This document shows, in pieces, positions 1-61,100 of a stretch of DNA of 61,100 nucleotides. How positions within the stretch are numbered: the stretch's first letter is position 1; each line of letters starts with the position of its first letter. Origin of the DNA: Hydrogenophaga sp. (GTDB lineage: Bacteria > Pseudomonadota > Gammaproteobacteria > Burkholderiales > Burkholderiaceae_C); NCBI RefSeq assembly GCF_014773545.1, contig NZ_SDDV01000012.1:1-61100 (forward strand). Reading direction: 5' to 3'. The notes beneath the pieces are model-generated. The model ran no database searches, was not told the origin of the DNA, and saw only the letters and a program-made list of their open reading frames with translations. The position numbers and the translations under genes are program-made.

Positions 1-673
1 TTGCGCTCGACCATGATGGCTTTGAGCACCGCATCGAGTTGCGAAGCGGAAGTCGCGCGCCTGAAGATGGAGCGTGACAGCGCAAAAAAAAGCCGCGGCG
101 TACTGCGCGCAAGACACACAGCCTGCCGGTGGCGCCGGACCTGGTGCAGCGGCGCTGCAACCCCAAGGTTCCCAACCAGCCGTGGTGTGGCGACAGCAGC
201 TACATCGCCACCGACGCGGGCTGGCTGCACCTGGCTGCGGTCATCGACCCGTTCAGTCGCCAGCTGGTGGGCTCGGGCCTGCGGCCGCACATGCAGACCA
301 GCCTGGCCAAGGACGCGCTGGCCATGGCGTGCTGGCGCCGTCGCCCAGAGCCAGGCCGATATTCCGCGGCGACCGGGGCGGCCCGCATTGCAGCGCTGAG
401 TTCCAAGGGGCATCGAAAGACGGGAAGATGCGTTCATCGATGAGCAGCAAGGGCAACTGCTGGGACGACGCGCCGACCGAGAGCTGCTGGGATCGACTGA
501 AAACCGCCGGCGTGCATGGCCACAAATTCGCCACCAAAGAGCAGGCCAAGCAGGCGGTGCCGGACTGGATGGCTTGCTACAATCAGCGCAGGCTGCATGC
601 CTCGCTGGGCTTTCTCAGCCCGATGCCGTTCGAGCAACGCTGGTACGAAGCACAGCGAAAAAAGGCCGCGTAA
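1..673 (+). pseudogene. IS3-family transposase remnant (frameshifted, 5' end outside window)
   Basis: Three reading frames carry consecutive pieces of an IS3-type OrfA/OrfB transposase. The first piece (around 40-80) ends with VARLKMERD, typical of an OrfA end or junction, and KKAAAYCAQ continues in another frame. A second piece (about 150-330) reads WCGDSSYIATDAGWLHLA and VIDPFSRQLVG, the start of the rve integrase core with its first catalytic Asp. The third (about 428-673) carries the core end, with SKGNCWDDAPTESCW and YNQRRLHASLGFLSP. No single frame spans the gene, so at least two frameshifts have broken it. The left end lies beyond the window and no terminal inverted repeat was identified. 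It is a dead insertion sequence next to yaeQ. Confidence 0.85.
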
Positions 674-741
674 ACCGTGGACTAAGAACCACACGAAACG
701 GGGGCAAGGTCGGTGCGCGCTCTACCGCCAGATCAATGTCC

Positions 742-1302
742 ATGGCCCTCAAGTCAACCATTTTCAAAGCGCAGCTGCAAATTGCAGACATAGACCACGG
801 CTATTACGCCGACCACGCGCTCACCCTGGCCCGCCATCCGAGCGAAACCGACGAGCGCATGATGGTGCGCCTGCTGGCGCTGGCGCTGCACGCGCACGAC
901 CTGCAAGACCGCTGCCATGGTGACGCTACGCTGACTTTTGGCGCCGGCTTGTCGAATCCGAACGACCCAGACATCTCGTTGACCGACTTCAGCGGCCGCA
1001 AACGGCTGTGGATCGAGGTCGGGCAGCCGGACGAAAAGCCGCTGATCAAGGCCTGCGCCCAGGCCGACGCGGTGGCAGTCTACGCTTACGGCAGCGCAGC
1101 TCAGGTGTGGTGGCGCGGCGTGGGGGGCAAGCTGGGCCGGCTGAACCGGCTGCAAGTCTGGTACCTGCCCAGCGCTGCGGCTGGCGCCCTGGCCGGCCTG
1201 GCCGAGCGCAGCATGCAGTTGCAGGCCACGCTGCAAGAGGGCACGCTGACGCTCTCAAGCGCCCTGGGCAGCATCAGCGTCGAGCCCGTGCGCTGGCAAT
1301 GA
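742..1302 (+). CDS. yaeQ: YaeQ family protein
   Basis: The 186-residue product begins MALKSTIFKAQLQIAD and contains HALTLARHPSETDERMMVRLL, the hallmark of the YaeQ family, which has a PD-(D/E)XK nuclease-like fold. The E. coli protein was linked to RfaH-type phenotypes, but its molecular role is not established. The central part reads FSGRKRLWIEVGQPDEK, where the D/ExK-like residues of the fold sit. The length matches the family (about 180 residues). The frame is open further upstream into the IS3 remnant, and an ATG also exists at 736. I chose 742 because the family begins with MALK. The gene stands alone after the IS remnant and has no strong Shine-Dalgarno sequence. Confidence 0.9.
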   Translation: MALKSTIFKAQLQIADIDHGYYADHALTLARHPSETDERMMVRLLALALHAHDLQDRCHGDATLTFGAGLSNPNDPDISLTDFSGRKRLWIEVGQPDEKPLIKACAQADAVAVYAYGSAAQVWWRGVGGKLGRLNRLQVWYLPSAAAGALAGLAERSMQLQATLQEGTLTLSSALGSISVEPVRWQ

Positions 1303-1455
1303 GCTGGTCTGCGCTGCCCTTGGACAACGCACATTCAGCCACGCGGCCCGGTCAATTTACAATGGCAAGCTTTGCAGCGCGCACGCGCGCCGCGTGTTGC
1401 TTTTGTGCGCTGCGCGCCGTGCAGCCAGTGCTCTTTTTCTCACCCACCTCAAATC

Positions 1456-1797
1456 ATGCCCATTTATGCCTACGCGTGCGAGTCCTGTGGTCATGCCAAG
1501 GACGTGCTGCAAAAACTCTCTGACGCCGCTTTGAGCGTGTGCCCAGCCTGCGGCCAGCCCAGCTTCAAAAAACAACTCACCGCCGCCGGCTTTCAGCTCA
1601 AGGGCTCAGGCTGGTACGTGACCGATTTTCGTGACGGCAACAAACCCGCCGCCTCCAGTCCGGGCGCCGCAGACGCCGCTGCCACACCGGCCGCTGCTCA
1701 GGCCGCTTGCGCACCGGCCGCCGCTGATGCCGCTGCCAGCAGCACCGCAAAAAGCAGCCCGGCGCCGGCTGCGAGCGGCCCGGCGCCGTCGGCCTAA
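1456..1797 (+). CDS. FmdB-type zinc ribbon protein
   Basis: This 113-residue protein begins [20 protein letters not shown] and has a second CPACG pair near residue 38. The two CxxC knuckles form the small FmdB/CxxC zinc ribbon (putative regulatory protein family, also seen upstream of aspS in other betaproteobacteria). After about residue 65 the sequence is low-complexity Ala/Pro/Ser, probably a disordered tail. It sits 48 bp upstream of aspS in the same direction, so co-transcription is likely. Binding of zinc is inferred from the cysteines; the function is not known. Confidence 0.85.
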
Positions 1798-1844
1798 AGA
1801 TATTCCGGCAACCCGCTTGTCACCCCGTTGAAAGTAGAACCGAC

Positions 1845-3647
1845 ATGGCCATGCGCTCCCACTATTGCGGTCTGGTGACCGAAGCCCTGCTGGGTCAAAC
1901 CGTCGTCCTGTGTGGCTGGGTCAATCGCCGCCGCGACCACGGCGGCGTCATCTTCATTGACCTGCGCGACCGCGAAGGCAGCGTGCAGGTGGTGTGCGAC
2001 CCGGACCGCGCCGAGATGTTCAAGACCGCCGAAGACGTGCGCAACGAATTCTGCGTGCAAATCACCGGACTGGTGCGCGCCCGCCCCGAAGGCACGAGCA
2101 ACGAACAACTCAAGAGCGGCAAGATCGAGTTGCTGTGCCACGAGCTCAAGGTGCTCAACCCCTCGGTGACGCCGCCGTTCCAACTCGACGACGTGCACCT
2201 GAGCGAGACCACGCGGCTGACGCACCGTGTGCTCGACCTGCGCCGCCCCTACATGCAAAACAACCTGCTGCTGCGCTACCGCGTGACGATGGAGGTGCGC
2301 AAGTTTCTGGATGCGAATGGCTTCATCGACATCGAAACCCCGATGCTGACCAAGAGCACGCCCGAAGGCGCGCGCGACTATCTGGTGCCCAGCCGGGTAC
2401 AAGACGGCCACTTTTTCGCGCTGCCGCAGTCACCCCAGTTGTTCAAGCAGTTGCTGATGGTGGCCGGCTTTGACCGCTATTACCAGATCACCAAGTGCTT
2501 TCGCGACGAAGACCTGCGCGCCGACCGGCAACCCGAATTCACCCAGATCGACATCGAGACCTCGTTCCTGGACGAGCAAGACATTCGTGACTTGTTCCAG
2601 GACTTGATCAAAACGGTGTTCCAAAATACCCTGGGCATAGACTTGGGCCAATTCCCGGTCATGAGCTACGCCCAGGCGATGCAGCGCTTTGGCTCGGACA
2701 AACCCGACTTGCGCGTCCCACTCGAATTCACCGAGCTCACCGAGCTCATGCGCGACGTCGACTTCAAAGTCTTCAGCGCCCCGGCACAGATGAAAAATGG
2801 CCGCGTGGTGGCGCTGCGCGTGCCCGGCGGCGCCGAAATCAGCCGCAGCGAAATCGACGCCTACACCGACTTCGTAAAAATCTACGGCGCCAAGGGTCTG
2901 GCCTGGATCAAGGTCAACGACGTGACCAAGGGCCGCGACGGCTTGCAAAGCCCGATCGTGAAAAACCTGCACGACAGCGCCGTAACCGACATCCTGGCGC
3001 GCAGCGGCGCGCAAGACGGTGACATCCTCTTTTTTGGCGCCGACAAGGTCAAGATCGTCAACGACGCCATGGGCGCGCTGCGGGTCAAAATCGGTCACAG
3101 CGAATTCGGCCAGAAAAAAGGCCTGCTCCAAGACCGCTGGGCGCCCCTGTGGGTGGTGGACTTCCCGATGTTCGAGCACGACGAAGAAGCCGACCGCTGG
3201 GCCGCCGTGCACCACCCCTTCACCGCGCCCAAGGACGGGCACGAGGACTGGATGCTCAGCGCACCCGAGAAATGCATCTCCAAGGGCTACGACATGGTGC
3301 TCAACGGCTGGGAAATTGGCGGCGGCTCGGTGCGCATCCACCGCGCCGACGTGCAGCAAAAGGTGTTCGACGCACTCCACATCACGCCCGCGCAGGCGCA
3401 GCAAAAATTTGGCTTCCTGCTCGACGCCTTGCAGTACGGCGCGCCGCCGCACGGCGGCCTGGCCTTCGGCCTGGACCGCATCGTCACCCTGATGACCGGC
3501 GCCGATTCCATCCGCGACGTGATTGCCTTCCCCAAGACCCAGCGCGCCCAGTGCCTGCTGACGCAAGCGCCGTCGCTGGTGGAAGAAAAGCAGTTGCGCG
3601 AGCTGCACATCCGGCTGCGCAATGCCGACACGAATAAAACCGCCTAA
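1845..3647 (+). CDS. aspS: aspartate--tRNA ligase
   Basis: This 600-residue cytoplasmic enzyme charges tRNA-Asp with aspartate. An N-terminal OB-fold anticodon-binding domain (about 1-105, with [19 protein letters not shown]) is followed by the class II catalytic core. Motif 2 reads [16 protein letters not shown] near residue 219. A bacterial-type GAD insertion covers about 290-420, and motif 3 reads [10 protein letters not shown] near 540. The length is normal for bacterial AspRS. The start at 1845 (MAMRSHYCG) fits the family; the ATG at 1851 is an alternative. Many betaproteobacteria use a non-discriminating AspRS together with GatCAB, which the sequence alone does not settle here. Confidence 0.98.
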
Positions 3648-3758
3648 ACCCGACTGCCGCCGCGGCCACCATGCTATGCTAGACGGCACTGCATTCGGGT
3701 ATTCGTCCCGGCGGCGCTTCGTTTTTTCAGCATGAAACCCTTTTGAAAGACACCGACC

Positions 3759-4082
3759 ATGAACGATTTTGCAAGTGAAACGCTGGCCTCTCGTCAAAAA
3801 CTGGTGGCCGATTTGCAGCGGGTGATCACTGACGCCGAGGAGCTGCTGCAAGTGACTGCGCACCAGACCGGCGACAAAGTGGTCGAGTTGCGCGCGCGCA
3901 TCGCGGAGAACCTGCGCCAGGCCCGCTACAAGCTGGTCGACGCCGAAGCAGCCATCAAGGACAAGGCCCAGCAGGCGTGCCGCGCAACCGACGACTACGT
4001 GCACGAACACCCCTGGCTGGCCATTGGCACCGCCGCCAGCCTGGGCCTGGTGCTCGGCCTGCTGCTGGGCGGTCGCCGCTGA
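3759..4082 (+). CDS. DUF883 family protein (ElaB/YqjD-like)
   Basis: The 107-residue product has a helical, probably coiled-coil body (1-80) and a C-terminal membrane segment rich in glycine (LAIGTAASLGLVLGLLLGG, about 87-105) ending in arginines. This is the layout of the ElaB/YqjD/YgaM family. In E. coli these are tail-anchored inner-membrane proteins that associate with stationary-phase ribosomes. It is the first of three closely spaced genes, followed after 20 bp by a holin-like protein and then a YqjK-like protein. This matches the E. coli yqjD-yqjE-yqjK order and suggests an operon. Confidence 0.88.
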   Translation: MNDFASETLASRQKLVADLQRVITDAEELLQVTAHQTGDKVVELRARIAENLRQARYKLVDAEAAIKDKAQQACRATDDYVHEHPWLAIGTAASLGLVLGLLLGGRR

Positions 4083-4102
4083 AGACGGGCGACGACCAGC
4101 GC

Positions 4103-4477
4103 ATGGCTGCTTCGCCTGTGCGCCTCGCGGCTTCGTTGCGCGGCTTGACAGCCAGTCTGCTCGAGCTGCTGCAACTGCGACTGGAACTGCTCAGCATCGA
4201 GGCGCAAGAAGCGCTGCAGCGTGTCGGCGGCCTGCTGGTCTGCGCCGCGCTGGCGCTGGTGTTTCTCTCGCTCGGCCTGGGTTTTCTGGCCGTTTTGCTC
4301 ACCGTAGCTCTGTGGGACAGCCACCGCCTGCTGGCGCTGGCTGTGTTTGCCACGCTGTTTCTGGCGCTCGCTGCAGCCTGCGTCTTTGCGGCGCACCACT
4401 ACCTGCGCGGTGTTGCACGCCTGTTTGGCGCCAGCATCGAGGAATTGCGGCAAGACCGCGAGAGCCTGCGTTCATGA
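4103..4477 (+). CDS. phage holin family protein (YqjE-like membrane protein)
   Basis: The 124-residue protein has an amphipathic N-terminal helix (about 5-38), two hydrophobic segments (about 42-66 and 70-94) and a polar C-terminal tail. This matches the YqjE/holin superfamily III pattern. The family name comes from sequence similarity; lysis activity should not be assumed. The start was set at the ATG at 4103 because the family begins shortly before the conserved helix; the frame is open upstream without similarity. Its stop overlaps the next gene's ATG by four bases (ATGA), indicating translational coupling. Confidence 0.85.
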   Translation: MAASPVRLAASLRGLTASLLELLQLRLELLSIEAQEALQRVGGLLVCAALALVFLSLGLGFLAVLLTVALWDSHRLLALAVFATLFLALAAACVFAAHHYLRGVARLFGASIEELRQDRESLRS

Positions 4478-4776
4478 GCGGCGCCAGCACCGATCTGGCG
4501 CTGCGCCGCCAGCGCCTGGTGCAACGCAGCACGCAGTTGCGCCTGCAATTGCAGCAACAAGCGCAGCAGATGCAACCGGCGTTCCACGCTGCCGACCGGC
4601 TGCAAGACGGCTGGCACTGGCTGCGCCGCCACCCCGGCGTGGCGGCAACGGGCCTGGCCGCGCTGTTGCTGTGGCGACCGCGCCAGGCCTTCAGCCTGAG
4701 TCTGCGCGCTTGGTCGCTCTGGCGGCTGTGGCAAAGGCTGCGCCACGCAGGCGGGTCGGCGCGCGCTTGGTTTTAA
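4474..4776 (+). CDS. YqjK-like small protein
   Basis: This 100-residue, strongly basic protein starts at an ATG inside the stop of the preceding gene. Residues 8-40 are Gln/Arg-rich and helical (QLRLQLQQQAQQMQ). A hydrophobic stretch (about 57-68) is followed by a Trp/Arg-rich tail. It fits the third position of the yqjD-yqjE-yqjK cluster in gene order, size and the single weak membrane segment. The assignment relies mainly on context. A tail-anchored or membrane-peripheral partner of the two upstream proteins is likely, but no function is shown. Confidence 0.65.
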   Translation: MSGASTDLALRRQRLVQRSTQLRLQLQQQAQQMQPAFHAADRLQDGWHWLRRHPGVAATGLAALLLWRPRQAFSLSLRAWSLWRLWQRLRHAGGSARAWF

Positions 4777-4839
4777 GCCCCATGCCTGCGCGACGCTGGC
4801 AAGCGCGCGCACCCACACACCTGAGCGGGCCGCTGCTCA

Positions 4840-4930
4840 TTAACGTGAAAGTTGGGCCGCGACTCACTTCGCTCCCCTCTCCCGTGCGCGGGAGATGGGT
4901 TGGGGGTGAGGGAGAACGGGCAGGATTTTC
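4840..4930. repeat. 91-bp dispersed repeat, copy A
   Basis: This intergenic segment begins TTAACGTGAAAGT and ends GGCAGGATTTTC. Its centre is a palindrome (CTCTCCCGTGCGCGGGAGA) beside a GGGTTGGGGGTGAGGGAG block. Read on the opposite strand, it aligns over its full 91 bases with 7831-7921, with nine mismatches (about 90 percent identity). The two copies therefore form an inverted pair around the nuclease-clsB-folE block. The block with CCCTCACCC, CCCTCTCCC and a central GC palindrome resembles intergenic palindromic repeats widespread in Proteobacteria. Confidence 0.9.
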
Positions 4931-4961
4931 AGTGCACAGGCCTTGATGGCATGATCGGCGC

Positions 4962-5690
4962 ATGAGCATTTTGCGAGTCGCCACCTACAACATCCACAAA
5001 GGCGTGCGGGGCCTGGGGCCGTCGCGGCGGCTGGAAATTCACAACCTGGCGCACGCGGTCGAGCAGTTCGACGCCGACCTGGTCTGCCTGCAAGAAGTGC
5101 GCCGACATCACCGCAAGCTCGAGCGGCACTTCACCCGCTGGCCCAGCCTGGATCAGGCGGGTTACCTCTCCCCAGAAGGCTACGAATCGATCTACCGCAC
5201 CAACGCCGTAACGCGCCACGGTGAACACGGCAACGCGCTGCTGTCGCGCTGGCCGGTGCTGGGCAGCCAACACTCTGATGTATCAGACTACCGTTTCGAG
5301 CAGCGCGGCCTGCTGCATGTGCAGTTGCTGGTGGAACAAGCGGTCTTGCACGTGGTGGTGGTACACCTGAGCCTGATCCACGCCAGCCGCGAGCGCCAGG
5401 TGCAGCGCTTGGGAAAATACCTTGAACACCACGTGCCGGCCAGCGCCGCCTTGATCGTGGCCGGTGACTTCAACGACTGGGGCGCCAAGCTGCTGCGCCC
5501 CATGGCCGCGCTCGATCTGCGCACCTTCGAGGGCATTCGCCTGGCGACTTTCCCCTCGCGGCTGCCGCTGCTGCATCTCGATCGCATCTATGTGCGCGGC
5601 TTGCGCTTGGTCTCAGCCCATGTGCCGCATGGGCAGGTCTGGTCGCGCATGTCCGATCATCTGCCGCTGATTGCGGAACTGGAATGGTGA
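4962..5690 (+). CDS. endonuclease/exonuclease/phosphatase family protein
   Basis: This 242-residue protein of the EEP superfamily opens with VATYNIHKGVRGLG. The metal-binding Glu lies in DLVCLQEVRRH (about residue 45), the catalytic Asp/Asn in GDFNDWG (about 168), and the terminal Asp-His pair in SDHLPLIAE (about 232). All residues needed for metal-dependent phosphodiester hydrolysis are present. Its stop overlaps the start of clsB by seven bases. This nuclease/ClsB pairing is common in betaproteobacteria and suggests a phospholipid- or envelope-linked role rather than DNA repair, but the substrate is unknown. There is no signal peptide. Confidence 0.9.
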   Translation: MSILRVATYNIHKGVRGLGPSRRLEIHNLAHAVEQFDADLVCLQEVRRHHRKLERHFTRWPSLDQAGYLSPEGYESIYRTNAVTRHGEHGNALLSRWPVLGSQHSDVSDYRFEQRGLLHVQLLVEQAVLHVVVVHLSLIHASRERQVQRLGKYLEHHVPASAALIVAGDFNDWGAKLLRPMAALDLRTFEGIRLATFPSRLPLLHLDRIYVRGLRLVSAHVPHGQVWSRMSDHLPLIAELEW

Positions 5691-6985
5691 GAGCCTTTGC
5701 CCTTGGCAAGCAAAGCGGCGCCCGTTCGACCAGCGGCACGCGCAACGGGGGTCACCAGTTGCTGCTGCTGCAAGGCGGCGACGAGCTGTTTCCGGCGCTG
5801 GTCGAGGCCATGGACGCCGCGCGCTCACTGGTGCACCTGGAGACTTACATTTTCCAATTTGCTGGCTCGGCCCTGAGCGTGGCGCAGGCGTTGGAGCGCG
5901 CCGCACAGCGCGGCGTGCAGGTGCGACTGGTGGTCGACGGCATCGGCACGCCCAAGGTGCCGCTCGAATGGCAGCAACGCTTTTCCCGCGCCGGTGTGCA
6001 CTGGCGCACTTTCGCGCCGCTGGGCACACTGAGTCTGTTGATCCCGAGCCGCTGGCGCCGGCTGCACCGCAAACTGTGCGTGGTCGACGGCACGATTGGT
6101 TTTTGTGGCGGCATCAACATCATCGACGACCTAGACGATGTGGCGCTCGGTCGCCTGAGCGAACCCCGGCTGGACTTCTCGCTGCGCGTCAGCGGCCCAT
6201 TGGTGCGCAACATGGTGGCGGCCATGGAGACGCTTTGGCGCCGTTTGCAGGTGGTGCGCAAAGCCAGCCAGGGCGAACTCAAGGCGACCTGGAAGGCGCT
6301 GCGCAAGACCCACCCGGTGGGTGACTTCTCCCGCATACTGCAAAAATTCGAGGCCCGCGTTGGCCTGGGCCCTGCGCACACAGCGCAGCAACTGCCCCAG
6401 GGAGTCGACGATGCGCACGCTGTCTTGCTGCTGCGCGACAACCTGAGCAACCGGCACGACATCGAGCGCGCCTATCTGCGCTCGATCGCCACCGCTCGGC
6501 GCGACATCGTGATCGCCAACGGTTATTTCATTCCCGGCCGAAAAATGCGTCGCGCCCTTATGCTGGCCGCGCGCCGCGGCGTGCGCGTGCGCTTGTTGCT
6601 GCACGGCAAATACGAGCATTTTCTGCAATACCGCGCTGCCCGCCCGGTGTTTCAATGGCTGGTCGATGCCGGGGTGGAGATTTATGAATACGCGCCCAGC
6701 GCCCTGCACGCCAAGGTGGCGGTGATTGACCAGCGCTGGGCCACGGTGGGATCGACCAACCTCGACCCAGTGTCGCTGCTGCTGGCGCGCGAGGCCGACG
6801 TCATGACCAGCGACCGACGTTTTTGCGCCCTGCTGCACCACCGTCTCGATGGCCTGGTGCTGCACGCCGGGCAGCGGCTCGACGCCAGCGCCCTCAGCTT
6901 GCGTCCCTGGCACCAGCGCATGCTAGACCGCATCGCCTTTGGCCTGATGCGTGCTTCGCTGTTTGTCACCGGGCACCGCTACTGA
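5684..6985 (+). CDS. clsB: cardiolipin synthase ClsB
   Basis: This 433-residue member of the phospholipase D superfamily makes cardiolipin from phosphatidylglycerol or related donors at the inner membrane. Two HKD motifs are intact: HRKLCVVDG at His128 with a following GGIN, and HAKVAVIDQ at His342 with a following GSTNLDP. The length and the lack of N-terminal transmembrane helices match ClsB (YbhO) rather than ClsA. The ATG at 5684 overlaps the preceding gene by seven bases, and a GTG follows immediately at 5687. Translation is probably coupled to the upstream nuclease. Confidence 0.93.
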   Translation: MVRAFALGKQSGARSTSGTRNGGHQLLLLQGGDELFPALVEAMDAARSLVHLETYIFQFAGSALSVAQALERAAQRGVQVRLVVDGIGTPKVPLEWQQRFSRAGVHWRTFAPLGTLSLLIPSRWRRLHRKLCVVDGTIGFCGGINIIDDLDDVALGRLSEPRLDFSLRVSGPLVRNMVAAMETLWRRLQVVRKASQGELKATWKALRKTHPVGDFSRILQKFEARVGLGPAHTAQQLPQGVDDAHAVLLLRDNLSNRHDIERAYLRSIATARRDIVIANGYFIPGRKMRRALMLAARRGVRVRLLLHGKYEHFLQYRAARPVFQWLVDAGVEIYEYAPSALHAKVAVIDQRWATVGSTNLDPVSLLLAREADVMTSDRRFCALLHHRLDGLVLHAGQRLDASALSLRPWHQRMLDRIAFGLMRASLFVTGHRY

Positions 6986-7069
6986 GAGGCTGAGCCCGCA
7001 GCAGCCTGGCAAAAACCCTGTCACAGCACCGGTTGTTAGGCCGCGCCGGGCTGGGTGTTAGCATCCCCC

Positions 7070-7798
7070 ATGCTCATGAAAAACGACCTGTCCATGACCC
7101 GCACCACCGACAGTCACGAAGACCTGGGTCTGCCCGTATCGGTCAAAATTCGCGAGCGGCTGCGCGCGGCGCGCCAGCGTTTTCACTCGAACGACAACAT
7201 TTCCTCCTTCATCGAACCAGGTGAACTCGAGCAACTGCTCGACGAGGTCAGCGAAAAGATGCAAGGCGTGCTCGACAGCATGGTGATCGACACCGACAGC
7301 GACCACAACACCAGCAACACCGCGCGCCGGGTGGCCAAAATGTACCTGAGCGAAGTCTTCAACGGGCGCTACGTCAAGGCCCCCAGCGTGACCGAATTCC
7401 CCAACGCCGAGCACCTGAACGAGCTCATGATCGTCGGCCCGATCACCGTGCGCAGCGCCTGCAGCCACCACTTCTGCCCGGTGATAGGCAAAATCTGGAT
7501 CGGCGTCATGCCCAACGAGCACACCAACGTGATCGGCCTGTCCAAATACGCCCGGCTGGCCGAGTGGATCATGGGCCGACCGCAGATTCAGGAGGAAGCG
7601 GTGGTGCAACTGGCCGACCTGATTCAAGAAAAGACTCAACCCGACGGCCTGGCCATCGTGATGGAGGCAAGCCACTACTGCATGGCCTGGCGGGGCGTCA
7701 AAGACATGGACAGCAAAATGATCAACTCAGTCATGCGTGGCGTGTTTCTGAAGGATCCGAACCTGCGGCGCGAGTTTTTATCGCTCATTCCGCGTTAA
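7070..7798 (+). CDS. folE: GTP cyclohydrolase I
   Basis: FolE converts GTP to 7,8-dihydroneopterin triphosphate, the first step of folate synthesis. The body (from about residue 70) contains the zinc-binding cysteines in RSACSHHFCPVIG (about 130) and HYCMAW (about 201), plus IGLSKYARLAEWIMGRPQ. All are diagnostic of type I enzymes. The protein is about 242 residues, slightly longer than E. coli FolE (222) because of an N-terminal extension. The start is uncertain: GTG 7055, ATG 7070, 7076 or 7094 are in frame and none has a clear ribosome binding site. A copy of the 91-bp repeat follows directly. Confidence 0.95.
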   Translation: MLMKNDLSMTRTTDSHEDLGLPVSVKIRERLRAARQRFHSNDNISSFIEPGELEQLLDEVSEKMQGVLDSMVIDTDSDHNTSNTARRVAKMYLSEVFNGRYVKAPSVTEFPNAEHLNELMIVGPITVRSACSHHFCPVIGKIWIGVMPNEHTNVIGLSKYARLAEWIMGRPQIQEEAVVQLADLIQEKTQPDGLAIVMEASHYCMAWRGVKDMDSKMINSVMRGVFLKDPNLRREFLSLIPR

Positions 7799-7830
7799 CG
7801 GGCATGACTTTAAAAGGCGCCCCAAAAAAT

Positions 7831-7921
7831 GAAAGTCCTGCCCGTTCTCCCTCACCCCCAACCCCTCTCCCGCACGCGGGACAGGGGATCGAAGTGAGTC
7901 GAGGACCGACTTTCACGTTAA
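7831..7921. repeat. 91-bp dispersed repeat, copy B (inverted relative to copy A)
   Basis: It begins GAAAGTCCTGCCCGTTCTCC and ends TTTCACGTTAA. The reverse complement of 4840-4930 aligns to it without gaps, with nine substitutions. The differences in the central palindrome lie on both arms (GCGCACGGG against GCACGCGGG). It ends 18 bp before the BLUF gene and lies 32 bp after folE, so it may also serve as a transcription end or RNA-stabilising hairpin. Confidence 0.9.
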
Positions 7922-7939
7922 AGCCCACCGGAGAACGTC

Positions 7940-8365
7940 ATGCTGGTACGCCTGCTCTATGTCAGCCGTGCGGTCGATCCGAACTGCTGCGCAGCCATTG
8001 AATCGATCCTGGAAGTCTCGCGCGCGCACAATCTGCAGCACGGCATCACCGGTGTGCTGTGCTACGGCGGCGGCACTTTCTTGCAAGCCATCGAGGGCGG
8101 GCGCGGCGCGGTCAACCAGCTCTACAACCACATCGTGGTCGATCGTCGGCACGCCGACGTGCTGCTGCTGTACTACGAAGAAATCAGCGAACGGCGCTTT
8201 GGCGGCTGGACCATGGGTCAGGTCAACCTCGCCAAGGTCAACACTTCCATCGTGCTGAAGTATTCCGAACGCCCCGAGTTCGACCCCTACGCGGTGTCCG
8301 GCCAAGTCTCGCTGGCTCTACTGGAAGAACTGATGGCCACCGCCAGCATCATTGGCCGGGCCTAA
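7940..8365 (+). CDS. BLUF-domain blue-light photoreceptor (stand-alone)
   Basis: This 141-residue protein consists almost entirely of one BLUF domain, which binds FAD and senses blue light. The flavin-site residues are all present with the spacing of AppA: Tyr7, Asn31, Gln49, Trp90 and Met92 correspond to Tyr21, Asn45, Gln63, Trp104 and Met106. Hence the photocycle should work. No output domain is fused, and residues 105-141 form a short helical cap as in PixD/Slr1694-type short BLUF proteins. Signalling would need a partner protein. A secreted nuclease gene follows after 12 bp, possibly co-transcribed. Confidence 0.92.
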   Translation: MLVRLLYVSRAVDPNCCAAIESILEVSRAHNLQHGITGVLCYGGGTFLQAIEGGRGAVNQLYNHIVVDRRHADVLLLYYEEISERRFGGWTMGQVNLAKVNTSIVLKYSERPEFDPYAVSGQVSLALLEELMATASIIGRA

Positions 8366-8377
8366 GAGCCTGCTCCG

Positions 8378-8902
8378 GTGCGCGGGCCCAAGCCACTTTT
8401 CCTGGTCTGCTTGCTGGCCTGCTTGCTGGCGGCACTGCTGCTTGCTCCCGTCAGCGCCAGCGCCAAGACGCCACCGGTGTACGCCGCGCGCGTGACCTGG
8501 GTGGTCGACGGCGACACCTTGTGGGCCAGACCGCTGAGCGGCGGGCGCGCGGTCAAATTGCGCCTACACGGCATCGACGCACCGGAAATCTGCCAGGCTG
8601 GCGGGCCGGTCGCGCGCGCCGCCCTGAGCCTGCGCGCGCACCGGCAGGTGGTTCAGGTGCGCACGAAGTACCGCGACCGCTATGGCCGCGCTGTGGTGCA
8701 GTTGCACCAGAACAACGAGGATCTCGCGGCATCGATGGTGCGCGCCGGCCAGGCCTGGTCGGACCACAGTGGGCGCAGCCTGGGGCCGTATGCGGCCGAA
8801 GAAGCACAGGCGCGGGTGCAGCGCCGCGGCCTGTTTCAGCAGCGCAACGCAGAAATACCGCGTGATTTTCGCCGCCGCCACGGGCCCTGCCCACGACCTT
8901 GA
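8378..8902 (+). CDS. thermonuclease (SNase-like) family protein, secreted
   Basis: This 174-residue protein starts at GTG. Residues about 6-29 form a signal peptide (hydrophobic core LFLVCLLACLLAALLLAP, ending SASA). The nuclease domain follows: ARVTWVVDGDTLWARP, RLHGIDAPEICQ (the staphylococcal nuclease Arg/Glu pair) and KYRDRYGRAVVQL with the second catalytic Arg. The product should be a calcium-dependent nuclease acting in the periplasm or outside the cell. It lies 12 bp after the BLUF gene in the same direction. Confidence 0.88.
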   Translation: MRGPKPLFLVCLLACLLAALLLAPVSASAKTPPVYAARVTWVVDGDTLWARPLSGGRAVKLRLHGIDAPEICQAGGPVARAALSLRAHRQVVQVRTKYRDRYGRAVVQLHQNNEDLAASMVRAGQAWSDHSGRSLGPYAAEEAQARVQRRGLFQQRNAEIPRDFRRRHGPCPRP

Positions 8903-8948
8903 AGCGACCGGCTGCCAGTGGACAATCTCGGTTGAATGGGGGAACACC

Positions 8949-9512
8949 ATGTGCTGGATCATCACGATTGCCGTCATGCCAGACGCCGTCCCGCTGGCCC
9001 AAGCCTGGCAGCGGGGAAGAACGGGTTTGAACGTGCTGCGCACCCAGCGCCCGGAAGATGTGCAGGCTTTTCCGCCGGGTCTGGCGGTGCTGGATGTATT
9101 GAAAGGCGGCTGTTCCTGCGCCCTCATGCCCGCGTTGCCCGTGCGCCGGATGGAAATCACCGCCGATCAGGACAAGCTGCGCGACCGCTACCGGCGCCTT
9201 GGTTGGTCGGCCGCCAAAACCGAGCGCGCCGTGCAGGCGCGTATTCATGACTCGGAAAAAAAACCGCCGCCGGACCATTCAGATCATCTGCGCCTGCGCG
9301 CGGCGCTGGCGCAACTGGCCGAATGCGCCGGCCCGGTGTACGTGCTCGCGCAATGGCTGGGCCGCGAGGCGCAAGAATGCTCACCAGCAGCCGTGACTTT
9401 AACGCCGCAAGCGTTTCTGGAACAAGGCTTTGCGCCGCAGACGCTGGTCGTCATCCGCCCCGGTTTCACTCGCACACAAGGAACCAACACATGGACGCGC
9501 CCAACTGGGTAG
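8949..9512 (+). CDS. protein of unknown function
   Basis: I do not recognise this 187-residue protein. It begins MCWIITIAVMPDAVPLAQAW and has a GGCSCALMP patch near residue 55. A charged helical region (about 65-100) and a C-terminal part with VYVLAQWLG and TLVVIRPGF follow. There is no signal peptide and no clear membrane segment. The start was taken at the ATG at 8949, the first ATG after the preceding gene, although the frame is open upstream. Its last 22 bases overlap the next gene, so the three genes from 8949 to 11145 look translationally linked. Confidence 0.6.
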   Translation: MCWIITIAVMPDAVPLAQAWQRGRTGLNVLRTQRPEDVQAFPPGLAVLDVLKGGCSCALMPALPVRRMEITADQDKLRDRYRRLGWSAAKTERAVQARIHDSEKKPPPDHSDHLRLRAALAQLAECAGPVYVLAQWLGREAQECSPAAVTLTPQAFLEQGFAPQTLVVIRPGFTRTQGTNTWTRPTG

Positions 9513-10135
9513 TCATTCTCGTCGCCATCTTCGGCATTGCCGCCGCCGTCCTGCTCATGATGGTGCTATCCGATGTCTACCGCGCGCTCAAGCGTCGGCT
9601 GGCGACCGACAAGAATGATCCGCTCTTCGTCCCAGGGTTTTTTGACCGCGATGAAGTGGTCAACGTGCATTTGCGAGATCACACCCTGATGCCCCGGCTG
9701 CGCCTGCTGGGGTTTCGGCGCAAGAACGCGCACATCGAGGATGCGCCGCCGCAGCTCATGGGCATGGTCGCGTTCCAAACCGAGGACGGCAGGCGGGTGC
9801 TGATAGACCCCAACGCCATCAAGATGCTCGAAGCCGTGCCGGCGCATGCCACCCCGGCGCAACTGCTGGCCGACGACCTCGAACGGCATCTGGCGGGCAA
9901 GCTCAAGCTGGACGCGATCAAGCAGCGAATGCAGGCCGGCGGATATGGCGAGCGCTCACAATACGCCGCGTTGCCGCACTATTTCGACGACGCCGACATC
10001 CGCGCCCGCGATGCCGGATACAAGGCCATGCAGCAGCACGCCTTGCGCCGCTACATTGGCCTGCTGCGCGCGCAAGCCGATGCGGCGCAGTTGGGTTCGA
10101 TCAGTTTTCTGGAAAAAGGGGAAAGGTCGGCATGA
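9491..10135 (+). CDS. membrane-anchored protein of unknown function
   Basis: This 214-residue protein has one N-terminal membrane helix (about 6-28) and a soluble remainder. The soluble part contains DPLFVPGFFDRDEVVNVHLRD and a helical C-terminal half with many basic residues. The orientation is unknown. Its start lies 22 bases inside the preceding gene and its stop overlaps the start of the next gene by four bases, so the three genes are probably one operon. No recognised domain. Confidence 0.65.
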   Translation: MDAPNWVVILVAIFGIAAAVLLMMVLSDVYRALKRRLATDKNDPLFVPGFFDRDEVVNVHLRDHTLMPRLRLLGFRRKNAHIEDAPPQLMGMVAFQTEDGRRVLIDPNAIKMLEAVPAHATPAQLLADDLERHLAGKLKLDAIKQRMQAGGYGERSQYAALPHYFDDADIRARDAGYKAMQQHALRRYIGLLRAQADAAQLGSISFLEKGERSA

Positions 10136-11145
10136 TGGAAATGCAAACTCAAACCGCCGCCGCGCTGGCGATGTTCGCAAGTGCGGTTTTTGTATGGCTG
10201 CTGTGGGGTTTTTTCTGGCTGCGCCGGCGCCTGCGCGAACCGGCGAATGGCCGCCTGGCAGATGCGCGCGAGATCGGTCTGGGCTGGTGGCGCTGGAGCG
10301 GGCTGAGTCTGATGTTCGGCAGCGTGGGCATGGCCGCGGTTGTCCTGTTGTTGTCCGCGCAAGACGCCGCGCCGGGTGATTGGATAGCCGTTCTGTTTAT
10401 TGGCGCGTTCGCGGGCGGCGGCACACTGACCGGCTGGCTGCTGTGGCGCACCCGCATCCGCGTCAGCGCGGCAGGCGTGCAGGGCTACTGCGCGGCCCTG
10501 CTGCCGCGCTACCTGGCCTGGGACGACATCCGGCAGGCGCGCTACAGCGCCTTCATGGAAGCCATCAAACTGACCGGCACGACAGGCAAGCCCCCCGTCT
10601 ATGTGTCGGCGTATATCGACGATTTCGCGGGTTTTATGCGCACCCTGCGTGAACGCGCCCCGGCGGCGCAGATAAGCATCGACGCGAAAACAAGGGCGGA
10701 AGATCTGATGCAGACGGGGCATTTCGAGAGCCTGGAAAAACACGCCCTGACCGGCTTCGCGCTAGCGAGTGCCGTCTTCGCGCTTACGCTGCCTGTCCTC
10801 CCGCCGCACCTGCCCGCGCTGGCGCTGGCGGGCGGCGCCGGGGCGCTGCTCGCCGCCTTCCCCATCCTGCGCCGGCTGCGGCCCCGGCTTTCTGAGCGCG
10901 CTCCCATGGTCGGGAATCTGATACAGGGCGCGGCGCTATTCGCTTCAATAGTCATGCTGCCCCGAGCGATTTCCCGCCACGAGGCGCATCTGGGTGGGCC
11001 AGACGCGATCAGCAGTGGCGAGGGCCTGATCCTGCTCATGCAATATCTCAGCTTTTCCATGCTGACGCCATTCCTGCTGCTGCTCGCCGCCAAACGGCTC
11101 TGTCCGAAACACTTCAGCCTGCCTGAAAACAGGAACAACACATGA
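10132..11145 (+). CDS. multi-pass membrane protein of unknown function (PH-like segment)
   Basis: This 337-residue protein has about seven hydrophobic segments: near 8-30, 60-80, 90-110, 205-222, 228-248, 262-282 and 298-320. A soluble part of about 90 residues separates the third and fourth. The soluble part contains RIRVSAAGVQGYC and YLAWDDIRQARYS, which resembles bacterial PH domains, where a strand pair is followed by a W-D-D-I turn. The resemblance is by eye only. The gene overlaps its upstream neighbour by four bases. Its stop overlaps an ATG at 11142 that would start the next, now broken, zinc-ribbon gene. Confidence 0.65.
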   Translation: MMEMQTQTAAALAMFASAVFVWLLWGFFWLRRRLREPANGRLADAREIGLGWWRWSGLSLMFGSVGMAAVVLLLSAQDAAPGDWIAVLFIGAFAGGGTLTGWLLWRTRIRVSAAGVQGYCAALLPRYLAWDDIRQARYSAFMEAIKLTGTTGKPPVYVSAYIDDFAGFMRTLRERAPAAQISIDAKTRAEDLMQTGHFESLEKHALTGFALASAVFALTLPVLPPHLPALALAGGAGALLAAFPILRRLRPRLSERAPMVGNLIQGAALFASIVMLPRAISRHEAHLGGPDAISSGEGLILLMQYLSFSMLTPFLLLLAAKRLCPKHFSLPENRNNT

Positions 11146-11412
11146 CTCCGGCCGGCCCGCTCAACGGCGCGATACTGGCTGTGAAGGTGCAGCGCCCCAC
11201 CTGCCTGGGTATGTTGCTTCCCCCTCGCCCTGGTTGTGCCGGAATTGCGCCGCGCTGCAGCCACCTGGCCGCGCGCCAGGCTGGGCTGCCCAGTCTGCCA
11301 CCGCGCCATGCCCAGCGCGGCACATGAAGGCATCGAAATCGAACTCTGCCACCACTGCACTGGCTCGACCCCCTGCAAATCGGCCGCATGGCGGAGCCGC
11401 CAGCTCTCTTAG
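11142..11412 (+). pseudogene. degenerate TFIIB-type zinc-ribbon protein (frameshifted)
   Basis: An ATG at 11142 overlaps the stop of the preceding gene (ATGA). In another frame, 11281-11352 reads LGCPVCHRAM and GIEIELCHHC, matching the CPxC...GxExxxCxxC pattern of the zf-TFIIB family (single zinc ribbon, usually ending CxxCxGxWLDxGEL). The expected WLD is present, but in a third frame, as WLDPLQIGRMAEPP from about 11355. The gene therefore appears to carry two frameshifts, one before 11281 and one near 11352. Sequencing error is possible, because all three pieces sit at the right distance. The end coordinate is approximate. Confidence 0.5.
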
Positions 11413-12200
11413 GCAGATGCCGACCCGCACACGCTACAACGCGGATTTTGCGGCAGCGCGATTTCCGTGCACGACAGCTCGCGCCCGTCGAACAGCAGCA
11501 GCCGCCCGCTCAGGCGCGAGCCCAGGCCACACAGCAGCTTGAGCGCCTCGGCCGCCTGCATAGAACCCATGATGCCCACCAGCGGCGCAAACACGCCCAG
11601 AGTGGCGCAGCGCGTCTCTTGCACCTCGCTGTGCTCTGGAAACACACAGGCGTAGCAGGCCTGGCCGCTCGTGCGCGCATCAAACACGCCGAGTTGACCA
11701 TCCATGCGGATCGCCGCACCCGAGACCAGCGGCTTGCGCTGCTGCACACAGGCGCGGTTGATCAGGTGCCGGGTGGCAAAGTTGTCGGTGCAGTCGAGCA
11801 CCACGTCGGCCTGCGCCACCAGGGCGTCGAGCAAGGGCGCGTCGGCACGCTGCACCAGGGCGCGCACCTGCGGGTCGGGGTTGAGGGCGGCAATCGCCGT
11901 GTGCACCGATTCGGCCTTGGGCCGACCCAGCCGCGCGAGGTTGTGCGCAATCTGGCGCTGCAGGTTGGTGGCATCGACCAGGTCGTCATCGACCACCGTG
12001 ATGCGGCCCACGCCGGCGCCGCCCAGGTAGAGCGCCGCCGGCGAACCCAGCCCACCCGCACCGATGATGAGCGCGTGCGCACCCAGCAAGCGCTGCTGGC
12101 CTTCGACGCCGATCTCTTCGAGCAGGATGTGGCGCGAGTAGCGCAGCAGTTGCTGGTCGCTCAGGTCCGGCCCGGGGCCAAACGCCGCGCCGTGCGTCAT
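11409..12200 (-). CDS. moeB: HesA/MoeB/ThiF family adenylyltransferase
   Basis: This E1-like enzyme adenylates the C terminus of a sulfur-carrier protein (MoaD or ThiS type) for molybdopterin or thiamine synthesis. Diagnostic parts are GQQRLLGAHALIIGAGGLGS (ATP-binding Rossmann start), VDDDLVDATNLQRQ, DCTDNFATRHLIN and the structural zinc cysteines CYAC and CSVC. The protein ends without a rhodanese domain, as in E. coli MoeB. The ATG at 12200 gives about 263 residues; a GTG at 12227, two bases after the CtpA-type protease stop, is an alternative. MoeB and ThiF cannot be separated firmly by sequence, so the symbol is provisional. The two genes are probably co-transcribed. Confidence 0.85.
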   Translation of the reverse strand: MTHGAAFGPGPDLSDQQLLRYSRHILLEEIGVEGQQRLLGAHALIIGAGGLGSPAALYLGGAGVGRITVVDDDLVDATNLQRQIAHNLARLGRPKAESVHTAIAALNPDPQVRALVQRADAPLLDALVAQADVVLDCTDNFATRHLINRACVQQRKPLVSGAAIRMDGQLGVFDARTSGQACYACVFPEHSEVQETRCATLGVFAPLVGIMGSMQAAEALKLLCGLGSRLSGRLLLFDGRELSCTEIALPQNPRCSVCGSASA

Positions 12201-12229
12201 GCTGGCCTTGGCCTGCGGGCGGTGCACGC

Positions 12230-13714
12230 TCAGTTTTCCTTCTTCTCGGGGCTGCGCACCGTCAGCGTGGTGCTGACCTGCACCGGCTGGCCCTTGAGGT
12301 GGTTGAGGGCTTGCTGCAACTGGAAGTCGCGCTCGCTGCCAAATTCGGGCACCAGCCGCTGGCCAGGGTTTTTGCGCGCCTCTTCCTCCAGCCGCAGGCG
12401 CGCTTGCTCACGCGCGAGTTCACGCTGCTTTTCTTCGGCGCGGCGCTCGTCGGTCATCGGCGCCCCGACTGCAGCGCCATTGCCCAGGTGTTTGTCCAGA
12501 TCGGCCTCGCGGGTGCGCAACAGGGCAAACAGATTGCCTTCGGCGGTTTCGTCGACCATCACGCTGGGAACGATGCCGGTGGCCTGGATCGACGTGCCCA
12601 GCGGCGTGTAGTAGCGCGCCGTGGTGAGCTTCAAGCCGGTGTCGGGCCCGAGCGGGCGCACGGTCTGCACCGAACCCTTGCCGAAAGTCTGGCTGCCCAT
12701 GACGGTGGCACGGCGGTGGTCTTGCAGGGCACCGGCGACGATTTCGCTCGCCGAGGCCGAACCTTCATTGACCAGCACCACCAGCGGCAGCGACCTCAGC
12801 TTGCCCCGCGTGGTTTCAGTCAGACGCTGAATCGGGTCGGTACCGCCACGGCGCAAAAAATGCTGCGGAATGGTTTTGTAGATAAAGCGGCTTTCTTCCA
12901 GTTGGCCGTTGGTGGACACCACGGTCACGTTCTCGGGCAGGAAAGCGGCCGACAAGGCCACCGCAGCGTCCAGCAGGCCGCCGGGGTTGTTGCGCATGTC
13001 CAGCACCAAGCCCTTGAGCTGGGGCTCGGCACGGTAAATCTCCTCCATGCGGAGCACGAAGTCTTCGACCGTGCGCTCCTGGAACTGCGACACCCGCACC
13101 CAGGCGAAGCCGGGCTCGACCACCCGTGCGCGCACGCTCTGGGTTCTGATTTCCTCCCGCGTGATCGTCACCGGGAAGCTGCGGTTTTCGTCCCGGCGAA
13201 AAATGGTCAGCAACACTTGGGTGCGCGGCTCACCGCGCATCAGACGCACCGCCTCGTTGATGCTCAGACCTCTGACCGGGGTGGAGTCGATACGGGTGAT
13301 CAGGTCGCCGGTCTTGAGGCCGGCGCGAAAAGCAGGCGAACCTTCGATCGGCGAGACCACTTTGACCAGGCCGTCTTCCATCGTGATTTCGATCCCGACG
13401 CCGACGAAGCGCCCGGCCGTGCCCTCGCGAAATTCCTTGAACGACTTTTTGTCGAAGTACTGCGAGTGCGGGTCCAGGCTGCTGACCATGCCGGAGATGG
13501 CCGCGGAGATCAGCTTTCTCTCGTCGACCGGCTCTACATAGTCGGTTTTGATGATGCCGAACACCGCCGCGAGCTGCTGCAACTCCTCCAGCGGCAACGG
13601 CGCCAAGCTGGCGCGCGCCACCGCCTGCAACTGCACTGTGGCCATGGCCCCGGCAAGTGCGCCAACGGCCAGCCAGCCCGCGATCTTCAGCTTGTAAGCC
13701 ACCTGTTTACCCAT
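12230..13714 (-). CDS. S41 family C-terminal processing peptidase
   Basis: This 494-residue periplasmic serine protease of the CtpA/Prc family has an N-terminal signal or anchor (about 9-30). A PDZ domain follows (about 100-185, with FVGVGIEI and GLKTGDLITRID). The S41 catalytic domain has the nucleophile region NEGSASASE (316-324) and the Lys base in TFGKGSVQ (Lys346). A charged Glu/Arg-rich helix (about 420-455) and a short C-terminal tail finish the protein. Such enzymes trim periplasmic proteins, including peptidoglycan hydrolases in other bacteria. It lies directly upstream of the MoeB-like gene and downstream of gpmA on the same strand. Confidence 0.92.
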   Translation of the reverse strand: MGKQVAYKLKIAGWLAVGALAGAMATVQLQAVARASLAPLPLEELQQLAAVFGIIKTDYVEPVDERKLISAAISGMVSSLDPHSQYFDKKSFKEFREGTAGRFVGVGIEITMEDGLVKVVSPIEGSPAFRAGLKTGDLITRIDSTPVRGLSINEAVRLMRGEPRTQVLLTIFRRDENRSFPVTITREEIRTQSVRARVVEPGFAWVRVSQFQERTVEDFVLRMEEIYRAEPQLKGLVLDMRNNPGGLLDAAVALSAAFLPENVTVVSTNGQLEESRFIYKTIPQHFLRRGGTDPIQRLTETTRGKLRSLPLVVLVNEGSASASEIVAGALQDHRRATVMGSQTFGKGSVQTVRPLGPDTGLKLTTARYYTPLGTSIQATGIVPSVMVDETAEGNLFALLRTREADLDKHLGNGAAVGAPMTDERRAEEKQRELAREQARLRLEEEARKNPGQRLVPEFGSERDFQLQQALNHLKGQPVQVSTTLTVRSPEKKEN

Positions 13715-13900
13715 TGAAATTTCCCCGTGAATGACCGCGCCGAACCGACCCCCGCCGGCTCAATATACACCTTGGAGGAGTGCGGCGGGTTTCGGTTCCT
13801 CGCGGGCGCCGCATCGGCGAACACTGAGCCACTGATCCGGCCCTTTGAATGTTGGAAGCTGCATCGGGGGCCGGGTCAGCAGACGCGGCTTGCGCAGCGA

Positions 13901-14644
13901 TCAAGCCTTGCCCTGCGCCGCCACGGCGGCAGCGGCGCGCTCGGCTGCCTCGGCGTCACCCAGGTAGTAGCGCCGGATCGCGCGCAGGTCTTGATCGAGC
14001 TCGTAGACCAGCGGGATGCCGTTCGGGATGTTCAGGCCAACGATGTCGGCGTCGGACATGCCGTCCAGGTATTTGACCAGGGCACGGATGCTGTTGCCGT
14101 GTGCGGCCACCAGCACCCGCTGGCCGGCACCGATCGCCGGTGCCAGGCTGTCGCTCCAGAATGGCAGCACGCGCGCGACCGTGTCTTTGAGGCATTCGGT
14201 CAGCGGCACCTGCGCCGGATCGAGCTGCTGGTAGCGGCGATCGCTGCGTTCGCAGCGCGGGTCGCCGGGTTCGAGCGCGGGCGGCGGGGTGTCATAGCTG
14301 CGGCGCCAGATCAGAATCTGCTGATCCCCATACTGGCGCGCCAGATCGGCCTTGCTCAAACCCTGCAAGGCACCGTAATGGCGTTCATTGAGGCGCCAAC
14401 TGTGCTGCACCGCCAGCCAGGTACGATCCATCTCGTCGAGTACGTGCCAGAGCGTGCGTGTGGCGCGCTTGAGCACGCTGGTGCAGGCCAGATCAAAGTC
14501 GTAGCCCTCGGCCTGAAGCAGGCGCCCGGCGTTTTTCGCCTGCTCAACGCCGGCTGGCGTGAGGTCTACGTCGGTCCAGCCGGTGAAACGGTTCTCCAGA
14601 TTCCAAGTTGATTCGCCGTGCCGAATCAGGACCAGTTTGTACAT
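13901..14644 (-). CDS. gpmA: 2,3-bisphosphoglycerate-dependent phosphoglycerate mutase
   Basis: GpmA interconverts 3- and 2-phosphoglycerate in glycolysis. The 247-residue protein starts [15 protein letters not shown] with the phospho-accepting His9. It has [12 protein letters not shown], the ERHYGALQG loop and the second His in [10 protein letters not shown] (about 183). The length matches E. coli GpmA (250). The frame is open 60 bases upstream, but the family start is at 14644. It is divergent from the rhodanese-grxC-secB group with a 94-bp gap, an arrangement seen in many Burkholderiales. Confidence 0.97.
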
Positions 14645-14738
14645 GATTGCTTTCTGTCGGTTCAGGAAAGACGCACAGCGGGCCCGCCGGTGCAACCCGG
14701 GCATTCTAAAATCCCCAACTTAACTGAAAGGCGCCACC

Positions 14739-15152
14739 GTGGATTTTTTTCTTGAAAACTGGATTTTGATTTCGATCGCGGTGTTTGCCGCTGCCATGCT
14801 GCTGTGGCCAGCGCTGGTTCCCGGTGCGCGCGGCAACGCACTCAGTCCAGAGCAGGCGGTGCAGTGGATGAACCGCGAAAAAGCGCTGGTGATCGACGTC
14901 TGCAGCGCAGAAGAATTTGCCGCCGGCCACATTCTGGGCGCCAAGAACCTGCCGCTGGAGAGCTTGTCGGCCAAATTGCCCGGAACGGTGAAAAACAAAA
15001 GCGCCCCCTTGTTGCTGACGTGCGCATCGGGTGTGCGCTCTGGCCGAGCACTGGCCGAGGCGAAAAAACTCGGCTACGAGAACCTGCGCTCGCTGGCCGG
15101 TGGCATGCGCGCCTGGCGCAGCGCCAATTTGCCGGTCGAGAAAAAAACCTGA
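14739..15152 (+). CDS. membrane-anchored rhodanese-like protein
   Basis: The 137-residue protein has an N-terminal membrane helix (about 7-28) and one rhodanese domain (35-133). The active-site loop CASGVRSGR contains the persulfide-forming Cys, so sulfur transfer is possible. The GARGNALSPEQAVQWMNRE segment leads into VIDVCSAEEFAAGHI, the usual rhodanese start. It heads the rhodanese-grxC-secB group; grxC follows after 17 bp. A TAAAAT hexamer at 14707-14712, 27 bp upstream, could be a -10 element, but no -35 match was seen. Confidence 0.9.
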   Translation: MDFFLENWILISIAVFAAAMLLWPALVPGARGNALSPEQAVQWMNREKALVIDVCSAEEFAAGHILGAKNLPLESLSAKLPGTVKNKSAPLLLTCASGVRSGRALAEAKKLGYENLRSLAGGMRAWRSANLPVEKKT

Positions 15153-15169
15153 GCACGCCGGACGTGGCC

Positions 15170-15427
15170 ATGAGCAAAGTTATCCTCTACACCAGCGCTT
15201 ATTGTCCCTATTGCAGCCGCGCCAAGACCTTGCTGGAAAATCGTGGCGTGCGCGACATCGACGAGCGCTGCGTCGACGGCCGGCCTGAGTTGCGCGCCCA
15301 GATGACGCAATTGACCGGACGCACCAGCGTACCGCAGATTTTCATCGGCCAGACCCACGTCGGCGGTTGCGACGACTTGCACGCCCTGGACGCCGGCGGC
15401 GGGCTCGGGCCGCTGCTGCGGGCCTGA
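15170..15427 (+). CDS. grxC: glutaredoxin 3
   Basis: This 85-residue dithiol glutaredoxin reduces disulfides and glutathione mixed disulfides. It has the active site CPYC (Cys12, Cys15), TSVPQIFIG with the cis-Pro, and the glutathione-binding GGCDDLHALD. The length is normal for the family. It lies between the rhodanese gene and secB, the standard betaproteobacterial order. The reduced cytoplasm-protein export link of this cluster is conserved but unexplained. Confidence 0.95.
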   Translation: MSKVILYTSAYCPYCSRAKTLLENRGVRDIDERCVDGRPELRAQMTQLTGRTSVPQIFIGQTHVGGCDDLHALDAGGGLGPLLRA

Positions 15428-15541
15428 TGCCTGCGCTGCGTCACGGCGGGCTGACATAATCGCCCCCGGCAAGCGCTGCCAGCACGCCAGCCCGGCGGGC
15501 TTGACTGATCCCCTTCGCAGCCCCTTTTCACACCTCGCACC

Positions 15542-16009
15542 ATGGCCGATACTCCAAACCCCGTGTTTCAGATTCAGCGCGTCTACCTGAAGGAAGCCTC
15601 GCTCGAACAACCCAACTCACCGGCCATCTTGCTCGCGCAAGAGCAGCCGACGGTGGACATCCAGCTCGGCGTCGAGTCCGGCGTGGTGGCTGAGGGCATT
15701 TACGAGGTCTGCGTCACCGCCACCGTGACGACCAAGGTCAAGGACAAAACGGTATTTCTGGTCGAATCCCGACAGGCCGGCATTTTCGAGATTCGCCACC
15801 TGCCACAAGAGCAAATGGGCCAGGTGCTGGGCATTGCCTGCGCGCAAATCGTCTACCCCTATTTGCGCAGCAACGTCGCTGACCTGATCCAGCGCGGCGG
15901 CTTTCCTCCGGTGCACATGGCCGAGATCAACTTCCAGGCCATGTACGAGCAACAAATGGCACAGGCCGCGCAAGACGCGCAAGACGCACCACGCATCCTC
16001 ACGTCGTAA
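15542..16009 (+). CDS. secB: protein-export chaperone SecB
   Basis: SecB is a tetrameric cytoplasmic chaperone that keeps preproteins unfolded and hands them to SecA. The 155-residue product has [17 protein letters not shown] near the start, the conserved YEVCVTATV strand and LPYxR-like [22 protein letters not shown], followed by [10 protein letters not shown]. This covers the usual SecB length. The C terminus is a short Gln/Asp-rich tail. A CATAAT hexamer at 15455-15460 lies about 80 bp upstream and might serve a separate promoter. Confidence 0.97.
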
Positions 16010-16101
16010 GGCCGAACGCGCGGCAGCGGCAGCAGCCACGCTCTGGCGGCCCGGCAGTCCGCTGTCCCGCGGGCTGCTGATAGACGTGTGAACCCCCTCC
16101 C

Positions 16102-17970
16102 ATGATCCGCATCGCTGAACTCAAGCTGGCGCTGACCGAAGTCCCGTGCGAACAGCGCCGCGCCGCTGATGCCGGTGCCGAAACGAAAGCAGACCGCGCG
16201 CCGCCACCGCACCCGCTGGCAGCCCTGCAGCGGCTGGCGGCGCAAGCCCTGGGCATTGACCCGGCAGCGATTGCAGACCTGCACGTATTCAAGCGCAGCT
16301 TTGATGCGCGCAAGGCCGAGTTGTACGCGGTCTACACGGTTGACCTGACGCTAACTGACCCGGCGGCAGCACCCGCGCTGCTGGCGCGGCACGCCGCAGC
16401 GGCGCAGATTCAAGCCACGCCCGACATGCGCTGGCAGCCACCCGGTCACGCGCTGGCCGACTGGCCGCGCAGCGAGGACGAGCGCCCGCTGGTGGTGGGA
16501 CTGGGGCCCTGCGGCTTGTTGGCGGCGCTGACGCTGGCGCAAATGGGCTTGCGCCCGATCGTGCTCGAACGCGGCAAGCCGGTACGCGAGCGCACCCAGG
16601 ACACCTGGGGGCTGTGGCGCAAACACGAGCTCAACCCACACAGCAACGTGCAATTCGGCGAAGGCGGCGCCGGCTTGTTCTCCGACGGCAAGCTCTACAG
16701 CCAGATCAAAGACCCGCGCTATCTGGGCCGTCAGGTGATGCGCGAATTTGTCGCTGCGGGTGCGCCGCCGGAAATTCTGAGTATGGCGCACCCGCACATC
16801 GGCACCTTCAAGCTGGTTCGGGTGGTGGAGGCGATGCGCAAGAAAATCATGGCTCTGGGCGGTGAAATTCGCTTTCAGCACCAGGTCTGCGGTCTGCTGC
16901 TCAGGCCTGCTGCGAACGGCCAGCGCCTGCGCGGTCTGTTGGTGCGCCGGCAGGGCGACGGCCAGACCCTCACGCTGCCTGCGCAGCGCGTGGTGCTGGC
17001 GCTGGGCCACAGCGCGCGCGACACCTTCACCGTGCTGCACGACGCGGGTGTCGCGCTACAGGCCAAGCCGTTTTCGGTTGGCTTTCGGATCGAACACCCC
17101 CAACACCTGATCGACCGTGCGCGCTGGGGCCGCCACGCCGGTCACCCGCTGCTGGGTGCAGCCGACTACAAACTGGTGCACCACGCCCGCAACGGCCGCA
17201 GCGTCTACAGCTTTTGCATGTGCCCCGGCGGCACGGTGGTAGCCGCCACTTCAGAGCCCGGGCGCGTGGTCACCAACGGCATGAGCCAGTATTCGCGCAA
17301 CGAACGCAACGCCAACGCCGCACTGGTGGTCGGTATAGAGCCGAGCGATTTTCCCGGCGGCCAAGACAGCGAACTGGCGCTGTGGACGGCGGCGTTTGGC
17401 GCCAGCGACGGCGCACGCTACGCCGCACAGGCGCAGGCTCTGGCAGACCAGGGCCAGACCCACGCGCTGGCCGGCATCGTGCTGCAGCGCGCGCTGGAAG
17501 CGCGCGCCTTCGACCTGGGCGGCGGCCATTTCAATGCCCCGGCACAACGGGTGGGCGACTTTCTGGCGCAGCGGCCCAGCGTGGCGCTGGGTGCGGTACA
17601 GCCCTCGTACCAACCCGGCGTCACACTGGTCGATCTGAACAGCGCCCTGCCCGCGTACGCCACGGCGGCGCTGCGTGAAGCAATTGTGGTCTTTGGCCGC
17701 AAGATCAAGGGCTACGACATGGCCGACGCCGTGCTCACCGGCGTCGAGACGCGCACCTCGTCGCCGCTGCGCATTGCGCGCGGCGACGACTTGCAAAGCA
17801 TCAACACGCGCGGCCTATACCCGGCTGGCGAGGGTGCGGGCTATGCGGGTGGCATTTTGTCGGCCGGGATCGACGGCATCAAAGTGGCCGAGGCGCTGGC
17901 GCGCGAGCTGCTGGGCCTGCCAGCGGACGCACGCACGGCGCCGCCGCCGCAGGGGTCAGAACCGCCTTGA
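16102..17970 (+). CDS. FAD-dependent dehydrogenase (COG2509 type)
   Basis: The 622-residue protein has an N-terminal domain of about 130 residues, then a dinucleotide-binding start (VVGLGPCGLLAALTLAQMG near 131). A characteristic FGEGGAGLFSDGKLYSQIKD segment (about 187-207) and PHIGTFKLVRVV follow. The C terminus carries GLYPAGEGAGYAGGI, closing the FAD site. This matches the uncharacterised COG2509 flavoproteins, for which no reaction is established; Cys-rich CMCPGG near residue 373 is typical. It is probably cytoplasmic, and transcribed after secB with a 92-bp gap. Confidence 0.88.
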   Translation: MIRIAELKLALTEVPCEQRRAADAGAETKADRAPPPHPLAALQRLAAQALGIDPAAIADLHVFKRSFDARKAELYAVYTVDLTLTDPAAAPALLARHAAAAQIQATPDMRWQPPGHALADWPRSEDERPLVVGLGPCGLLAALTLAQMGLRPIVLERGKPVRERTQDTWGLWRKHELNPHSNVQFGEGGAGLFSDGKLYSQIKDPRYLGRQVMREFVAAGAPPEILSMAHPHIGTFKLVRVVEAMRKKIMALGGEIRFQHQVCGLLLRPAANGQRLRGLLVRRQGDGQTLTLPAQRVVLALGHSARDTFTVLHDAGVALQAKPFSVGFRIEHPQHLIDRARWGRHAGHPLLGAADYKLVHHARNGRSVYSFCMCPGGTVVAATSEPGRVVTNGMSQYSRNERNANAALVVGIEPSDFPGGQDSELALWTAAFGASDGARYAAQAQALADQGQTHALAGIVLQRALEARAFDLGGGHFNAPAQRVGDFLAQRPSVALGAVQPSYQPGVTLVDLNSALPAYATAALREAIVVFGRKIKGYDMADAVLTGVETRTSSPLRIARGDDLQSINTRGLYPAGEGAGYAGGILSAGIDGIKVAEALARELLGLPADARTAPPPQGSEPP

Positions 17971-18023
17971 AGAAGGCGTTGTCGCGCCTCAGACGCCCTC
18001 GACGACCAAAGCCCGACAGGCGC

Positions 18024-18341
18024 CTAGCCGCTGATGAGCTGTTGCAATTCGCCCGACTCGTACATCTGCGTCATGATGTCGGAGCCGCCGATGAATTCGC
18101 CGCGCACGTAGAGCTGCGGAACGGTCGGCCAGTTGCTGTATTCCTTGATGCCTTGACGTATGCCTTCGTCTTCCAGCACGTTGATCGCTTTGACCGCCTT
18201 GGGGTCGACGCCGCAGGCTTTGAGCACTTGCAGTGCACGACCGGAAAAACCGCACATGGGGAAGCTGACGCTGCCCTTCATGAACAGCACGATGTCGTTG
18301 GATTTGACCAGTTGGTCGATTTGCGTTTGGGTGTCGCTCAT
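18024..18341 (-). CDS. grxD: monothiol glutaredoxin, Grx4 family
   Basis: This 105-residue protein has the monothiol active site CGFS (Cys30), the preceding VLFMKGSVSFPM, the NWPTVPQLYV cis-Pro segment and GGSDIMTQMYESGEL. All are typical of Grx4/GrxD, which carries a [2Fe-2S] cluster and works with BolA-type proteins in iron-sulfur traffic. A BolA homologue is encoded at 55891-56169 in this window. The start at 18341 fits the family; the open frame upstream is not conserved. It lies 65 bp after prmC on the same strand. Confidence 0.95.
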   Translation of the reverse strand: MSDTQTQIDQLVKSNDIVLFMKGSVSFPMCGFSGRALQVLKACGVDPKAVKAINVLEDEGIRQGIKEYSNWPTVPQLYVRGEFIGGSDIMTQMYESGELQQLISG

Positions 18342-18406
18342 GGCGGGTTGACTTTCTCCAATGGGGGACTCAAGACGACGCCATCGCGTCGCGTGGCGGC
18401 CGATTA

Positions 18407-19255
18407 TCACGCTTGTGGCCACTGCCCGCCGCTGCAGCGTTCAATTCCCGCGAGATCGCAACGGCTGCTGGGCAGCGCAAATCCGGCCGTCCGCAGCAGA
18501 GCGCGCACCGCTGCGGCCTGGTCATGGCCGTGTTCGAGCAGCAGCCAGCCGCCCGGGCGCAGCGCCAGCGGTGCGGCGGTGATGATGGCGCGCAGCTCAT
18601 CCAGCCCGTCGGGGCCGGCGCACAGGGCGCCAAGCGGTTCGTGGCGCAGCGCCGGCAGGTGCGGGTCGCCCTCGGCAATGTAGGGCGGGTTGCTGACGAT
18701 CAGGTCAAAGTCTGCACCGGAGCCAAAGGGCAGCAGCCAATGGCCTTGATGAAATTCGACCGCCAGACCCAGGCGTTGCGCGTTGGCGCGCGCCAGCGCC
18801 AGCGCCTGTGCGCTGGCGTCGCTGGCGCGCACGCGCGCAGCGGGCCGTTGCGACTTGATCGCCAGCGCAATCGCACCGCTGCCGGTGCCCAGGTCCAGCA
18901 CCTGTGGCGCTGACTGGGCCTGCGCGTCCAGCCGCTCGATCGCCCATTGCACCAGGGTTTCGGTCTCGGGCCGCGGCACCAGCACGCGCGCGTCCACCCG
19001 CAGCGGCAGGCCGAAGAATTCTTTTTCGCCGCTGAGGTAAGCCAGCGGCTCACCCTGCAAGCGCCGTTGCAGCAAGAGCGCCCAGCGTGCCGCCGCGTCT
19101 TCTGTCAGAACCTGTTCGTCGTGTGCGCACAGCCAGGCGCGCTGCTCGGGCCTGCGCCCCAGCGCCAGCAACAGCAGGCACTGAGCGTCGAGCCGCTCGA
19201 GCCCCAGTTGCCGGGCCTGCTGCAAGGCCTGACGCAAATTCGGACTTGGGCTCAT
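18407..19255 (-). CDS. prmC: release factor glutamine methyltransferase
   Basis: PrmC methylates the Gln of the GGQ motif in release factors, using S-adenosylmethionine. The 282-residue protein has an N-terminal helical domain (1-80) with [15 protein letters not shown] and VLVPRPETE. The SAM-binding [14 protein letters not shown] follows (about 118), and the catalytic NPPY sits in [15 protein letters not shown]. Its ATG overlaps the prfA stop by four bases. This is the classic prfA-prmC coupling, placing enzyme and substrate in one operon. Confidence 0.96.
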
Positions 19256-20343
19256 AGGCTGTTGCGCTGCTCCAGCTCGGCCAGCAACTCGGCGCCGCGC
19301 GCGACCTGCAAGGCGTGAATCACTTCGTCCAGATCGCCCTCCATCACCGTCAGCAGCTTGTAGAGCGAGAGGTTGATGCGGTGGTCGCTCAAGCGGCCCT
19401 GCGCAAAGTTGTAGGTGCGAATGCGGTCGCTGCGCGCGCCGCTGCCGATCAGGCCCTTGCGGGTGGCGGCCTCCTTGGCGGCGCGCTCGCTGCGGTCTTT
19501 TTCCTGCAGGCGCGCACACAGCACCTGCAGCGCGCGTGCTTTGTTGCTGTGCTGGCTGCGCCCGTCCTGGCATTCAGCCGTGAGGCCAGTCGGCAAATGG
19601 GTCACGCGCACCGCCGAATCGGTCTTGTTGATGTGCTGGCCGCCCGCGCCGCTGGCGCGGAAGGTGTCTATGCGCAGCTCGGCCGGGTTGAGCTGCACCG
19701 CCAGCGCCTCGTCCGGCTCGGGCAGCACCGCCACCGTGGCCGCACTGGTGTGGGTGCGACCCTGGGTTTCGGTGGCGGGCACGCGCTGCACCCGGTGGCC
19801 GCCGGACTCCAGGCGCAGCTTGCCGTAAACGCCAGCGCGACCGCCGATGCGCAGCACCAGCTCTTTGTAACCCCCCACCTCGCCCACCGATGCGCTCACC
19901 ATTTCGACCTGCCAACCCTGGCGCTCGGCGTAGCGGCTGTACATGCGCGCCAGATCGCCGGCGAACAGGGCCGACTCGTCGCCGCCGGTGCCGGCACGGA
20001 TTTCCACGAAGGCGTTGCGCTCGTCGTCCGGGTCTTTGGGCAGCAGCAGTTGTTGCAGTTCGGCATCGAGCTGTGCCAGTTCGGCATCGGCGCTGCTGAT
20101 TTCTTGCGCAGCCAACTCAGCCATGTCCGGGTCTTTGAGCAGAGCTTCGGCGGCTGCGCGGTCGGCCTCGCGCTGCAAGTAGCGGTTGAACACATCAACC
20201 ATGCCAGCAGCGTCGGCGTGTTCGCGGCTCAGGGCGCGAAAGCGCTCCATCTGCTCGACCACGTCGGGCGCAGCCAGCAAAGCGTCGAGCTCGTGCAGAC
20301 GCGCGCGTTGGCGCAACAAGGCGTGGCGGACAAAGGGTTTCAT
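19252..20343 (-). CDS. prfA: peptide chain release factor 1
   Basis: RF1 terminates translation at UAA and UAG. The 363-residue protein has the domain 1 helices (1-100), [18 protein letters not shown], the peptidyl-hydrolysis GGQ in [16 protein letters not shown] (about residue 235), and the conserved [20 protein letters not shown] near the C terminus. The length is standard for RF1. The start at 20343 was chosen by family; the frame stays open upstream towards hemA. It lies in hemA-prfA-prmC order, with 79 bp after hemA. Confidence 0.97.
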
Positions 20344-20422
20344 GGGGGGAACGCCGGGTGGTTGATCGAAACAGGAATGCAGGCAGCGCCGGCCCAGCGA
20401 TGGCGGCCCGCATGGGCCAAGG

Positions 20423-21703
20423 TCAGTCGGGCCAGGATTTGTCGCGCAAAAACAGCTTGGAGACAGTTTGCGCAGTGGCGGCACGGGTGCTGCTGTCGCC
20501 GGCGTGCAGCTCGGCCAGGGCGCCGTGCAGCATTTTCTGCGTCAGGCCGCGTGCGAGAGTTTGCAGCACGGCTTCCACCGGCTCGCCGCGCGCCAGCAGG
20601 CGACGCGCGCGCGCCAGCTCCGTGTCGCGCCAGTGGTCGGCCTGGGCGTTGATCTGTCGAATCAGCGGCACCACGCCGTGCGCTGGGTCACGCTGGTCTA
20701 GCCAGTGCATGAAGCTGAGTACCCCGGCGTCAACAATCGCCTCGGCCTGCGCCACCGCCGCCTGCCGGTTGTCTTTGCCGCTTTGCACCACATGGGCCAG
20801 GTCGTCGACGGTGTAGAGATAAACGTCGCGCAAGCCCTTGACTTCGAGCTCGATGTCGCGCGGCACCGCCAGATCAACCATGAACAAGGGGCGCTGGCGG
20901 CGTTTTTTCAGCGCCCGCTCGACGGCACCCAGCCCGATGATGGGCAAGGTGCTGGCGGTGCAACTGATGACGACGTCGAATTCGTGCAGGTGATCGGGCA
21001 CGTCGGCCAGCCGCATCACCTCGGCGCCAAAGCGGCTGGCGAGTTTTTCGCCGCGCTCCAGGGTGCGGTTGGCAACCACCATGGCCTTGGGCGTCTTGGC
21101 GGCAAAGTGCGTGGCGGCGAGTTCTATCATCTCGCCCGCGCCGACAAACAGCACCCGAACCTCATGCAAATCTTCGAACAACTGACCCGCCAGCCGCACC
21201 GCGGCCGCTGTCATGCTGATCGAGTGGGCGCCGATTTCGGTTGAACTGCGCACCCGCTTGGCCACCGCGAACGAGCGCTGAAACAACTGGTTCAGCGTGC
21301 AGCCCAGGGCGCCGGCGGCACCGGCGGCGCGCACCGCGTCTTTCATCTGACCCAGAATCTGCGGCTCGCCCAGCACCATGCTGTCGAGGCCGCTGGCGAC
21401 GCGAAAAGCGTGGCGCGCGGCCTGGTCTTCACGCAACACGTAGGCGTGCGCGCGCAGCACCTGGCTGCTGACGCCGCCGGCCTGGGCCAACCACTCCAGC
21501 GTGGGCTCCACCGCGGCCTGGTCGCCCGCGCCGTAGAACTCGGTGCGGTTGCAGGTGCAGAGCAGCGTGGCTTCTGGCTGACGCGCCAGACTCTGGCGGT
21601 AGCCGCGCAGCGTGGGCTGAATTTGATCGAGCGCGAAGGCAAAACGGCCCCGCAGATCGAGCGGAGCCGTATGGTGGTTGATGCCGAGCGCCCAGACAGA
21701 CAT
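20423..21703 (-). CDS. hemA: glutamyl-tRNA reductase
   Basis: HemA reduces glutamyl-tRNA to glutamate-1-semialdehyde, the committed step of C5-pathway haem synthesis. The 426-residue protein starts [14 protein letters not shown]. It has the catalytic Cys in [10 protein letters not shown] (Cys51) and [20 protein letters not shown], then the NADPH domain [14 protein letters not shown] and the C-terminal dimerisation helices. A TATAAT hexamer on the minus strand at 21710-21715 lies only six bases from the ATG, too close for a normal leader, so its role is unclear. A small membrane-protein gene diverges from it. Confidence 0.97.
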
Positions 21704-21780
21704 GAGCCGATTATAAAATCCCGCCGCGCTGGCAGCGCTCTTGAGTCAACGCATCTTCCTTTTTTTATCCTCCTGCGCCC

Positions 21781-22050
21781 ATGACCTTGCTCGCCCTGCT
21801 CTGGCACCTGCTCGCCTTCATCGCCCCGGCACTGGTGCTGGCGGCCGGTTTGTGGCTGGCGCCACGCCTGCGCCGCAACGCGCGCCCGGCGCGCTGCAGC
21901 GCGCACGCCGAAGCCTTGACGCTGGCGGGCGCGGGTGTGCTGGTCTTGCTGGCCGGCCTGATTTTCTTTGGCCGCGACGGCAAAATGGCCACCTACACCG
22001 CACTGGTGCTGGTGCAGGGCACGCTGGCTTGGTGGCTGCGCGGCAACTGA
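21781..22050 (+). CDS. small two-helix membrane protein
   Basis: This 89-residue protein has two membrane helices (about 3-26 and 44-63). They are joined by a basic loop RLRRNARPARCS, and a third, weaker hydrophobic stretch ends in WWLRGN. No domain is recognised. The ribosome binding region holds TATCCTCCTGCGCCC, which is only weakly complementary to 16S rRNA. It is divergent from hemA, and the P-type ATPase follows 63 bp downstream. It was kept because the helices and start fit a real small gene. Confidence 0.6.
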   Translation: MTLLALLWHLLAFIAPALVLAAGLWLAPRLRRNARPARCSAHAEALTLAGAGVLVLLAGLIFFGRDGKMATYTALVLVQGTLAWWLRGN

Positions 22051-22113
22051 AAGACGGCGCATCCGAACTGCCATCGGCCGCGTCTATGATGGTCACGAGA
22101 TTGCTTGCCTGCC

Positions 22114-24831
<2,718 letters not shown>

Positions 24832-24891
24832 CCTGGTGTTGTCAAGTTCCGCCTGTTTTTCGCACGACTACCCCCTTGACAGACGTTCGCC

Positions 24892-26019
24892 ATGACCCGC
24901 TGGCCTACCTGTAAGCTGGCCCTGTGCGCCGCCCTCGCCTTGCTGGGCGCTGCGGCGGCCAGCGCGCAGCCGCAGCGCCTGCGCACCGAAGTGGTGGCCA
25001 GCGGCCTGCAGCACCCCTGGGCGCTGGCCTTCATCGGCGGCGGCCAGATGCTGGTGACCGAACGCGCCGGCCGGCTGCGGCTGGTGGGTGCCGACGGCCG
25101 GATCGGCGCACCGATTGCCGGGCTGCCCGCCATCGACAGCGGTGGCCAGGGCGGCCTGCTCGACCTCATCACCGACCGCGACTTCGCCCGCAACCGCACG
25201 CTGTACTTCTGCTACGCCGAACCCGCTGCTGACGGCGCGGGCAACTCCACCGCTCTGGCCAGCGCGCGCCTGTCGGCCGACGCCCGTCGGCTGGAAAACG
25301 TGCGCGTGCTGTTTAGCCAGCAGCCCAAAGTTCGCAGCCGACTGCATTTTGGCTGCCGCATCGTGCAAGACACCGACGCAGCGCTGTTTCTAGCCCTGGG
25401 CGAACGCTTCGAGCGCATGGCCGACGCGCAGACGCTGGACAACCACCACGGCAAGGTGGTGCGGCTGCGCCCAGACGGCAGCGTGCCGGCAGACAACCCG
25501 TTCGTCAACCGCGCCGGTGCGCTGGCGCATATCTGGAGCCTGGGGCACCGCAACCCGCAGGGCGCAAGCCTGGGCCCGGACGGGCGGCTGTGGATCAGCG
25601 AGCACGGCCCGCAAGGCGGCGACGAAATCAACCGGCCCCAAGCCGGTAAAAACTACGGCTGGCCGCTCATCACGCACGGCACCCACTACGGCGGCGCACC
25701 CGTCGGCGAAGGCCGCAGCGCAATGCCGGGGCTGGAGTCGCCGCTGCACCACTGGACGCCGTCGATCGCGCCGTCTGGTCTGGCCTTCGTCAGCAGCGCG
25801 CTCTACGGCCCGGCCTGGCAGGGCAGCTTGCTGCTGGGCTCGCTCAGAAACCGCTACCTGGTGCGGCTTGAGCTCGATGGCACGCGCGTGCGGCGGGAAG
25901 AAAAACTGCTCACCGACCTGGGCCAGCGCGTGCGCGACGTGCGCCAAGGCCCGGACGGCTTCATTTACCTGCTGACCGACGAGCGCAACGGCCAGTTGCT
26001 GCGCCTGCACCCACAGTAA
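24892..26019 (+). CDS. PQQ-dependent aldose sugar dehydrogenase (YliI/Asd-like)
   Basis: This 375-residue secreted protein has a signal peptide (about 1-25, ending AAASAQP) and a beta-propeller body. Motifs of the soluble PQQ sugar dehydrogenases are GLQHPWALAFI, ERAGRLRLV, the GGQGGLLDL loop, HNPQG-like LGHRNPQGASLGPDGRLWISEHGPQ, and GKNYGWPLITHGTHYGG. In E. coli YliI the enzyme oxidises aldoses with PQQ and calcium in the periplasm. No PQQ synthesis genes lie in the window. It is convergent with ribD, separated by 27 bp. Confidence 0.88.
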   Translation: MTRWPTCKLALCAALALLGAAAASAQPQRLRTEVVASGLQHPWALAFIGGGQMLVTERAGRLRLVGADGRIGAPIAGLPAIDSGGQGGLLDLITDRDFARNRTLYFCYAEPAADGAGNSTALASARLSADARRLENVRVLFSQQPKVRSRLHFGCRIVQDTDAALFLALGERFERMADAQTLDNHHGKVVRLRPDGSVPADNPFVNRAGALAHIWSLGHRNPQGASLGPDGRLWISEHGPQGGDEINRPQAGKNYGWPLITHGTHYGGAPVGEGRSAMPGLESPLHHWTPSIAPSGLAFVSSALYGPAWQGSLLLGSLRNRYLVRLELDGTRVRREEKLLTDLGQRVRDVRQGPDGFIYLLTDERNGQLLRLHPQ

Positions 26020-26046
26020 GCGCGGGCACGCCAGAGGCGCCGCCGC

Positions 26047-27216
26047 TCACGGGTGCAAAAAAGCGTCGCGCCCGCTCACCCGGGCGACGATGCGCAGGTC
26101 TTGGCCCACCCGCTCGACCGATTGGTAGCTCAGCGCCACGCCGTCTTGCAGCACCGCCAGCGGACCGATGTTGGACAAGCCGGCGCCCTGGCCCAGCAGT
26201 TTCGGCGCCTGGTACAGCAGCAACTCGTCAACCAGACCGGCGCGCAACAAGGAGCCGTTGAGCTGGTGCCCGGCCTCGACGTGCAACTCGTTGACCTCGC
26301 GCCGCCCCAGGTCGCGCAGCAGGGCCGCCAGATCGACCTTGTGTGGCGTGTCTGCGGCTTGGCCGGGCAGGTGAATCAGGGTCGCCCCGCGGGCTTGCAG
26401 CGCAGCCTGCCGCGCTGCGTGCGGGAGGGCGAAATAAATGAAGATTTTTCGCTGCCCACCCTGTGCCGGCGCTTGCCACAGCCGCGCATCCAGCGGCGTT
26501 TGCAGCCGGCTGTCAACCAGCACCAGATGCGGCTGGCGCGGCGTGGGCGCCAGCCGCACGTCGAGCATGGGGTCGTCTTGCAGCACAGTGCCTATGCCGG
26601 TGAGCAGCGCGCAGGCGCGCGCGCGCCAGGCGTGGCCGTCGGCGCGCGCCGACGCATCGGTGATCCACTGGCTGGCGCCGTTGGGCAGCGCCGTCACGCC
26701 GTCGAGCGAGGCCGCCACCTTCATGCGCACCCAGGGCGTCTGGCGGATCATGCGGCTAAAAAAGCCGATATTGAGTTCGCGCGCAGCCCGCGCGGCCTCG
26801 CTGTTGGGGTGCAACAGCTCGACCTCGACGCCGGCCGCGCGCAAGCGCTGCAAGCCGCGCCCGGCCACCTGCGGGTTCGGGTCTTGCACCGCCACCAGCA
26901 CCCGGCCCACGCCGGCAGCGATCAGCGCGTCGCAGCACGGCGGCGTGCGGCCGTGGTGCGAACAGGGTTCGAGCGTGACCCAGACCGCAGCACCGCGCAG
27001 ATCGGCACCGGCGGCCTGCGCCGCGCGCAGCGCCACCACTTCAGCGTGCGCGCCGCCGGCGGCCTGGGTGTGGCCATCGAAAATGCGGCCGCAACGGGTG
27101 CGGATGCGGCACGCCACCCTGGGGTTGGGCTGCGACAGCCGCAGCGACGCGGCCGCCCGCTCGACCAGGTTCAGCCAATGTGCCGCGTCGGCAGCTTCGG
27201 TGTCATCAGGAGTCAT
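26047..27216 (-). CDS. ribD: bifunctional riboflavin biosynthesis protein RibD
   Basis: RibD carries pyrimidine deaminase and reductase domains and makes the riboflavin precursor 5-amino-6-ribitylaminouracil phosphate. The deaminase half (1-150) has the zinc site in GGAHAEVVAL and PCSHHGRTPPC. The reductase half (from about 160) starts WVRMKVAASLDG and contains NELHVEAGHQLNGSLL. The length is 389 residues, within the usual range. The frame is open far upstream, but MTPDDTE at 27216 fits the family. It is divergent from the pilin operon with a 159-bp gap. Confidence 0.93.
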   Translation of the reverse strand: MTPDDTEAADAAHWLNLVERAAASLRLSQPNPRVACRIRTRCGRIFDGHTQAAGGAHAEVVALRAAQAAGADLRGAAVWVTLEPCSHHGRTPPCCDALIAAGVGRVLVAVQDPNPQVAGRGLQRLRAAGVEVELLHPNSEAARAARELNIGFFSRMIRQTPWVRMKVAASLDGVTALPNGASQWITDASARADGHAWRARACALLTGIGTVLQDDPMLDVRLAPTPRQPHLVLVDSRLQTPLDARLWQAPAQGGQRKIFIYFALPHAARQAALQARGATLIHLPGQAADTPHKVDLAALLRDLGRREVNELHVEAGHQLNGSLLRAGLVDELLLYQAPKLLGQGAGLSNIGPLAVLQDGVALSYQSVERVGQDLRIVARVSGRDAFLHP

Positions 27217-27375
27217 GCGTGAACAGAAGTCGAAGAAAAACCCGCCGCCCGTCCGGGGCCAGCAGCCATCGGTCAAACCGCCGCCCCCAGCAAGCCGACC
27301 TTCCCATACTATAGGCACGAACATGAAAACCAAAGAAAGCAACTCTTTCTTGCCCGAGGTCGGCTGACGTTCATC

Positions 27376-27831
27376 ATGAAGCATCATTCGGGTGTCACGC
27401 TGGTCGAGCTGCTGGTCGTCCTGGCGGTATTTGCCGTTCTGCTCGGCTTTGGCGTGCCCAGTTTTCGCGCCACCATAGAAACCAACCGGATCGCCACCGT
27501 CAGCAACGACTTGGTGGCTGCGCTGCATTTTGCGCGCAGCGAAGCGGTGCGCCGGGGCGAAGACGTGACGCTGTGCTCCAGCAACGACCAGAGCAGTTGT
27601 TCCGGGGCCTGGGTCGACGGCTGGGTGGTCAGGAATGCCGCCAACCCGATCCGGGTCTGGCCCGCCCCCCGCGCGGGGGTGGCGATTGCGGTCGGCGGGC
27701 CGGTGGTGTTCAACCCGCTGGGCGGCGCGGCAGACGCCCGCTGTTTCAATCTCAGCCTGGGCGCGCTGGTGCGCAGCGTGGCGGTCGGCGCCGCCGGCCG
27801 GGTCGCCAGCGCAGCGGCGGTCTGCCCCTGA
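27376..27831 (+). CDS. fimT: GspH/FimT family pseudopilin
   Basis: This 151-residue type IV minor pilin has a very short leader. Prepilin peptidase would cut after Gly in HHSG|VTLVELLVVL, with Glu at +5 of the mature protein. The hydrophobic N-terminal helix (about 8-28) is followed by the FARSEAVRRGEDVTLC region typical of FimT/GspH, with a paired Cys near the end. It is the first gene of a six-gene minor-pilin cluster (27376-30962). The initiating minor pilins prime pilus assembly at the inner membrane in related systems. Confidence 0.88.
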   Translation: MKHHSGVTLVELLVVLAVFAVLLGFGVPSFRATIETNRIATVSNDLVAALHFARSEAVRRGEDVTLCSSNDQSSCSGAWVDGWVVRNAANPIRVWPAPRAGVAIAVGGPVVFNPLGGAADARCFNLSLGALVRSVAVGAAGRVASAAAVCP

Positions 27832-27849
27832 ACGGTCGAGGCACAGCAC

Positions 27850-28440
27850 ATGGCAAGCCGCTTGCACCCAATCGCGCTGGCGCGCCCGCAGGCCGGCGTC
27901 AGCCTGATCGAGGTGTTGGTCTCGATTGTGCTGCTCTCGTTTGGCATCGTCGGTCTGGCGGGCCTGCAGTTGCACGGCAGCAGGTTCAACCACAGCGCCT
28001 ACCTGAGCTCGCAGGCCACCAACCTGGCGCACGACATCGCTGACCGCATGCGCGCCAACCTGGCCGCCGCCAACCTGCCGGCCGCGGGTCTGCCGGCGTC
28101 GGCCTACGTCACCGGGTTTGCCGACGTCTTCGATCCGGCACACGGCCCGGCTTGCAACGCCGTGCTGGGCGCAGCCAGTGCGGCGCGCGATGTCAACCAG
28201 TGGAAGAGCTGCCTGGAGCTGGCGCTGCCGCTCGGGCAGGGGCGCGTGAGCGAACTCAACCCCGGCCTGAACTACACCGACGCCTGCGGCGTGACCCATG
28301 CCGCGCACAACCACCCGGCCGGCTTGTTCGTGATCGAAATCACCTGGAGCAGGCTCAGAATTCAGAACGAGGACGATCTGGCACGCAACCCGAACCGGCT
28401 CGAGTGCGTGGTGCTGCGAACCGAAGTGGGGCCGACGTGA
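27850..28440 (+). CDS. pilV: type IV pilus minor pilin PilV
   Basis: This 196-residue minor pilin has the leader cut site PQAG|VSLIEVLVSI (Glu at +5) and a hydrophobic helix to about residue 40. The downstream GLQLHGSRFNHSAYLSSQATNLAHDIADRMRAN region is diagnostic of PilV. Central Cys residues (about 102, 119) may form disulfides. It follows fimT after 18 bp. Its stop overlaps the pilW GTG start (GTGA). Confidence 0.9.
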   Translation: MASRLHPIALARPQAGVSLIEVLVSIVLLSFGIVGLAGLQLHGSRFNHSAYLSSQATNLAHDIADRMRANLAAANLPAAGLPASAYVTGFADVFDPAHGPACNAVLGAASAARDVNQWKSCLELALPLGQGRVSELNPGLNYTDACGVTHAAHNHPAGLFVIEITWSRLRIQNEDDLARNPNRLECVVLRTEVGPT

Positions 28441-29258
28441 AACCCATGCCTGCCCTGGCGCGCCAGCGCGGCCTGTCGCTGATCGAGCTGATGATCAGCA
28501 TCACCTTGGGCCTGCTCGTCATCTTGGCCGTGACCTACGTGTTTGCCGCCAGCCGCGCCAGTTACCGCCACCAGGAGGCGCTGTCGAACGTGCAGGAATC
28601 CGGCCGCATGGCGCTGGAGCTGCTCACGCGCGACATCCGCATGGCCGGCCACCCGGGCTGCGGCAACCTGGCCTTTCTCGATCACCGCACCCCGGCCGAG
28701 TTCTCCAACGCCATGGTGCTCAGCGGGGTGGCCAACGCCGCCGCCGTGCCAGACAGCATCAGCTTGACCCGCGGCAGCGCCCACCCGGCCCGGCTGAGCG
28801 CTATTGCGGCCGCCAACCAGATCGAACTCGTCGACGCCGCCGTGCTGGGCAACCTGGTGGCGGGGGACCGATTGCTGCTGACCGACTGCGCCTTCACCGA
28901 AGTCGTGCAGGTCAGCGCGCGGCTGGGCAACCGGGTCACCACAGTCGCCCCGCTGACGCGCCAGTACGGCCCCGGCTCTTTCGTTATGCGGCTCGAACGC
29001 GTGGCCTACAGCGTCGCCGGCAACGAATTGCGCCGCAGCGTCGACGGCGCGCCGGGGCAGGCGGTGGCCGGCAACATCGCCAACATGAAGTTGTTTTACG
29101 GCATCGACAGCAGCGGCGACCGCTCGGTCGACAGCTATGTGGCAAACCCGGCAAACTGGGCCGAGGTGGTGGCGGTGCGGATCAACCTCAGCGTCACCGA
29201 GCGCGACGTCACGCTGCCGTTTTCGACCACCGTCGCTTTGCGCAACCGTGTGCCCTGA
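28437..29258 (+). CDS. pilW: type IV pilus minor pilin PilW
   Basis: This protein of about 273 residues has the leader cut site QRG|LSLIELMISITLG and the PilW signature SYRHQEALSNVQESGRMALE, followed by RDIRMAGHPGCGN. The mature body carries the conserved MRLERVAYSV and LRRSVDG segments. The start is taken at GTG 28437, which overlaps the pilV stop and has GTGGGG five bases upstream. ATG 28446 is the alternative. The order fimT-pilV-pilW-pilX matches minor-pilin operons of Pseudomonas and Acinetobacter type. Confidence 0.9.
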   Translation: MKPMPALARQRGLSLIELMISITLGLLVILAVTYVFAASRASYRHQEALSNVQESGRMALELLTRDIRMAGHPGCGNLAFLDHRTPAEFSNAMVLSGVANAAAVPDSISLTRGSAHPARLSAIAAANQIELVDAAVLGNLVAGDRLLLTDCAFTEVVQVSARLGNRVTTVAPLTRQYGPGSFVMRLERVAYSVAGNELRRSVDGAPGQAVAGNIANMKLFYGIDSSGDRSVDSYVANPANWAEVVAVRINLSVTERDVTLPFSTTVALRNRVP

Positions 29259-29281
29259 GAGGCTGAAAGTTTTTTGCTCCA

Positions 29282-29803
29282 ATGAAACCCAAGTCCTCGA
29301 CATCCAAGACCGGCGCCAGCCCCCCGCGTCGGCGCCAGCAGGGCGCGGTGCTGGTGGTCGGCCTGATCATCCTGGTCGTGCTGACGCTGATGGGCGTACA
29401 GGCCATGCGCACCAATTTGGTACAAGAACGCATGGCGTCCAATATGCGCGATCGCAATCTGGCCTTCCAGGCCGCCGAAGCGGCGCTGCGCGCGGGCGAA
29501 GCCTATGTGCAGGGGCAGGCGGCGGCTGATTTGCCAGACCCGGCCAACTGGGACGGTGCTTATCCCTTACCGCACGGCCGCGTGAAAAATTTCGACGCCG
29601 GGGTGGCTAGCGAACCGGTCTTTCATATCGGGAAGCTGCCGGGTGTGGACTCGCCGTCAGAGCTTCACTTGGTCACGGCACGCGGGGTGGGCGGGCAGGC
29701 CACCAGCGTGGTGGTCTTGCAGTCGACCTTTGAGCTGCCCGCGACCCAGCCCGATGGCTCGGTCGTACCGGGCAGACGTCAGAACTGGCGGCAACTGCGT
29801 TGA
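29282..29803 (+). CDS. pilX: type IV pilus minor pilin PilX
   Basis: This 173-residue protein has the PilX N-terminal pattern: a basic leader RRRQQG followed by AVLVVGLIILVVLTLMGVQAMR, then QERMASNMRDRNLAFQAAEAAL. PilX-type pilins lack the +5 Glu; here that region is hydrophobic, as expected. It directly precedes pilE. In the related operons pilY1, encoding the large tip adhesin, usually lies between pilX and pilE, but it is missing here. Confidence 0.9.
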   Translation: MKPKSSTSKTGASPPRRRQQGAVLVVGLIILVVLTLMGVQAMRTNLVQERMASNMRDRNLAFQAAEAALRAGEAYVQGQAAADLPDPANWDGAYPLPHGRVKNFDAGVASEPVFHIGKLPGVDSPSELHLVTARGVGGQATSVVVLQSTFELPATQPDGSVVPGRRQNWRQLR

Positions 29804-29839
29804 CGCTCCAGATTTCAGATCAATATGCGAAGGACTGCC

Positions 29840-30271
29840 ATGAGCAAACGATCCGAACGCGGTTTTACCCTGATTGAATTGATGATCGTGGTGGCCGTGA
29901 TCGGCATTCTGGCCGCCATCGCCTTTCCTTCGTACCAGCAATACGTGCAGCGCGCCCACCGCGCTGACGCGCAGGCCGACCTGCTCGAACTCGCGCAGTG
30001 GCTAGAGCGGCGCTACAGCCGACCGATAGACCCGGCCAGCGCCCGGGTCAACCGGTATGCGCTGGCGGACGGCGATCGCACGGCCGACCTGCCGTTCAAC
30101 CAGACGCCGCGCACCGGTGGCGCGCGCTACAACCTGGGCCTGAACGTCGCTGACGGCGGTCAATCGTTCGTTCTGAGCGCCACCCCGACGCCGGCCCAGG
30201 CCGCAGACGCCTGCGGCATCCTCACGATCAACCAGCGCGGCGCGACCACGCCCGCCTTGAACTGCTGGTAG
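29840..30271 (+). CDS. pilE: type IV minor pilin PilE (ComP/PilA-like)
   Basis: This 143-residue pilin has the cut site [21 protein letters not shown] with Glu at +5. Cysteines near the C terminus ([12 protein letters not shown]...NCW) form the terminal D-loop pair. The start at 29840 was chosen because AAGGA (29830-29834) sits six bases upstream; the ATG at 29825 is not supported. It lies 36 bp after pilX. The [19 protein letters not shown] segment is characteristic of PilE-type minor pilins rather than major PilA. Confidence 0.9.
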
Positions 30272-30392
30272 TCGACACGGTGCGCGGCGGGTCGGCTGCG
30301 CCGCTTGTCAGCCTACCCCACTTTTGGGATGCGCAGCAAGCCTGCTGCCGCCAGCATGGCCTTGGGCCGTGGCAGGCCTATGGAGGCGCGTG

Positions 30393-30962
30393 GTGGCAGT
30401 CGGCACTCATTCTTCAAGGCGAACGGGCGGCGTGACGCTGGTCGAGCTGTTGCTGGTGCTGGTTGTCGCGGGCATCTTGCTCGGCTTGGCCGCGCCGTCT
30501 TTGTCCGCCGCTGTCGATTCGGCGCGGTTGACCGCGCTGACCAACGACATGCTGGCCGAGCTCCTGCTGGCGCGCTCCGAAGCCGTGCGGCGCGGCCACC
30601 CGGTGGTCTTGTGCAAGGCCAGCACCGATTCGGTCTGTGCCCGATCCGGGCGCTGGGATCAGGGCTGGTTGATGTTCAAAGACTTCAATCACAACGCCGA
30701 GCGCGAAGCCAACGAGCCGGTGCTGCGCCAGCGCGCCGGCGCCCCACCGGGCTGGCGCATCGTCGGCAACCGCCCGGTGGCGCGCTACGTGGCTTACCAC
30801 CCGCTGGGCGGCACGCAGTTGAGCAGCGGCGCTTTCCAGGCTGGCACACTGACGATCTGCCGCCAAGCGGGATCGGTGCTGCAGGCGCGCCAAATCGTCA
30901 TCAACAGCTCGGGCCGCCCGCGCGTGCAGCCGGCGCCCCGTCTGCCGGCGGCCTGTGTTTGA
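30393..30962 (+). CDS. second GspH/FimT family pseudopilin (FimU-like)
   Basis: This 189-residue pseudopilin has the cut site RRTGG|VTLVELLLVLVVAGILLG and the LARSEAVRRGHPVVLCKAST segment shared with FimT/FimU. Paired Cys occur near the C terminus (LTICRQAG...PAACV). The start is set at GTG 30393 because GGAGG (30382-30386) lies six bases upstream. GTG 30390 is also possible, and the ATG at 30324 would give an unusually long leader. It is the last gene of the minor-pilin cluster and ends seven bases before the MITE-like element at 30969. Confidence 0.82.
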   Translation: MAVGTHSSRRTGGVTLVELLLVLVVAGILLGLAAPSLSAAVDSARLTALTNDMLAELLLARSEAVRRGHPVVLCKASTDSVCARSGRWDQGWLMFKDFNHNAEREANEPVLRQRAGAPPGWRIVGNRPVARYVAYHPLGGTQLSSGAFQAGTLTICRQAGSVLQARQIVINSSGRPRVQPAPRLPAACV

Positions 30963-30968
30963 CGCCGC

Positions 30969-31134
30969 TCAGGGATGCGGAAATAGCCGATGTACCGTTT
31001 TTGGGTGTGCTGGCGGGATGCAGTGCTAGGCGTTCCGAGTGCCGTGTGGCGAGCCACACAAGCGAGGAACAACAACGCAATGCGCCCGTCAGTACAGCCA
31101 CAAATGGGGATATTGGTTGTTTCCGCATCCCTCA
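30969..31134. mobile_element. MITE-like element with terminal inverted repeats
   Basis: This 166-bp segment between two convergent genes starts TCAGGGATGCGGAAA and ends TTTCCGCATCCCTCA. Terminal inverted repeats of about 28 bases have roughly seven mismatches. The heptamer ACGCCGC stands directly outside both ends (30962-30968 and 31135-31141), as expected for a target-site duplication. The interior has a perfect 7-bp hairpin GTGTGGC-GA-GCCACAC (31044-31059) with flanking GTTCC/GGAAC pairs. No transposase is encoded. Its last three bases form the stop codon of nrdR. Confidence 0.6.
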
Positions 31135-31581
31135 ACGCCGCACCTCATCGACCAGCGCCCGAAACTCATCGATGTCTTCAAAACTGCGGTAGACGCTGGC
31201 AAAGCGGATGTAGGCCACTTTGTCGAGTTTTTTCAGCTCGCGCATGACCATTTCGCCCAGCCGCGCGGCAGGCACTTCGCGCAGCCCGAGGCTGAGCAGT
31301 TCTTCTTCGATGCGCTCGACCGCGGCGTCCACCTGCGCCGTGTCGACCGGGCGCTTGCGCAGCGCCAGCCCGAGCGAGGCGCGCAGCTTGGCGGCCACGT
31401 AATCGACCCGGCGCCCGTCTTTCTTGACCACCGCTGGAAAGCTGACATCGGGGCGCTCGTAGGTGGTAAAGCGCTTGTCGCAGTGGCTGCACTGGCGGCG
31501 CCGGCGAATAAGGCCAGCGTCTTCCGAGACCCGGGTCTCGACCACCTGGGTCTCCAGGTGGCCGCAGAACGGACATTTCAT
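31132..31581 (-). CDS. nrdR: transcriptional repressor NrdR
   Basis: NrdR represses ribonucleotide reductase genes according to the ATP/dATP state. The 149-residue protein has an N-terminal zinc ribbon (CPFCGH and [13 protein letters not shown], 3-50) and an ATP-cone (about 50-137, with [20 protein letters not shown] and [13 protein letters not shown]). It ends VDEVRR in the normal position for the family. The TGA stop is contributed by the end of the MITE-like element. It follows glyA after 22 bp on the same strand, a common pairing. Confidence 0.96.
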
Positions 31582-31603
31582 GACCTGACGCCGCCCGCTG
31601 GCC

Positions 31604-32848
31604 TCAGCGGTAGACCGGAAAGCGAGCCGTCAAGGCGTTCACCTGAGCACGCACCGCATCGATGTTTGCCGGGTCATGCGGGCGGTCCAGCACGTCGGCG
31701 ATCAAGTGGGCGGTGGCGCGCGCTTGCTCGTCTTTGAAGCCGCGCGTGCTCATGGCCGGGGTACCGAGGCGAATGCCGCTGGTGACCATGGGTTTTTCCG
31801 GGTCGTTCGGAATCGCGTTCTTGTTGATCGTTATGTGCGCGCTGCCCAGCACCGCTTCGGCTTCTTTGCCGGTGATGCCCTTGGCGCGCAGATCAACCAG
31901 CATCAGGTGCGACTCGGTGCGCCCGCTGACGATGCGCAGGCCACGCTCGACCAAGGTTTGCGCCATGACGCGCGCATTGCTCAGCACCTGCTGCTGGTAG
32001 GCTTTGAAGCCGGGCTGCAGCGCTTCCTTGAACGCCACCGCCTTGGCGGCGATGACGTGCATCAGCGGCCCGCCTTGCAGGCCGGGGAAGATGGCGCTGT
32101 TGATGGCTTTTTCGTGCTGCGCCTGCATCAAGATGATGCCGCCGCGCGGCCCGCGCAGGCTTTTGTGGGTGGTTGATGTCACCACGTCGGCAAACGGCAC
32201 CGGGTTGGGGTATAGGCCGGCTGCGATCAGGCCGGCGTAGTGCGCCATGTCGACCATGAAGATGGCGCCGACGGCTTTGGCCACCTGGGCAAAGCGCTCG
32301 AAGTCAATGCGCAGGCTGTAGGCCGAGGCACCGGCGATGATGAGCTTGGGGCGGTGCTGCTGCGCCAGCCGCTCCATCGCGTCGTAGTCGATTTCTTCTT
32401 GCGCGTTCAGCCCGTAGCTGACCACGTTGAACCACTTGCCGCTCATGTTCAAGGCCATGCCGTGCGTGAGGTGGCCGCCTTCGGCCAGGCTGAGCCCCAA
32501 AATGGTGTCGCCGGGCTTGAGAAAGGCCAGAAACACCGCCTCGTTCGCCGAGGCGCCGCAGTGCGCCTGCACGTTGGCGGCGTCGGCGCCAAAGAGCTGC
32601 TTGACGCGGTCGATCGCCAGTTGCTCGGCGCGGTCGACGAATTCGCAGCCGCCGTAGTAGCGCCGGCCCGGGTAGCCTTCTGCGTATTTGTTGGTGAGCT
32701 GCGAGCCCTGCGCGGCCATGACGGCTGGAGAAGCATAGTTTTCGCTGGCAATCAGCTCGATGTGCTGTTCCTGGCGCTCGTTTTCGAGCTCGATGGCTTG
32801 GTACAGCTCGGGGTCGGTTTGTTCGATCAGAATGTGGCGGTCGTACAT
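31604..32848 (-). CDS. glyA: serine hydroxymethyltransferase
   Basis: GlyA is a PLP enzyme interconverting serine and glycine with tetrahydrofolate, the main one-carbon source. The 414-residue protein has [29 protein letters not shown], and the PLP lysine in [28 protein letters not shown] lies near the end. The start at 32848 ([15 protein letters not shown]) fits the family; the upstream open frame is not conserved. It heads the glyA-nrdR transcription unit. Confidence 0.97.
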
Positions 32849-33129
32849 GGTGGCAGTCTCGGGTGGCGTCAAACCCTGCGCGGCGCTGGCGGCAACGCGG
32901 CGCAGGGACTGCCCAGGCGAACGGCAAATCGCCCACGTCCCACGGGACGGCGAGCGGCGCGCTTCCCCGTGGTGGTCTCTGTCGCGCCATATGCAGCGGG
33001 CAAAGGGGCCACGTCGGCGCACCGACGCCCCGCCACAGCGGAATCGTCACAGCGCCTATCGCCAGTTGCGCACCGCTCTAGTTTAACGTGCCCGATCCGC
33101 GTCGCGCCGTGGCAGCCTCAGAGGCGGGA

Positions 33130-34023
33130 TCAGGACTGGCTCAGGACGGGCTCCGGGGTCACCAACGGCGCCGGCGCCGCCGCTGGCAGCAGCTCGGCAT
33201 CGCCATCCAGCGCTGCTGGCGCCGGTTGCGGCGTCTGCGCTGGCGCCGCCGCCGGTACTGCGGCTGCAGCGGCTGGGCGGTACTGAGCGATCTGACGCGG
33301 CATCGGTAGGCCACGTGCGGCGCGCTGGATGCGCTTTTGCTCGGCCAGCACGCGGTCGATGTACCAACGGCCGTCGGTGCTGACGGCGCCGACGTAGGCG
33401 CGCAAGGCACCCTCCACCGAGCCGGTGCGCCGAATGCCGTCTTGCAACACCATCACGCCCACGCGCAGGTTGGACACCGGATCAAACGCCGCCAGCTTGC
33501 CGCCAAAGTCTTCGAATTTTTCGCTGTGCACGCGCGTCATGACCTGCATCAGCCCTTGCGCGCCCATGGGGCTTTGGGCAAAGGGGTTAAAGCGCGACTC
33601 AATCGCCATCACGGCCAGAATGAGTGATGGGTCGATGTTGACCTTCTCACCCAGATAAAAAGCCTCTGCCACCAGCACGCTCAAGGGCTCGGGGGCGACG
33701 CGGTATTTGCGGCTGAGCCACCGAGTCACGTTGGCCTGCGCCTTGGGCAGTGCGCCGGGGTAGGCCGCCGTTACGCGGTCAATCGCCTGCGGGTCGGGCT
33801 CGATCGCCAACTCATCGAACACGGCCTCCTGGCGCTCGGTCAGCCAAGCCAGCAGATGCAGTTCAGCGCTGCTGCGCAGCTCGGGGCGCAGACTGAGCGT
33901 GACAGCGGCGACCAGCAGCAACAGGCCCAACAGCGTCAGGCCCTGCCACACTCCCCGACAGGTTCGGGTCAGAACGCTGCTCTGCTGCGCGGTTGTAGCT
34001 GGGTTCGGGTTTTGTTCGGTCAT
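33130..34023 (-). CDS. membrane-anchored lytic transglycosylase
   Basis: This 297-residue protein has a single N-terminal membrane helix (about 27-48) and a soluble SLT domain (about 135-235). The catalytic Glu is in LAVMAIESRFNPFAQSP, followed by the GAQGLMQVM loop typical of family 1 (Slt70/MltC/EmtA-like) enzymes. The last 60 residues are Ala/Pro-rich and probably disordered. It should cleave the glycan strand of peptidoglycan from the periplasmic side. The start at 34023 fits the gene body. Upstream lies the 654-bp gene-free region. Confidence 0.9.
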   Translation of the reverse strand: MTEQNPNPATTAQQSSVLTRTCRGVWQGLTLLGLLLLVAAVTLSLRPELRSSAELHLLAWLTERQEAVFDELAIEPDPQAIDRVTAAYPGALPKAQANVTRWLSRKYRVAPEPLSVLVAEAFYLGEKVNIDPSLILAVMAIESRFNPFAQSPMGAQGLMQVMTRVHSEKFEDFGGKLAAFDPVSNLRVGVMVLQDGIRRTGSVEGALRAYVGAVSTDGRWYIDRVLAEQKRIQRAARGLPMPRQIAQYRPAAAAAVPAAAPAQTPQPAPAALDGDAELLPAAAPAPLVTPEPVLSQS

Positions 34024-34164
34024 GAATGCACTCCTTGCAATCTCGGGCGCACAGCGGGCGTGGCCTCGAGGAGATGATTCGCCATAGCCGGACGCGGCAG
34101 CGATGTGGGTTAACCCTGAACGGGAAAACGGGCGAATGGTAAGTGCACTCAAATAGCAAGTCAA

Positions 34165-34215
34165 TGATATAAAACGATGTTTATATTATTTTTTTCTATA
34201 TTGAAATGAGGAAGA
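34165..34215. other. AT-rich patch in the 34024-34677 intergenic region
   Basis: About 50 bases (including TGATATAAAACGATGTTTA and a TTATTTTTTTCTATATTG run) are strongly AT-rich, against the GC-rich surroundings. It lies about 140 bases upstream of the lytic transglycosylase start and could be its promoter region or a curved regulatory site. TATAAT-like hexamers occur on both strands, but no spaced -35/-10 pair is convincing. Between 34216 and 34360 I see no gene and no notable structure. Confidence 0.4.
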
Positions 34216-34367
34216 CGCGGCGTTTTTGTCATTTCAAGTCCTTGCTCCCGCTGCCAGGCACAGCCGCCGGGGCGGTTTTCCACCGCTGCCGCTGCTCGCT
34301 TGCCAATGCTCTTTGGCGCTGCGGCGCCTGATTTTCAGCAGCGGCCATCGGGCAGGCGATAAAAATT

Positions 34368-34373
34368 TAAAAT
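34368..34373 (+). promoter_or_regulatory. candidate -10 element (TAAAAT) for the structured RNA
   Basis: TAAAAT lies within an AT-rich patch (34361-34380) whose 15-mer AAAATTTAAAATTTT is nearly palindromic. It is the only good -10 match upstream of the hairpin series. Initiation about seven bases later (near 34380) would give an RNA of roughly 220 bases up to the U-tract at 34601. No convincing -35 hexamer is seen at the expected spacing, so the assignment is tentative. Confidence 0.3.
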
Positions 34374-34379
34374 TTTCAT

Positions 34380-34601
34380 TGCAAAACCCTTGCCACCCGC
34401 CTCACCCAGGCGTAAGCTGTAGTCGTCTGCCAGCATGGCAGGCGCGGTCCGGCAAAGTGGTAAATCCGCTTGCCGGTACTCCATGGAAGCAATCTCTTGC
34501 TTCCAGGCTGGCGGGACATCAAACTCCCGCCGCCAAAGCCGACGGCACGGGTTTTCACCCGCCGTCAGCCCCGGCAGTTCATAGCCGCCGGGGTTTTTTT
34601 T
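34380..34601 (+). ncRNA. candidate structured non-coding RNA (seven consecutive hairpins)
   Basis: Seven stem-loops follow one another: 34398-34412 (CGCC/GGCG), 34424-34444 (9 bp, loop GCA), 34449-34476 (7 bp plus inner pairs), 34484-34505 (9 bp, loop TCTC), 34510-34531 (7 bp, loop of eight), 34541-34566 (6+3 bp) and 34569-34593 (7 bp). The last is followed by eight Ts, forming an intrinsic terminator. Spacers are short. No ORF with a recognisable product covers it. I cannot match it to tmRNA, RNase P, 6S, SRP RNA or riboswitches I know. The 5' end is inferred. Confidence 0.55.
34569..34601 (+). terminator. intrinsic terminator of the structured RNA
   Basis: CCCCGGC pairs with GCCGGGG across an 11-base loop and is followed by eight consecutive Ts (34594-34601). 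This is a strong Rho-independent terminator on the plus strand. It ends 76 bp before the DUF349 gene, so it terminates the upstream RNA, or attenuates a leader if that RNA runs into the gene. Confidence 0.85.
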
Positions 34602-34677
34602 ATTCTTCGATGCGGCGACAATACGGGCCTGGCCCGCGCTGCCCCGGCGGGGGTTGTCGCATCAGCCGATTCCATTT

Positions 34678-37341
34678 ATGTCGTTGTTTTCCCTGCGCAA
34701 GCCATCGCCCCAGCCCAAACCGGCTGAATCTGCGGCACCCCCACCGGCGGCCCAAAAACCCGCCGGATCGGGCGCCCCCCACCCCCTGGACGCCTTGACC
34801 GGCGGCGCTTTTTCCGCCCCCACTTCGGGCGAGCGGGCTGCGCGCTTGCGCGAGTGGCTGGGCACAGAGCCCACGCTGGAGCAAATGAACGAGGTGTTCA
34901 AAGAGTTTTCACAGCGTGACCGCGGTGCCGCCAAGCTGCTCAAGGAAAAGCTGGACGAGATCAAGCGCCAAAAATTGCAGCAGCAGATCGCGATTGAATG
35001 GATGCAAAAAGCGCAACACCTGCTCGCGCAACCGCGCCTGAACCTGGCCGACGCACTGGCCTGGCAGCGCGATGCGGCGCGCGCCGGTGCGCCGCTGTCG
35101 CGCGATCCGCTGGCGGCCTTGAAACTGGCGCTGACCGAGCGCGTCAAGGCGATCGAAGACCTGCAACACCGGGTACAAGTGCAGCGCGAAGCGGCGGTAC
35201 TGCTGGCGCAGCGCATCGAGGTGCTGTCAACCAAACCCTGGCGCGAAGCCCAGCACATGGCCCAGTCGCTGCGCAGCGACGTGGCCCACTGGCAGCAGCA
35301 GGCCGCAGACTTGCCGACCGACCCGCAGTGGCCCAGCGTCGAGCCCAAGTTCCCGCCTATGTTGGAGGCCTCGCGCAGCCAGTTGCAAATGGTGTGGGAG
35401 GCGTTCGATGCGGCGCTAGCGCAGGCCGTTGCCGCCGATGCCCAGGCCCAGGCAGCGCTGCCCGCCGTCCCGGTGTGGGCCGACGAACTGCGCGCCGCTC
35501 GTGGTCAGGCGGCCGCCGTACCGTCGGAAAAAACCGCCCAGGCCGCGCAAGCCACCCAGGCCCTGCGCGAGCGCCTAGGCGCCGAACTCGAGCGCGCGCT
35601 GGACGCGCTGGAGCGCGAGATCGGCCAAGGCCACGGCAAGGCAACGCCGCAGGCTGCTGCCGAGCTGCGCGCGCTGCTCAAGCGCTGCGCCGGGGTGCAG
35701 CTTGCCGATGCGCTGCAAGCGCGCGCGCACGCCGCCCTGACCCAGGCCGACGAACTCGAGGGCTGGCAGCGCTGGCGGGCCGATCAATTGCGCAACGAAT
35801 TGCTCGCTCGCGCCGAAGCGCTGCTGCAAGCGCCTGAAGGCCAGCGACTGGGCGGGCGCAAAATGCAAGAAACCTTGCGCGAGCTGCGCCAACAATGGAA
35901 AGCCACTGACCAGGGCGGCGTGCCCAATCACGCGCTGTGGAAGCGTTTTGACGAGGCCTGCACGCAGGCGCATCAGGTGGTCGAGAACTGGCTGACCCAA
36001 TGGCGTCAGCAGGCCGACGCCCAACGGGCGCAGCGGCTCGCACTCATAGACGAAGTCAAGGCCTGGACTGCGTTGCAGCAAGACAGCAACGACAAGCGCG
36101 TCCAGTTGCACGAGCTGCACGCGTTCTCGGAACGCTGGCGCTCGGCCGGCCATCTGAGCGAAAAAGCCTTTGCCGAGTTGCAGCCGCTCTGGAAGGCGGT
36201 CATGCAAGACGCGCACGCCCCGCTGGAGGCGGCGCAGAGCCAGAGCACGGCGCGTCGGCGCGCCATGATCGAAGAAGCCACGGCACTGGGTGCTGCGCAG
36301 CCGCTGCACATCGACGCCGTGCGGGCCTTGCAACAACGCTGGCAGGCCGAGGCGCAGGCGGTGCCACTGGAGCGCAAACATGAACAACAACTCTGGCAGG
36401 CGTTTCGCCAGCCAATCGACGCCGCCTTTGCCCGCAAGAGCCAGCAGCGTGAACAGGCCGACGCAGCACTGGGCGCGCACGACCAGCGGGTGCTGACGGC
36501 AGCGCGCGCACTCGAGGCGGCCAGCGCCAGCGGCGACGCGCAGCAGGTTCGCGCCGCCATGGCCGCGCTCGATGCCGCTTTATTGGACCAGCCAGCACCG
36601 ACCGCAGCAGCGCCCCAGGCCCGCCCGGCACCGCAGACGCTGCCAGAATCTGCGGCGCACGCGCCGCAGACGGAGCAAGCGGGCGCTGCGCCCGCAGCGC
36701 CCGCACCGAGCACAGCAGCGAAGAAAGTGCAGGCGGTGCGCGGCGACGACCGCCCCGGCATGAAGAAGACCGAACCGGTCGGGCGCGACGGCCAGCGTGC
36801 CGAAAGGACGCCGGGCAGGCGTGACGCTGCCGCACCGCGCCGCGAGCTGCGCGACGCGCGTGAAGAACGCGAACCGCGCGGCCCGCGCCTGGGCGAAGCG
36901 GCCTTTCGCGCCCAGCGCCATGCACTTGAGCAGGCGCAGATGAGCTTGCGCCAACTGGCCGAACAGGCGCATGGCGAGGTACTGTCGCAGCTCCTGAGCG
37001 CCTGGGAGCGGCGCGACGCGCAACTGCTGCCCCCGGCGGCCGCCCTGGCTCCGCACCTGACGCCGGCCCTGCGTGCAGACTGGGCGGCCGCGCTGGCGCA
37101 AGCACCCGCGCCCTGCTCGCCGCACATCTTGTTGCGGCTGGAAATGGCGGCCGAGTTGCCCACGCCCGCCGAGCACCTGAGTGAACGCCGGCTGTTGCAG
37201 TTGCAGTTGCTGACACAGCGCAAGCTGCCCAGCCCGGCACAAACCTGGGCGCAGGACGTGAGCAAGCTGCTGGCCAGCGGCTACGACGCTGCCAGCGCAC
37301 GCCGGCTGCAAAACGCCCTGAAGGCGCTGCTCAAGCGCTGA
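34678..37341 (+). CDS. DUF349 domain-containing protein
   Basis: This 887-residue, largely helical protein begins MSLFSLRKPSPQPKP with a Pro/Ala-rich lead. From about residue 60 it has coiled-coil-like helices with at least two DUF349-type repeats. Their signatures are LRELRQQWKATDQGG...ALWKRFDEAC (about 395-425) and LQQRWQAEAQAVP...LWQAFRQPIDAAF (about 550-580). A low-complexity Ala/Pro stretch (about 640-680) precedes an Arg-rich linker and a C-terminal helical domain. No enzymatic motif is seen and no function is known. It follows the structured RNA by 76 bp; its stop overlaps the convergent mtfA end by 11 bases. Confidence 0.85.
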   Translation: MSLFSLRKPSPQPKPAESAAPPPAAQKPAGSGAPHPLDALTGGAFSAPTSGERAARLREWLGTEPTLEQMNEVFKEFSQRDRGAAKLLKEKLDEIKRQKLQQQIAIEWMQKAQHLLAQPRLNLADALAWQRDAARAGAPLSRDPLAALKLALTERVKAIEDLQHRVQVQREAAVLLAQRIEVLSTKPWREAQHMAQSLRSDVAHWQQQAADLPTDPQWPSVEPKFPPMLEASRSQLQMVWEAFDAALAQAVAADAQAQAALPAVPVWADELRAARGQAAAVPSEKTAQAAQATQALRERLGAELERALDALEREIGQGHGKATPQAAAELRALLKRCAGVQLADALQARAHAALTQADELEGWQRWRADQLRNELLARAEALLQAPEGQRLGGRKMQETLRELRQQWKATDQGGVPNHALWKRFDEACTQAHQVVENWLTQWRQQADAQRAQRLALIDEVKAWTALQQDSNDKRVQLHELHAFSERWRSAGHLSEKAFAELQPLWKAVMQDAHAPLEAAQSQSTARRRAMIEEATALGAAQPLHIDAVRALQQRWQAEAQAVPLERKHEQQLWQAFRQPIDAAFARKSQQREQADAALGAHDQRVLTAARALEAASASGDAQQVRAAMAALDAALLDQPAPTAAAPQARPAPQTLPESAAHAPQTEQAGAAPAAPAPSTAAKKVQAVRGDDRPGMKKTEPVGRDGQRAERTPGRRDAAAPRRELRDAREEREPRGPRLGEAAFRAQRHALEQAQMSLRQLAEQAHGEVLSQLLSAWERRDAQLLPPAAALAPHLTPALRADWAAALAQAPAPCSPHILLRLEMAAELPTPAEHLSERRLLQLQLLTQRKLPSPAQTWAQDVSKLLASGYDAASARRLQNALKALLKR

Positions 37342-38209
37342 GTGGGCGCTTGGCCTGGAAAAAACCGTCGTACAAGGGCATCAGGTCCGGGAATTCGCTC
37401 GCAAAGCGCGCACGATCGACGAAGTAGGCTTCGCAGGTGACGGCAAAAAATTCGGCCGGGTCGGTGGCCGCGTAGTCGTTGAGCCAGGGGCTTGGCGCGC
37501 CAAAGCGTTCGGCCAGCTTCAGCGCCTCGCAAAATCGGTCGTAGCTGGCCTGCATGACGGCGCGCCAGTGTTCGCGCGCCTGCGCAGCACTGAGCGTGCC
37601 GAGAAAACCGGGTGGCAGCGCTGGCGCACCATCGGGCGCCTGACCCGCGCTCATGCCGTGCATGTCGATTTTGTGCATGAACTCATGAATCACCACGTTG
37701 CTGCCGTCTGCGCTGGCAGCGCTGACGTCTTGCCAGCTCAGCATCACCGGCCCCCGATCCATCGCTTCGCCTGCCAGCAGTTCTCGGTAGCGGTGCACCA
37801 CGCCGTTGTCGTCGGTCACTTCGCGCTGCGCCAGCGCCGCGCCTGGCTGCACGACGATGCCAACGAAGTCGGCGTACCAGTCCAGCGCCGCCAGCTCGTG
37901 ATGCCGCCGCGAGGCCTGGACGGCGGCAATGTGCAGCAGCGGCAAGCAGGCTTGGGCGGCAATGGTCAGCGCCATCGCATCGCTGATGTGCAAGCCGTTG
38001 GCGCCAAAGAATTCTTTTTCCGCCAGAAAATGTCGGCACAGCAGTTGCAGCCGCTGTTGTTCGGGCGGCGTGAGCGCGGACAAAAACGGCTGCTGCGCCA
38101 GCACCCAGCGCCACAGGCGCGGCGGTAGCGCGGCGGGCTGGCGCAACCGCCGCGGCAGCCAGCGCTGCACGAATGCGGGCAAGGCGCCGATCCAGGCAGT
38201 GCGGCTCAT
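37331..38209 (-). CDS. mtfA: M90 family metallopeptidase MtfA
   Basis: This 292-residue zinc-dependent protein has the metal site HEFMHKID (HExxH) in NVVIHEFMHKIDMHG and the downstream Glu in EFFAVTCEAYF. These are the hallmarks of MtfA. In E. coli MtfA binds the glucose-PTS repressor Mlc and shows aminopeptidase activity. The N-terminal half has LCRHFLAEKEFFGANG and LALTIAAQACLPLL typical of the family. It is convergent with, and overlaps by 11 bases, the DUF349 gene. Its ATG overlaps the lpxH stop by four bases. Confidence 0.92.
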   Translation of the reverse strand: MSRTAWIGALPAFVQRWLPRRLRQPAALPPRLWRWVLAQQPFLSALTPPEQQRLQLLCRHFLAEKEFFGANGLHISDAMALTIAAQACLPLLHIAAVQASRRHHELAALDWYADFVGIVVQPGAALAQREVTDDNGVVHRYRELLAGEAMDRGPVMLSWQDVSAASADGSNVVIHEFMHKIDMHGMSAGQAPDGAPALPPGFLGTLSAAQAREHWRAVMQASYDRFCEALKLAERFGAPSPWLNDYAATDPAEFFAVTCEAYFVDRARFASEFPDLMPLYDGFFQAKRPLSA

Positions 38210-39024
38210 GGACTCGGTGTCAGCCGTTGCACACCCGCAGCGTCAAGCCGCAGGTATTCGGCGCGCGCCGGTGTGGCGTGGCCACACCAGTCGCTCAGCA
38301 CCTCGCGCGTGCGCCCGAGGTCCAGCACGTGCCGCCCAGGGCGGTGGGTGTGGCCGTGGATCAGTACGGCGGCAGCACTCTGACGCAACCAGTCGCAAGC
38401 AGTTGCGGCATCGACGTCGGCCCACAGCGCCGGGTCACGCCCATGCTGGTGCTGCTGGCTTTGGCGGCGCAGCTCACGCGCCAGGTGTTCGCGCTCGGCC
38501 AGCGGGCGGGCGAGAAAGTCTTGCTGCCAGCGCGGCTGGCGCACCTGGGCGCGAAAGCGCTGGTAGTCGGCGTCGGCCAGACACAGGGCGTCGCCGTGGC
38601 TAAGCAACCAGCGCTGACCCAGGAAGTCGAGCACGGTCGGGTCGGCCAGGGCTTGCATGCCAGCGGCTGCCAGCGCCAGCGGGCCGAACAAAAAATCCCG
38701 GTTGCCGGGCAGAAAGAAAATCGGCATCTGCCGACTGAGCTGCTGCAATTCGGTCACGCAGGCGCGCCAGAAACGACGGTCTTCGCTTGCATCGACCCAC
38801 TCGGTGGGGTCGAGCAAGTCGTCGCCGATCCAGACCTCGAACAGGTCACCCAGAATGAACAGCGCGTCGGCGCGCTGCTCGGGCGCGCGCTGCAGAAAAC
38901 GCCGCCACAGCGCAACGGTGGCTTGGTCGCCGGCCTGCAGATGCAGATCGGAAACGAAGTCGACGCGGCGCCAGTGCGCCGGGGCGCACAGGGTCGGGGC
39001 GTGCACGGGCAGACTCGTTGGCAT
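38206..39024 (-). CDS. lpxH: UDP-2,3-diacylglucosamine diphosphatase
   Basis: LpxH hydrolyses UDP-2,3-diacylglucosamine to lipid X in lipid A synthesis. The 272-residue metallophosphoesterase has all metal motifs: FVSDLHLQ, ILGDLFEVWIGDD, LPGNRDFL, LLSHGDALC and LIHGHTHRPG. The tail SDWCGHATPARAEYLRLD is typical of LpxH. It follows ppiB after 27 bp on the same strand, an order also seen in other betaproteobacteria. Confidence 0.94.
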   Translation of the reverse strand: MPTSLPVHAPTLCAPAHWRRVDFVSDLHLQAGDQATVALWRRFLQRAPEQRADALFILGDLFEVWIGDDLLDPTEWVDASEDRRFWRACVTELQQLSRQMPIFFLPGNRDFLFGPLALAAAGMQALADPTVLDFLGQRWLLSHGDALCLADADYQRFRAQVRQPRWQQDFLARPLAEREHLARELRRQSQQHQHGRDPALWADVDAATACDWLRQSAAAVLIHGHTHRPGRHVLDLGRTREVLSDWCGHATPARAEYLRLDAAGVQRLTPSP

Positions 39025-39051
39025 GGCGACGGGCGCGGCGACCCGGTGCGA

Positions 39052-39558
39052 TCAGACGGCGAGCGCTTTCTCGATCAGCACATCGTCATTCGGCACGTCG
39101 TCGTGCTGGCCTTTGCGCCCGGTAGCCACTGCTTCGATTTTCTTGACGATCTCGGCGCCGTCCACCACCTTGCCGAACACCGCGTAGCCCCAGCCCTGCG
39201 CACTGGGCGCGCTGTGGTTCAGAAAACCGTTGTTGGCGACGTTGATGAAGAATTGCGCGGTGGCCGAGTGCGGGTCGCCGGTGCGCGCCATGGCCACCGT
39301 GTAGCAGTCGTTCTTCAGTCCGTTATGGGCTTCGTTTTTGATCGGCGCGTCGGTCGCTTTTGACTTCATGCCGGGCTCGAAGCCGCCGCCTTGCACCATG
39401 AAACCGGGAATGACGCGGTGAAAAACGGTGTTGTCGTAATGCCCCTTGTTGACGTAGGCAAGAAAGTTGGCGCTCGAGAGCGGCGCTTTTTCAGCGTCGA
39501 GTTCGATCGTGATGACGCCGTAGTTGGCGATGTGCAGTTCGACTTTGGGGTGGTTCAT
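39052..39558 (-). CDS. ppiB: cytoplasmic cyclophilin-type peptidyl-prolyl isomerase
   Basis: This 168-residue cyclophilin catalyses cis-trans isomerisation of proline peptide bonds. The active-site Arg/Phe segment [17 protein letters not shown] and the [11 protein letters not shown] and [11 protein letters not shown] segments are intact. No signal peptide is present, so it is cytoplasmic. The ATG at 39558 was chosen over the TTG at 39564 that overlaps the upstream stop. The adjacent gene encodes a secreted cyclophilin, which suggests a tandem duplication. Confidence 0.94.
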
Positions 39559-39560
39559 GT

Positions 39561-40181
39561 TCAAGGTTCCAGCGTGGCTTTGAGGATGGTGACGGCGGTT
39601 CGGGGGACGTTCTGGTGGCCGCTTTGGTTGCCCACCGCGACACCGCGGATGCGATCGACCACCTCCATGCCGGCGACGACGCGGCCAAACACGGCGTAGC
39701 CGTGACCATCGGGCCGAGGCGCGTTCAGGTTGGGATTGTCGACCACGTTGATGAAAAACTGCGCCGTGGCCGAATGGGGGTTTTGCGTGCGCGCCATGGC
39801 CACCGTGCCGCGGTCGTTGCGCAAGCCATTCAGGGCTTCCAAGGGAATCGGTGCGCGGGTCGGCTTTTGCTGCATTTGGGCGTTGAAGCCGCCGCCCTGA
39901 ATCATGAAGTCGCTCATGACGCGGTGAAAAATCGTGCCGTCGTAGTGCCGCTCGCGCACGTACTGCAGGAAATTGGCCACCGTTTGCGGCGCGCGCACCG
40001 GGTCGAGTTCGAGCACGATGTCGCCCATCGAGGTGTTCAGGCGCACCTGAGGTGCTTGCGTGGCCTCCCGGCTCTGCGCCTGTGCGCCCAGGGGCAGCAG
40101 CGTAAGGCTCAGGACGGCAGCGCCCAGCAGGGCGCCGAATTGGCGCCGCAACGGGCGCGTCGAGGTGGTGCGTGTATGCAT
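39561..40181 (-). CDS. ppiA: periplasmic cyclophilin-type peptidyl-prolyl isomerase
   Basis: This 206-residue cyclophilin has a signal peptide (about 1-35, basic start then [21 protein letters not shown]). The domain carries [28 protein letters not shown] and [12 protein letters not shown]. It should act on proteins in the periplasm. The ATG at 40181 has AAGGAG seven bases upstream, while the frame runs further. It overlaps the L,D-transpeptidase stop by one base, so the four-gene string TPR-Ldt-ppiA-ppiB is a likely operon. Confidence 0.94.
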
Positions 40182-41713
40182 CAAATCACTCCTTCGTAGA
40201 AAATTTTCCATTCATCGCCTTCGCGCAGCCAATACTGGCGCAGCGTCACGCCACTGGTCTGGCCAGCAGGCACTTGGCCGAAGGTCACCACCATGCTGTC
40301 CTGGCGGTCACGCCAGTGCAGCAGCGAGAGGTCTTTGATGTCCCACTGCTGCGGGCCTTCGGCTTGCAGCTCGGCCACCAGGGCGGGCCACCACTGTTGC
40401 AAAGGACGCGCCGGGTTGCGCTGCCGGCTCTCGGGGGTGCTCAAAATCGTGCGCCCGAGATCGCGGCCGTGGTGCGAAAAGCGGCTGGAATAAAAGGCTT
40501 TGAGCTGCTCGAGATCAAGCGTGCTGCGCGCTTGTTGCCAAGCTTGCAGGGTGGCTTCAAACTGCGCGCGCTTGCCAAGCAGGGTTTGGGCCGGCACCCA
40601 GTGCAGTTCGGCCGCGATCACCACCGGCGTGGTGTGGATGCGCACCGTCGCCAGCACGCGCTCGAGATCGGGGTTGGACAGCACCACGCAGCCGTCCGAG
40701 GCTTGCGGTGCGCGTGCGAACTGATCGCTCGGCGTGCCGTGCAACCAGATGCCACTGCCGGTCTTGCCGCGCTTCAAGTCGAGCGGATTGGGGAAATTGA
40801 TCGGCAGCGCGCCGACGCCGAACAGATCGGGCAGGTCGTTCGGGTTGAGGTTGTTGGTGATGTGGTAGATGCCCAGCGGCGTGCGCTGATCGCCTTCGAC
40901 CGTTTTTTTGATGCCCGAGAGCCCCACCGAGATGTAAAAGTCGGCCAACAGACGCAGCGATGGCGCCCGCGCAGCGCCGCTGTTTGGCTGGCTGGCGCGC
41001 AGGTTTTCAAACAGATAAAGCCGCGAGCGCGAGGCGTCGATGGCAATGGCGTGGCGGTTTTGCGCCGACAACTGCAAAAACTGGGCCGGAATGCTGCCGG
41101 CGGGCGGACGTTCGGTCAGCGCCTGGATGCGCCGGCGCGACTCGTCGCGCAGCACCGCCAGTTGTTCACTGGCCGCTTGCGCCTTGGCGTCGGGCACGTC
41201 ACCCAGCAGCCGCACCGGCCGGCTCTGCATGCTCAGCAGGTCGCCCAGCACCAGTTGCGCCAGTTGAAAATTGGGGTGATCGCGCGTCAGCGCCTGCGCC
41301 TGTGCGAGCGCCTGCCGGTGCTGGCCCTGGCCTATCAGTTGGTAAATCTCGATCAAACGCGCTTCGGCCTGGCCCAGCAAGGGCGCCACCTGCTGCAAGG
41401 CGGCCTGGGTCAGCGGCCGGGCCTGCAAACCCGAGGTCGACGCGGGCCACAGCGGCTGCGCCGCCAAGTCCTGCGGTGCGTGCTGCAGCGCGGGCACGGC
41501 CGAGGCCTGGGCACTGGTCAGCGGTGACTGCGCCACCAGATGAAACTCACCCGATAAACGACTCACCCCCTGCGGGTAAAGCCACCACAACAGTCCAGCG
41601 GCCAGCAGCAGCGCGCCCAGTCCCGGCAGCACCCTGAGCCTGCGCCCGGCCTGGGGGTGAAAAAGGGTGTCTGGCGAACGGCCCGCCCGCCGGGAAAGCC
41701 ACCAAGCAGCCAT
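40181..41713 (-). CDS. L,D-transpeptidase with C-terminal NTF2-like (Cds6-type) domain
   Basis: The 510-residue protein has one N-terminal membrane helix (about 32-50) and a TPR-like helical region (about 105-170). The YkuD catalytic domain (about 215-375) follows, with WLHGTPSD and the nucleophile in SDGCVVLSN. The last 130 residues form an NTF2/SnoaL-like domain ([13 protein letters not shown] and [19 protein letters not shown]). Such enzymes form 3-3 peptidoglycan cross-links or attach proteins in the periplasm. Its ATG overlaps the stop of the upstream TPR gene by one base (TAATG). That neighbour has a similar C-terminal domain. Confidence 0.9.
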
Positions 41714-42852
41714 TACGAACCCGTGGTTTCGCGCACGATCAGCCAGCGGCCGCCACTTTTCACCATCGCGAGCGTCTTGCGGCTGTTCAAATTGACGTTG
41801 TCAGACGAAAAAGACTGACGAAAACGCACCGTGGCGCGCTCGCCATCAACCCGGATCGACAGGTCGTGCACGCCGACGCTGATGCGCGCACGTGGCACGA
41901 TGCGCGCCGTGCGCTCTGCCTCCCAGGCCGAGCGCGAGAGTCCGCCTTCAGGCCGAAAGCCCGGGCCGTAGGCAGCCAGATAGCCTTTCATGTCGCGCGC
42001 CGACCAGGCGCGCGCCCAGGCACGCACCGCCGCTTCGACCTCGCGCTCGGCCGCAGCAGCCGGCGCCGGCGCAGCAGTGGCCGCAGTGGCCGCAGTGGCC
42101 GCAGTGGCCGCAGTGGCCGTGGCAGCAGCAGCAGCGGCTGGCCTGGCTGCCGGTGCCGGTGCCGGTGCCGGTGCCGGTGCCGGTGTGGCTGCGGCCAGCG
42201 CAGGGGCGGCGGCTGCCGGGCGCGCACCCGGGGCGGGCGCAGTGGCAGCTCGCGCCGCCGTGCCGCTGGGTCGAACGCCACTGGCCTCAGCGGCAAACAG
42301 GTTTCGGATCAGATTCAGCTTGGGCGGCAGCGCCGTGTTGCCGGCGTCGAGCTGCAAGGCCCGGCTGTAGGCCTGACTGGCCAGCTTGGCGTAGATGTCG
42401 CCCAGATTTTCGTGCGCGGTGGCGTAGCTCGGGTTGGTGCGAATGGCCATCTCGAGCGCGGCGCGTGCCTGGTCGAACTGACCCTGACTGGCAAACAGCA
42501 CGGCCAGGTTGTTGTACGGCTCGGGCAGTTCGGGAAACTCTTGTGTCAGTTGGCTGAAGGTGGCAATGGCATCGGCGCTGCGACCGCTTTCGGTTTGAAT
42601 GACGCCGCGCAAAAAGCGCAGTTGCGGGTCCCGCGGCTGGGTGCTGAGCAGTTGATCGACCCGGGTCAGGGCTTGGTTGAGCTGTCCGGCCTGGATCAGG
42701 CGGTTGATCTCGGCGTGCTCGTTGGCCTGTGCCAGCGCCCCCGACAGTCCAAAAGAAGCCAGCAGCGCCAGCGCTAGGCACAAGCGCCCGATCCGCGCGC
42801 CGAATCCGCCACGGCGCTGCAGGTCGAAACAGAGACGAATCGGATAGAGCAT
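41713..42852 (-). CDS. secreted TPR protein with C-terminal NTF2-like domain
   Basis: This 379-residue protein has a signal peptide (about 18-42, LCLALALLASFGLSGALAQA) and about four TPR-like helices (45-180, with LPEPYNNLAVLFASQGQFDQ and AHENLGDIYAKLA). A long Ala/Pro/Thr linker (about 190-265) follows. A C-terminal NTF2/SnoaL-like domain (about 270-379) begins VEAAVRAWARAWSARDMKGY and ends GGRWLIVRE. The linker DNA consists of short tandem repeats. It overlaps the L,D-transpeptidase gene, so the two are probably partners in cell-wall remodelling. Confidence 0.8.
   Translation of the reverse strand: MLYPIRLCFDLQRRGGFGARIGRLCLALALLASFGLSGALAQANEHAEINRLIQAGQLNQALTRVDQLLSTQPRDPQLRFLRGVIQTESGRSADAIATFSQLTQEFPELPEPYNNLAVLFASQGQFDQARAALEMAIRTNPSYATAHENLGDIYAKLASQAYSRALQLDAGNTALPPKLNLIRNLFAAEASGVRPSGTAARAATAPAPGARPAAAAPALAAATPAPAPAPAPAPAARPAAAAAATATAATAATAATAATAAPAPAAAAEREVEAAVRAWARAWSARDMKGYLAAYGPGFRPEGGLSRSAWEAERTARIVPRARISVGVHDLSIRVDGERATVRFRQSFSSDNVNLNSRKTLAMVKSGGRWLIVRETTGS
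42075..42184 (+). repeat. short tandem repeats in the TPR-protein linker
   Basis: Five perfect copies of the 9-mer CAGTGGCCG occupy 42075-42119, and six perfect copies of the hexamer GCCGGT occupy 42149-42184. They lie in frame inside the gene at 41713-42852 and encode the Ala-Thr-Ala and Ala-Pro runs of its linker. Copy number could change by slippage without shifting the frame, since both units are multiples of three. Confidence 0.9.
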
Positions 42853-43105
42853 GAAACCTCAAGAGGCAAAGGGGAACGAAAGCCGACTCTTGCCAAGATC
42901 GACGCAGCGCCGACGATTGACAAGTCCAACTGGCCGGCGCACCGACTGGCTGGCTATACTGGGGCATTGTATCTGAGGGGTTTTGGTTCAGCGACGCTCT
43001 GGCACCGGGTCTGCCTGGGCGGTGTGCGGTGTCTCAACCTGCCCTTCGGCGGCGTGTTGCTGACGATCCGACTCGGCCTCACCCCGCTCCACCCACCCGA
43101 TTTTC

Positions 43106-44491
43106 ATGACTCTGAGAATTTACAACACGCTGTCGCGGCGTCTGGACGTATTTCAGCCGCTGGAGCCGGGCCATGTGCGCCTGTACGTCTGTGGCATGAC
43201 GGTCTACGACCTGTGCCACCTCGGGCATGCGCGCTCCATGCTGGCCTTTGACGTGGTGCAGCGCTGGTTCAAAGCCAGCGGCTATCGGGTCAGCTACGTG
43301 CGCAACGTGACCGACATCGACGACAAAATCATTGCCCGCGCGCTGCAAAACGGTGAAACCATCACCGCCTTGACCGAGCGCATGATCGAAGCCCTGCACC
43401 AGGATGCCGACGCGCTGGGAATCGAGCGTCCCACGCACGAGCCGCGTGCGACCGCCTACGTGCCACAAATGCTGCAACTGATCGAGCGGCTGGAAGAAAA
43501 AGGGCTGGCCTACCGCACCCGTGACGGCGACGTCAACTACGCGGTGCGCAAATTCCCCGGCTACGGCAAGCTCTCGGGCAAGTCGCTCGACGAGCTGCGT
43601 GCGGGCGAGCGCGTCGCCGTGCAAGAGGGCAAGCACGACCCGCTAGACTTCGCGCTCTGGAAAGCGGCCAAGGCGGGAGAACCGGCCCAGGCCCAGTGGG
43701 ACAGCCGGTACGGCGCGGGACGACCGGGCTGGCACATCGAATGCTCTGCCATGGCGTGCCAGTTGCTGGGCCAGAGCTTTGATATCCACGGCGGCGGCGC
43801 TGATCTGCAGTTTCCGCACCATGAAAACGAAATCGCCCAGTCCGAGGGCGCCAGCGGCCAGCCGCTGGCCAGGTTCTGGATGCACAACGGTTTTGTGCGC
43901 GTGGACGACGAAAAAATGTCCAAAAGCCTGGGCAATTTCTTCACCATCCGCGAAGTGCTGCAAAAGGTCGACGCCCAATCGCTGCGCTTTTTCATGCTGC
44001 GCGCGCACTACCGCAGCGCGCTCACGTACAGTGACGCGCACCTGGACGACGCACGCGCCGCGCTCAAACGCTTGTACACCGCGCTCAGTCTGGTGCCGCC
44101 GGCGGCGCAGACGCTAGACTGGCAGCAACCCCATGCACAGCGCTTTCGTGCCGCCATGGACGATGACTTCGGCACCCCGCAAGCGCTGGCGGTGCTGTTC
44201 GATCTGGCCAGCGAGGTCAACCGCAGTCGCGATGCCCAGTTGGCCGGCCTGCTGCGCGCGCTCGGCGGCACGCTCGGTCTGCTGCAGGACGATCCACTCG
44301 CTCACCTGCAAGGCAGCGGCAGCACCGAGTCGGCGTTGAGCGCGTTGCAGATCGAGGCCCTGATTGCAGAGCGCGCGGCCGCCAAGCGGGCAAAAGACTT
44401 CGCCCGGGCCGACCGCCTGCGCCAGCAGTTGCAAGACCAGGGTGTACGGCTCAAAGACAGTGCCGACGGCACCCATTGGGAGCGGGGCTGA
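43106..44491 (+). CDS. cysS: cysteine--tRNA ligase
   Basis: This 461-residue class I synthetase charges tRNA-Cys. The signature HLGH sits in [13 protein letters not shown] and KMSKS in [11 protein letters not shown]. The zinc ligands are Cys30 in VCGMTVYD, the Cys in IECSAMA (about 212) and the histidines in [11 protein letters not shown]-terminal helical anticodon domain follows. The length is normal (about 460). The stop overlaps the next ATG by one base. The 253-bp gap upstream, divergent from the TPR gene, includes a TATACT hexamer at 42955-42960 but no matching -35. Confidence 0.97.
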
Positions 44492-45141
44492 TGGCGCAGA
44501 CGTTCTTACCTGAGGTCGGGCCCGATGCCCCGGTTTACTGGATCGATGGCTGCCGCCACCTGATGCAGCGCGACCGGGTCATGCAAAAGTTGATTCCGCA
44601 ACACAGCGGCGCCAGCCTGGTTTCGCGCGGCGACGCCTTTGCCACGCTGGCGCGCAGCATCGTCGGGCAGCAGATTTCGGTCAAAGCCGCCCAGTCGGTC
44701 TGGGACCGGTTTGCGCGGCTGCCGGACAAAATGGAACCGGCCCAGGTGCTCAAACTCAAGGTCGACGACATGCGCGCGGCCGGCCTGTCGGCGCGCAAGG
44801 TCGAGTACCTGGTCGATCTGGCCTTGCACTTCGTCAACCAGCAGGTACACCCGGCGGCCTGGGCCGACTGCGACGACGAAACCATCATCAAGGAACTGGT
44901 GGCGATTCGCGGCGTGGGGCGCTGGACCGCCGAGATGTTTCTGATTTTTTATCTGCTTCGACCCAACGTGCTGCCACTGGACGACGTCGGGCTGCAAAAA
45001 GGCATCAGCCGCTGTTATTTTTCCGGCGAGCCGGTCAGCCGCAGCGAAATCCGCGAGGTGGCGGGCTCGTGGATACCGTTTTGCAGTGTGGCCACTTGGT
45101 ATATTTGGCGCTCGCTCGATCCGCTGCCGGTGAGTTATTGA
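44491..45141 (+). CDS. AlkA-type DNA-3-methyladenine glycosylase
   Basis: This 216-residue HhH-GPD glycosylase removes alkylated bases. The helix-hairpin-helix lies at about 145-165 (ELVAIRGVGRWTAEMFLIF), and the catalytic Asp is in LPLDDVGLQKG (about 173). DAFATLARSIVGQQISVKAA is the usual start of the core. It lacks the AlkA N-terminal extra domain and ends WIPFCSVATWYIWRSLDP. The ATG overlaps the cysS stop by one base, so it should be co-translated. The position between cysS and accA is conserved in this bacterial group. The end of a palindromic repeat covers its stop codon. Confidence 0.88.
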   Translation: MAQTFLPEVGPDAPVYWIDGCRHLMQRDRVMQKLIPQHSGASLVSRGDAFATLARSIVGQQISVKAAQSVWDRFARLPDKMEPAQVLKLKVDDMRAAGLSARKVEYLVDLALHFVNQQVHPAAWADCDDETIIKELVAIRGVGRWTAEMFLIFYLLRPNVLPLDDVGLQKGISRCYFSGEPVSRSEIREVAGSWIPFCSVATWYIWRSLDPLPVSY

Positions 45142-45293
45142 TCCGGCCCGATGAAATATGAACCGTTCGCCCTGAGCCTGTCCTTCGACCCTTCGACAGG
45201 CTCAGGACAGGCCAGGCTCAGGATGATCGGGATTCAAGGGTTTCGACAGGCTCAACCCGAACGGAAATTGAGACTTCACAGGGCCGGATCAAT
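45137..45293. repeat. 157-bp composite palindromic repeat
   Basis: A perfect 13-bp inverted repeat (ATTGATCCGGCCC at 45137-45149 and GGGCCGGATCAAT at 45281-45293) bounds an inner, imperfect one. The inner arms read CCGTTCGCCCTGAGCCTGTC on the left and GACAGGCTCAACCCGAACGG on the right. The centre has two more CAGGCTCAGGA-type units. The CGTTCGCCCTGAGCCTGTC type of sequence is a known dispersed intergenic repeat in many Proteobacteria. The unit sits between the glycosylase and accA; its first bases contain the glycosylase stop. Confidence 0.8.
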
Positions 45294-45346
45294 ATTGAAA
45301 CCGGCACCAGCCCGCGGGCGTCGTCACCAGACCAAAGGAACCCAGC

Positions 45347-46336
45347 TTGGGCAGGAAAAATTTTCTCGATTTCGAGCAATCGATTGCCGAACTCGAAACC
45401 AAAATCGAAGAGCTGCGCTACGTGCAGACCGAGTCGGCGGTGGACATCTCGGCCGAGATCGAACAACTGGCGGGCAAGAGCCTGCAACTGACCAAAGACA
45501 TCTACAGCAAGCTCACGCCCTGGCAAATCACCAAGATCGCCCGCCACACCGACCGGCCCTACACGCTGGACTATGTGCGCGAGCTCTTCACCCACTTCGT
45601 CGAACTGCACGGCGACCGCCACTGCGCCGACGACCTGAGCATCGTCGGCGGTCTGGCGCGCTTGAACGGCCAGCCCTGCATGGTGCTGGGGCAGCAAAAA
45701 GGCCGCGACACCAAAGAGCGAGCGCTGCGCAATTTCGGCATGACCAAGCCCGAGGGCTACCGCAAGGCATTGCGGCTGATGAAGCTGGCAGAAAAATTCG
45801 GTCTGCCGGTGTTCACCTTCGTCGACACGCCCGGCGCCTACCCAGGCATAGACGCGGAAGAACGCGGCCAGTCCGAGGCCATCGGGCGCAACATCTTCGA
45901 GATGGCGCAGCTCGAAGTGCCCATCATCAGCACCATCATTGGCGAAGGCGGCTCCGGCGGCGCGCTGGCAATTGCCGTGGCCGACCAGGTGCTGATGCTG
46001 CAGTTCTCGGTCTATTCGGTCATCAGTCCGGAAGGCTGCGCCTCTATTTTGTGGAAAACCAGCGAACGCGCCAGCGACGCGGCCGACGCGCTGGGCATCA
46101 CTGCGCACCGCCTCAAGGCGCTGGGCCTGGTGGACAAGATCGTCAACGAACCGGTCGGCGGTGCGCACCGCGACCCGCGCCAAATGGCCGCACTCCTCAA
46201 GCGCGCCCTGAGCGATGCCTGGCGCCAGTTGGCCGACCTCAAGGTGGAGCAACTGCTCGAACGCCGCCACGCCCGTCTGAACAGCTACGGCAGCTATGTC
46301 GACACCCGGGCCGAGAGCAAGGTGCACAAGCGCTGA
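45347..46336 (+). CDS. accA: acetyl-CoA carboxylase carboxyltransferase subunit alpha
   Basis: AccA is the alpha subunit of the carboxyltransferase that transfers CO2 from carboxybiotin to acetyl-CoA for fatty acid synthesis. It pairs with AccD, which is elsewhere. The 329-residue protein has [37 protein letters not shown], the oxyanion-loop [15 protein letters not shown] and [13 protein letters not shown]. The start is TTG at 45347, since no ATG precedes the conserved [17 protein letters not shown] stands seven bases upstream. The TTG may lower its translation rate. Confidence 0.95.
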
Positions 46337-46349
46337 GCGCAGCCCGACG

Positions 46350-47339
46350 GTGAACGCCACGCCAGCGCCCAACCCCTGCACGGCGGCGCTAGCCGCCTGG
46401 GGCGCGCGCTGCTTGCCGCAGCCGGTGCTGCGGCTGGCGCTGGCCTACAGCGGCGGACCCGACTCCACCGCCTTGCTGCTGGCGGCGCAGCAGGCCTGGC
46501 CGGGCCGGGTGCTGGCGCTGCACATCAACCACGGCTTGCAGGCCGCTGCGGCCGATTTCGAGGCGCACGCGCGCGCCTTTTGCGCCGCGCACGCGATTGA
46601 GCTGCAGGTGCGCCGGGTGCTGGCGCGCCCCGCGCGCGGCCAAAGCCCAGCCGACGCCGCCCGCCAGGCGCGCTACGCGGCCTTGGCCGACCTGGCCCAA
46701 CAAGCCGGCGCAGCTTGCGTGCTGCTGGGCCAACACGCCGACGACCAGGCCGAGACCCTGCTGCTGGCGCTGAGCCGCGGCGCCGGCCTGCCCGGACTGG
46801 CCGCCATGCCTGAGCGCTTCGAGCGCCACGGCATGGCATTTGGTCGCCCGCTGCTGGCGCTGCCGGCGGCGGTGCTGCGCCAGTGGCTGCTGACCAGCGG
46901 TCATGGCTTTGTCGACGACCCGAGCAACAGCTTGCAGCACTACACGCGCAACCGCATCCGCGCCGTGCTGATGCCGGCCTGGGAGACTTGTTTTCCCGGC
47001 TTCAGACCCCTGCTGGCACGCAGCGCACAGCATGCGGCGCAGGCGCAAACCCTGCTCGACGAGCTGGCCCAGATCGACCTGGCGCACACCGGCGTGCCGC
47101 CGCTCATTATGGCGCTGCAAGACTTGAGTAGCGAGCGCCAGGCCAACGCGCTGCGCCACTGGCTGCGCCGCAGTGCCGCTGCCGCGCCCAGCACCGCCCA
47201 GCTTCATGAGCTGCTCGGGCAGATCGCCGCCTGCCGCACGCGCGGCCACCGCATCCACCTGAGAGTGGCCAGCGGCTGGGTCAACCGGGTCGGCCCGCAA
47301 CTGATGTTTACCCGCACGGGCCAGACGGCGCAGATATAA
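46350..47339 (+). CDS. tilS: tRNA(Ile)-lysidine synthase
   Basis: TilS changes C34 of the CAU-anticodon tRNA-Ile to lysidine so that it reads AUA. The 329-residue protein has the PP-loop AYSGGPDSTALLL (about 33), HINHGLQ, GQHADDQAETLLLALSRG and TRNRIRAVLMP. It is shorter than E. coli TilS (432) because the C-terminal domains are reduced, which is common. The start is taken as GTG 46350, 13 bases after accA, because no ATG lies close to the conserved N terminus. TATAAT overlaps its stop. Confidence 0.93.
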   Translation: MNATPAPNPCTAALAAWGARCLPQPVLRLALAYSGGPDSTALLLAAQQAWPGRVLALHINHGLQAAAADFEAHARAFCAAHAIELQVRRVLARPARGQSPADAARQARYAALADLAQQAGAACVLLGQHADDQAETLLLALSRGAGLPGLAAMPERFERHGMAFGRPLLALPAAVLRQWLLTSGHGFVDDPSNSLQHYTRNRIRAVLMPAWETCFPGFRPLLARSAQHAAQAQTLLDELAQIDLAHTGVPPLIMALQDLSSERQANALRHWLRRSAAAAPSTAQLHELLGQIAACRTRGHRIHLRVASGWVNRVGPQLMFTRTGQTAQI

Positions 47340-47340
47340 T
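47335..47340 (+). promoter_or_regulatory. candidate -10 element for lysC (TATAAT)
   Basis: A perfect TATAAT overlaps the tilS stop codon, about 107 bp before the lysC ATG. It is rare in this GC-rich sequence. No good -35 is present at 16-18 bp spacing, so an activator or extended elements would be needed. This is a hint, not proof, of a lysC promoter. Confidence 0.35.
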
Positions 47341-47446
47341 CCCAAGGTTTTGCCGTGTGTGCAACTGCTGCTGCGACAGCCCCGCTGCCAACGGGTCACG
47401 GCCGACGCAACCCATCCCCCACAACACCCCATTGAATCGTCACCCG

Positions 47447-48727
47447 ATGGCTTTGATCGTTCACAAATACGGCGGCACCTCCATGGGCTCGACCGAGCGC
47501 ATCCGCAACGTCGCCCGGCGCGTCGCCAAGTGGCACCGGGCCGGTCACCAACTGGTGGTGGTGCCCAGCGCCATGAGCGGCGAGACCAACCGCCTGCTCG
47601 GCCTGGCCAAAGAACTGGCCCCGGCCCAGACCGACGACGCCTGCGAGCGCGAACTCGACATGCTGGCCGCCACCGGCGAACAGGTCTCGTCGGCCCTGCT
47701 GGCGATGGCGCTGCAGGCCGAAGGTCTGAGCGCCGTCAGCTACGCTGGCTGGCAAGTGCCGATCAAGACCAACAGCGCTTACACCAAGGCGCGCATCGAA
47801 TCGATCGACGACCAGCGCCTGCGCGCCGACCTGGCTGCCGGCAAGGTGGTGATCGTCACCGGCTTCCAGGGCGTAGACGGCAACGGCCACATCACCACGC
47901 TCGGGCGCGGTGGCAGTGACACCTCGGCGGTGGCGGTGGCGGCCGCTTTGAAAGCCAGCGAATGCCTGATCTACACCGACGTAGATGGCGTCTACACCAC
48001 CGACCCGCGCGTGGTTGCGCAGGCGCGCCGCCTAGAGCGCGTGAGTTTTGAAGAAATGCTCGAGATGGCCAGCATGGGCAGCAAGGTGCTGCAAATCCGC
48101 TCGGTCGAATTTGCCGGCAAATACCGCGTGCCGCTGCGCGTGCTCTCGAGCTTCACGCCCTGGGACATCGACCTGAACACCGAAGCCAGCTCCGGCACCC
48201 TGATCACTTTTGAGGAAAACGAAACCATGGAACAAGCCGTCGTCTCCGGCATTGCCTTCAACCGCGACGAAGCCAAAATTTCCGTGCTCGGCGTGCCCGA
48301 CCGGCCCGGCATTGCGTACCAGATTCTGGGCGCGGTGGCACAGGCCCATATCGAAGTCGACGTCATCATCCAAAACATCAGCAAAGAGGGCAAAACCGAC
48401 TTCAGCTTCACGGTGCACCGCAACGACTTTCAGAAAACCCTGCATCTGCTCAAAACCCAGGTGCTGCCCGCACTCGGTGCCGCCGACGTGGTGGGCGATG
48501 CGCGCATCTGCAAGGTCAGCATCGTTGGTATCGGCATGCGCAGCCACGTCGGCGTGGCCAGCCGCATGTTCAAGTGCCTGAGCGAAGAAGGCATCAACAT
48601 TCAAATGATCTCCACCTCCGAGATCAAGACCTCGGTGGTGATCGACGAAAAGTACATGGAGTTGGCGGTGCGCTCGCTGCACCGTGAATTCGACCTCGAT
48701 CAAACCGTTGACACGATTTCGGGCTGA
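47447..48727 (+). CDS. lysC: aspartate kinase (lysine-sensitive type)
   Basis: Aspartokinase phosphorylates aspartate as the first step to lysine, threonine and methionine. The 426-residue protein has KYGGTSMGS at the start, TGFQGVDGNGHITTLGRGGSD (about 145-165) and VDGVYTTDPR. A C-terminal regulatory half with two ACT domains begins at about 260, with EINIQMISTSEIKTSV-type motifs near 405. This layout matches the Bacillus/Corynebacterium class of feedback-regulated enzymes. An internal ATG at 48227 with its own ribosome binding site could give a separate beta subunit. tRNA-Ser lies 56 bp downstream. Confidence 0.96.
   Translation: MALIVHKYGGTSMGSTERIRNVARRVAKWHRAGHQLVVVPSAMSGETNRLLGLAKELAPAQTDDACERELDMLAATGEQVSSALLAMALQAEGLSAVSYAGWQVPIKTNSAYTKARIESIDDQRLRADLAAGKVVIVTGFQGVDGNGHITTLGRGGSDTSAVAVAAALKASECLIYTDVDGVYTTDPRVVAQARRLERVSFEEMLEMASMGSKVLQIRSVEFAGKYRVPLRVLSSFTPWDIDLNTEASSGTLITFEENETMEQAVVSGIAFNRDEAKISVLGVPDRPGIAYQILGAVAQAHIEVDVIIQNISKEGKTDFSFTVHRNDFQKTLHLLKTQVLPALGAADVVGDARICKVSIVGIGMRSHVGVASRMFKCLSEEGINIQMISTSEIKTSVVIDEKYMELAVRSLHREFDLDQTVDTISG
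48227..48727 (+). other. possible internal translation start for a lysC beta subunit (166 residues)
   Basis: In-frame ATG 48227 begins MEQAVVSGIAFNRDEAK. Ten bases upstream sits GAGGA (48212-48216), a good Shine-Dalgarno sequence. In Bacillus subtilis aspartokinase II and Corynebacterium glutamicum lysC, an internal start at the homologous place makes a beta subunit of about 160-170 residues containing the ACT domains. The matching position and SD suggest the same here, but use of the start is an inference. Confidence 0.45.
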
Positions 48728-48767
48728 AGCCAGCGCACCCAAACCAAGGTAGCACGGCCGATTCAGG

Positions 48768-48773
48768 CATAAT
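48768..48773 (+). promoter_or_regulatory. candidate -10 element for tRNA-Ser (CATAAT)
   Basis: CATAAT lies ten bases before the mature tRNA 5' end. It matches five of six positions of TATAAT. The expected -35 region (around 48745-48750) is a poor match. It could serve a tRNA promoter separate from lysC. Confidence 0.35.
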
Positions 48774-48783
48774 GCGAGGGTTC

Positions 48784-48876
48784 GGAGCGATGACCGAGTG
48801 GCCGAAGGTGCTCCCCTGCTAAGGGAGTATGGGGTGTAGAGCCTCATCGAGGGTTCGAATCCCTCTCGCTCCGCCA
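48784..48876 (+). tRNA. tRNA-Ser (anticodon GCU)
   Basis: The acceptor stem GGAGCGA pairs with TCGCTCC (48866-48872), followed by the discriminator G and an encoded CCA (48874-48876). The anticodon stem CTCCC/GGGAG encloses the loop CTGCTAA with anticodon GCT at 48818-48820, which reads AGC/AGU. A long variable arm with GTATGGGGTGTAGAGCCTCATC is typical of serine tRNA. The T-loop is GTTCGAATC. This tRNA is a frequent insertion site for genomic islands. Confidence 0.96.
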
Positions 48877-49035
48877 GATAAAAAACCTCTTGTAAATCAA
48901 CAAGTTACAATAAATGGCACCAAGAAAGCCCGACCTGGAAGTCGGGCTTTTTCTTTGGTCTTTGCGGCGCGGTGTCCCCGTTTTGTCCCTGTCTAGACCT
49001 CGCTTTGACCGCGCCTTGCATCCCCGTTTTGCCCC
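48877..49035 (+). other. tRNA-flanking attachment-site-like sequence
   Basis: Immediately after the tRNA CCA lies CTTGTAAATCAACAAGTTAC, where CTTG...CAAG form a short inverted repeat. AT-rich sequence of this kind beside a tRNA-Ser gene often remains where an integrative element recombined. Further on, TCCCCGTTTTGTCCC (48975-48989) is repeated as TCCCCGTTTTGCCCC (49021-49035), a 46-bp-spaced pair resembling integrase arm sites. No integrase gene is present, so this would be a remnant. Confidence 0.4.
48925..48952 (+). terminator. intrinsic terminator after tRNA-Ser
   Basis: AAAGCCCGAC at 48925-48934 pairs with GTCGGGCTTT at 48941-48950 across a six-base loop and is followed by more Ts. It lies about 50 bp after the tRNA and would terminate its transcript. 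The inverted sequence could also act for transcripts from the other side. Confidence 0.85.
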
Positions 49036-49094
49036 CGAGCTTCGGACGCGAGAGAGTCTCCCCTCCCGCGCCAACAACAAGGCGTAAGAGTGGA

Positions 49095-49415
49095 TCAGAT
49101 GACCGCTTCCAGTCCCTTGCGTTCGATCAGATTCAGCAGCTTCAGAGAGGGGCCGCTCGGCTTCTTGTCGCCGACTTCCCATTTCTGCACCGTGGACAAG
49201 CTGGTATTCAGCACGGCAGCAAACACCGCCTGGCTCACATGAGCATGTTCGCGCAGTGACTTGATCTTCTGCGGGGCCATCTCATGGACATCAAGATGGC
49301 ACAGAGCATCGAACTCGCCCATACGCCGCTTGCTGATCAAGCCCGCTCCGTGCAGCCCACGGGCAGTTTCATGCATCTCGTCCAGAATTCGGCTCTTACG
49401 CTTCATCGTCGTCAT
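49095..49415 (-). CDS. HTH-type antitoxin/repressor of a RelE-type toxin pair
   Basis: This 106-residue protein has a C-terminal XRE-type helix-turn-helix (about 56-90, with LREHAHVSQAVFAAVLNTSLSTVQKWEVGDKKPS shortened here). The N-terminal half is basic and presumably binds the toxin. ATG 49415 has GGAGGT five bases upstream, an unusually good ribosome binding site. It lies inside the last bases of the toxin gene (20-base overlap), in toxin-first order as in higBA-like modules. It probably represses the pair at the palindrome 49788-49800. Confidence 0.85.
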   Translation of the reverse strand: MTTMKRKSRILDEMHETARGLHGAGLISKRRMGEFDALCHLDVHEMAPQKIKSLREHAHVSQAVFAAVLNTSLSTVQKWEVGDKKPSGPSLKLLNLIERKGLEAVI

Positions 49416-49782
49416 TACACACCTCCACAATCTCTGCGGCCGCCAGAGCGGTCGTCAGTTGTCTGTCATCGAACCCCAGTAAGTCCTTCGCAACTTCCTG
49501 GAACATTTTCAGTTCGTCCTTGTCGATAGTGGCGCGTTCGTTCTTGCCCAATCCGTAGAGGAAGAACCAGCGGTCCGCCATCTTGGTTGCAACGATGGTC
49601 CTTGCTCCGCCACGCTTGCCCTGCCCGGGCAGCGCGACCCGCTTTTTCACCACATTGCCGCCCAGGTCTGCATCGACGAGCCCTTGGGCCATCTCGGAGA
49701 CGGCTTCGCATAGGGCATCGTCTGTCAGACCCGCTTTTCGCATCCAGCGGGTGAAGGTTCGGGTCCGAAACACTCTTCTCAT
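49396..49782 (-). CDS. RelE/ParE-like toxin (COG4737 type)
   Basis: This 128-residue toxin begins MRRVFRTRTFTRWMRKAGL and contains DALCEAVSEMAQGLVDADLG, KKRVALPGQGKRGGARTI and FFLYGLGKNERATI. This is the pattern of COG4737 toxins, which block translation in related systems. The frame is open 39 codons further upstream, but the family start is at 49782. It overlaps the downstream HTH gene by 20 bases. Its function as an active toxin is inferred from family and context. Confidence 0.85.
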   Translation of the reverse strand: MRRVFRTRTFTRWMRKAGLTDDALCEAVSEMAQGLVDADLGGNVVKKRVALPGQGKRGGARTIVATKMADRWFFLYGLGKNERATIDKDELKMFQEVAKDLLGFDDRQLTTALAAAEIVEVCNDDDEA

Positions 49783-49787
49783 CGGAA

Positions 49788-49800
49788 AAGTGTACCACTT
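49788..49800. promoter_or_regulatory. candidate operator palindrome of the toxin-antitoxin pair
   Basis: AAGTG-TAC-CACTT is a perfect 5-bp inverted repeat, six bases upstream of the toxin ATG. Autoregulated toxin-antitoxin modules usually have an operator at this place, bound by the HTH antitoxin. A second short hairpin (CCAAGC/GCTTGG, 49819-49835) follows further upstream. Confidence 0.5.
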
Positions 49801-49901
49801 AGTGCAATAGATTGCCAGCCAAGCTCCCCGCTTGGGTCCGTATCTGTTCAGCCCCCCACAAGCAGAACATCCCCAGCCCAGACCGAAGTCCAGCCCCAAG
49901 A

Positions 49902-51320
49902 TCAGGCAGGATGCTGAAGGTGAATATGCTCAGGCACCAGGCTGGGCGGGTGTAGGTGGCCGATCCAGCTGTGCACAGCCTCATGCACAAAGTCGTAGGC
50001 CACCCGCGCCTGCATCTTGCAGGTCTGCACCGTTGAGAAGATCCGCTCGGTGAACTCCATCCCCCGCTTGGAGCGGGTGCAGTACGACAACTTTCGCTTG
50101 ATCACGTAGTCGCGCAAAGCCCGCTCAGCGGCGTTGTTGGTCGGTGGCACCAGCGCGTTGCCCAGGAAGGTCCACATCGCAGGCCACATTTTCAGCAGGT
50201 TCGCGCAGGTGTTGGCCGTGCGCTTGCACTGCGTCTGCACATGACCCAGTTCCAGTTGAACCCGTATGCGCCGTTGCAGCCAGGCAAAGTGGCGTGCGTC
50301 CTTCTCCTCGTTGCGCCAGCGAAACAGCAGGTATCCGTAGCCCAGCAGACGCTGGCCAATACGCCCGGGCAGTGCGCTGCGCTGTGCGATGCGCTCAAAG
50401 TCGCGCAGCAGGTGCGCCCAGCAGACCTGGCGCTGCGCCAAGGGCAGGTGGTTGTAGCCCGCATACCGGTCGCTCACCGTGACGAAGCCGGGCTGCTCGC
50501 CCAGAATCAGCTGGGCCGCCATTTGCCCACGCGAAGGGTCGATACGAAACCGCACCCCCCAATCGCTGAGCAGCGCCCACATCCACAGGGTGTGCTGGTG
50601 GTTTTGGTGGCGGGTCTCATCGGCGTGGCACACGGGAGCTTGTAGCAGCTCAGCGTGCAACTGCGCCACAGGCTTGTCCAGCGCCTGGCTGACCAGCCCG
50701 TGCGCCTGGGACACGGCCCCCAGACTGAAATGTATGCCCATGACGTGTGAGAGCACCGCCTGCACTTTGCGCTGTGTCAGGTGGAATTGCCCAGCCAGTG
50801 TGCCCACCAGGGCCAGGGCGCGTGGCCCCAGTTGGCCGCTTGGAACCCCCGCAGGAAGCGCCCCGTGGTGTTTGCGTCCACAGCCGCTACAGATGCCGCG
50901 CAGACGCACGTACTCGCTCACGATGGGTTCGATTTTGGGCAGCTCGAAGACCTGGTGGCGGATCGGTTTATCGCCATCGACTTTGATCGCTGAGCCGCAG
51001 GCGTCGCATTGCGCGGGTGGCTGGCACTGGGTGCGGTGCTGAACGTCTTGCTCGGGGACCATCGCCCGAAAGCTGCCTTTGTGTCCGGGTTGTCCACCGA
51101 GCTTTTTGCCGCTTGGGGATTTGCTCGGGCGTGCGGGTGGTGTGGCAGGGCCGTCGCTGGATGGTGGTTTGGAGGAGTTGCGTGAGTTGAGGCTGACCCG
51201 TTCTTCCAGCCAGCTCAGGCGCTGCATCAGCTGGTGAATCAGCTCGTGGCACCCGGGCACCGTGTCGGGCAGTGCGCTGGGCAGCTCGCTCACGGGTGCT
51301 GGGGTGGCTCGACGGGTCAT
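49902..51320 (-). CDS. single-gene IS66-type transposase
   Basis: This 472-residue DDE transposase of the IS66 superfamily is of the stand-alone (ISBst12-like) type without accessory tnpA/tnpB. It has a leucine-rich N terminus (CHELIHQLMQRLSWLEERV), NSRNSSKPPSSD, and a zinc-finger-like CDACG with CSGCGRKH. Catalytic motifs are VCHADETRHQ, VTVSDRYAGY and NNAAERALRD. Downstream of its stop GGGGGGCTGAACAGATAC (minus strand, 49840-49857) may mark one end. Its upstream flank is cut 14 bp before the ATG by the next element's inverted repeat at 51335, so it may have lost its own promoter end. Confidence 0.9.
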   Translation of the reverse strand: MTRRATPAPVSELPSALPDTVPGCHELIHQLMQRLSWLEERVSLNSRNSSKPPSSDGPATPPARPSKSPSGKKLGGQPGHKGSFRAMVPEQDVQHRTQCQPPAQCDACGSAIKVDGDKPIRHQVFELPKIEPIVSEYVRLRGICSGCGRKHHGALPAGVPSGQLGPRALALVGTLAGQFHLTQRKVQAVLSHVMGIHFSLGAVSQAHGLVSQALDKPVAQLHAELLQAPVCHADETRHQNHQHTLWMWALLSDWGVRFRIDPSRGQMAAQLILGEQPGFVTVSDRYAGYNHLPLAQRQVCWAHLLRDFERIAQRSALPGRIGQRLLGYGYLLFRWRNEEKDARHFAWLQRRIRVQLELGHVQTQCKRTANTCANLLKMWPAMWTFLGNALVPPTNNAAERALRDYVIKRKLSYCTRSKRGMEFTERIFSTVQTCKMQARVAYDFVHEAVHSWIGHLHPPSLVPEHIHLQHPA

Positions 51321-51406
51321 GGGATCAGTTTATCGTAAGCGTTCCGCCAACCCATCTTGAAACCTGGTCGATAACCCGGCAGTCTTGGGGTTTTCCAAGG
51401 AGACCG

Positions 51407-51817
51407 ATGGTTATGACGAGCAAGAAATTCAACCGAGAGCACATGCAGCGCTGCCTGGACGTGCTCGATGCGTTGGCGCGAAGCGGGCTGAGCACCGAGG
51501 ATTTCGCGCAAGCCCAAGGGCTGAGCTACGGCCAGCTCAGATCCTGGCTTTCGCATGGACCGCGCTGGCGCTTGCAACTGGCAGACCCAGCTTACGTTGC
51601 ACCGGCACGGCGCAGGGCCGGCAAAGGCACTGGTTTTGTCCAAGTCAATGTAGGCGATGGACAAACGCCAGCGGCCAATGCGGGCCATGCGGCGCAAACC
51701 GATGGCCTGCCCAACGTGCGTATCGACTGCAGTCAAGGCGCGCGTAGCGTCGTGCTGCACTGGCCCAGCGGCGCGCCGCTGCAATGCGCGCAATGGCTCA
51801 AGGCGTACCTGGCATGA
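51407..51817 (+). CDS. tnpA: IS66 accessory protein TnpA
   Basis: The 136-residue product begins MVMTSKKFNREHMQRCLDVL and has a helix-turn-helix-like segment (about 12-50, GLSTEDFAQAQGLSYGQLRSW). The C-terminal half carries the beta-strand region VRIDCSQGARSVVLHWPSG and ends AQWLKAYLA, typical of IS66 OrfA. The start was set at 51407 by AAGGAG four bases upstream; ATG 51413 is an alternative. Its stop overlaps the tnpB ATG (ATGA). Confidence 0.88.
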   Translation: MVMTSKKFNREHMQRCLDVLDALARSGLSTEDFAQAQGLSYGQLRSWLSHGPRWRLQLADPAYVAPARRRAGKGTGFVQVNVGDGQTPAANAGHAAQTDGLPNVRIDCSQGARSVVLHWPSGAPLQCAQWLKAYLA

Positions 51818-52155
51818 TCCGCATCGACGCCATCTGGCTGGCCCTGGGCGCCAGTGACCTGCGTGCCGGCATGGACACCTTGCTGGCACGCGTGGTGCGG
51901 GAGCTCGAAGGCGGCGCGCGCATCCACACCGCCTACGTCTTTGCCAACCGGGGCGCGACTCGACTTAAAGTGCTGGTGTACGACGGTGCTGGCCTGTGGC
52001 TGTGCACCCGGCGCCTGCAACAGGGGCGCTTTGTCTGGCCGCAGAGCGAGGCCGGTGCTGGCGCGGTGACGATCAGCCAAACCCAATGGGACTGGCTGAT
52101 GGCCGGCGCCCCCTGGCAACACCTGGGTGCTCAGCAAAACATCGCCGTGGTCTGA
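51814..52155 (+). CDS. tnpB: IS66 accessory protein TnpB
   Basis: This 113-residue protein matches the IS66 Orf2 family: MIRIDAIWLALGASDLRAGMDTL, YVFANRGATRLKVLVYDGAGLWLCTRRL and GRFVWP. Members are required for transposition, but their activity is unclear. It is translated from an ATG overlapping the tnpA stop. The gap of 152 bp before tnpC contains a perfect 12-bp inverted repeat. Confidence 0.92.
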   Translation: MIRIDAIWLALGASDLRAGMDTLLARVVRELEGGARIHTAYVFANRGATRLKVLVYDGAGLWLCTRRLQQGRFVWPQSEAGAGAVTISQTQWDWLMAGAPWQHLGAQQNIAVV

Positions 52156-52175
52156 ATCGCACCGATTCAAGGGCC

Positions 52176-52210
52176 GGTAAATCAAGGATCCATTTAGCCC
52201 TTGATTTACC
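52176..52210 (+). repeat. 12-bp hairpin between tnpB and tnpC
   Basis: GGTAAATCAAGG at 52176-52187 and CCTTGATTTACC at 52199-52210 are perfect inverted copies separated by 11 bases. The structure lies in the 152-bp spacer between tnpB and tnpC of the IS66 element. No run of Ts follows, so it is unlikely to be a simple terminator; it could regulate tnpC translation or mRNA stability. Confidence 0.7.
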
Positions 52211-52307
52211 TCCTGATTCATTCACAGTTCACCCCTGTTTTTTAGCCCTTGTCCATAGGAGAAAGTCCCGATTTCCTCGCGCGCGTGCGCGAGGCACAAT
52301 TGGCCTC

Positions 52308-53873
52308 ATGCTCGAACCAAGCAATCTGCAACAACTCGATGCCCTCAGTGGTGAATCAGCCAAGCAGTACGCGCGTCAACTCATTGAGCGCCTGAGCGCG
52401 CAGCTCAAGACCGAACAAGCAAAACTCAAGTTCGAGCAAACCAAAAACCAGGCCCTGAACGTTGAGATCGCCCGCTTGAAGCAGTGGCGCTTTGGGTCTT
52501 TGAGCGAAAGCATGGACAGTGCGCAGGCCCAGCTCTTTGACGTCAAGATGCAAGCCGCGCTGATCGAAGAATTCAAGGCCGAAGATCGCGCCGCCGACCA
52601 GGCGCGCCAGCCCGCCAAAGCCAGGCGTCAGGCCAAACGCCAGGCGCTGCCAAGCCAGTTGGAGCGCATCGAGCATCACTACGAGATTGAACCTGCCGTG
52701 TGCGCGCTGGGCCATGCCTTGCAACGCATTGGCGAAGAAATCAGCGAGCAACTCGACTGTGTGCCAGCCAAATTCTTTGTGCACCGCCACATTCGCGGCA
52801 AATACACCTGTGTGTGCTGCCAAACCGTGATGGCCGCCGCCATGCCCGCCCAGATCATCGACAAGGGCATCGCGGCAGCGGGCCTGCTGGCGCAAGTGAT
52901 CATCGCCAAGCACGATGATCATCTGCCCCTGTTTCGGCAAGAGGAGATTTACCGCAGAAGCGGCGCGTTTATTCCCCGCTCCAGCATGGCAGGCTGGATT
53001 GGTCAGTGTGGCGTGCAGCTCGAACCCCTGGCAAAGGCGCTGTGCCAGCATCTGCTGACGCAAGGCGTGCTGCATGGGGACGAGACGCCGGTGAAGTTGT
53101 TGCAGCCGGGTTTGGGTAAAACCCATCAGGCCTATATGTGGGCCTGGCGCACCAGCGATTTGTGCACCACCGAGCGCGCAGTGGTCTATGACTTTGCCAA
53201 AAGCCGCGCCGGTGAGCACGCGCGGCGCATGTTGCAAGACTACGTCGGCACGTTGGTGACGGACGATTATTCGGGTTACAAAGCGCTGTTCAAAGCGGGC
53301 AGGGTTCTTGAGGCTGGCTGCTGGGCCCACGCCCGGCGCAAGTTCTTCGAGGCCCACAAGCTCAACCACAGCGAGATTGCCAAACAGGCGCTGGACTGGA
53401 TCGGCAAGCTGTACGACATTGAGCGGGATGCCAAGGAATTGGACGACCCGCAGCGTCTGGCTATCAGGCAGGCGCGAAGTCTTCCTTTGCTGGAGAAATT
53501 CAAAACCTGGTTGATGAGCCAGCGCATGCAATTGGTCAACGCCGATGTCACGGCCAAGGCGATTGATTACACGCTCAAGCGCTGGGGGGCATTGATCGTG
53601 CACGTCAACGATGCCCGTGTGCCGGTGGACAACAACGCGGTGGAGAACGCGATGAGACCGATAGCCCTGGGGCGCAAGAATTGGTTATTCATCGGCTCGC
53701 AGCAAGCCGGTGAGCGTGCCGCCACGCTGATGAGTTTGATCGAGTCGGCCAAACTCAACGGCCATGATGCCTGGGCCTACCTGAAGGACGTGCTGACCAA
53801 GTTGCCGACCTGGCCCAACTCGCGGCTGGCGGAGTTGCTGCCGCACCGCTGGGTTACACCCGCCTCTACCTGA
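52308..53873 (+). CDS. tnpC: IS66 transposase TnpC
   Basis: This 521-residue DDE transposase has an N-terminal coiled coil (about 1-60), a KQWRFGSLSE IS66 signature, a zinc finger (YTCVCCQTVM) and catalytic motifs GVLHGDETPVKL, LVTDDYSGYKAL and DNNAVENAMRP. It ends RLAELLPHRW, typical of the family. The product is full length and probably active, given intact tnpA/tnpB and both IRs. The ATG at 52308 is preceded by the weak SD-like GAGGCA. Confidence 0.93.
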   Translation: MLEPSNLQQLDALSGESAKQYARQLIERLSAQLKTEQAKLKFEQTKNQALNVEIARLKQWRFGSLSESMDSAQAQLFDVKMQAALIEEFKAEDRAADQARQPAKARRQAKRQALPSQLERIEHHYEIEPAVCALGHALQRIGEEISEQLDCVPAKFFVHRHIRGKYTCVCCQTVMAAAMPAQIIDKGIAAAGLLAQVIIAKHDDHLPLFRQEEIYRRSGAFIPRSSMAGWIGQCGVQLEPLAKALCQHLLTQGVLHGDETPVKLLQPGLGKTHQAYMWAWRTSDLCTTERAVVYDFAKSRAGEHARRMLQDYVGTLVTDDYSGYKALFKAGRVLEAGCWAHARRKFFEAHKLNHSEIAKQALDWIGKLYDIERDAKELDDPQRLAIRQARSLPLLEKFKTWLMSQRMQLVNADVTAKAIDYTLKRWGALIVHVNDARVPVDNNAVENAMRPIALGRKNWLFIGSQQAGERAATLMSLIESAKLNGHDAWAYLKDVLTKLPTWPNSRLAELLPHRWVTPAST

Positions 53874-53913
53874 TCGATTGCACACGGTCAACATGGGTTG
53901 GCCGCACGCTTAC

Positions 53914-54144
53914 GGGCTTTCGCGTGCGAGATTGGAAAGTCCACGATGCGCTTGCGCAGGTCGACTGGTCTTCGCTGCGCTGCCCGTGGCGTTGTTGACC
54001 GGGCTGGTGGGGTGATGGGCGGGGGTGGTGAAACTCGGGCCGGGATTTTGGGCGCTGGGGCGGTGCCGCTGTCCCGCTGTCCAGTCGCTCAGCCTGTAAG
54101 CTCGGCTGCTGTGGGTTCTCACCCGTTTTTCTGATTGACCGCCG
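53914..54144 (+). other. flank of the IS66 element with a possible truncated reading frame
   Basis: Directly after the IS right end, an open frame (53915-53998) reads GFRVRDWKVHDALAQVDWSS and ends RCPWRC stop. It has no start codon, so it may be the 3' end of a gene cut by the insertion; I do not recognise it. The rest (53999-54144) contains GC-rich sequence with a GGGTGATGGGCGGGGGTGG run and no gene. No promoter stands out for the next gene. Confidence 0.3.
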
Positions 54145-54960
54145 ATGCCCTTGACCCAGCAGCCCACACCCGGCCCTGTCGCCCGCGTCGCCTGGCAGCC
54201 GCCCGCGCCCATCGATCGCCTCGATCGCATCGACTTGCTGCGCGCGCTTGCCATGCTGTGGATGACGGCCTATCACTTCTGCTTCAATCTGAATTTTTTT
54301 GGCCTGATCGAGGCAGACCTCTACCGAGACCCGTTCTGGACCTGGCAGCGCACGGCCATCGTCAGCCTGTTTTTGTTCACCGCCGGGCTCTCGCAAGCGC
54401 TGGCGCTGCAGCAGCGGGCCAGCGCCAGCTTGTTCGACCGGCGCTTCTGGCGGCGCTGGTCGCAGGTGGCGGGCGCGGCGCTGTTGGTGACGGCCGGCTC
54501 GGCCATCGTGTTTCCGGCCAGCTTCATTTACTTTGGCGTGCTGCACGGCATTGCGCTGATGCTGATCGTGCTGCGTCTGACGGCTGGCTGGGGCGGCTGG
54601 CTGTGGCTGCTGGGTGCGCTGGCGCTGGCGGGCACATTCGTCGCGCCCTGGGCGATTGCCGCGCTGCCCACGCTCGACGTGTTCAACACGCCCTGGTTGA
54701 ACTGGCTGGGTTTCATCAGCCGCAAACCGATCACCGAGGACTATGTGCCCTTGCTGCCCTGGCTGGGCGTGATGTGGTGGGGCCTGGCGGCCGGCCAGTG
54801 GGCCTTGCGTCATCGGCCCGACTGGCTGGGCGCGGCTGACGCGCCGGCCAGCGGCGTGCGGCGCGGGCTGGCCACACTGGGGCGCTGGAGCCTGAGTTAC
54901 TACCTGCTGCACCAGCCGGTGCTGCTGGGCCTGATCTGGCTTTATTTGCAGTGGGCTTGA
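54145..54960 (+). CDS. DUF1624 / heparan-alpha-glucosaminide acetyltransferase-like membrane protein
   Basis: This 271-residue protein has about seven membrane helices and starts with RLDRIDLLRALAMLWMTAYHFCFNLN, the conserved region of the DUF1624 acyltransferase-like family (conserved His near residue 44). A GLSQALALQQR loop, a helical middle and YLLHQPVLLGLIWLYL at the end complete the fold. Acyl transfer across the inner membrane is the family assumption; no substrate is known. Its relatives are often near parvulin or BolA genes. Confidence 0.85.
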   Translation: MPLTQQPTPGPVARVAWQPPAPIDRLDRIDLLRALAMLWMTAYHFCFNLNFFGLIEADLYRDPFWTWQRTAIVSLFLFTAGLSQALALQQRASASLFDRRFWRRWSQVAGAALLVTAGSAIVFPASFIYFGVLHGIALMLIVLRLTAGWGGWLWLLGALALAGTFVAPWAIAALPTLDVFNTPWLNWLGFISRKPITEDYVPLLPWLGVMWWGLAAGQWALRHRPDWLGAADAPASGVRRGLATLGRWSLSYYLLHQPVLLGLIWLYLQWA

Positions 54961-55017
54961 AGCTGCCGCCGTGCCCGTGCAGGCGCAGCGCGCTGGCAGA
55001 GCGAGCCGCGCTGCGCT

Positions 55018-55797
55018 TTACTGCACCCTGGCGCGTTCGCGCAGGCCGCGCTGGAATTCCATCATTTGCTCTTGCTGCATTTGCTGGGCAATCTGGGGTT
55101 TTATTTCTTCAAACGAAGGCAGTTGCGCCTGGCGCACGTCGTCGACCCGAATCACGTGCCAGCCAAACTGGCTCTGCACCGGGGCGTCGGTCATCTGACC
55201 CTTGCCCAGCTTGACCATGGCCTGAGAAAACTCGGCCACAAAGCTGCCGGCGGCAGCCCAGTCGAGGTCGCCGCCGTTGGCAGCCGATCCTGGGTCTTTG
55301 GACTGCGCGCGCGCCAGCTCTTCAAAGTTGGCGCCACCCTTGATCGCCGCGATGAGGGCCTGCGCTTGCTCTTTCGTTTCCACCAGAATGTGGCGCGCGC
55401 GGAATTCCTGTCCGCTGTTGGCGGCGACGAATGTATCGTATTCGGCCCGGATGGCGGCGTCGGTGATCGGGTGGCGTTTTTGCTGGTCGGCAAACAAGGC
55501 CCGAATCATGATGGTCTGGCGCGCCAGTTCCATCTGGGTTTTGTATTCTTGCGTGGCGGCAATGCCGCGCCGCTGCGCTTCCTGCATGAAGATTTCACGC
55601 AGGATGACTTCTTCGCGCAACTGCGTGCGCACCTCGTCTGTGACCGGGCGTCCGGTGGCGGCCATTTGTTCGGCCAGCACCTGCACGCGCGTCATCGGTA
55701 CCGGCTTGCCGTTGACGATGGCGACGTTTTGTGCTGCCGCCCAAGGCGCAGCGCCGATCAGCAGCGCCGCTGCCAGGGCAGATAGGGTGAATTTCAT
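55018..55797 (-). CDS. periplasmic parvulin-type peptidyl-prolyl isomerase
   Basis: The 259-residue protein has a signal peptide (1-22, ending AQN) and a SurA-like N-terminal helical domain (25-130). A parvulin domain (about 132-224) carries FRARHILVETKEQAQAL, GGDLDWAAAGSFVAEFSQA and FGWHVIRVDDV. It probably assists outer-membrane and periplasmic protein folding. The bolA gene is 93 bp upstream on the same strand, a common neighbour in Burkholderiales. This is the third prolyl isomerase in the window. Confidence 0.92.
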   Translation of the reverse strand: MKFTLSALAAALLIGAAPWAAAQNVAIVNGKPVPMTRVQVLAEQMAATGRPVTDEVRTQLREEVILREIFMQEAQRRGIAATQEYKTQMELARQTIMIRALFADQQKRHPITDAAIRAEYDTFVAANSGQEFRARHILVETKEQAQALIAAIKGGANFEELARAQSKDPGSAANGGDLDWAAAGSFVAEFSQAMVKLGKGQMTDAPVQSQFGWHVIRVDDVRQAQLPSFEEIKPQIAQQMQQEQMMEFQRGLRERARVQ

Positions 55798-55890
55798 GGA
55801 TGTTCCAGCAAAAAAAAGAGGAGGCGCCGCCGTTGTTGCGGCAGGCTCGCGCGCTGCCGTGCGAGCCGGGTTGGAGGAGCAAATGGGGGT

Positions 55891-56169
55891 TCAGGATTTG
55901 ATTTCAATAGCCAGCGCGTGCAGTCCGGCGGCGGTGAAATGGCGCAGCGCATCATACACAAGTCGGTGTTGCGCCACCCGGCTCAGGCCGACAAAGGCCG
56001 GCCCGCCGATGCAGACGCGAAAATGGCTGCCCCAGCCCTGGGCATTGGCGCCGGCGTGGCCGGCGTGGGCTGCGCTTTCGTCGTGCACTTGCAGCCAGGT
56101 GGGTGCCAGCGCGGCGCGCAGCGCCGCTTCCAGCGCAGCGGCGGTCGGCGGTATGGGGTTTGGTTTCAT
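55891..56169 (-). CDS. bolA: BolA family protein
   Basis: This 92-residue protein has the BolA fold with FRVCIGGPAFVGLSRVAQHR and VYDALRHFTAAGLHALAIEI. The invariant His in SRVAQHRLVYDAL binds iron-sulfur clusters with Grx4 partners; a grxD gene lies at 18024-18341. The start MKPNPIPPT is at 56169. In related genomes bolA usually follows the septation-protein gene yciB, which is absent here. Confidence 0.92.
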   Translation of the reverse strand: MKPNPIPPTAAALEAALRAALAPTWLQVHDESAAHAGHAGANAQGWGSHFRVCIGGPAFVGLSRVAQHRLVYDALRHFTAAGLHALAIEIKS

Positions 56170-56368
56170 GATCGGCGCAGGGGTTATCGGTTGCGGTGTC
56201 GCGAATTATCGAATTATCAACCCGTGGCCTTGCCGTGTTGGCGCCGGTGAATTTCGGCCCTGGCTGGCGCGGCTGAACTTGCCGCCATTGCGCCGCTTGC
56301 GCGGGGCTGCCCAGGTAAACTGGGCGCTGCTTTTTTGCCCAGCCGTTTGACTCACAGGAGCCTCCGCC

Positions 56369-57334
56369 ATGTCGACCCAGGAACAACAGTCCATTCTCGC
56401 CATTGCCTTGCTGGCCGCGTTTGCCGACGGCAGCAAGGCCGACGCCGAACGCGAGGCGATTCGCCGCATGGCCGATTCGCTTGGGCACGAGGCCGGCGCC
56501 GCCGGGCTGGCGCGGCTCTACCAGGACGTGCTGCTCAAGCGCGTCACATTGGCCGACGCGGTGGCCGGATTGAGCGACGCCAGCCAACGCCAGCTGGCCT
56601 ACGAAATGGCGGTCTGCGTGTGCGACGTCGACGGCCGCCAGAGCCCGGCCGAGTCCGATTTTCTGGCCGATCTGAAAATCCGGCTGCAACTCGACACGGC
56701 ACAGGTTGCGGCCTTCGAGGGCGAAGAAGCCGCGCTGGTGGCGGCGTCCGAGGACGCGTTGGCGCCGACAGCGGGAGCTGTTTCGCCTGTTGCGGCGCTC
56801 GCACCGGCGGCCCGTACCGCGCTCGACACCGAACTCGACCAGTCCATCCTCAAATACGCGCTGCTCAACGGCGCACTCGAGCTGTTGCCGCAGTCCTGGG
56901 CGTCGATGGCGATCATTCCGCTGCAGGTGAAAATGGTCTACGGCATCGGCAAGGCGCATGGCGTCGATCTCGATCAGGGGCATATTCGCGAGTTCATCGG
57001 CGCGGTCGGCGTGGGGCTGACGTCGCAGTACCTGGAGCAGTTTGGCCGCAAACTGCTGGGCGGTTTGCTCGGCAAGGCAGGCGGACGCATGGCGGGCCGA
57101 ATCGGTGGTGCGGCCACCGGCATGGCGTTTTCATTTGCCACCACCTACGCGCTGGGGCAGGTGGCCAAGCGCTATTACGCGGGCGGGCGGGTGATGAGCA
57201 CGGCGCTGCTCAAAGAGTCGTTTCAGGGCCTGCTCGGTCCGGCCAAGCAAATGCAAACCCAGTACCTGCCGCAAATTCGACAAACCGCCGCCACCCTGGA
57301 CGCCGGCAAGGTGCTGGCGATGGTGCGTGCTTAA
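56369..57334 (+). CDS. TerB/DUF697-type protein
   Basis: This 321-residue protein has an N-terminal TerB-like helical domain (about 1-100, with LLAAFADGSKADAEREAIRRMA). An Ala-rich linker (110-150) follows, then a hydrophobic DUF697-like domain (about 155-265, with LPQSWASMAIIPLQVKMVYG, HIREFIGAVGVGL and a GGRMAGRIGGAATG stretch). Such fusions are found near stress genes, but no specific function is known. It stands alone between bolA and msrB. A membrane-associated location is likely. Confidence 0.75.
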   Translation: MSTQEQQSILAIALLAAFADGSKADAEREAIRRMADSLGHEAGAAGLARLYQDVLLKRVTLADAVAGLSDASQRQLAYEMAVCVCDVDGRQSPAESDFLADLKIRLQLDTAQVAAFEGEEAALVAASEDALAPTAGAVSPVAALAPAARTALDTELDQSILKYALLNGALELLPQSWASMAIIPLQVKMVYGIGKAHGVDLDQGHIREFIGAVGVGLTSQYLEQFGRKLLGGLLGKAGGRMAGRIGGAATGMAFSFATTYALGQVAKRYYAGGRVMSTALLKESFQGLLGPAKQMQTQYLPQIRQTAATLDAGKVLAMVRA

Positions 57335-57351
57335 GCTGCGCCGGTCTGCAA

Positions 57352-57762
57352 TCAGCCGGGCGGCTGGTGTTGCAGCGCGGCCGAGTTCATGCAATAGCGC
57401 AAACCGCTGGGCGCGGGGCCGTCCTCGAACACATGGCCCAGGTGCGCGCCGCAGCGGCTGCACACCGTCTCCACCCGCCGCCAGCCGTGGCTGTGGTCGG
57501 GCCGCTCCAGCAGCGCGCCCGGCACCGCCTGCGCAAAGCTGGGCCAGCCACAGCCGGCGTCGAACTTGCTGTCGGCGTTGAACAGGTGTTGGCCGCAGCA
57601 GATGCAGTGGTAGCTGCCGTCTGACCAGAAGGCTTCGTATTTGCCGCTGAAAGGGTGTTCGGTGTGCGCCTGGCGGCTTACTTCAAATGCCAGCGGCTCG
57701 GCGTCCTGTGCGGCCAGAACGGCGCGCCATTGTTCGGCGGTTTTTTGAATCGGAAAGTTCAT
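57352..57762 (-). CDS. msrB: peptide-methionine (R)-S-oxide reductase
   Basis: MsrB reduces the R epimer of methionine sulfoxide in proteins. The 136-residue enzyme has the structural zinc cysteines CICC and CSRC, the GCGWPSF motif and the catalytic Cys in LRYCMNSAAL. The order PFSGKYEAFWSDGSYHCICC matches the family. The length is normal. It lies 21 bp after selO on the same strand, so both may belong to an oxidative-stress unit. Confidence 0.95.
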   Translation of the reverse strand: MNFPIQKTAEQWRAVLAAQDAEPLAFEVSRQAHTEHPFSGKYEAFWSDGSYHCICCGQHLFNADSKFDAGCGWPSFAQAVPGALLERPDHSHGWRRVETVCSRCGAHLGHVFEDGPAPSGLRYCMNSAALQHQPPG

Positions 57763-57783
57763 GGGTTTGACCGGTGATGCGGC

Positions 57784-59298
57784 TCAGGACGAGCAACTGA
57801 TTTGGATCTGCGCCGCCCAGGTGGGCGCGAAGTCGGCCAGGTCTTGCTCACCCGGGCGGGCCGTAAACGGGTGCTCGAGCGCGGTTTGCAGCCGCTGCAA
57901 GGCGGAAAAATCGCCTGCGCGCGCCCGCTCAATCGCCATTTCTCCCAGGTGATTGCGCAGCACCAGTTGCGGGTTGGTGGCCAGCATGCGGGCCGTGGTG
58001 GCGCCGGCATCGAAGCCGCTTTGCCGCTGCAGCCGGTCGCGCCAGTCTTGCGCCCAGGCGTCGAAGGCGTCGGTGTGCCGAAACAGCTCGCGCACCGGCG
58101 CGATCGCCGCGCTGGCGCTGGCCAAGCTGGCCGAGGGCGCGGCAAAGCCTGCTGCGGCGTGCGACAGGCGGCGCCAGAAAATGCTGAAATCGACCGCATC
58201 CTGCGCCAGCAGTTGCAGCAGCGTGTCGATTCGTTTGGCGTCCTGCGGCAGCGCCGCAGTCAGACCGAGCTTGGCGGCAAAGCGCTGCTCGAAGGCAGCG
58301 GCAAACTGCGTCGGGTAGGACTCCAGGGCGGCCAGCGCCAGCTCGGTCCTGCCGATCAGCGGCAACAGCGCCTGCCCCAGGCACAGCAGGTTCCAGTGCA
58401 CCACGGCCGGTTGGCGTTGCCAGGCGTAGCGCCCGCGCTCGTCGCTGTGGTTGCAGATATGGCCGGGGTTGAAGGCGTCCATGAACTGGAACGGACCGTA
58501 ATCGACCGTCAAGCCCAAGATGCTCATGTTGTCGGTGTTCAGCACGCCATGACAAAAGCCCAGCGCCTGCCACTGCGCCACCAGCGCGGCGCTGCGCAGG
58601 CTGACCGCCAGCAGCAAATTGGCATACGGGTTGCCGGTCTGGTCGCGGCATTCGGGGTAGAAGTGCTCCAGCACGAAATCGGCCAAGGCTTTGAGGGCGT
58701 CGTGCTGGCCACGGTGGGCAAAGTGTTCGAAGTGGCCAAAGCGGATGAAGCTGGGTGCCACCCGCGTCAGCACGGCGGCGGTCTCGACCTCTTCGCGCTG
58801 CACCGGCGCGTGCGAGCCGGTGACGCACAGCGCCCGGCTGCTCGGCACGCCCAGCGCGTGCATGGCTTCGCTGCACAAAAATTCGCGGATCGAGCTGCGC
58901 AGCACCGCACGGCCGTCGCCCGAGCGCGAATACGGCGTGCGCCCGGCGCCCTTGAGTTGCACCTCCAAGGGGCCGGTTGCGCTGGCGAGCTCGCCCAGCA
59001 GCAGCGCGCGACCGTCGCCCAACTGGCCGGCCCAGTGGCCGAACTGGTGGCCGCTGTAGACGCTAGCCAGCGGGCGCATGCCGTCCAGCACGGCGTTGCC
59101 GCTGAAGACCTGCAAGGCGTGCTCGCCGTGCAGCCAGTGCGGGCACAGTCCGAGCGCGCGCGCAAGCGTTAGACTGGCACCGACCCAGTAGGGTGCAGGC
59201 AGCGGCGTGGGCTGCCATTTGGTATAAAACGTCGGACCCAGCGCGGCGAAACGGTGCGTCCAGGCGCTGGGGGCAGGGGGCAGGCTCATGCGCTGCAT
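57784..59298 (-). CDS. selO: SelO/YdiU protein adenylyltransferase
   Basis: This pseudokinase-fold enzyme transfers AMP to Ser/Thr/Tyr of proteins, including redox proteins in E. coli. The protein of about 504 residues has [22 protein letters not shown], the [20 protein letters not shown] loop, the [15 protein letters not shown] segment, the Asn/Asp pair in [20 protein letters not shown] and [11 protein letters not shown]. All catalytic elements of the inverted ATP site are present. It ends SCSS without the Sec residue of eukaryotic SelO. ATG 59298 or 59289 is the likely start. It pairs with msrB. Confidence 0.93.
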
Positions 59299-59435
59299 TC
59301 TGGCGCAGACCGATTGCACCCGCTGGCCGACGGGCCATCGCGGCCAACCGGAGCAACCCGGATGGGGCCGGACAGCGGTGCTGGCATCATGTTGCTGGCA
59401 TCATTCAGACACAACACTTTTTTCGGGAAACATTC

Positions 59436-61088
<1,653 letters not shown>

Positions 61089-61100
61089 GACCAAGTCGGC

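Follow-up and report, generated by a model that had tools for sequence, protein, structure and literature searches.

What does the long gap between the lytic transglycosylase gene and the DUF349 gene of Hydrogenophaga sp. encode, and does it serve either neighbor? We addressed this question in a window of 61,100 nt (the whole stretch of DNA that was analyzed; contig NZ_SDDV01000012.1, positions 1 to 61,100), in which a first-pass annotation had flagged positions 34380–34601 as a structured RNA of seven hairpins, either a discrete sRNA or a leader of DUF349. The layout it described holds: ATG starts at 34023 and 34678 enclose 654 bp without a gene, a terminator stem is followed by T8 at 34594–34601, and 76 bp separate this terminator from the DUF349 start at 34678. 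The stem-loops in series are likewise present, with a stability well above that of shuffled sequences. The interval 34380–34606 folds at −111.6 kcal/mol, compared to −77.9 ± 4.7 kcal/mol in shuffles (z = −7.15; 0/200), and no shuffle (0/200) matched the predicted transcript 34425–34601 when it was folded alone. A perfect 9-bp stem (TGGAAGCAA/TTGCTTCCA, 34484–34505) is present. The hairpin count has to be revised, as the minimum-free-energy fold of the interval gives eight rather than seven. Because transcription is predicted from near G34425, the likely RNA comprises six hairpins and ~177 nt instead of ~222 bases starting near 34380. We are highly confident that 34425–34601 on the plus strand is a conserved, covarying six-hairpin element, predicted to form a free-standing sRNA gene (Table 1).

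Table 1 Features of the predicted small RNA and its surroundings in the window. Fractions of 49 refer to same-genus rows and fractions of 78 to context loci.
Feature	Position	Strand	Observation
Lytic transglycosylase (SLT domain), divergent neighbor	33130–34023	−	Pfam PF01464; adjoins the RNA in 74/78 loci
Upstream A/T-rich box, AATTTAAAATTTTCATTGC in the window, genus consensus GATTGAAAATCTCCATGGC-like	34364–34382	+	Possible UP element or regulator site
Predicted −35 hexamer TTGCCA	34390–34395	+	TTG (34390–34392) in 49/49
Predicted −10 hexamer TAAGCT	34413–34418	+	TA (34413–34414) and T34418 in 49/49, C34417 in 48/49
Predicted small RNA	34425–34601	+	~177 nt, +1 near G34425; fold z = −8.69, covariation, G34425 in 48/49
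Hairpin H1	34425–34443	+	7/7 consensus pairs with two-sided changes; 94.6% of cells paired
Hairpin H2, two stacked helices	34446–34480	+	6/7 consensus pairs with two-sided changes
Hairpin H3, perfect stem, UCUC loop, family core	34484–34505	+	99.0% of cells paired, 61 rows
Hairpin H4, 8-nt loop	34506–34534	+	9/9 pairs with two-sided changes; 71.3% of cells paired, with gap slippage in the alignment there
Hairpin H5	34541–34566	+	94.0% of cells paired in the outer stem, 78.7% in the three inner pairs, each of which has two-sided changes
Hairpin H6 and T8, intrinsic terminator	34567–34601	+	97.2% of cells paired; T8 at 34594–34601
GACAATA box, promoter-like, assigned to DUF349, outside the RNA	34617–34623	+	By eye
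DUF349 protein, neighbor	34678–37341	+	Pfam PF03993; nearest downstream gene in 24/78 loci

The predicted start rests on a putative promoter that would likely be sigma-70-type by consensus. Its two hexamers are separated by a 17-nt spacer in 49/49 same-genus copies with upstream DNA (a set that includes L043, which is cut by a contig end), and the spacer itself is mostly variable by eye, with the exceptions of G34410 (47/49) and G34412 (44/49). G34425 lies 6 bases past the −10 box and opens hairpin H1. The first two stem-loops of the minimum-free-energy fold (34381–34393 and 34398–34412) extend over the −35 box and into the spacer and are predicted not to be transcribed. Since the start is predicted near G34425, the first two hairpins of the first-pass annotation would belong to the promoter and not to the transcript, so that the leading 45 bases of 34380–34601 are re-annotated as promoter. 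By eye, many loci of other genera carry a comparable arrangement of TTG and TAnnnT upstream. A simple promoter scan, whose cut-off lies above the scores of these hexamers, did not list the RNA promoter, and the terminator scan paired with it did not list the terminator; the case for the predicted promoter and terminator rests on conservation. The A/T-rich box farther upstream spans 19 columns: at 14 of them 33–45 of the 49 rows carry the majority letter, at the other five 23–32 rows do, and the genus consensus is about GATTGAAAATCTCCATGG. Many other-genus loci show ATTGAAAA near the −35 box, and often CAATC ~20 bases farther upstream (by eye).

The hairpins are backed by covariation. Our same-genus alignment A1 comprises 48 rows, taken from the 50 loci of a DNA search without L043 and without L050 (genome G074; E = 5e-4), which gave no match on realignment. 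In A1, 97.2% of 2446 cells are paired, a value that is favored by a structure taken from the same alignment; when this structure is slid off register, pairing falls to 34–49%. Double-sided changes occur in 27 of the 51 consensus pairs (136 such cells), and none of five measures was matched by any of 500 shuffles. The family-wide core alignment A3 (61 rows, namely 61 core sequences minus L129, L133, and L159 plus three same-genus ones) retains H3, H4, H5, and the terminator, with 88.9% of 2114 cells paired and double-sided changes in 23 of 35 pairs (223 such cells; 0/500 shuffles). The check that the first-pass annotation had proposed, covariation of the stems among relatives, therefore came out strongly in favor of conserved stems. 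A further alignment, A2, includes one stray antisense fragment (L177, 4931–4958).

Individual hairpins differ in how they are conserved. The four GCAA/UUGC pairs of H3 are identical in 61, 60, 61, and 61 of 61 rows while its outer pairs covary, and by its sequence H3 is the signature of the family. H4 is the weakest helix of A3 (71.3% of cells) and its loop varies from clade to clade, and the form of H2 is not preserved outside the genus (by eye). In H6, one G-C pair is swapped to C-G in 17/61 rows. The loops of the window fold read GCA, UAAAU, UCUC, CAUCAAAC, UUUC, and CAU, and conserved unpaired letters in A1 are few and occur in very short runs. Instead of a long run of U, the relatives have UUUCUU at the 3′ end, with the C present in 98% of A1 rows. 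A small protein was rejected as an explanation: 34/48 rows contain no ORF of at least 15 aa within the RNA and no frame is common to the genus. Such an ORF is found in the other 14 rows including the window, and in eight of these it is the same 26-codon frame with an ATG start.

To describe the distribution, we counted genomes as good from 90% completeness upward if contamination did not exceed 5%. Among 147 genomes, the window's own plus relatives, the DNA search matched 50, of which 49, the window's own included, belong to the same genus. Model R1 matched 58/67 genomes of the genus and 44/44 of the good ones, and the nine misses are all 55–87% complete. Copy number is usually one per genome; weak second matches occur in G001, G007, G014, and G016, second matches also in G318 and G422, and the sole match in G029 is weak (33 bits). 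The H3 core pattern was found in 39 named records, comprising 32 Hydrogenophaga (records of H. pseudoflava among them), one Serpentinimonas, and six unclassified records that are named as Betaproteobacteria, Burkholderiales, or Comamonadaceae bacterium. Within the family (Hydrogenophaga belongs to Comamonadaceae in NCBI taxonomy), R1 matched 144/399 genomes in 60/141 genera, and the core model R3 matched 161/397 genomes (160/388 good ones) in 58/126 genera. In over half of the family's searched genomes the element is thus missing or unrecognised, and given the strict search filters a genome without a match is no proof of absence. An even sample of the order yielded 13/399 matches with R3, ten of them within the family. 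Among the three outside it, only that in G118 (L190; E = 1.5e-7) is convincing, and those in G671 and G754 (E = 7e-4) may be due to chance. L190 is a diverged copy (1501–1618, minus strand) from a different family, in a genome of 1.7 Mb, located between rpiA and an iron-trafficking gene, which suggests an older origin or a transfer. An origin from phages or plasmids was rejected, as neither collection gave a match at E 1e-5. Presence in all good genomes of the genus that were searched, and in 58/126 of the genera sampled, points to a general function under selection.

We determined the context of 78 loci (the window itself, L031–L049 except L043 and L046, which leaves 17 of 19, and all 60 of L120–L179) by tblastn with the window's neighbors plus a DUF748 and a DUF1841 protein. 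Among the families sought, the nearest downstream gene is a co-directional DUF748 in 43 loci, a co-directional DUF349 in 24, and a convergent DUF1841 in eight. The remaining three have none of these downstream: L154 ends 70 bp past the RNA, L161 carries a convergent cytochrome c gene and neither usual neighbor, and L133 shows a co-directional long ORF. On the other side, the four loci without the transglycosylase comprise three that retain DUF748 and one (L161) that has neither neighbor. In the short loci L001–L030, of which the 29 loci L002–L030 stand apart from the 78, the transglycosylase adjoins the RNA in 30/30, and in a set of 25 loci, which samples some genera repeatedly, in 17/25. The eight loci without it in this set come from two genera (five and three loci, respectively), which are represented among the 78 by L161, L163, and L169. 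The RNA is independent of either flanking gene: neighbors vary on both sides while the RNA stays, which ties it to neither.

These data bear directly on the second reading of the first-pass annotation, a leader RNA of DUF349, which can be widened to a 5′ leader or attenuator that would control, by conditional termination, the gene that follows (DUF349 in the window and DUF748 in most relatives). Of the families sought, a co-directional DUF349 or DUF748 is indeed the closest one downstream in 67/78 loci, and the tblastn matches of these genes start −21 to +381 bp from the 3′ end of the RNA. A leader or riboswitch, however, would always be followed by a co-directional gene, and 9/78 loci lack one right behind the RNA, as the next gene is a convergent DUF1841 in eight and a convergent cytochrome c gene in one. 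Moreover, unrelated families alternate as the next gene while the RNA is retained, DUF349 itself being next in just 24/78, and general inspection of the consensus fold shows no conspicuous antiterminator pairing. Among the 78 loci, 13 belong to the same genus and have DUF349 next; in each of these the GACAATA box lies 3′ of the terminator and before the start codon (13/13; by eye). Given the varying downstream gene and the separate, conserved promoter-like box of DUF349, we disfavor the DUF349 leader and regard a leader or attenuator of any of these genes as highly improbable; DUF349 is probably not attenuated by the terminator of the RNA.

Several further features were observed around the locus and in the rest of the window. 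In many relatives, a DUF748/AsmA-like gene of ~1265 aa (884–4681 in L121) separates the RNA from DUF349; this gene is absent at 34602–34677 of the window and in 12 other same-genus loci; this difference is a lineage-specific loss or insertion. Just 3′ of the terminator and upstream of DUF349, 34608–34664 (plus strand) contains another long inverted repeat (GATGCGGCGACAA...TTGTCGCATC), of which the same-genus alignment showed no counterpart by eye. Judged from translations only, reading frames clustered at 27850–30962 (plus strand) resemble minor pilins of type IV pili. ARAGORN called a tRNA-Gly at 42105–42199 (plus strand) within a low-complexity protein-coding frame; Rfam gave no such call at its threshold, and the ARAGORN call is probably false.

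How might a free-standing RNA of this kind act? Judged by sequence only, it has its own promoter and intrinsic terminator within an intergenic region, as trans-encoded sRNAs do. With no genus-wide reading frame and no fixed co-directional gene in addition, a trans-acting sRNA is the simplest explanation, and because the gene beyond the RNA differs while paired bases covary across dozens of genera, it likely regulates genes elsewhere. We consider it probable that the RNA acts as a regulator in trans; the fuller proposal, a free-standing sRNA with its own promoter and terminator that likely serves as a trans-acting post-transcriptional regulator, is one we favor with reservation. The element would be transcribed from its likely sigma-70-type promoter to the intrinsic terminator (34425–34601) and would then regulate, post-transcriptionally and in trans, mRNAs made elsewhere. 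The family-wide core of H3, H4, H5, and terminator would be the working part, and H1–H2 a faster-evolving 5′ part. Hfq-assisted pairing would involve short exposed segments, namely the loops of H3 and H4 and the adjoining linkers.

Whether pairing with Hfq or binding of a protein is the mode of action is weighed by the following observations. Hfq is encoded in the window's genome, in which no match to a ProQ domain was found. Pairing with the flanking genes gave no clear signal and was rejected: duplex scores of the loops with own and foreign 5′ regions, weak evidence in which paired bases were masked crudely, barely differ for the transglycosylase (−8.60 vs −8.57; 74 loci, mean rank 33.9 of 73), DUF349 (−10.09 vs −9.94; 41 loci, mean rank 18.0 of 40), and DUF748 (−11.38 vs −11.09; 42 loci, mean rank 18.3 of 41). 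Since these scores are nearly equal, the neighbors show no sign of being targets. The short conserved exposed runs together with the clade-variable H4 loop would make a weak pairing seed, and an interrupted U tail such as UUUCUU is a poor Hfq tail. As the H3 stem is invariant, protein recognition also fits: a protein would recognize the hairpins, chiefly H3, and the RNA would titrate, carry, or regulate it with little or no mRNA pairing. This would account for stem letters that, beyond the pairing itself, are fixed in H3 and almost fixed in part of H5, for an RNA that is almost fully paired with short conserved unpaired runs, and for the interrupted U tail of the relatives, which suits Hfq poorly. 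However, the loops of the window fold lack a GGA motif of the CsrA type, and the ProQ domain is unmatched in this genome. We hold the protein-binding mode to be rather unlikely, and pairing with Hfq in its place to be the single likeliest mode, a tentative choice that falls somewhat short of probable. A related view, in which the element is a core single-copy housekeeping RNA of Comamonadaceae that binds protein via the invariant H3, as a family-specific counterpart in role and not in descent of CsrB or 6S RNA, retained in all near-complete Hydrogenophaga-group genomes that were searched and, with an intact core, next to new neighbors, appears unlikely to us.

For Comamonadaceae, in which limited literature searches surfaced no sRNA study, the element provides a conserved RNA that is backed by covariation, has a calibrated model and a predicted start site, and occupies a nearly constant place in the genome. 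It can be tested in a culturable Hydrogenophaga strain.

Finally, we compared the element with known RNAs. The first-pass annotation had recognized no family, in agreement with our search of the window: none of the 4227 models of Rfam 15 reached its gathering score over 34380–34601. Nor was there a hit at threshold at the RNA in six same-genus loci, in 18 of the 25 other-genus loci L095–L119, or in the outlying copy L190, and a known Rfam family was rejected for the window and the relatives scanned. Together with the conserved promoter, the covarying hairpins, and the terminator, this supports on sequence grounds the reading as a discrete sRNA. A known family missed by the Rfam thresholds, such as anti-hemB (Burkholderia RNA 7; RF02837) or the Burkholderiales-1 motif, is very unlikely in our view. 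Anti-hemB, a betaproteobacterial sRNA by its Rfam name, is the top sub-threshold match in the window (23.7 bits) and recurs below threshold in two relatives (27.4 bits in L035 and 23.6 bits in L102), sharing an intrinsic-terminator part with a GC-rich stem and a U run. It requires 49.5 bits, however, and its 81 model positions, compared to ~177 nt of the window RNA, match only the 3′ part (34525–34601), leaving H1–H3 and most of H4 unmatched. CsrB/RsmZ-type sRNAs similarly form a hairpin array that ends in a terminator; they are defined by repeated GGA in hairpin loops, a motif that the loops of the window fold lack. The ZMP/ZTP riboswitch (RF01750) is a structured RNA less than 2 kb away and differs in strand and place. 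Its candidate at 32904–33079 (minus strand), upstream of the serine hydroxymethyltransferase gene glyA, scores 36.2 bits against a gathering score of 39 and is likely such a riboswitch; in 7/18 other-genus loci scanned, a match on this side of the transglycosylase gene passes the gathering score.

Our searches of the open-licence PMC literature, a scope outside which most subscription papers and all supplements fall, turned up no paper that describes the RNA by title or abstract. The Burkholderiales-1 motif (Weinberg 2010) appears as a table row without an Rfam accession in PMC2864571, as far as that table goes. A model of how the window RNA may work is Bordetella S17 (Burkholderia bdhR1), which, according to PMC11722255, has a sigma-A-dependent promoter, a 190-nt primary transcript, and an intrinsic terminator, is conserved among Betaproteobacteria, and acts as an Hfq-dependent repressor in trans. 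The window RNA is predicted to resemble it in promoter, length, terminator, and conservation. However, S17/bdhR1 adjoins coq7 and a glycosyltransferase gene, and its conserved part is the 27-nt 5′ end of the processed form (PMC11722255). Our RNA occupies another locus, and A1 contains no invariant run of 27 nt. We file the RNA as a new family within a known kind, the free-standing bacterial sRNAs.
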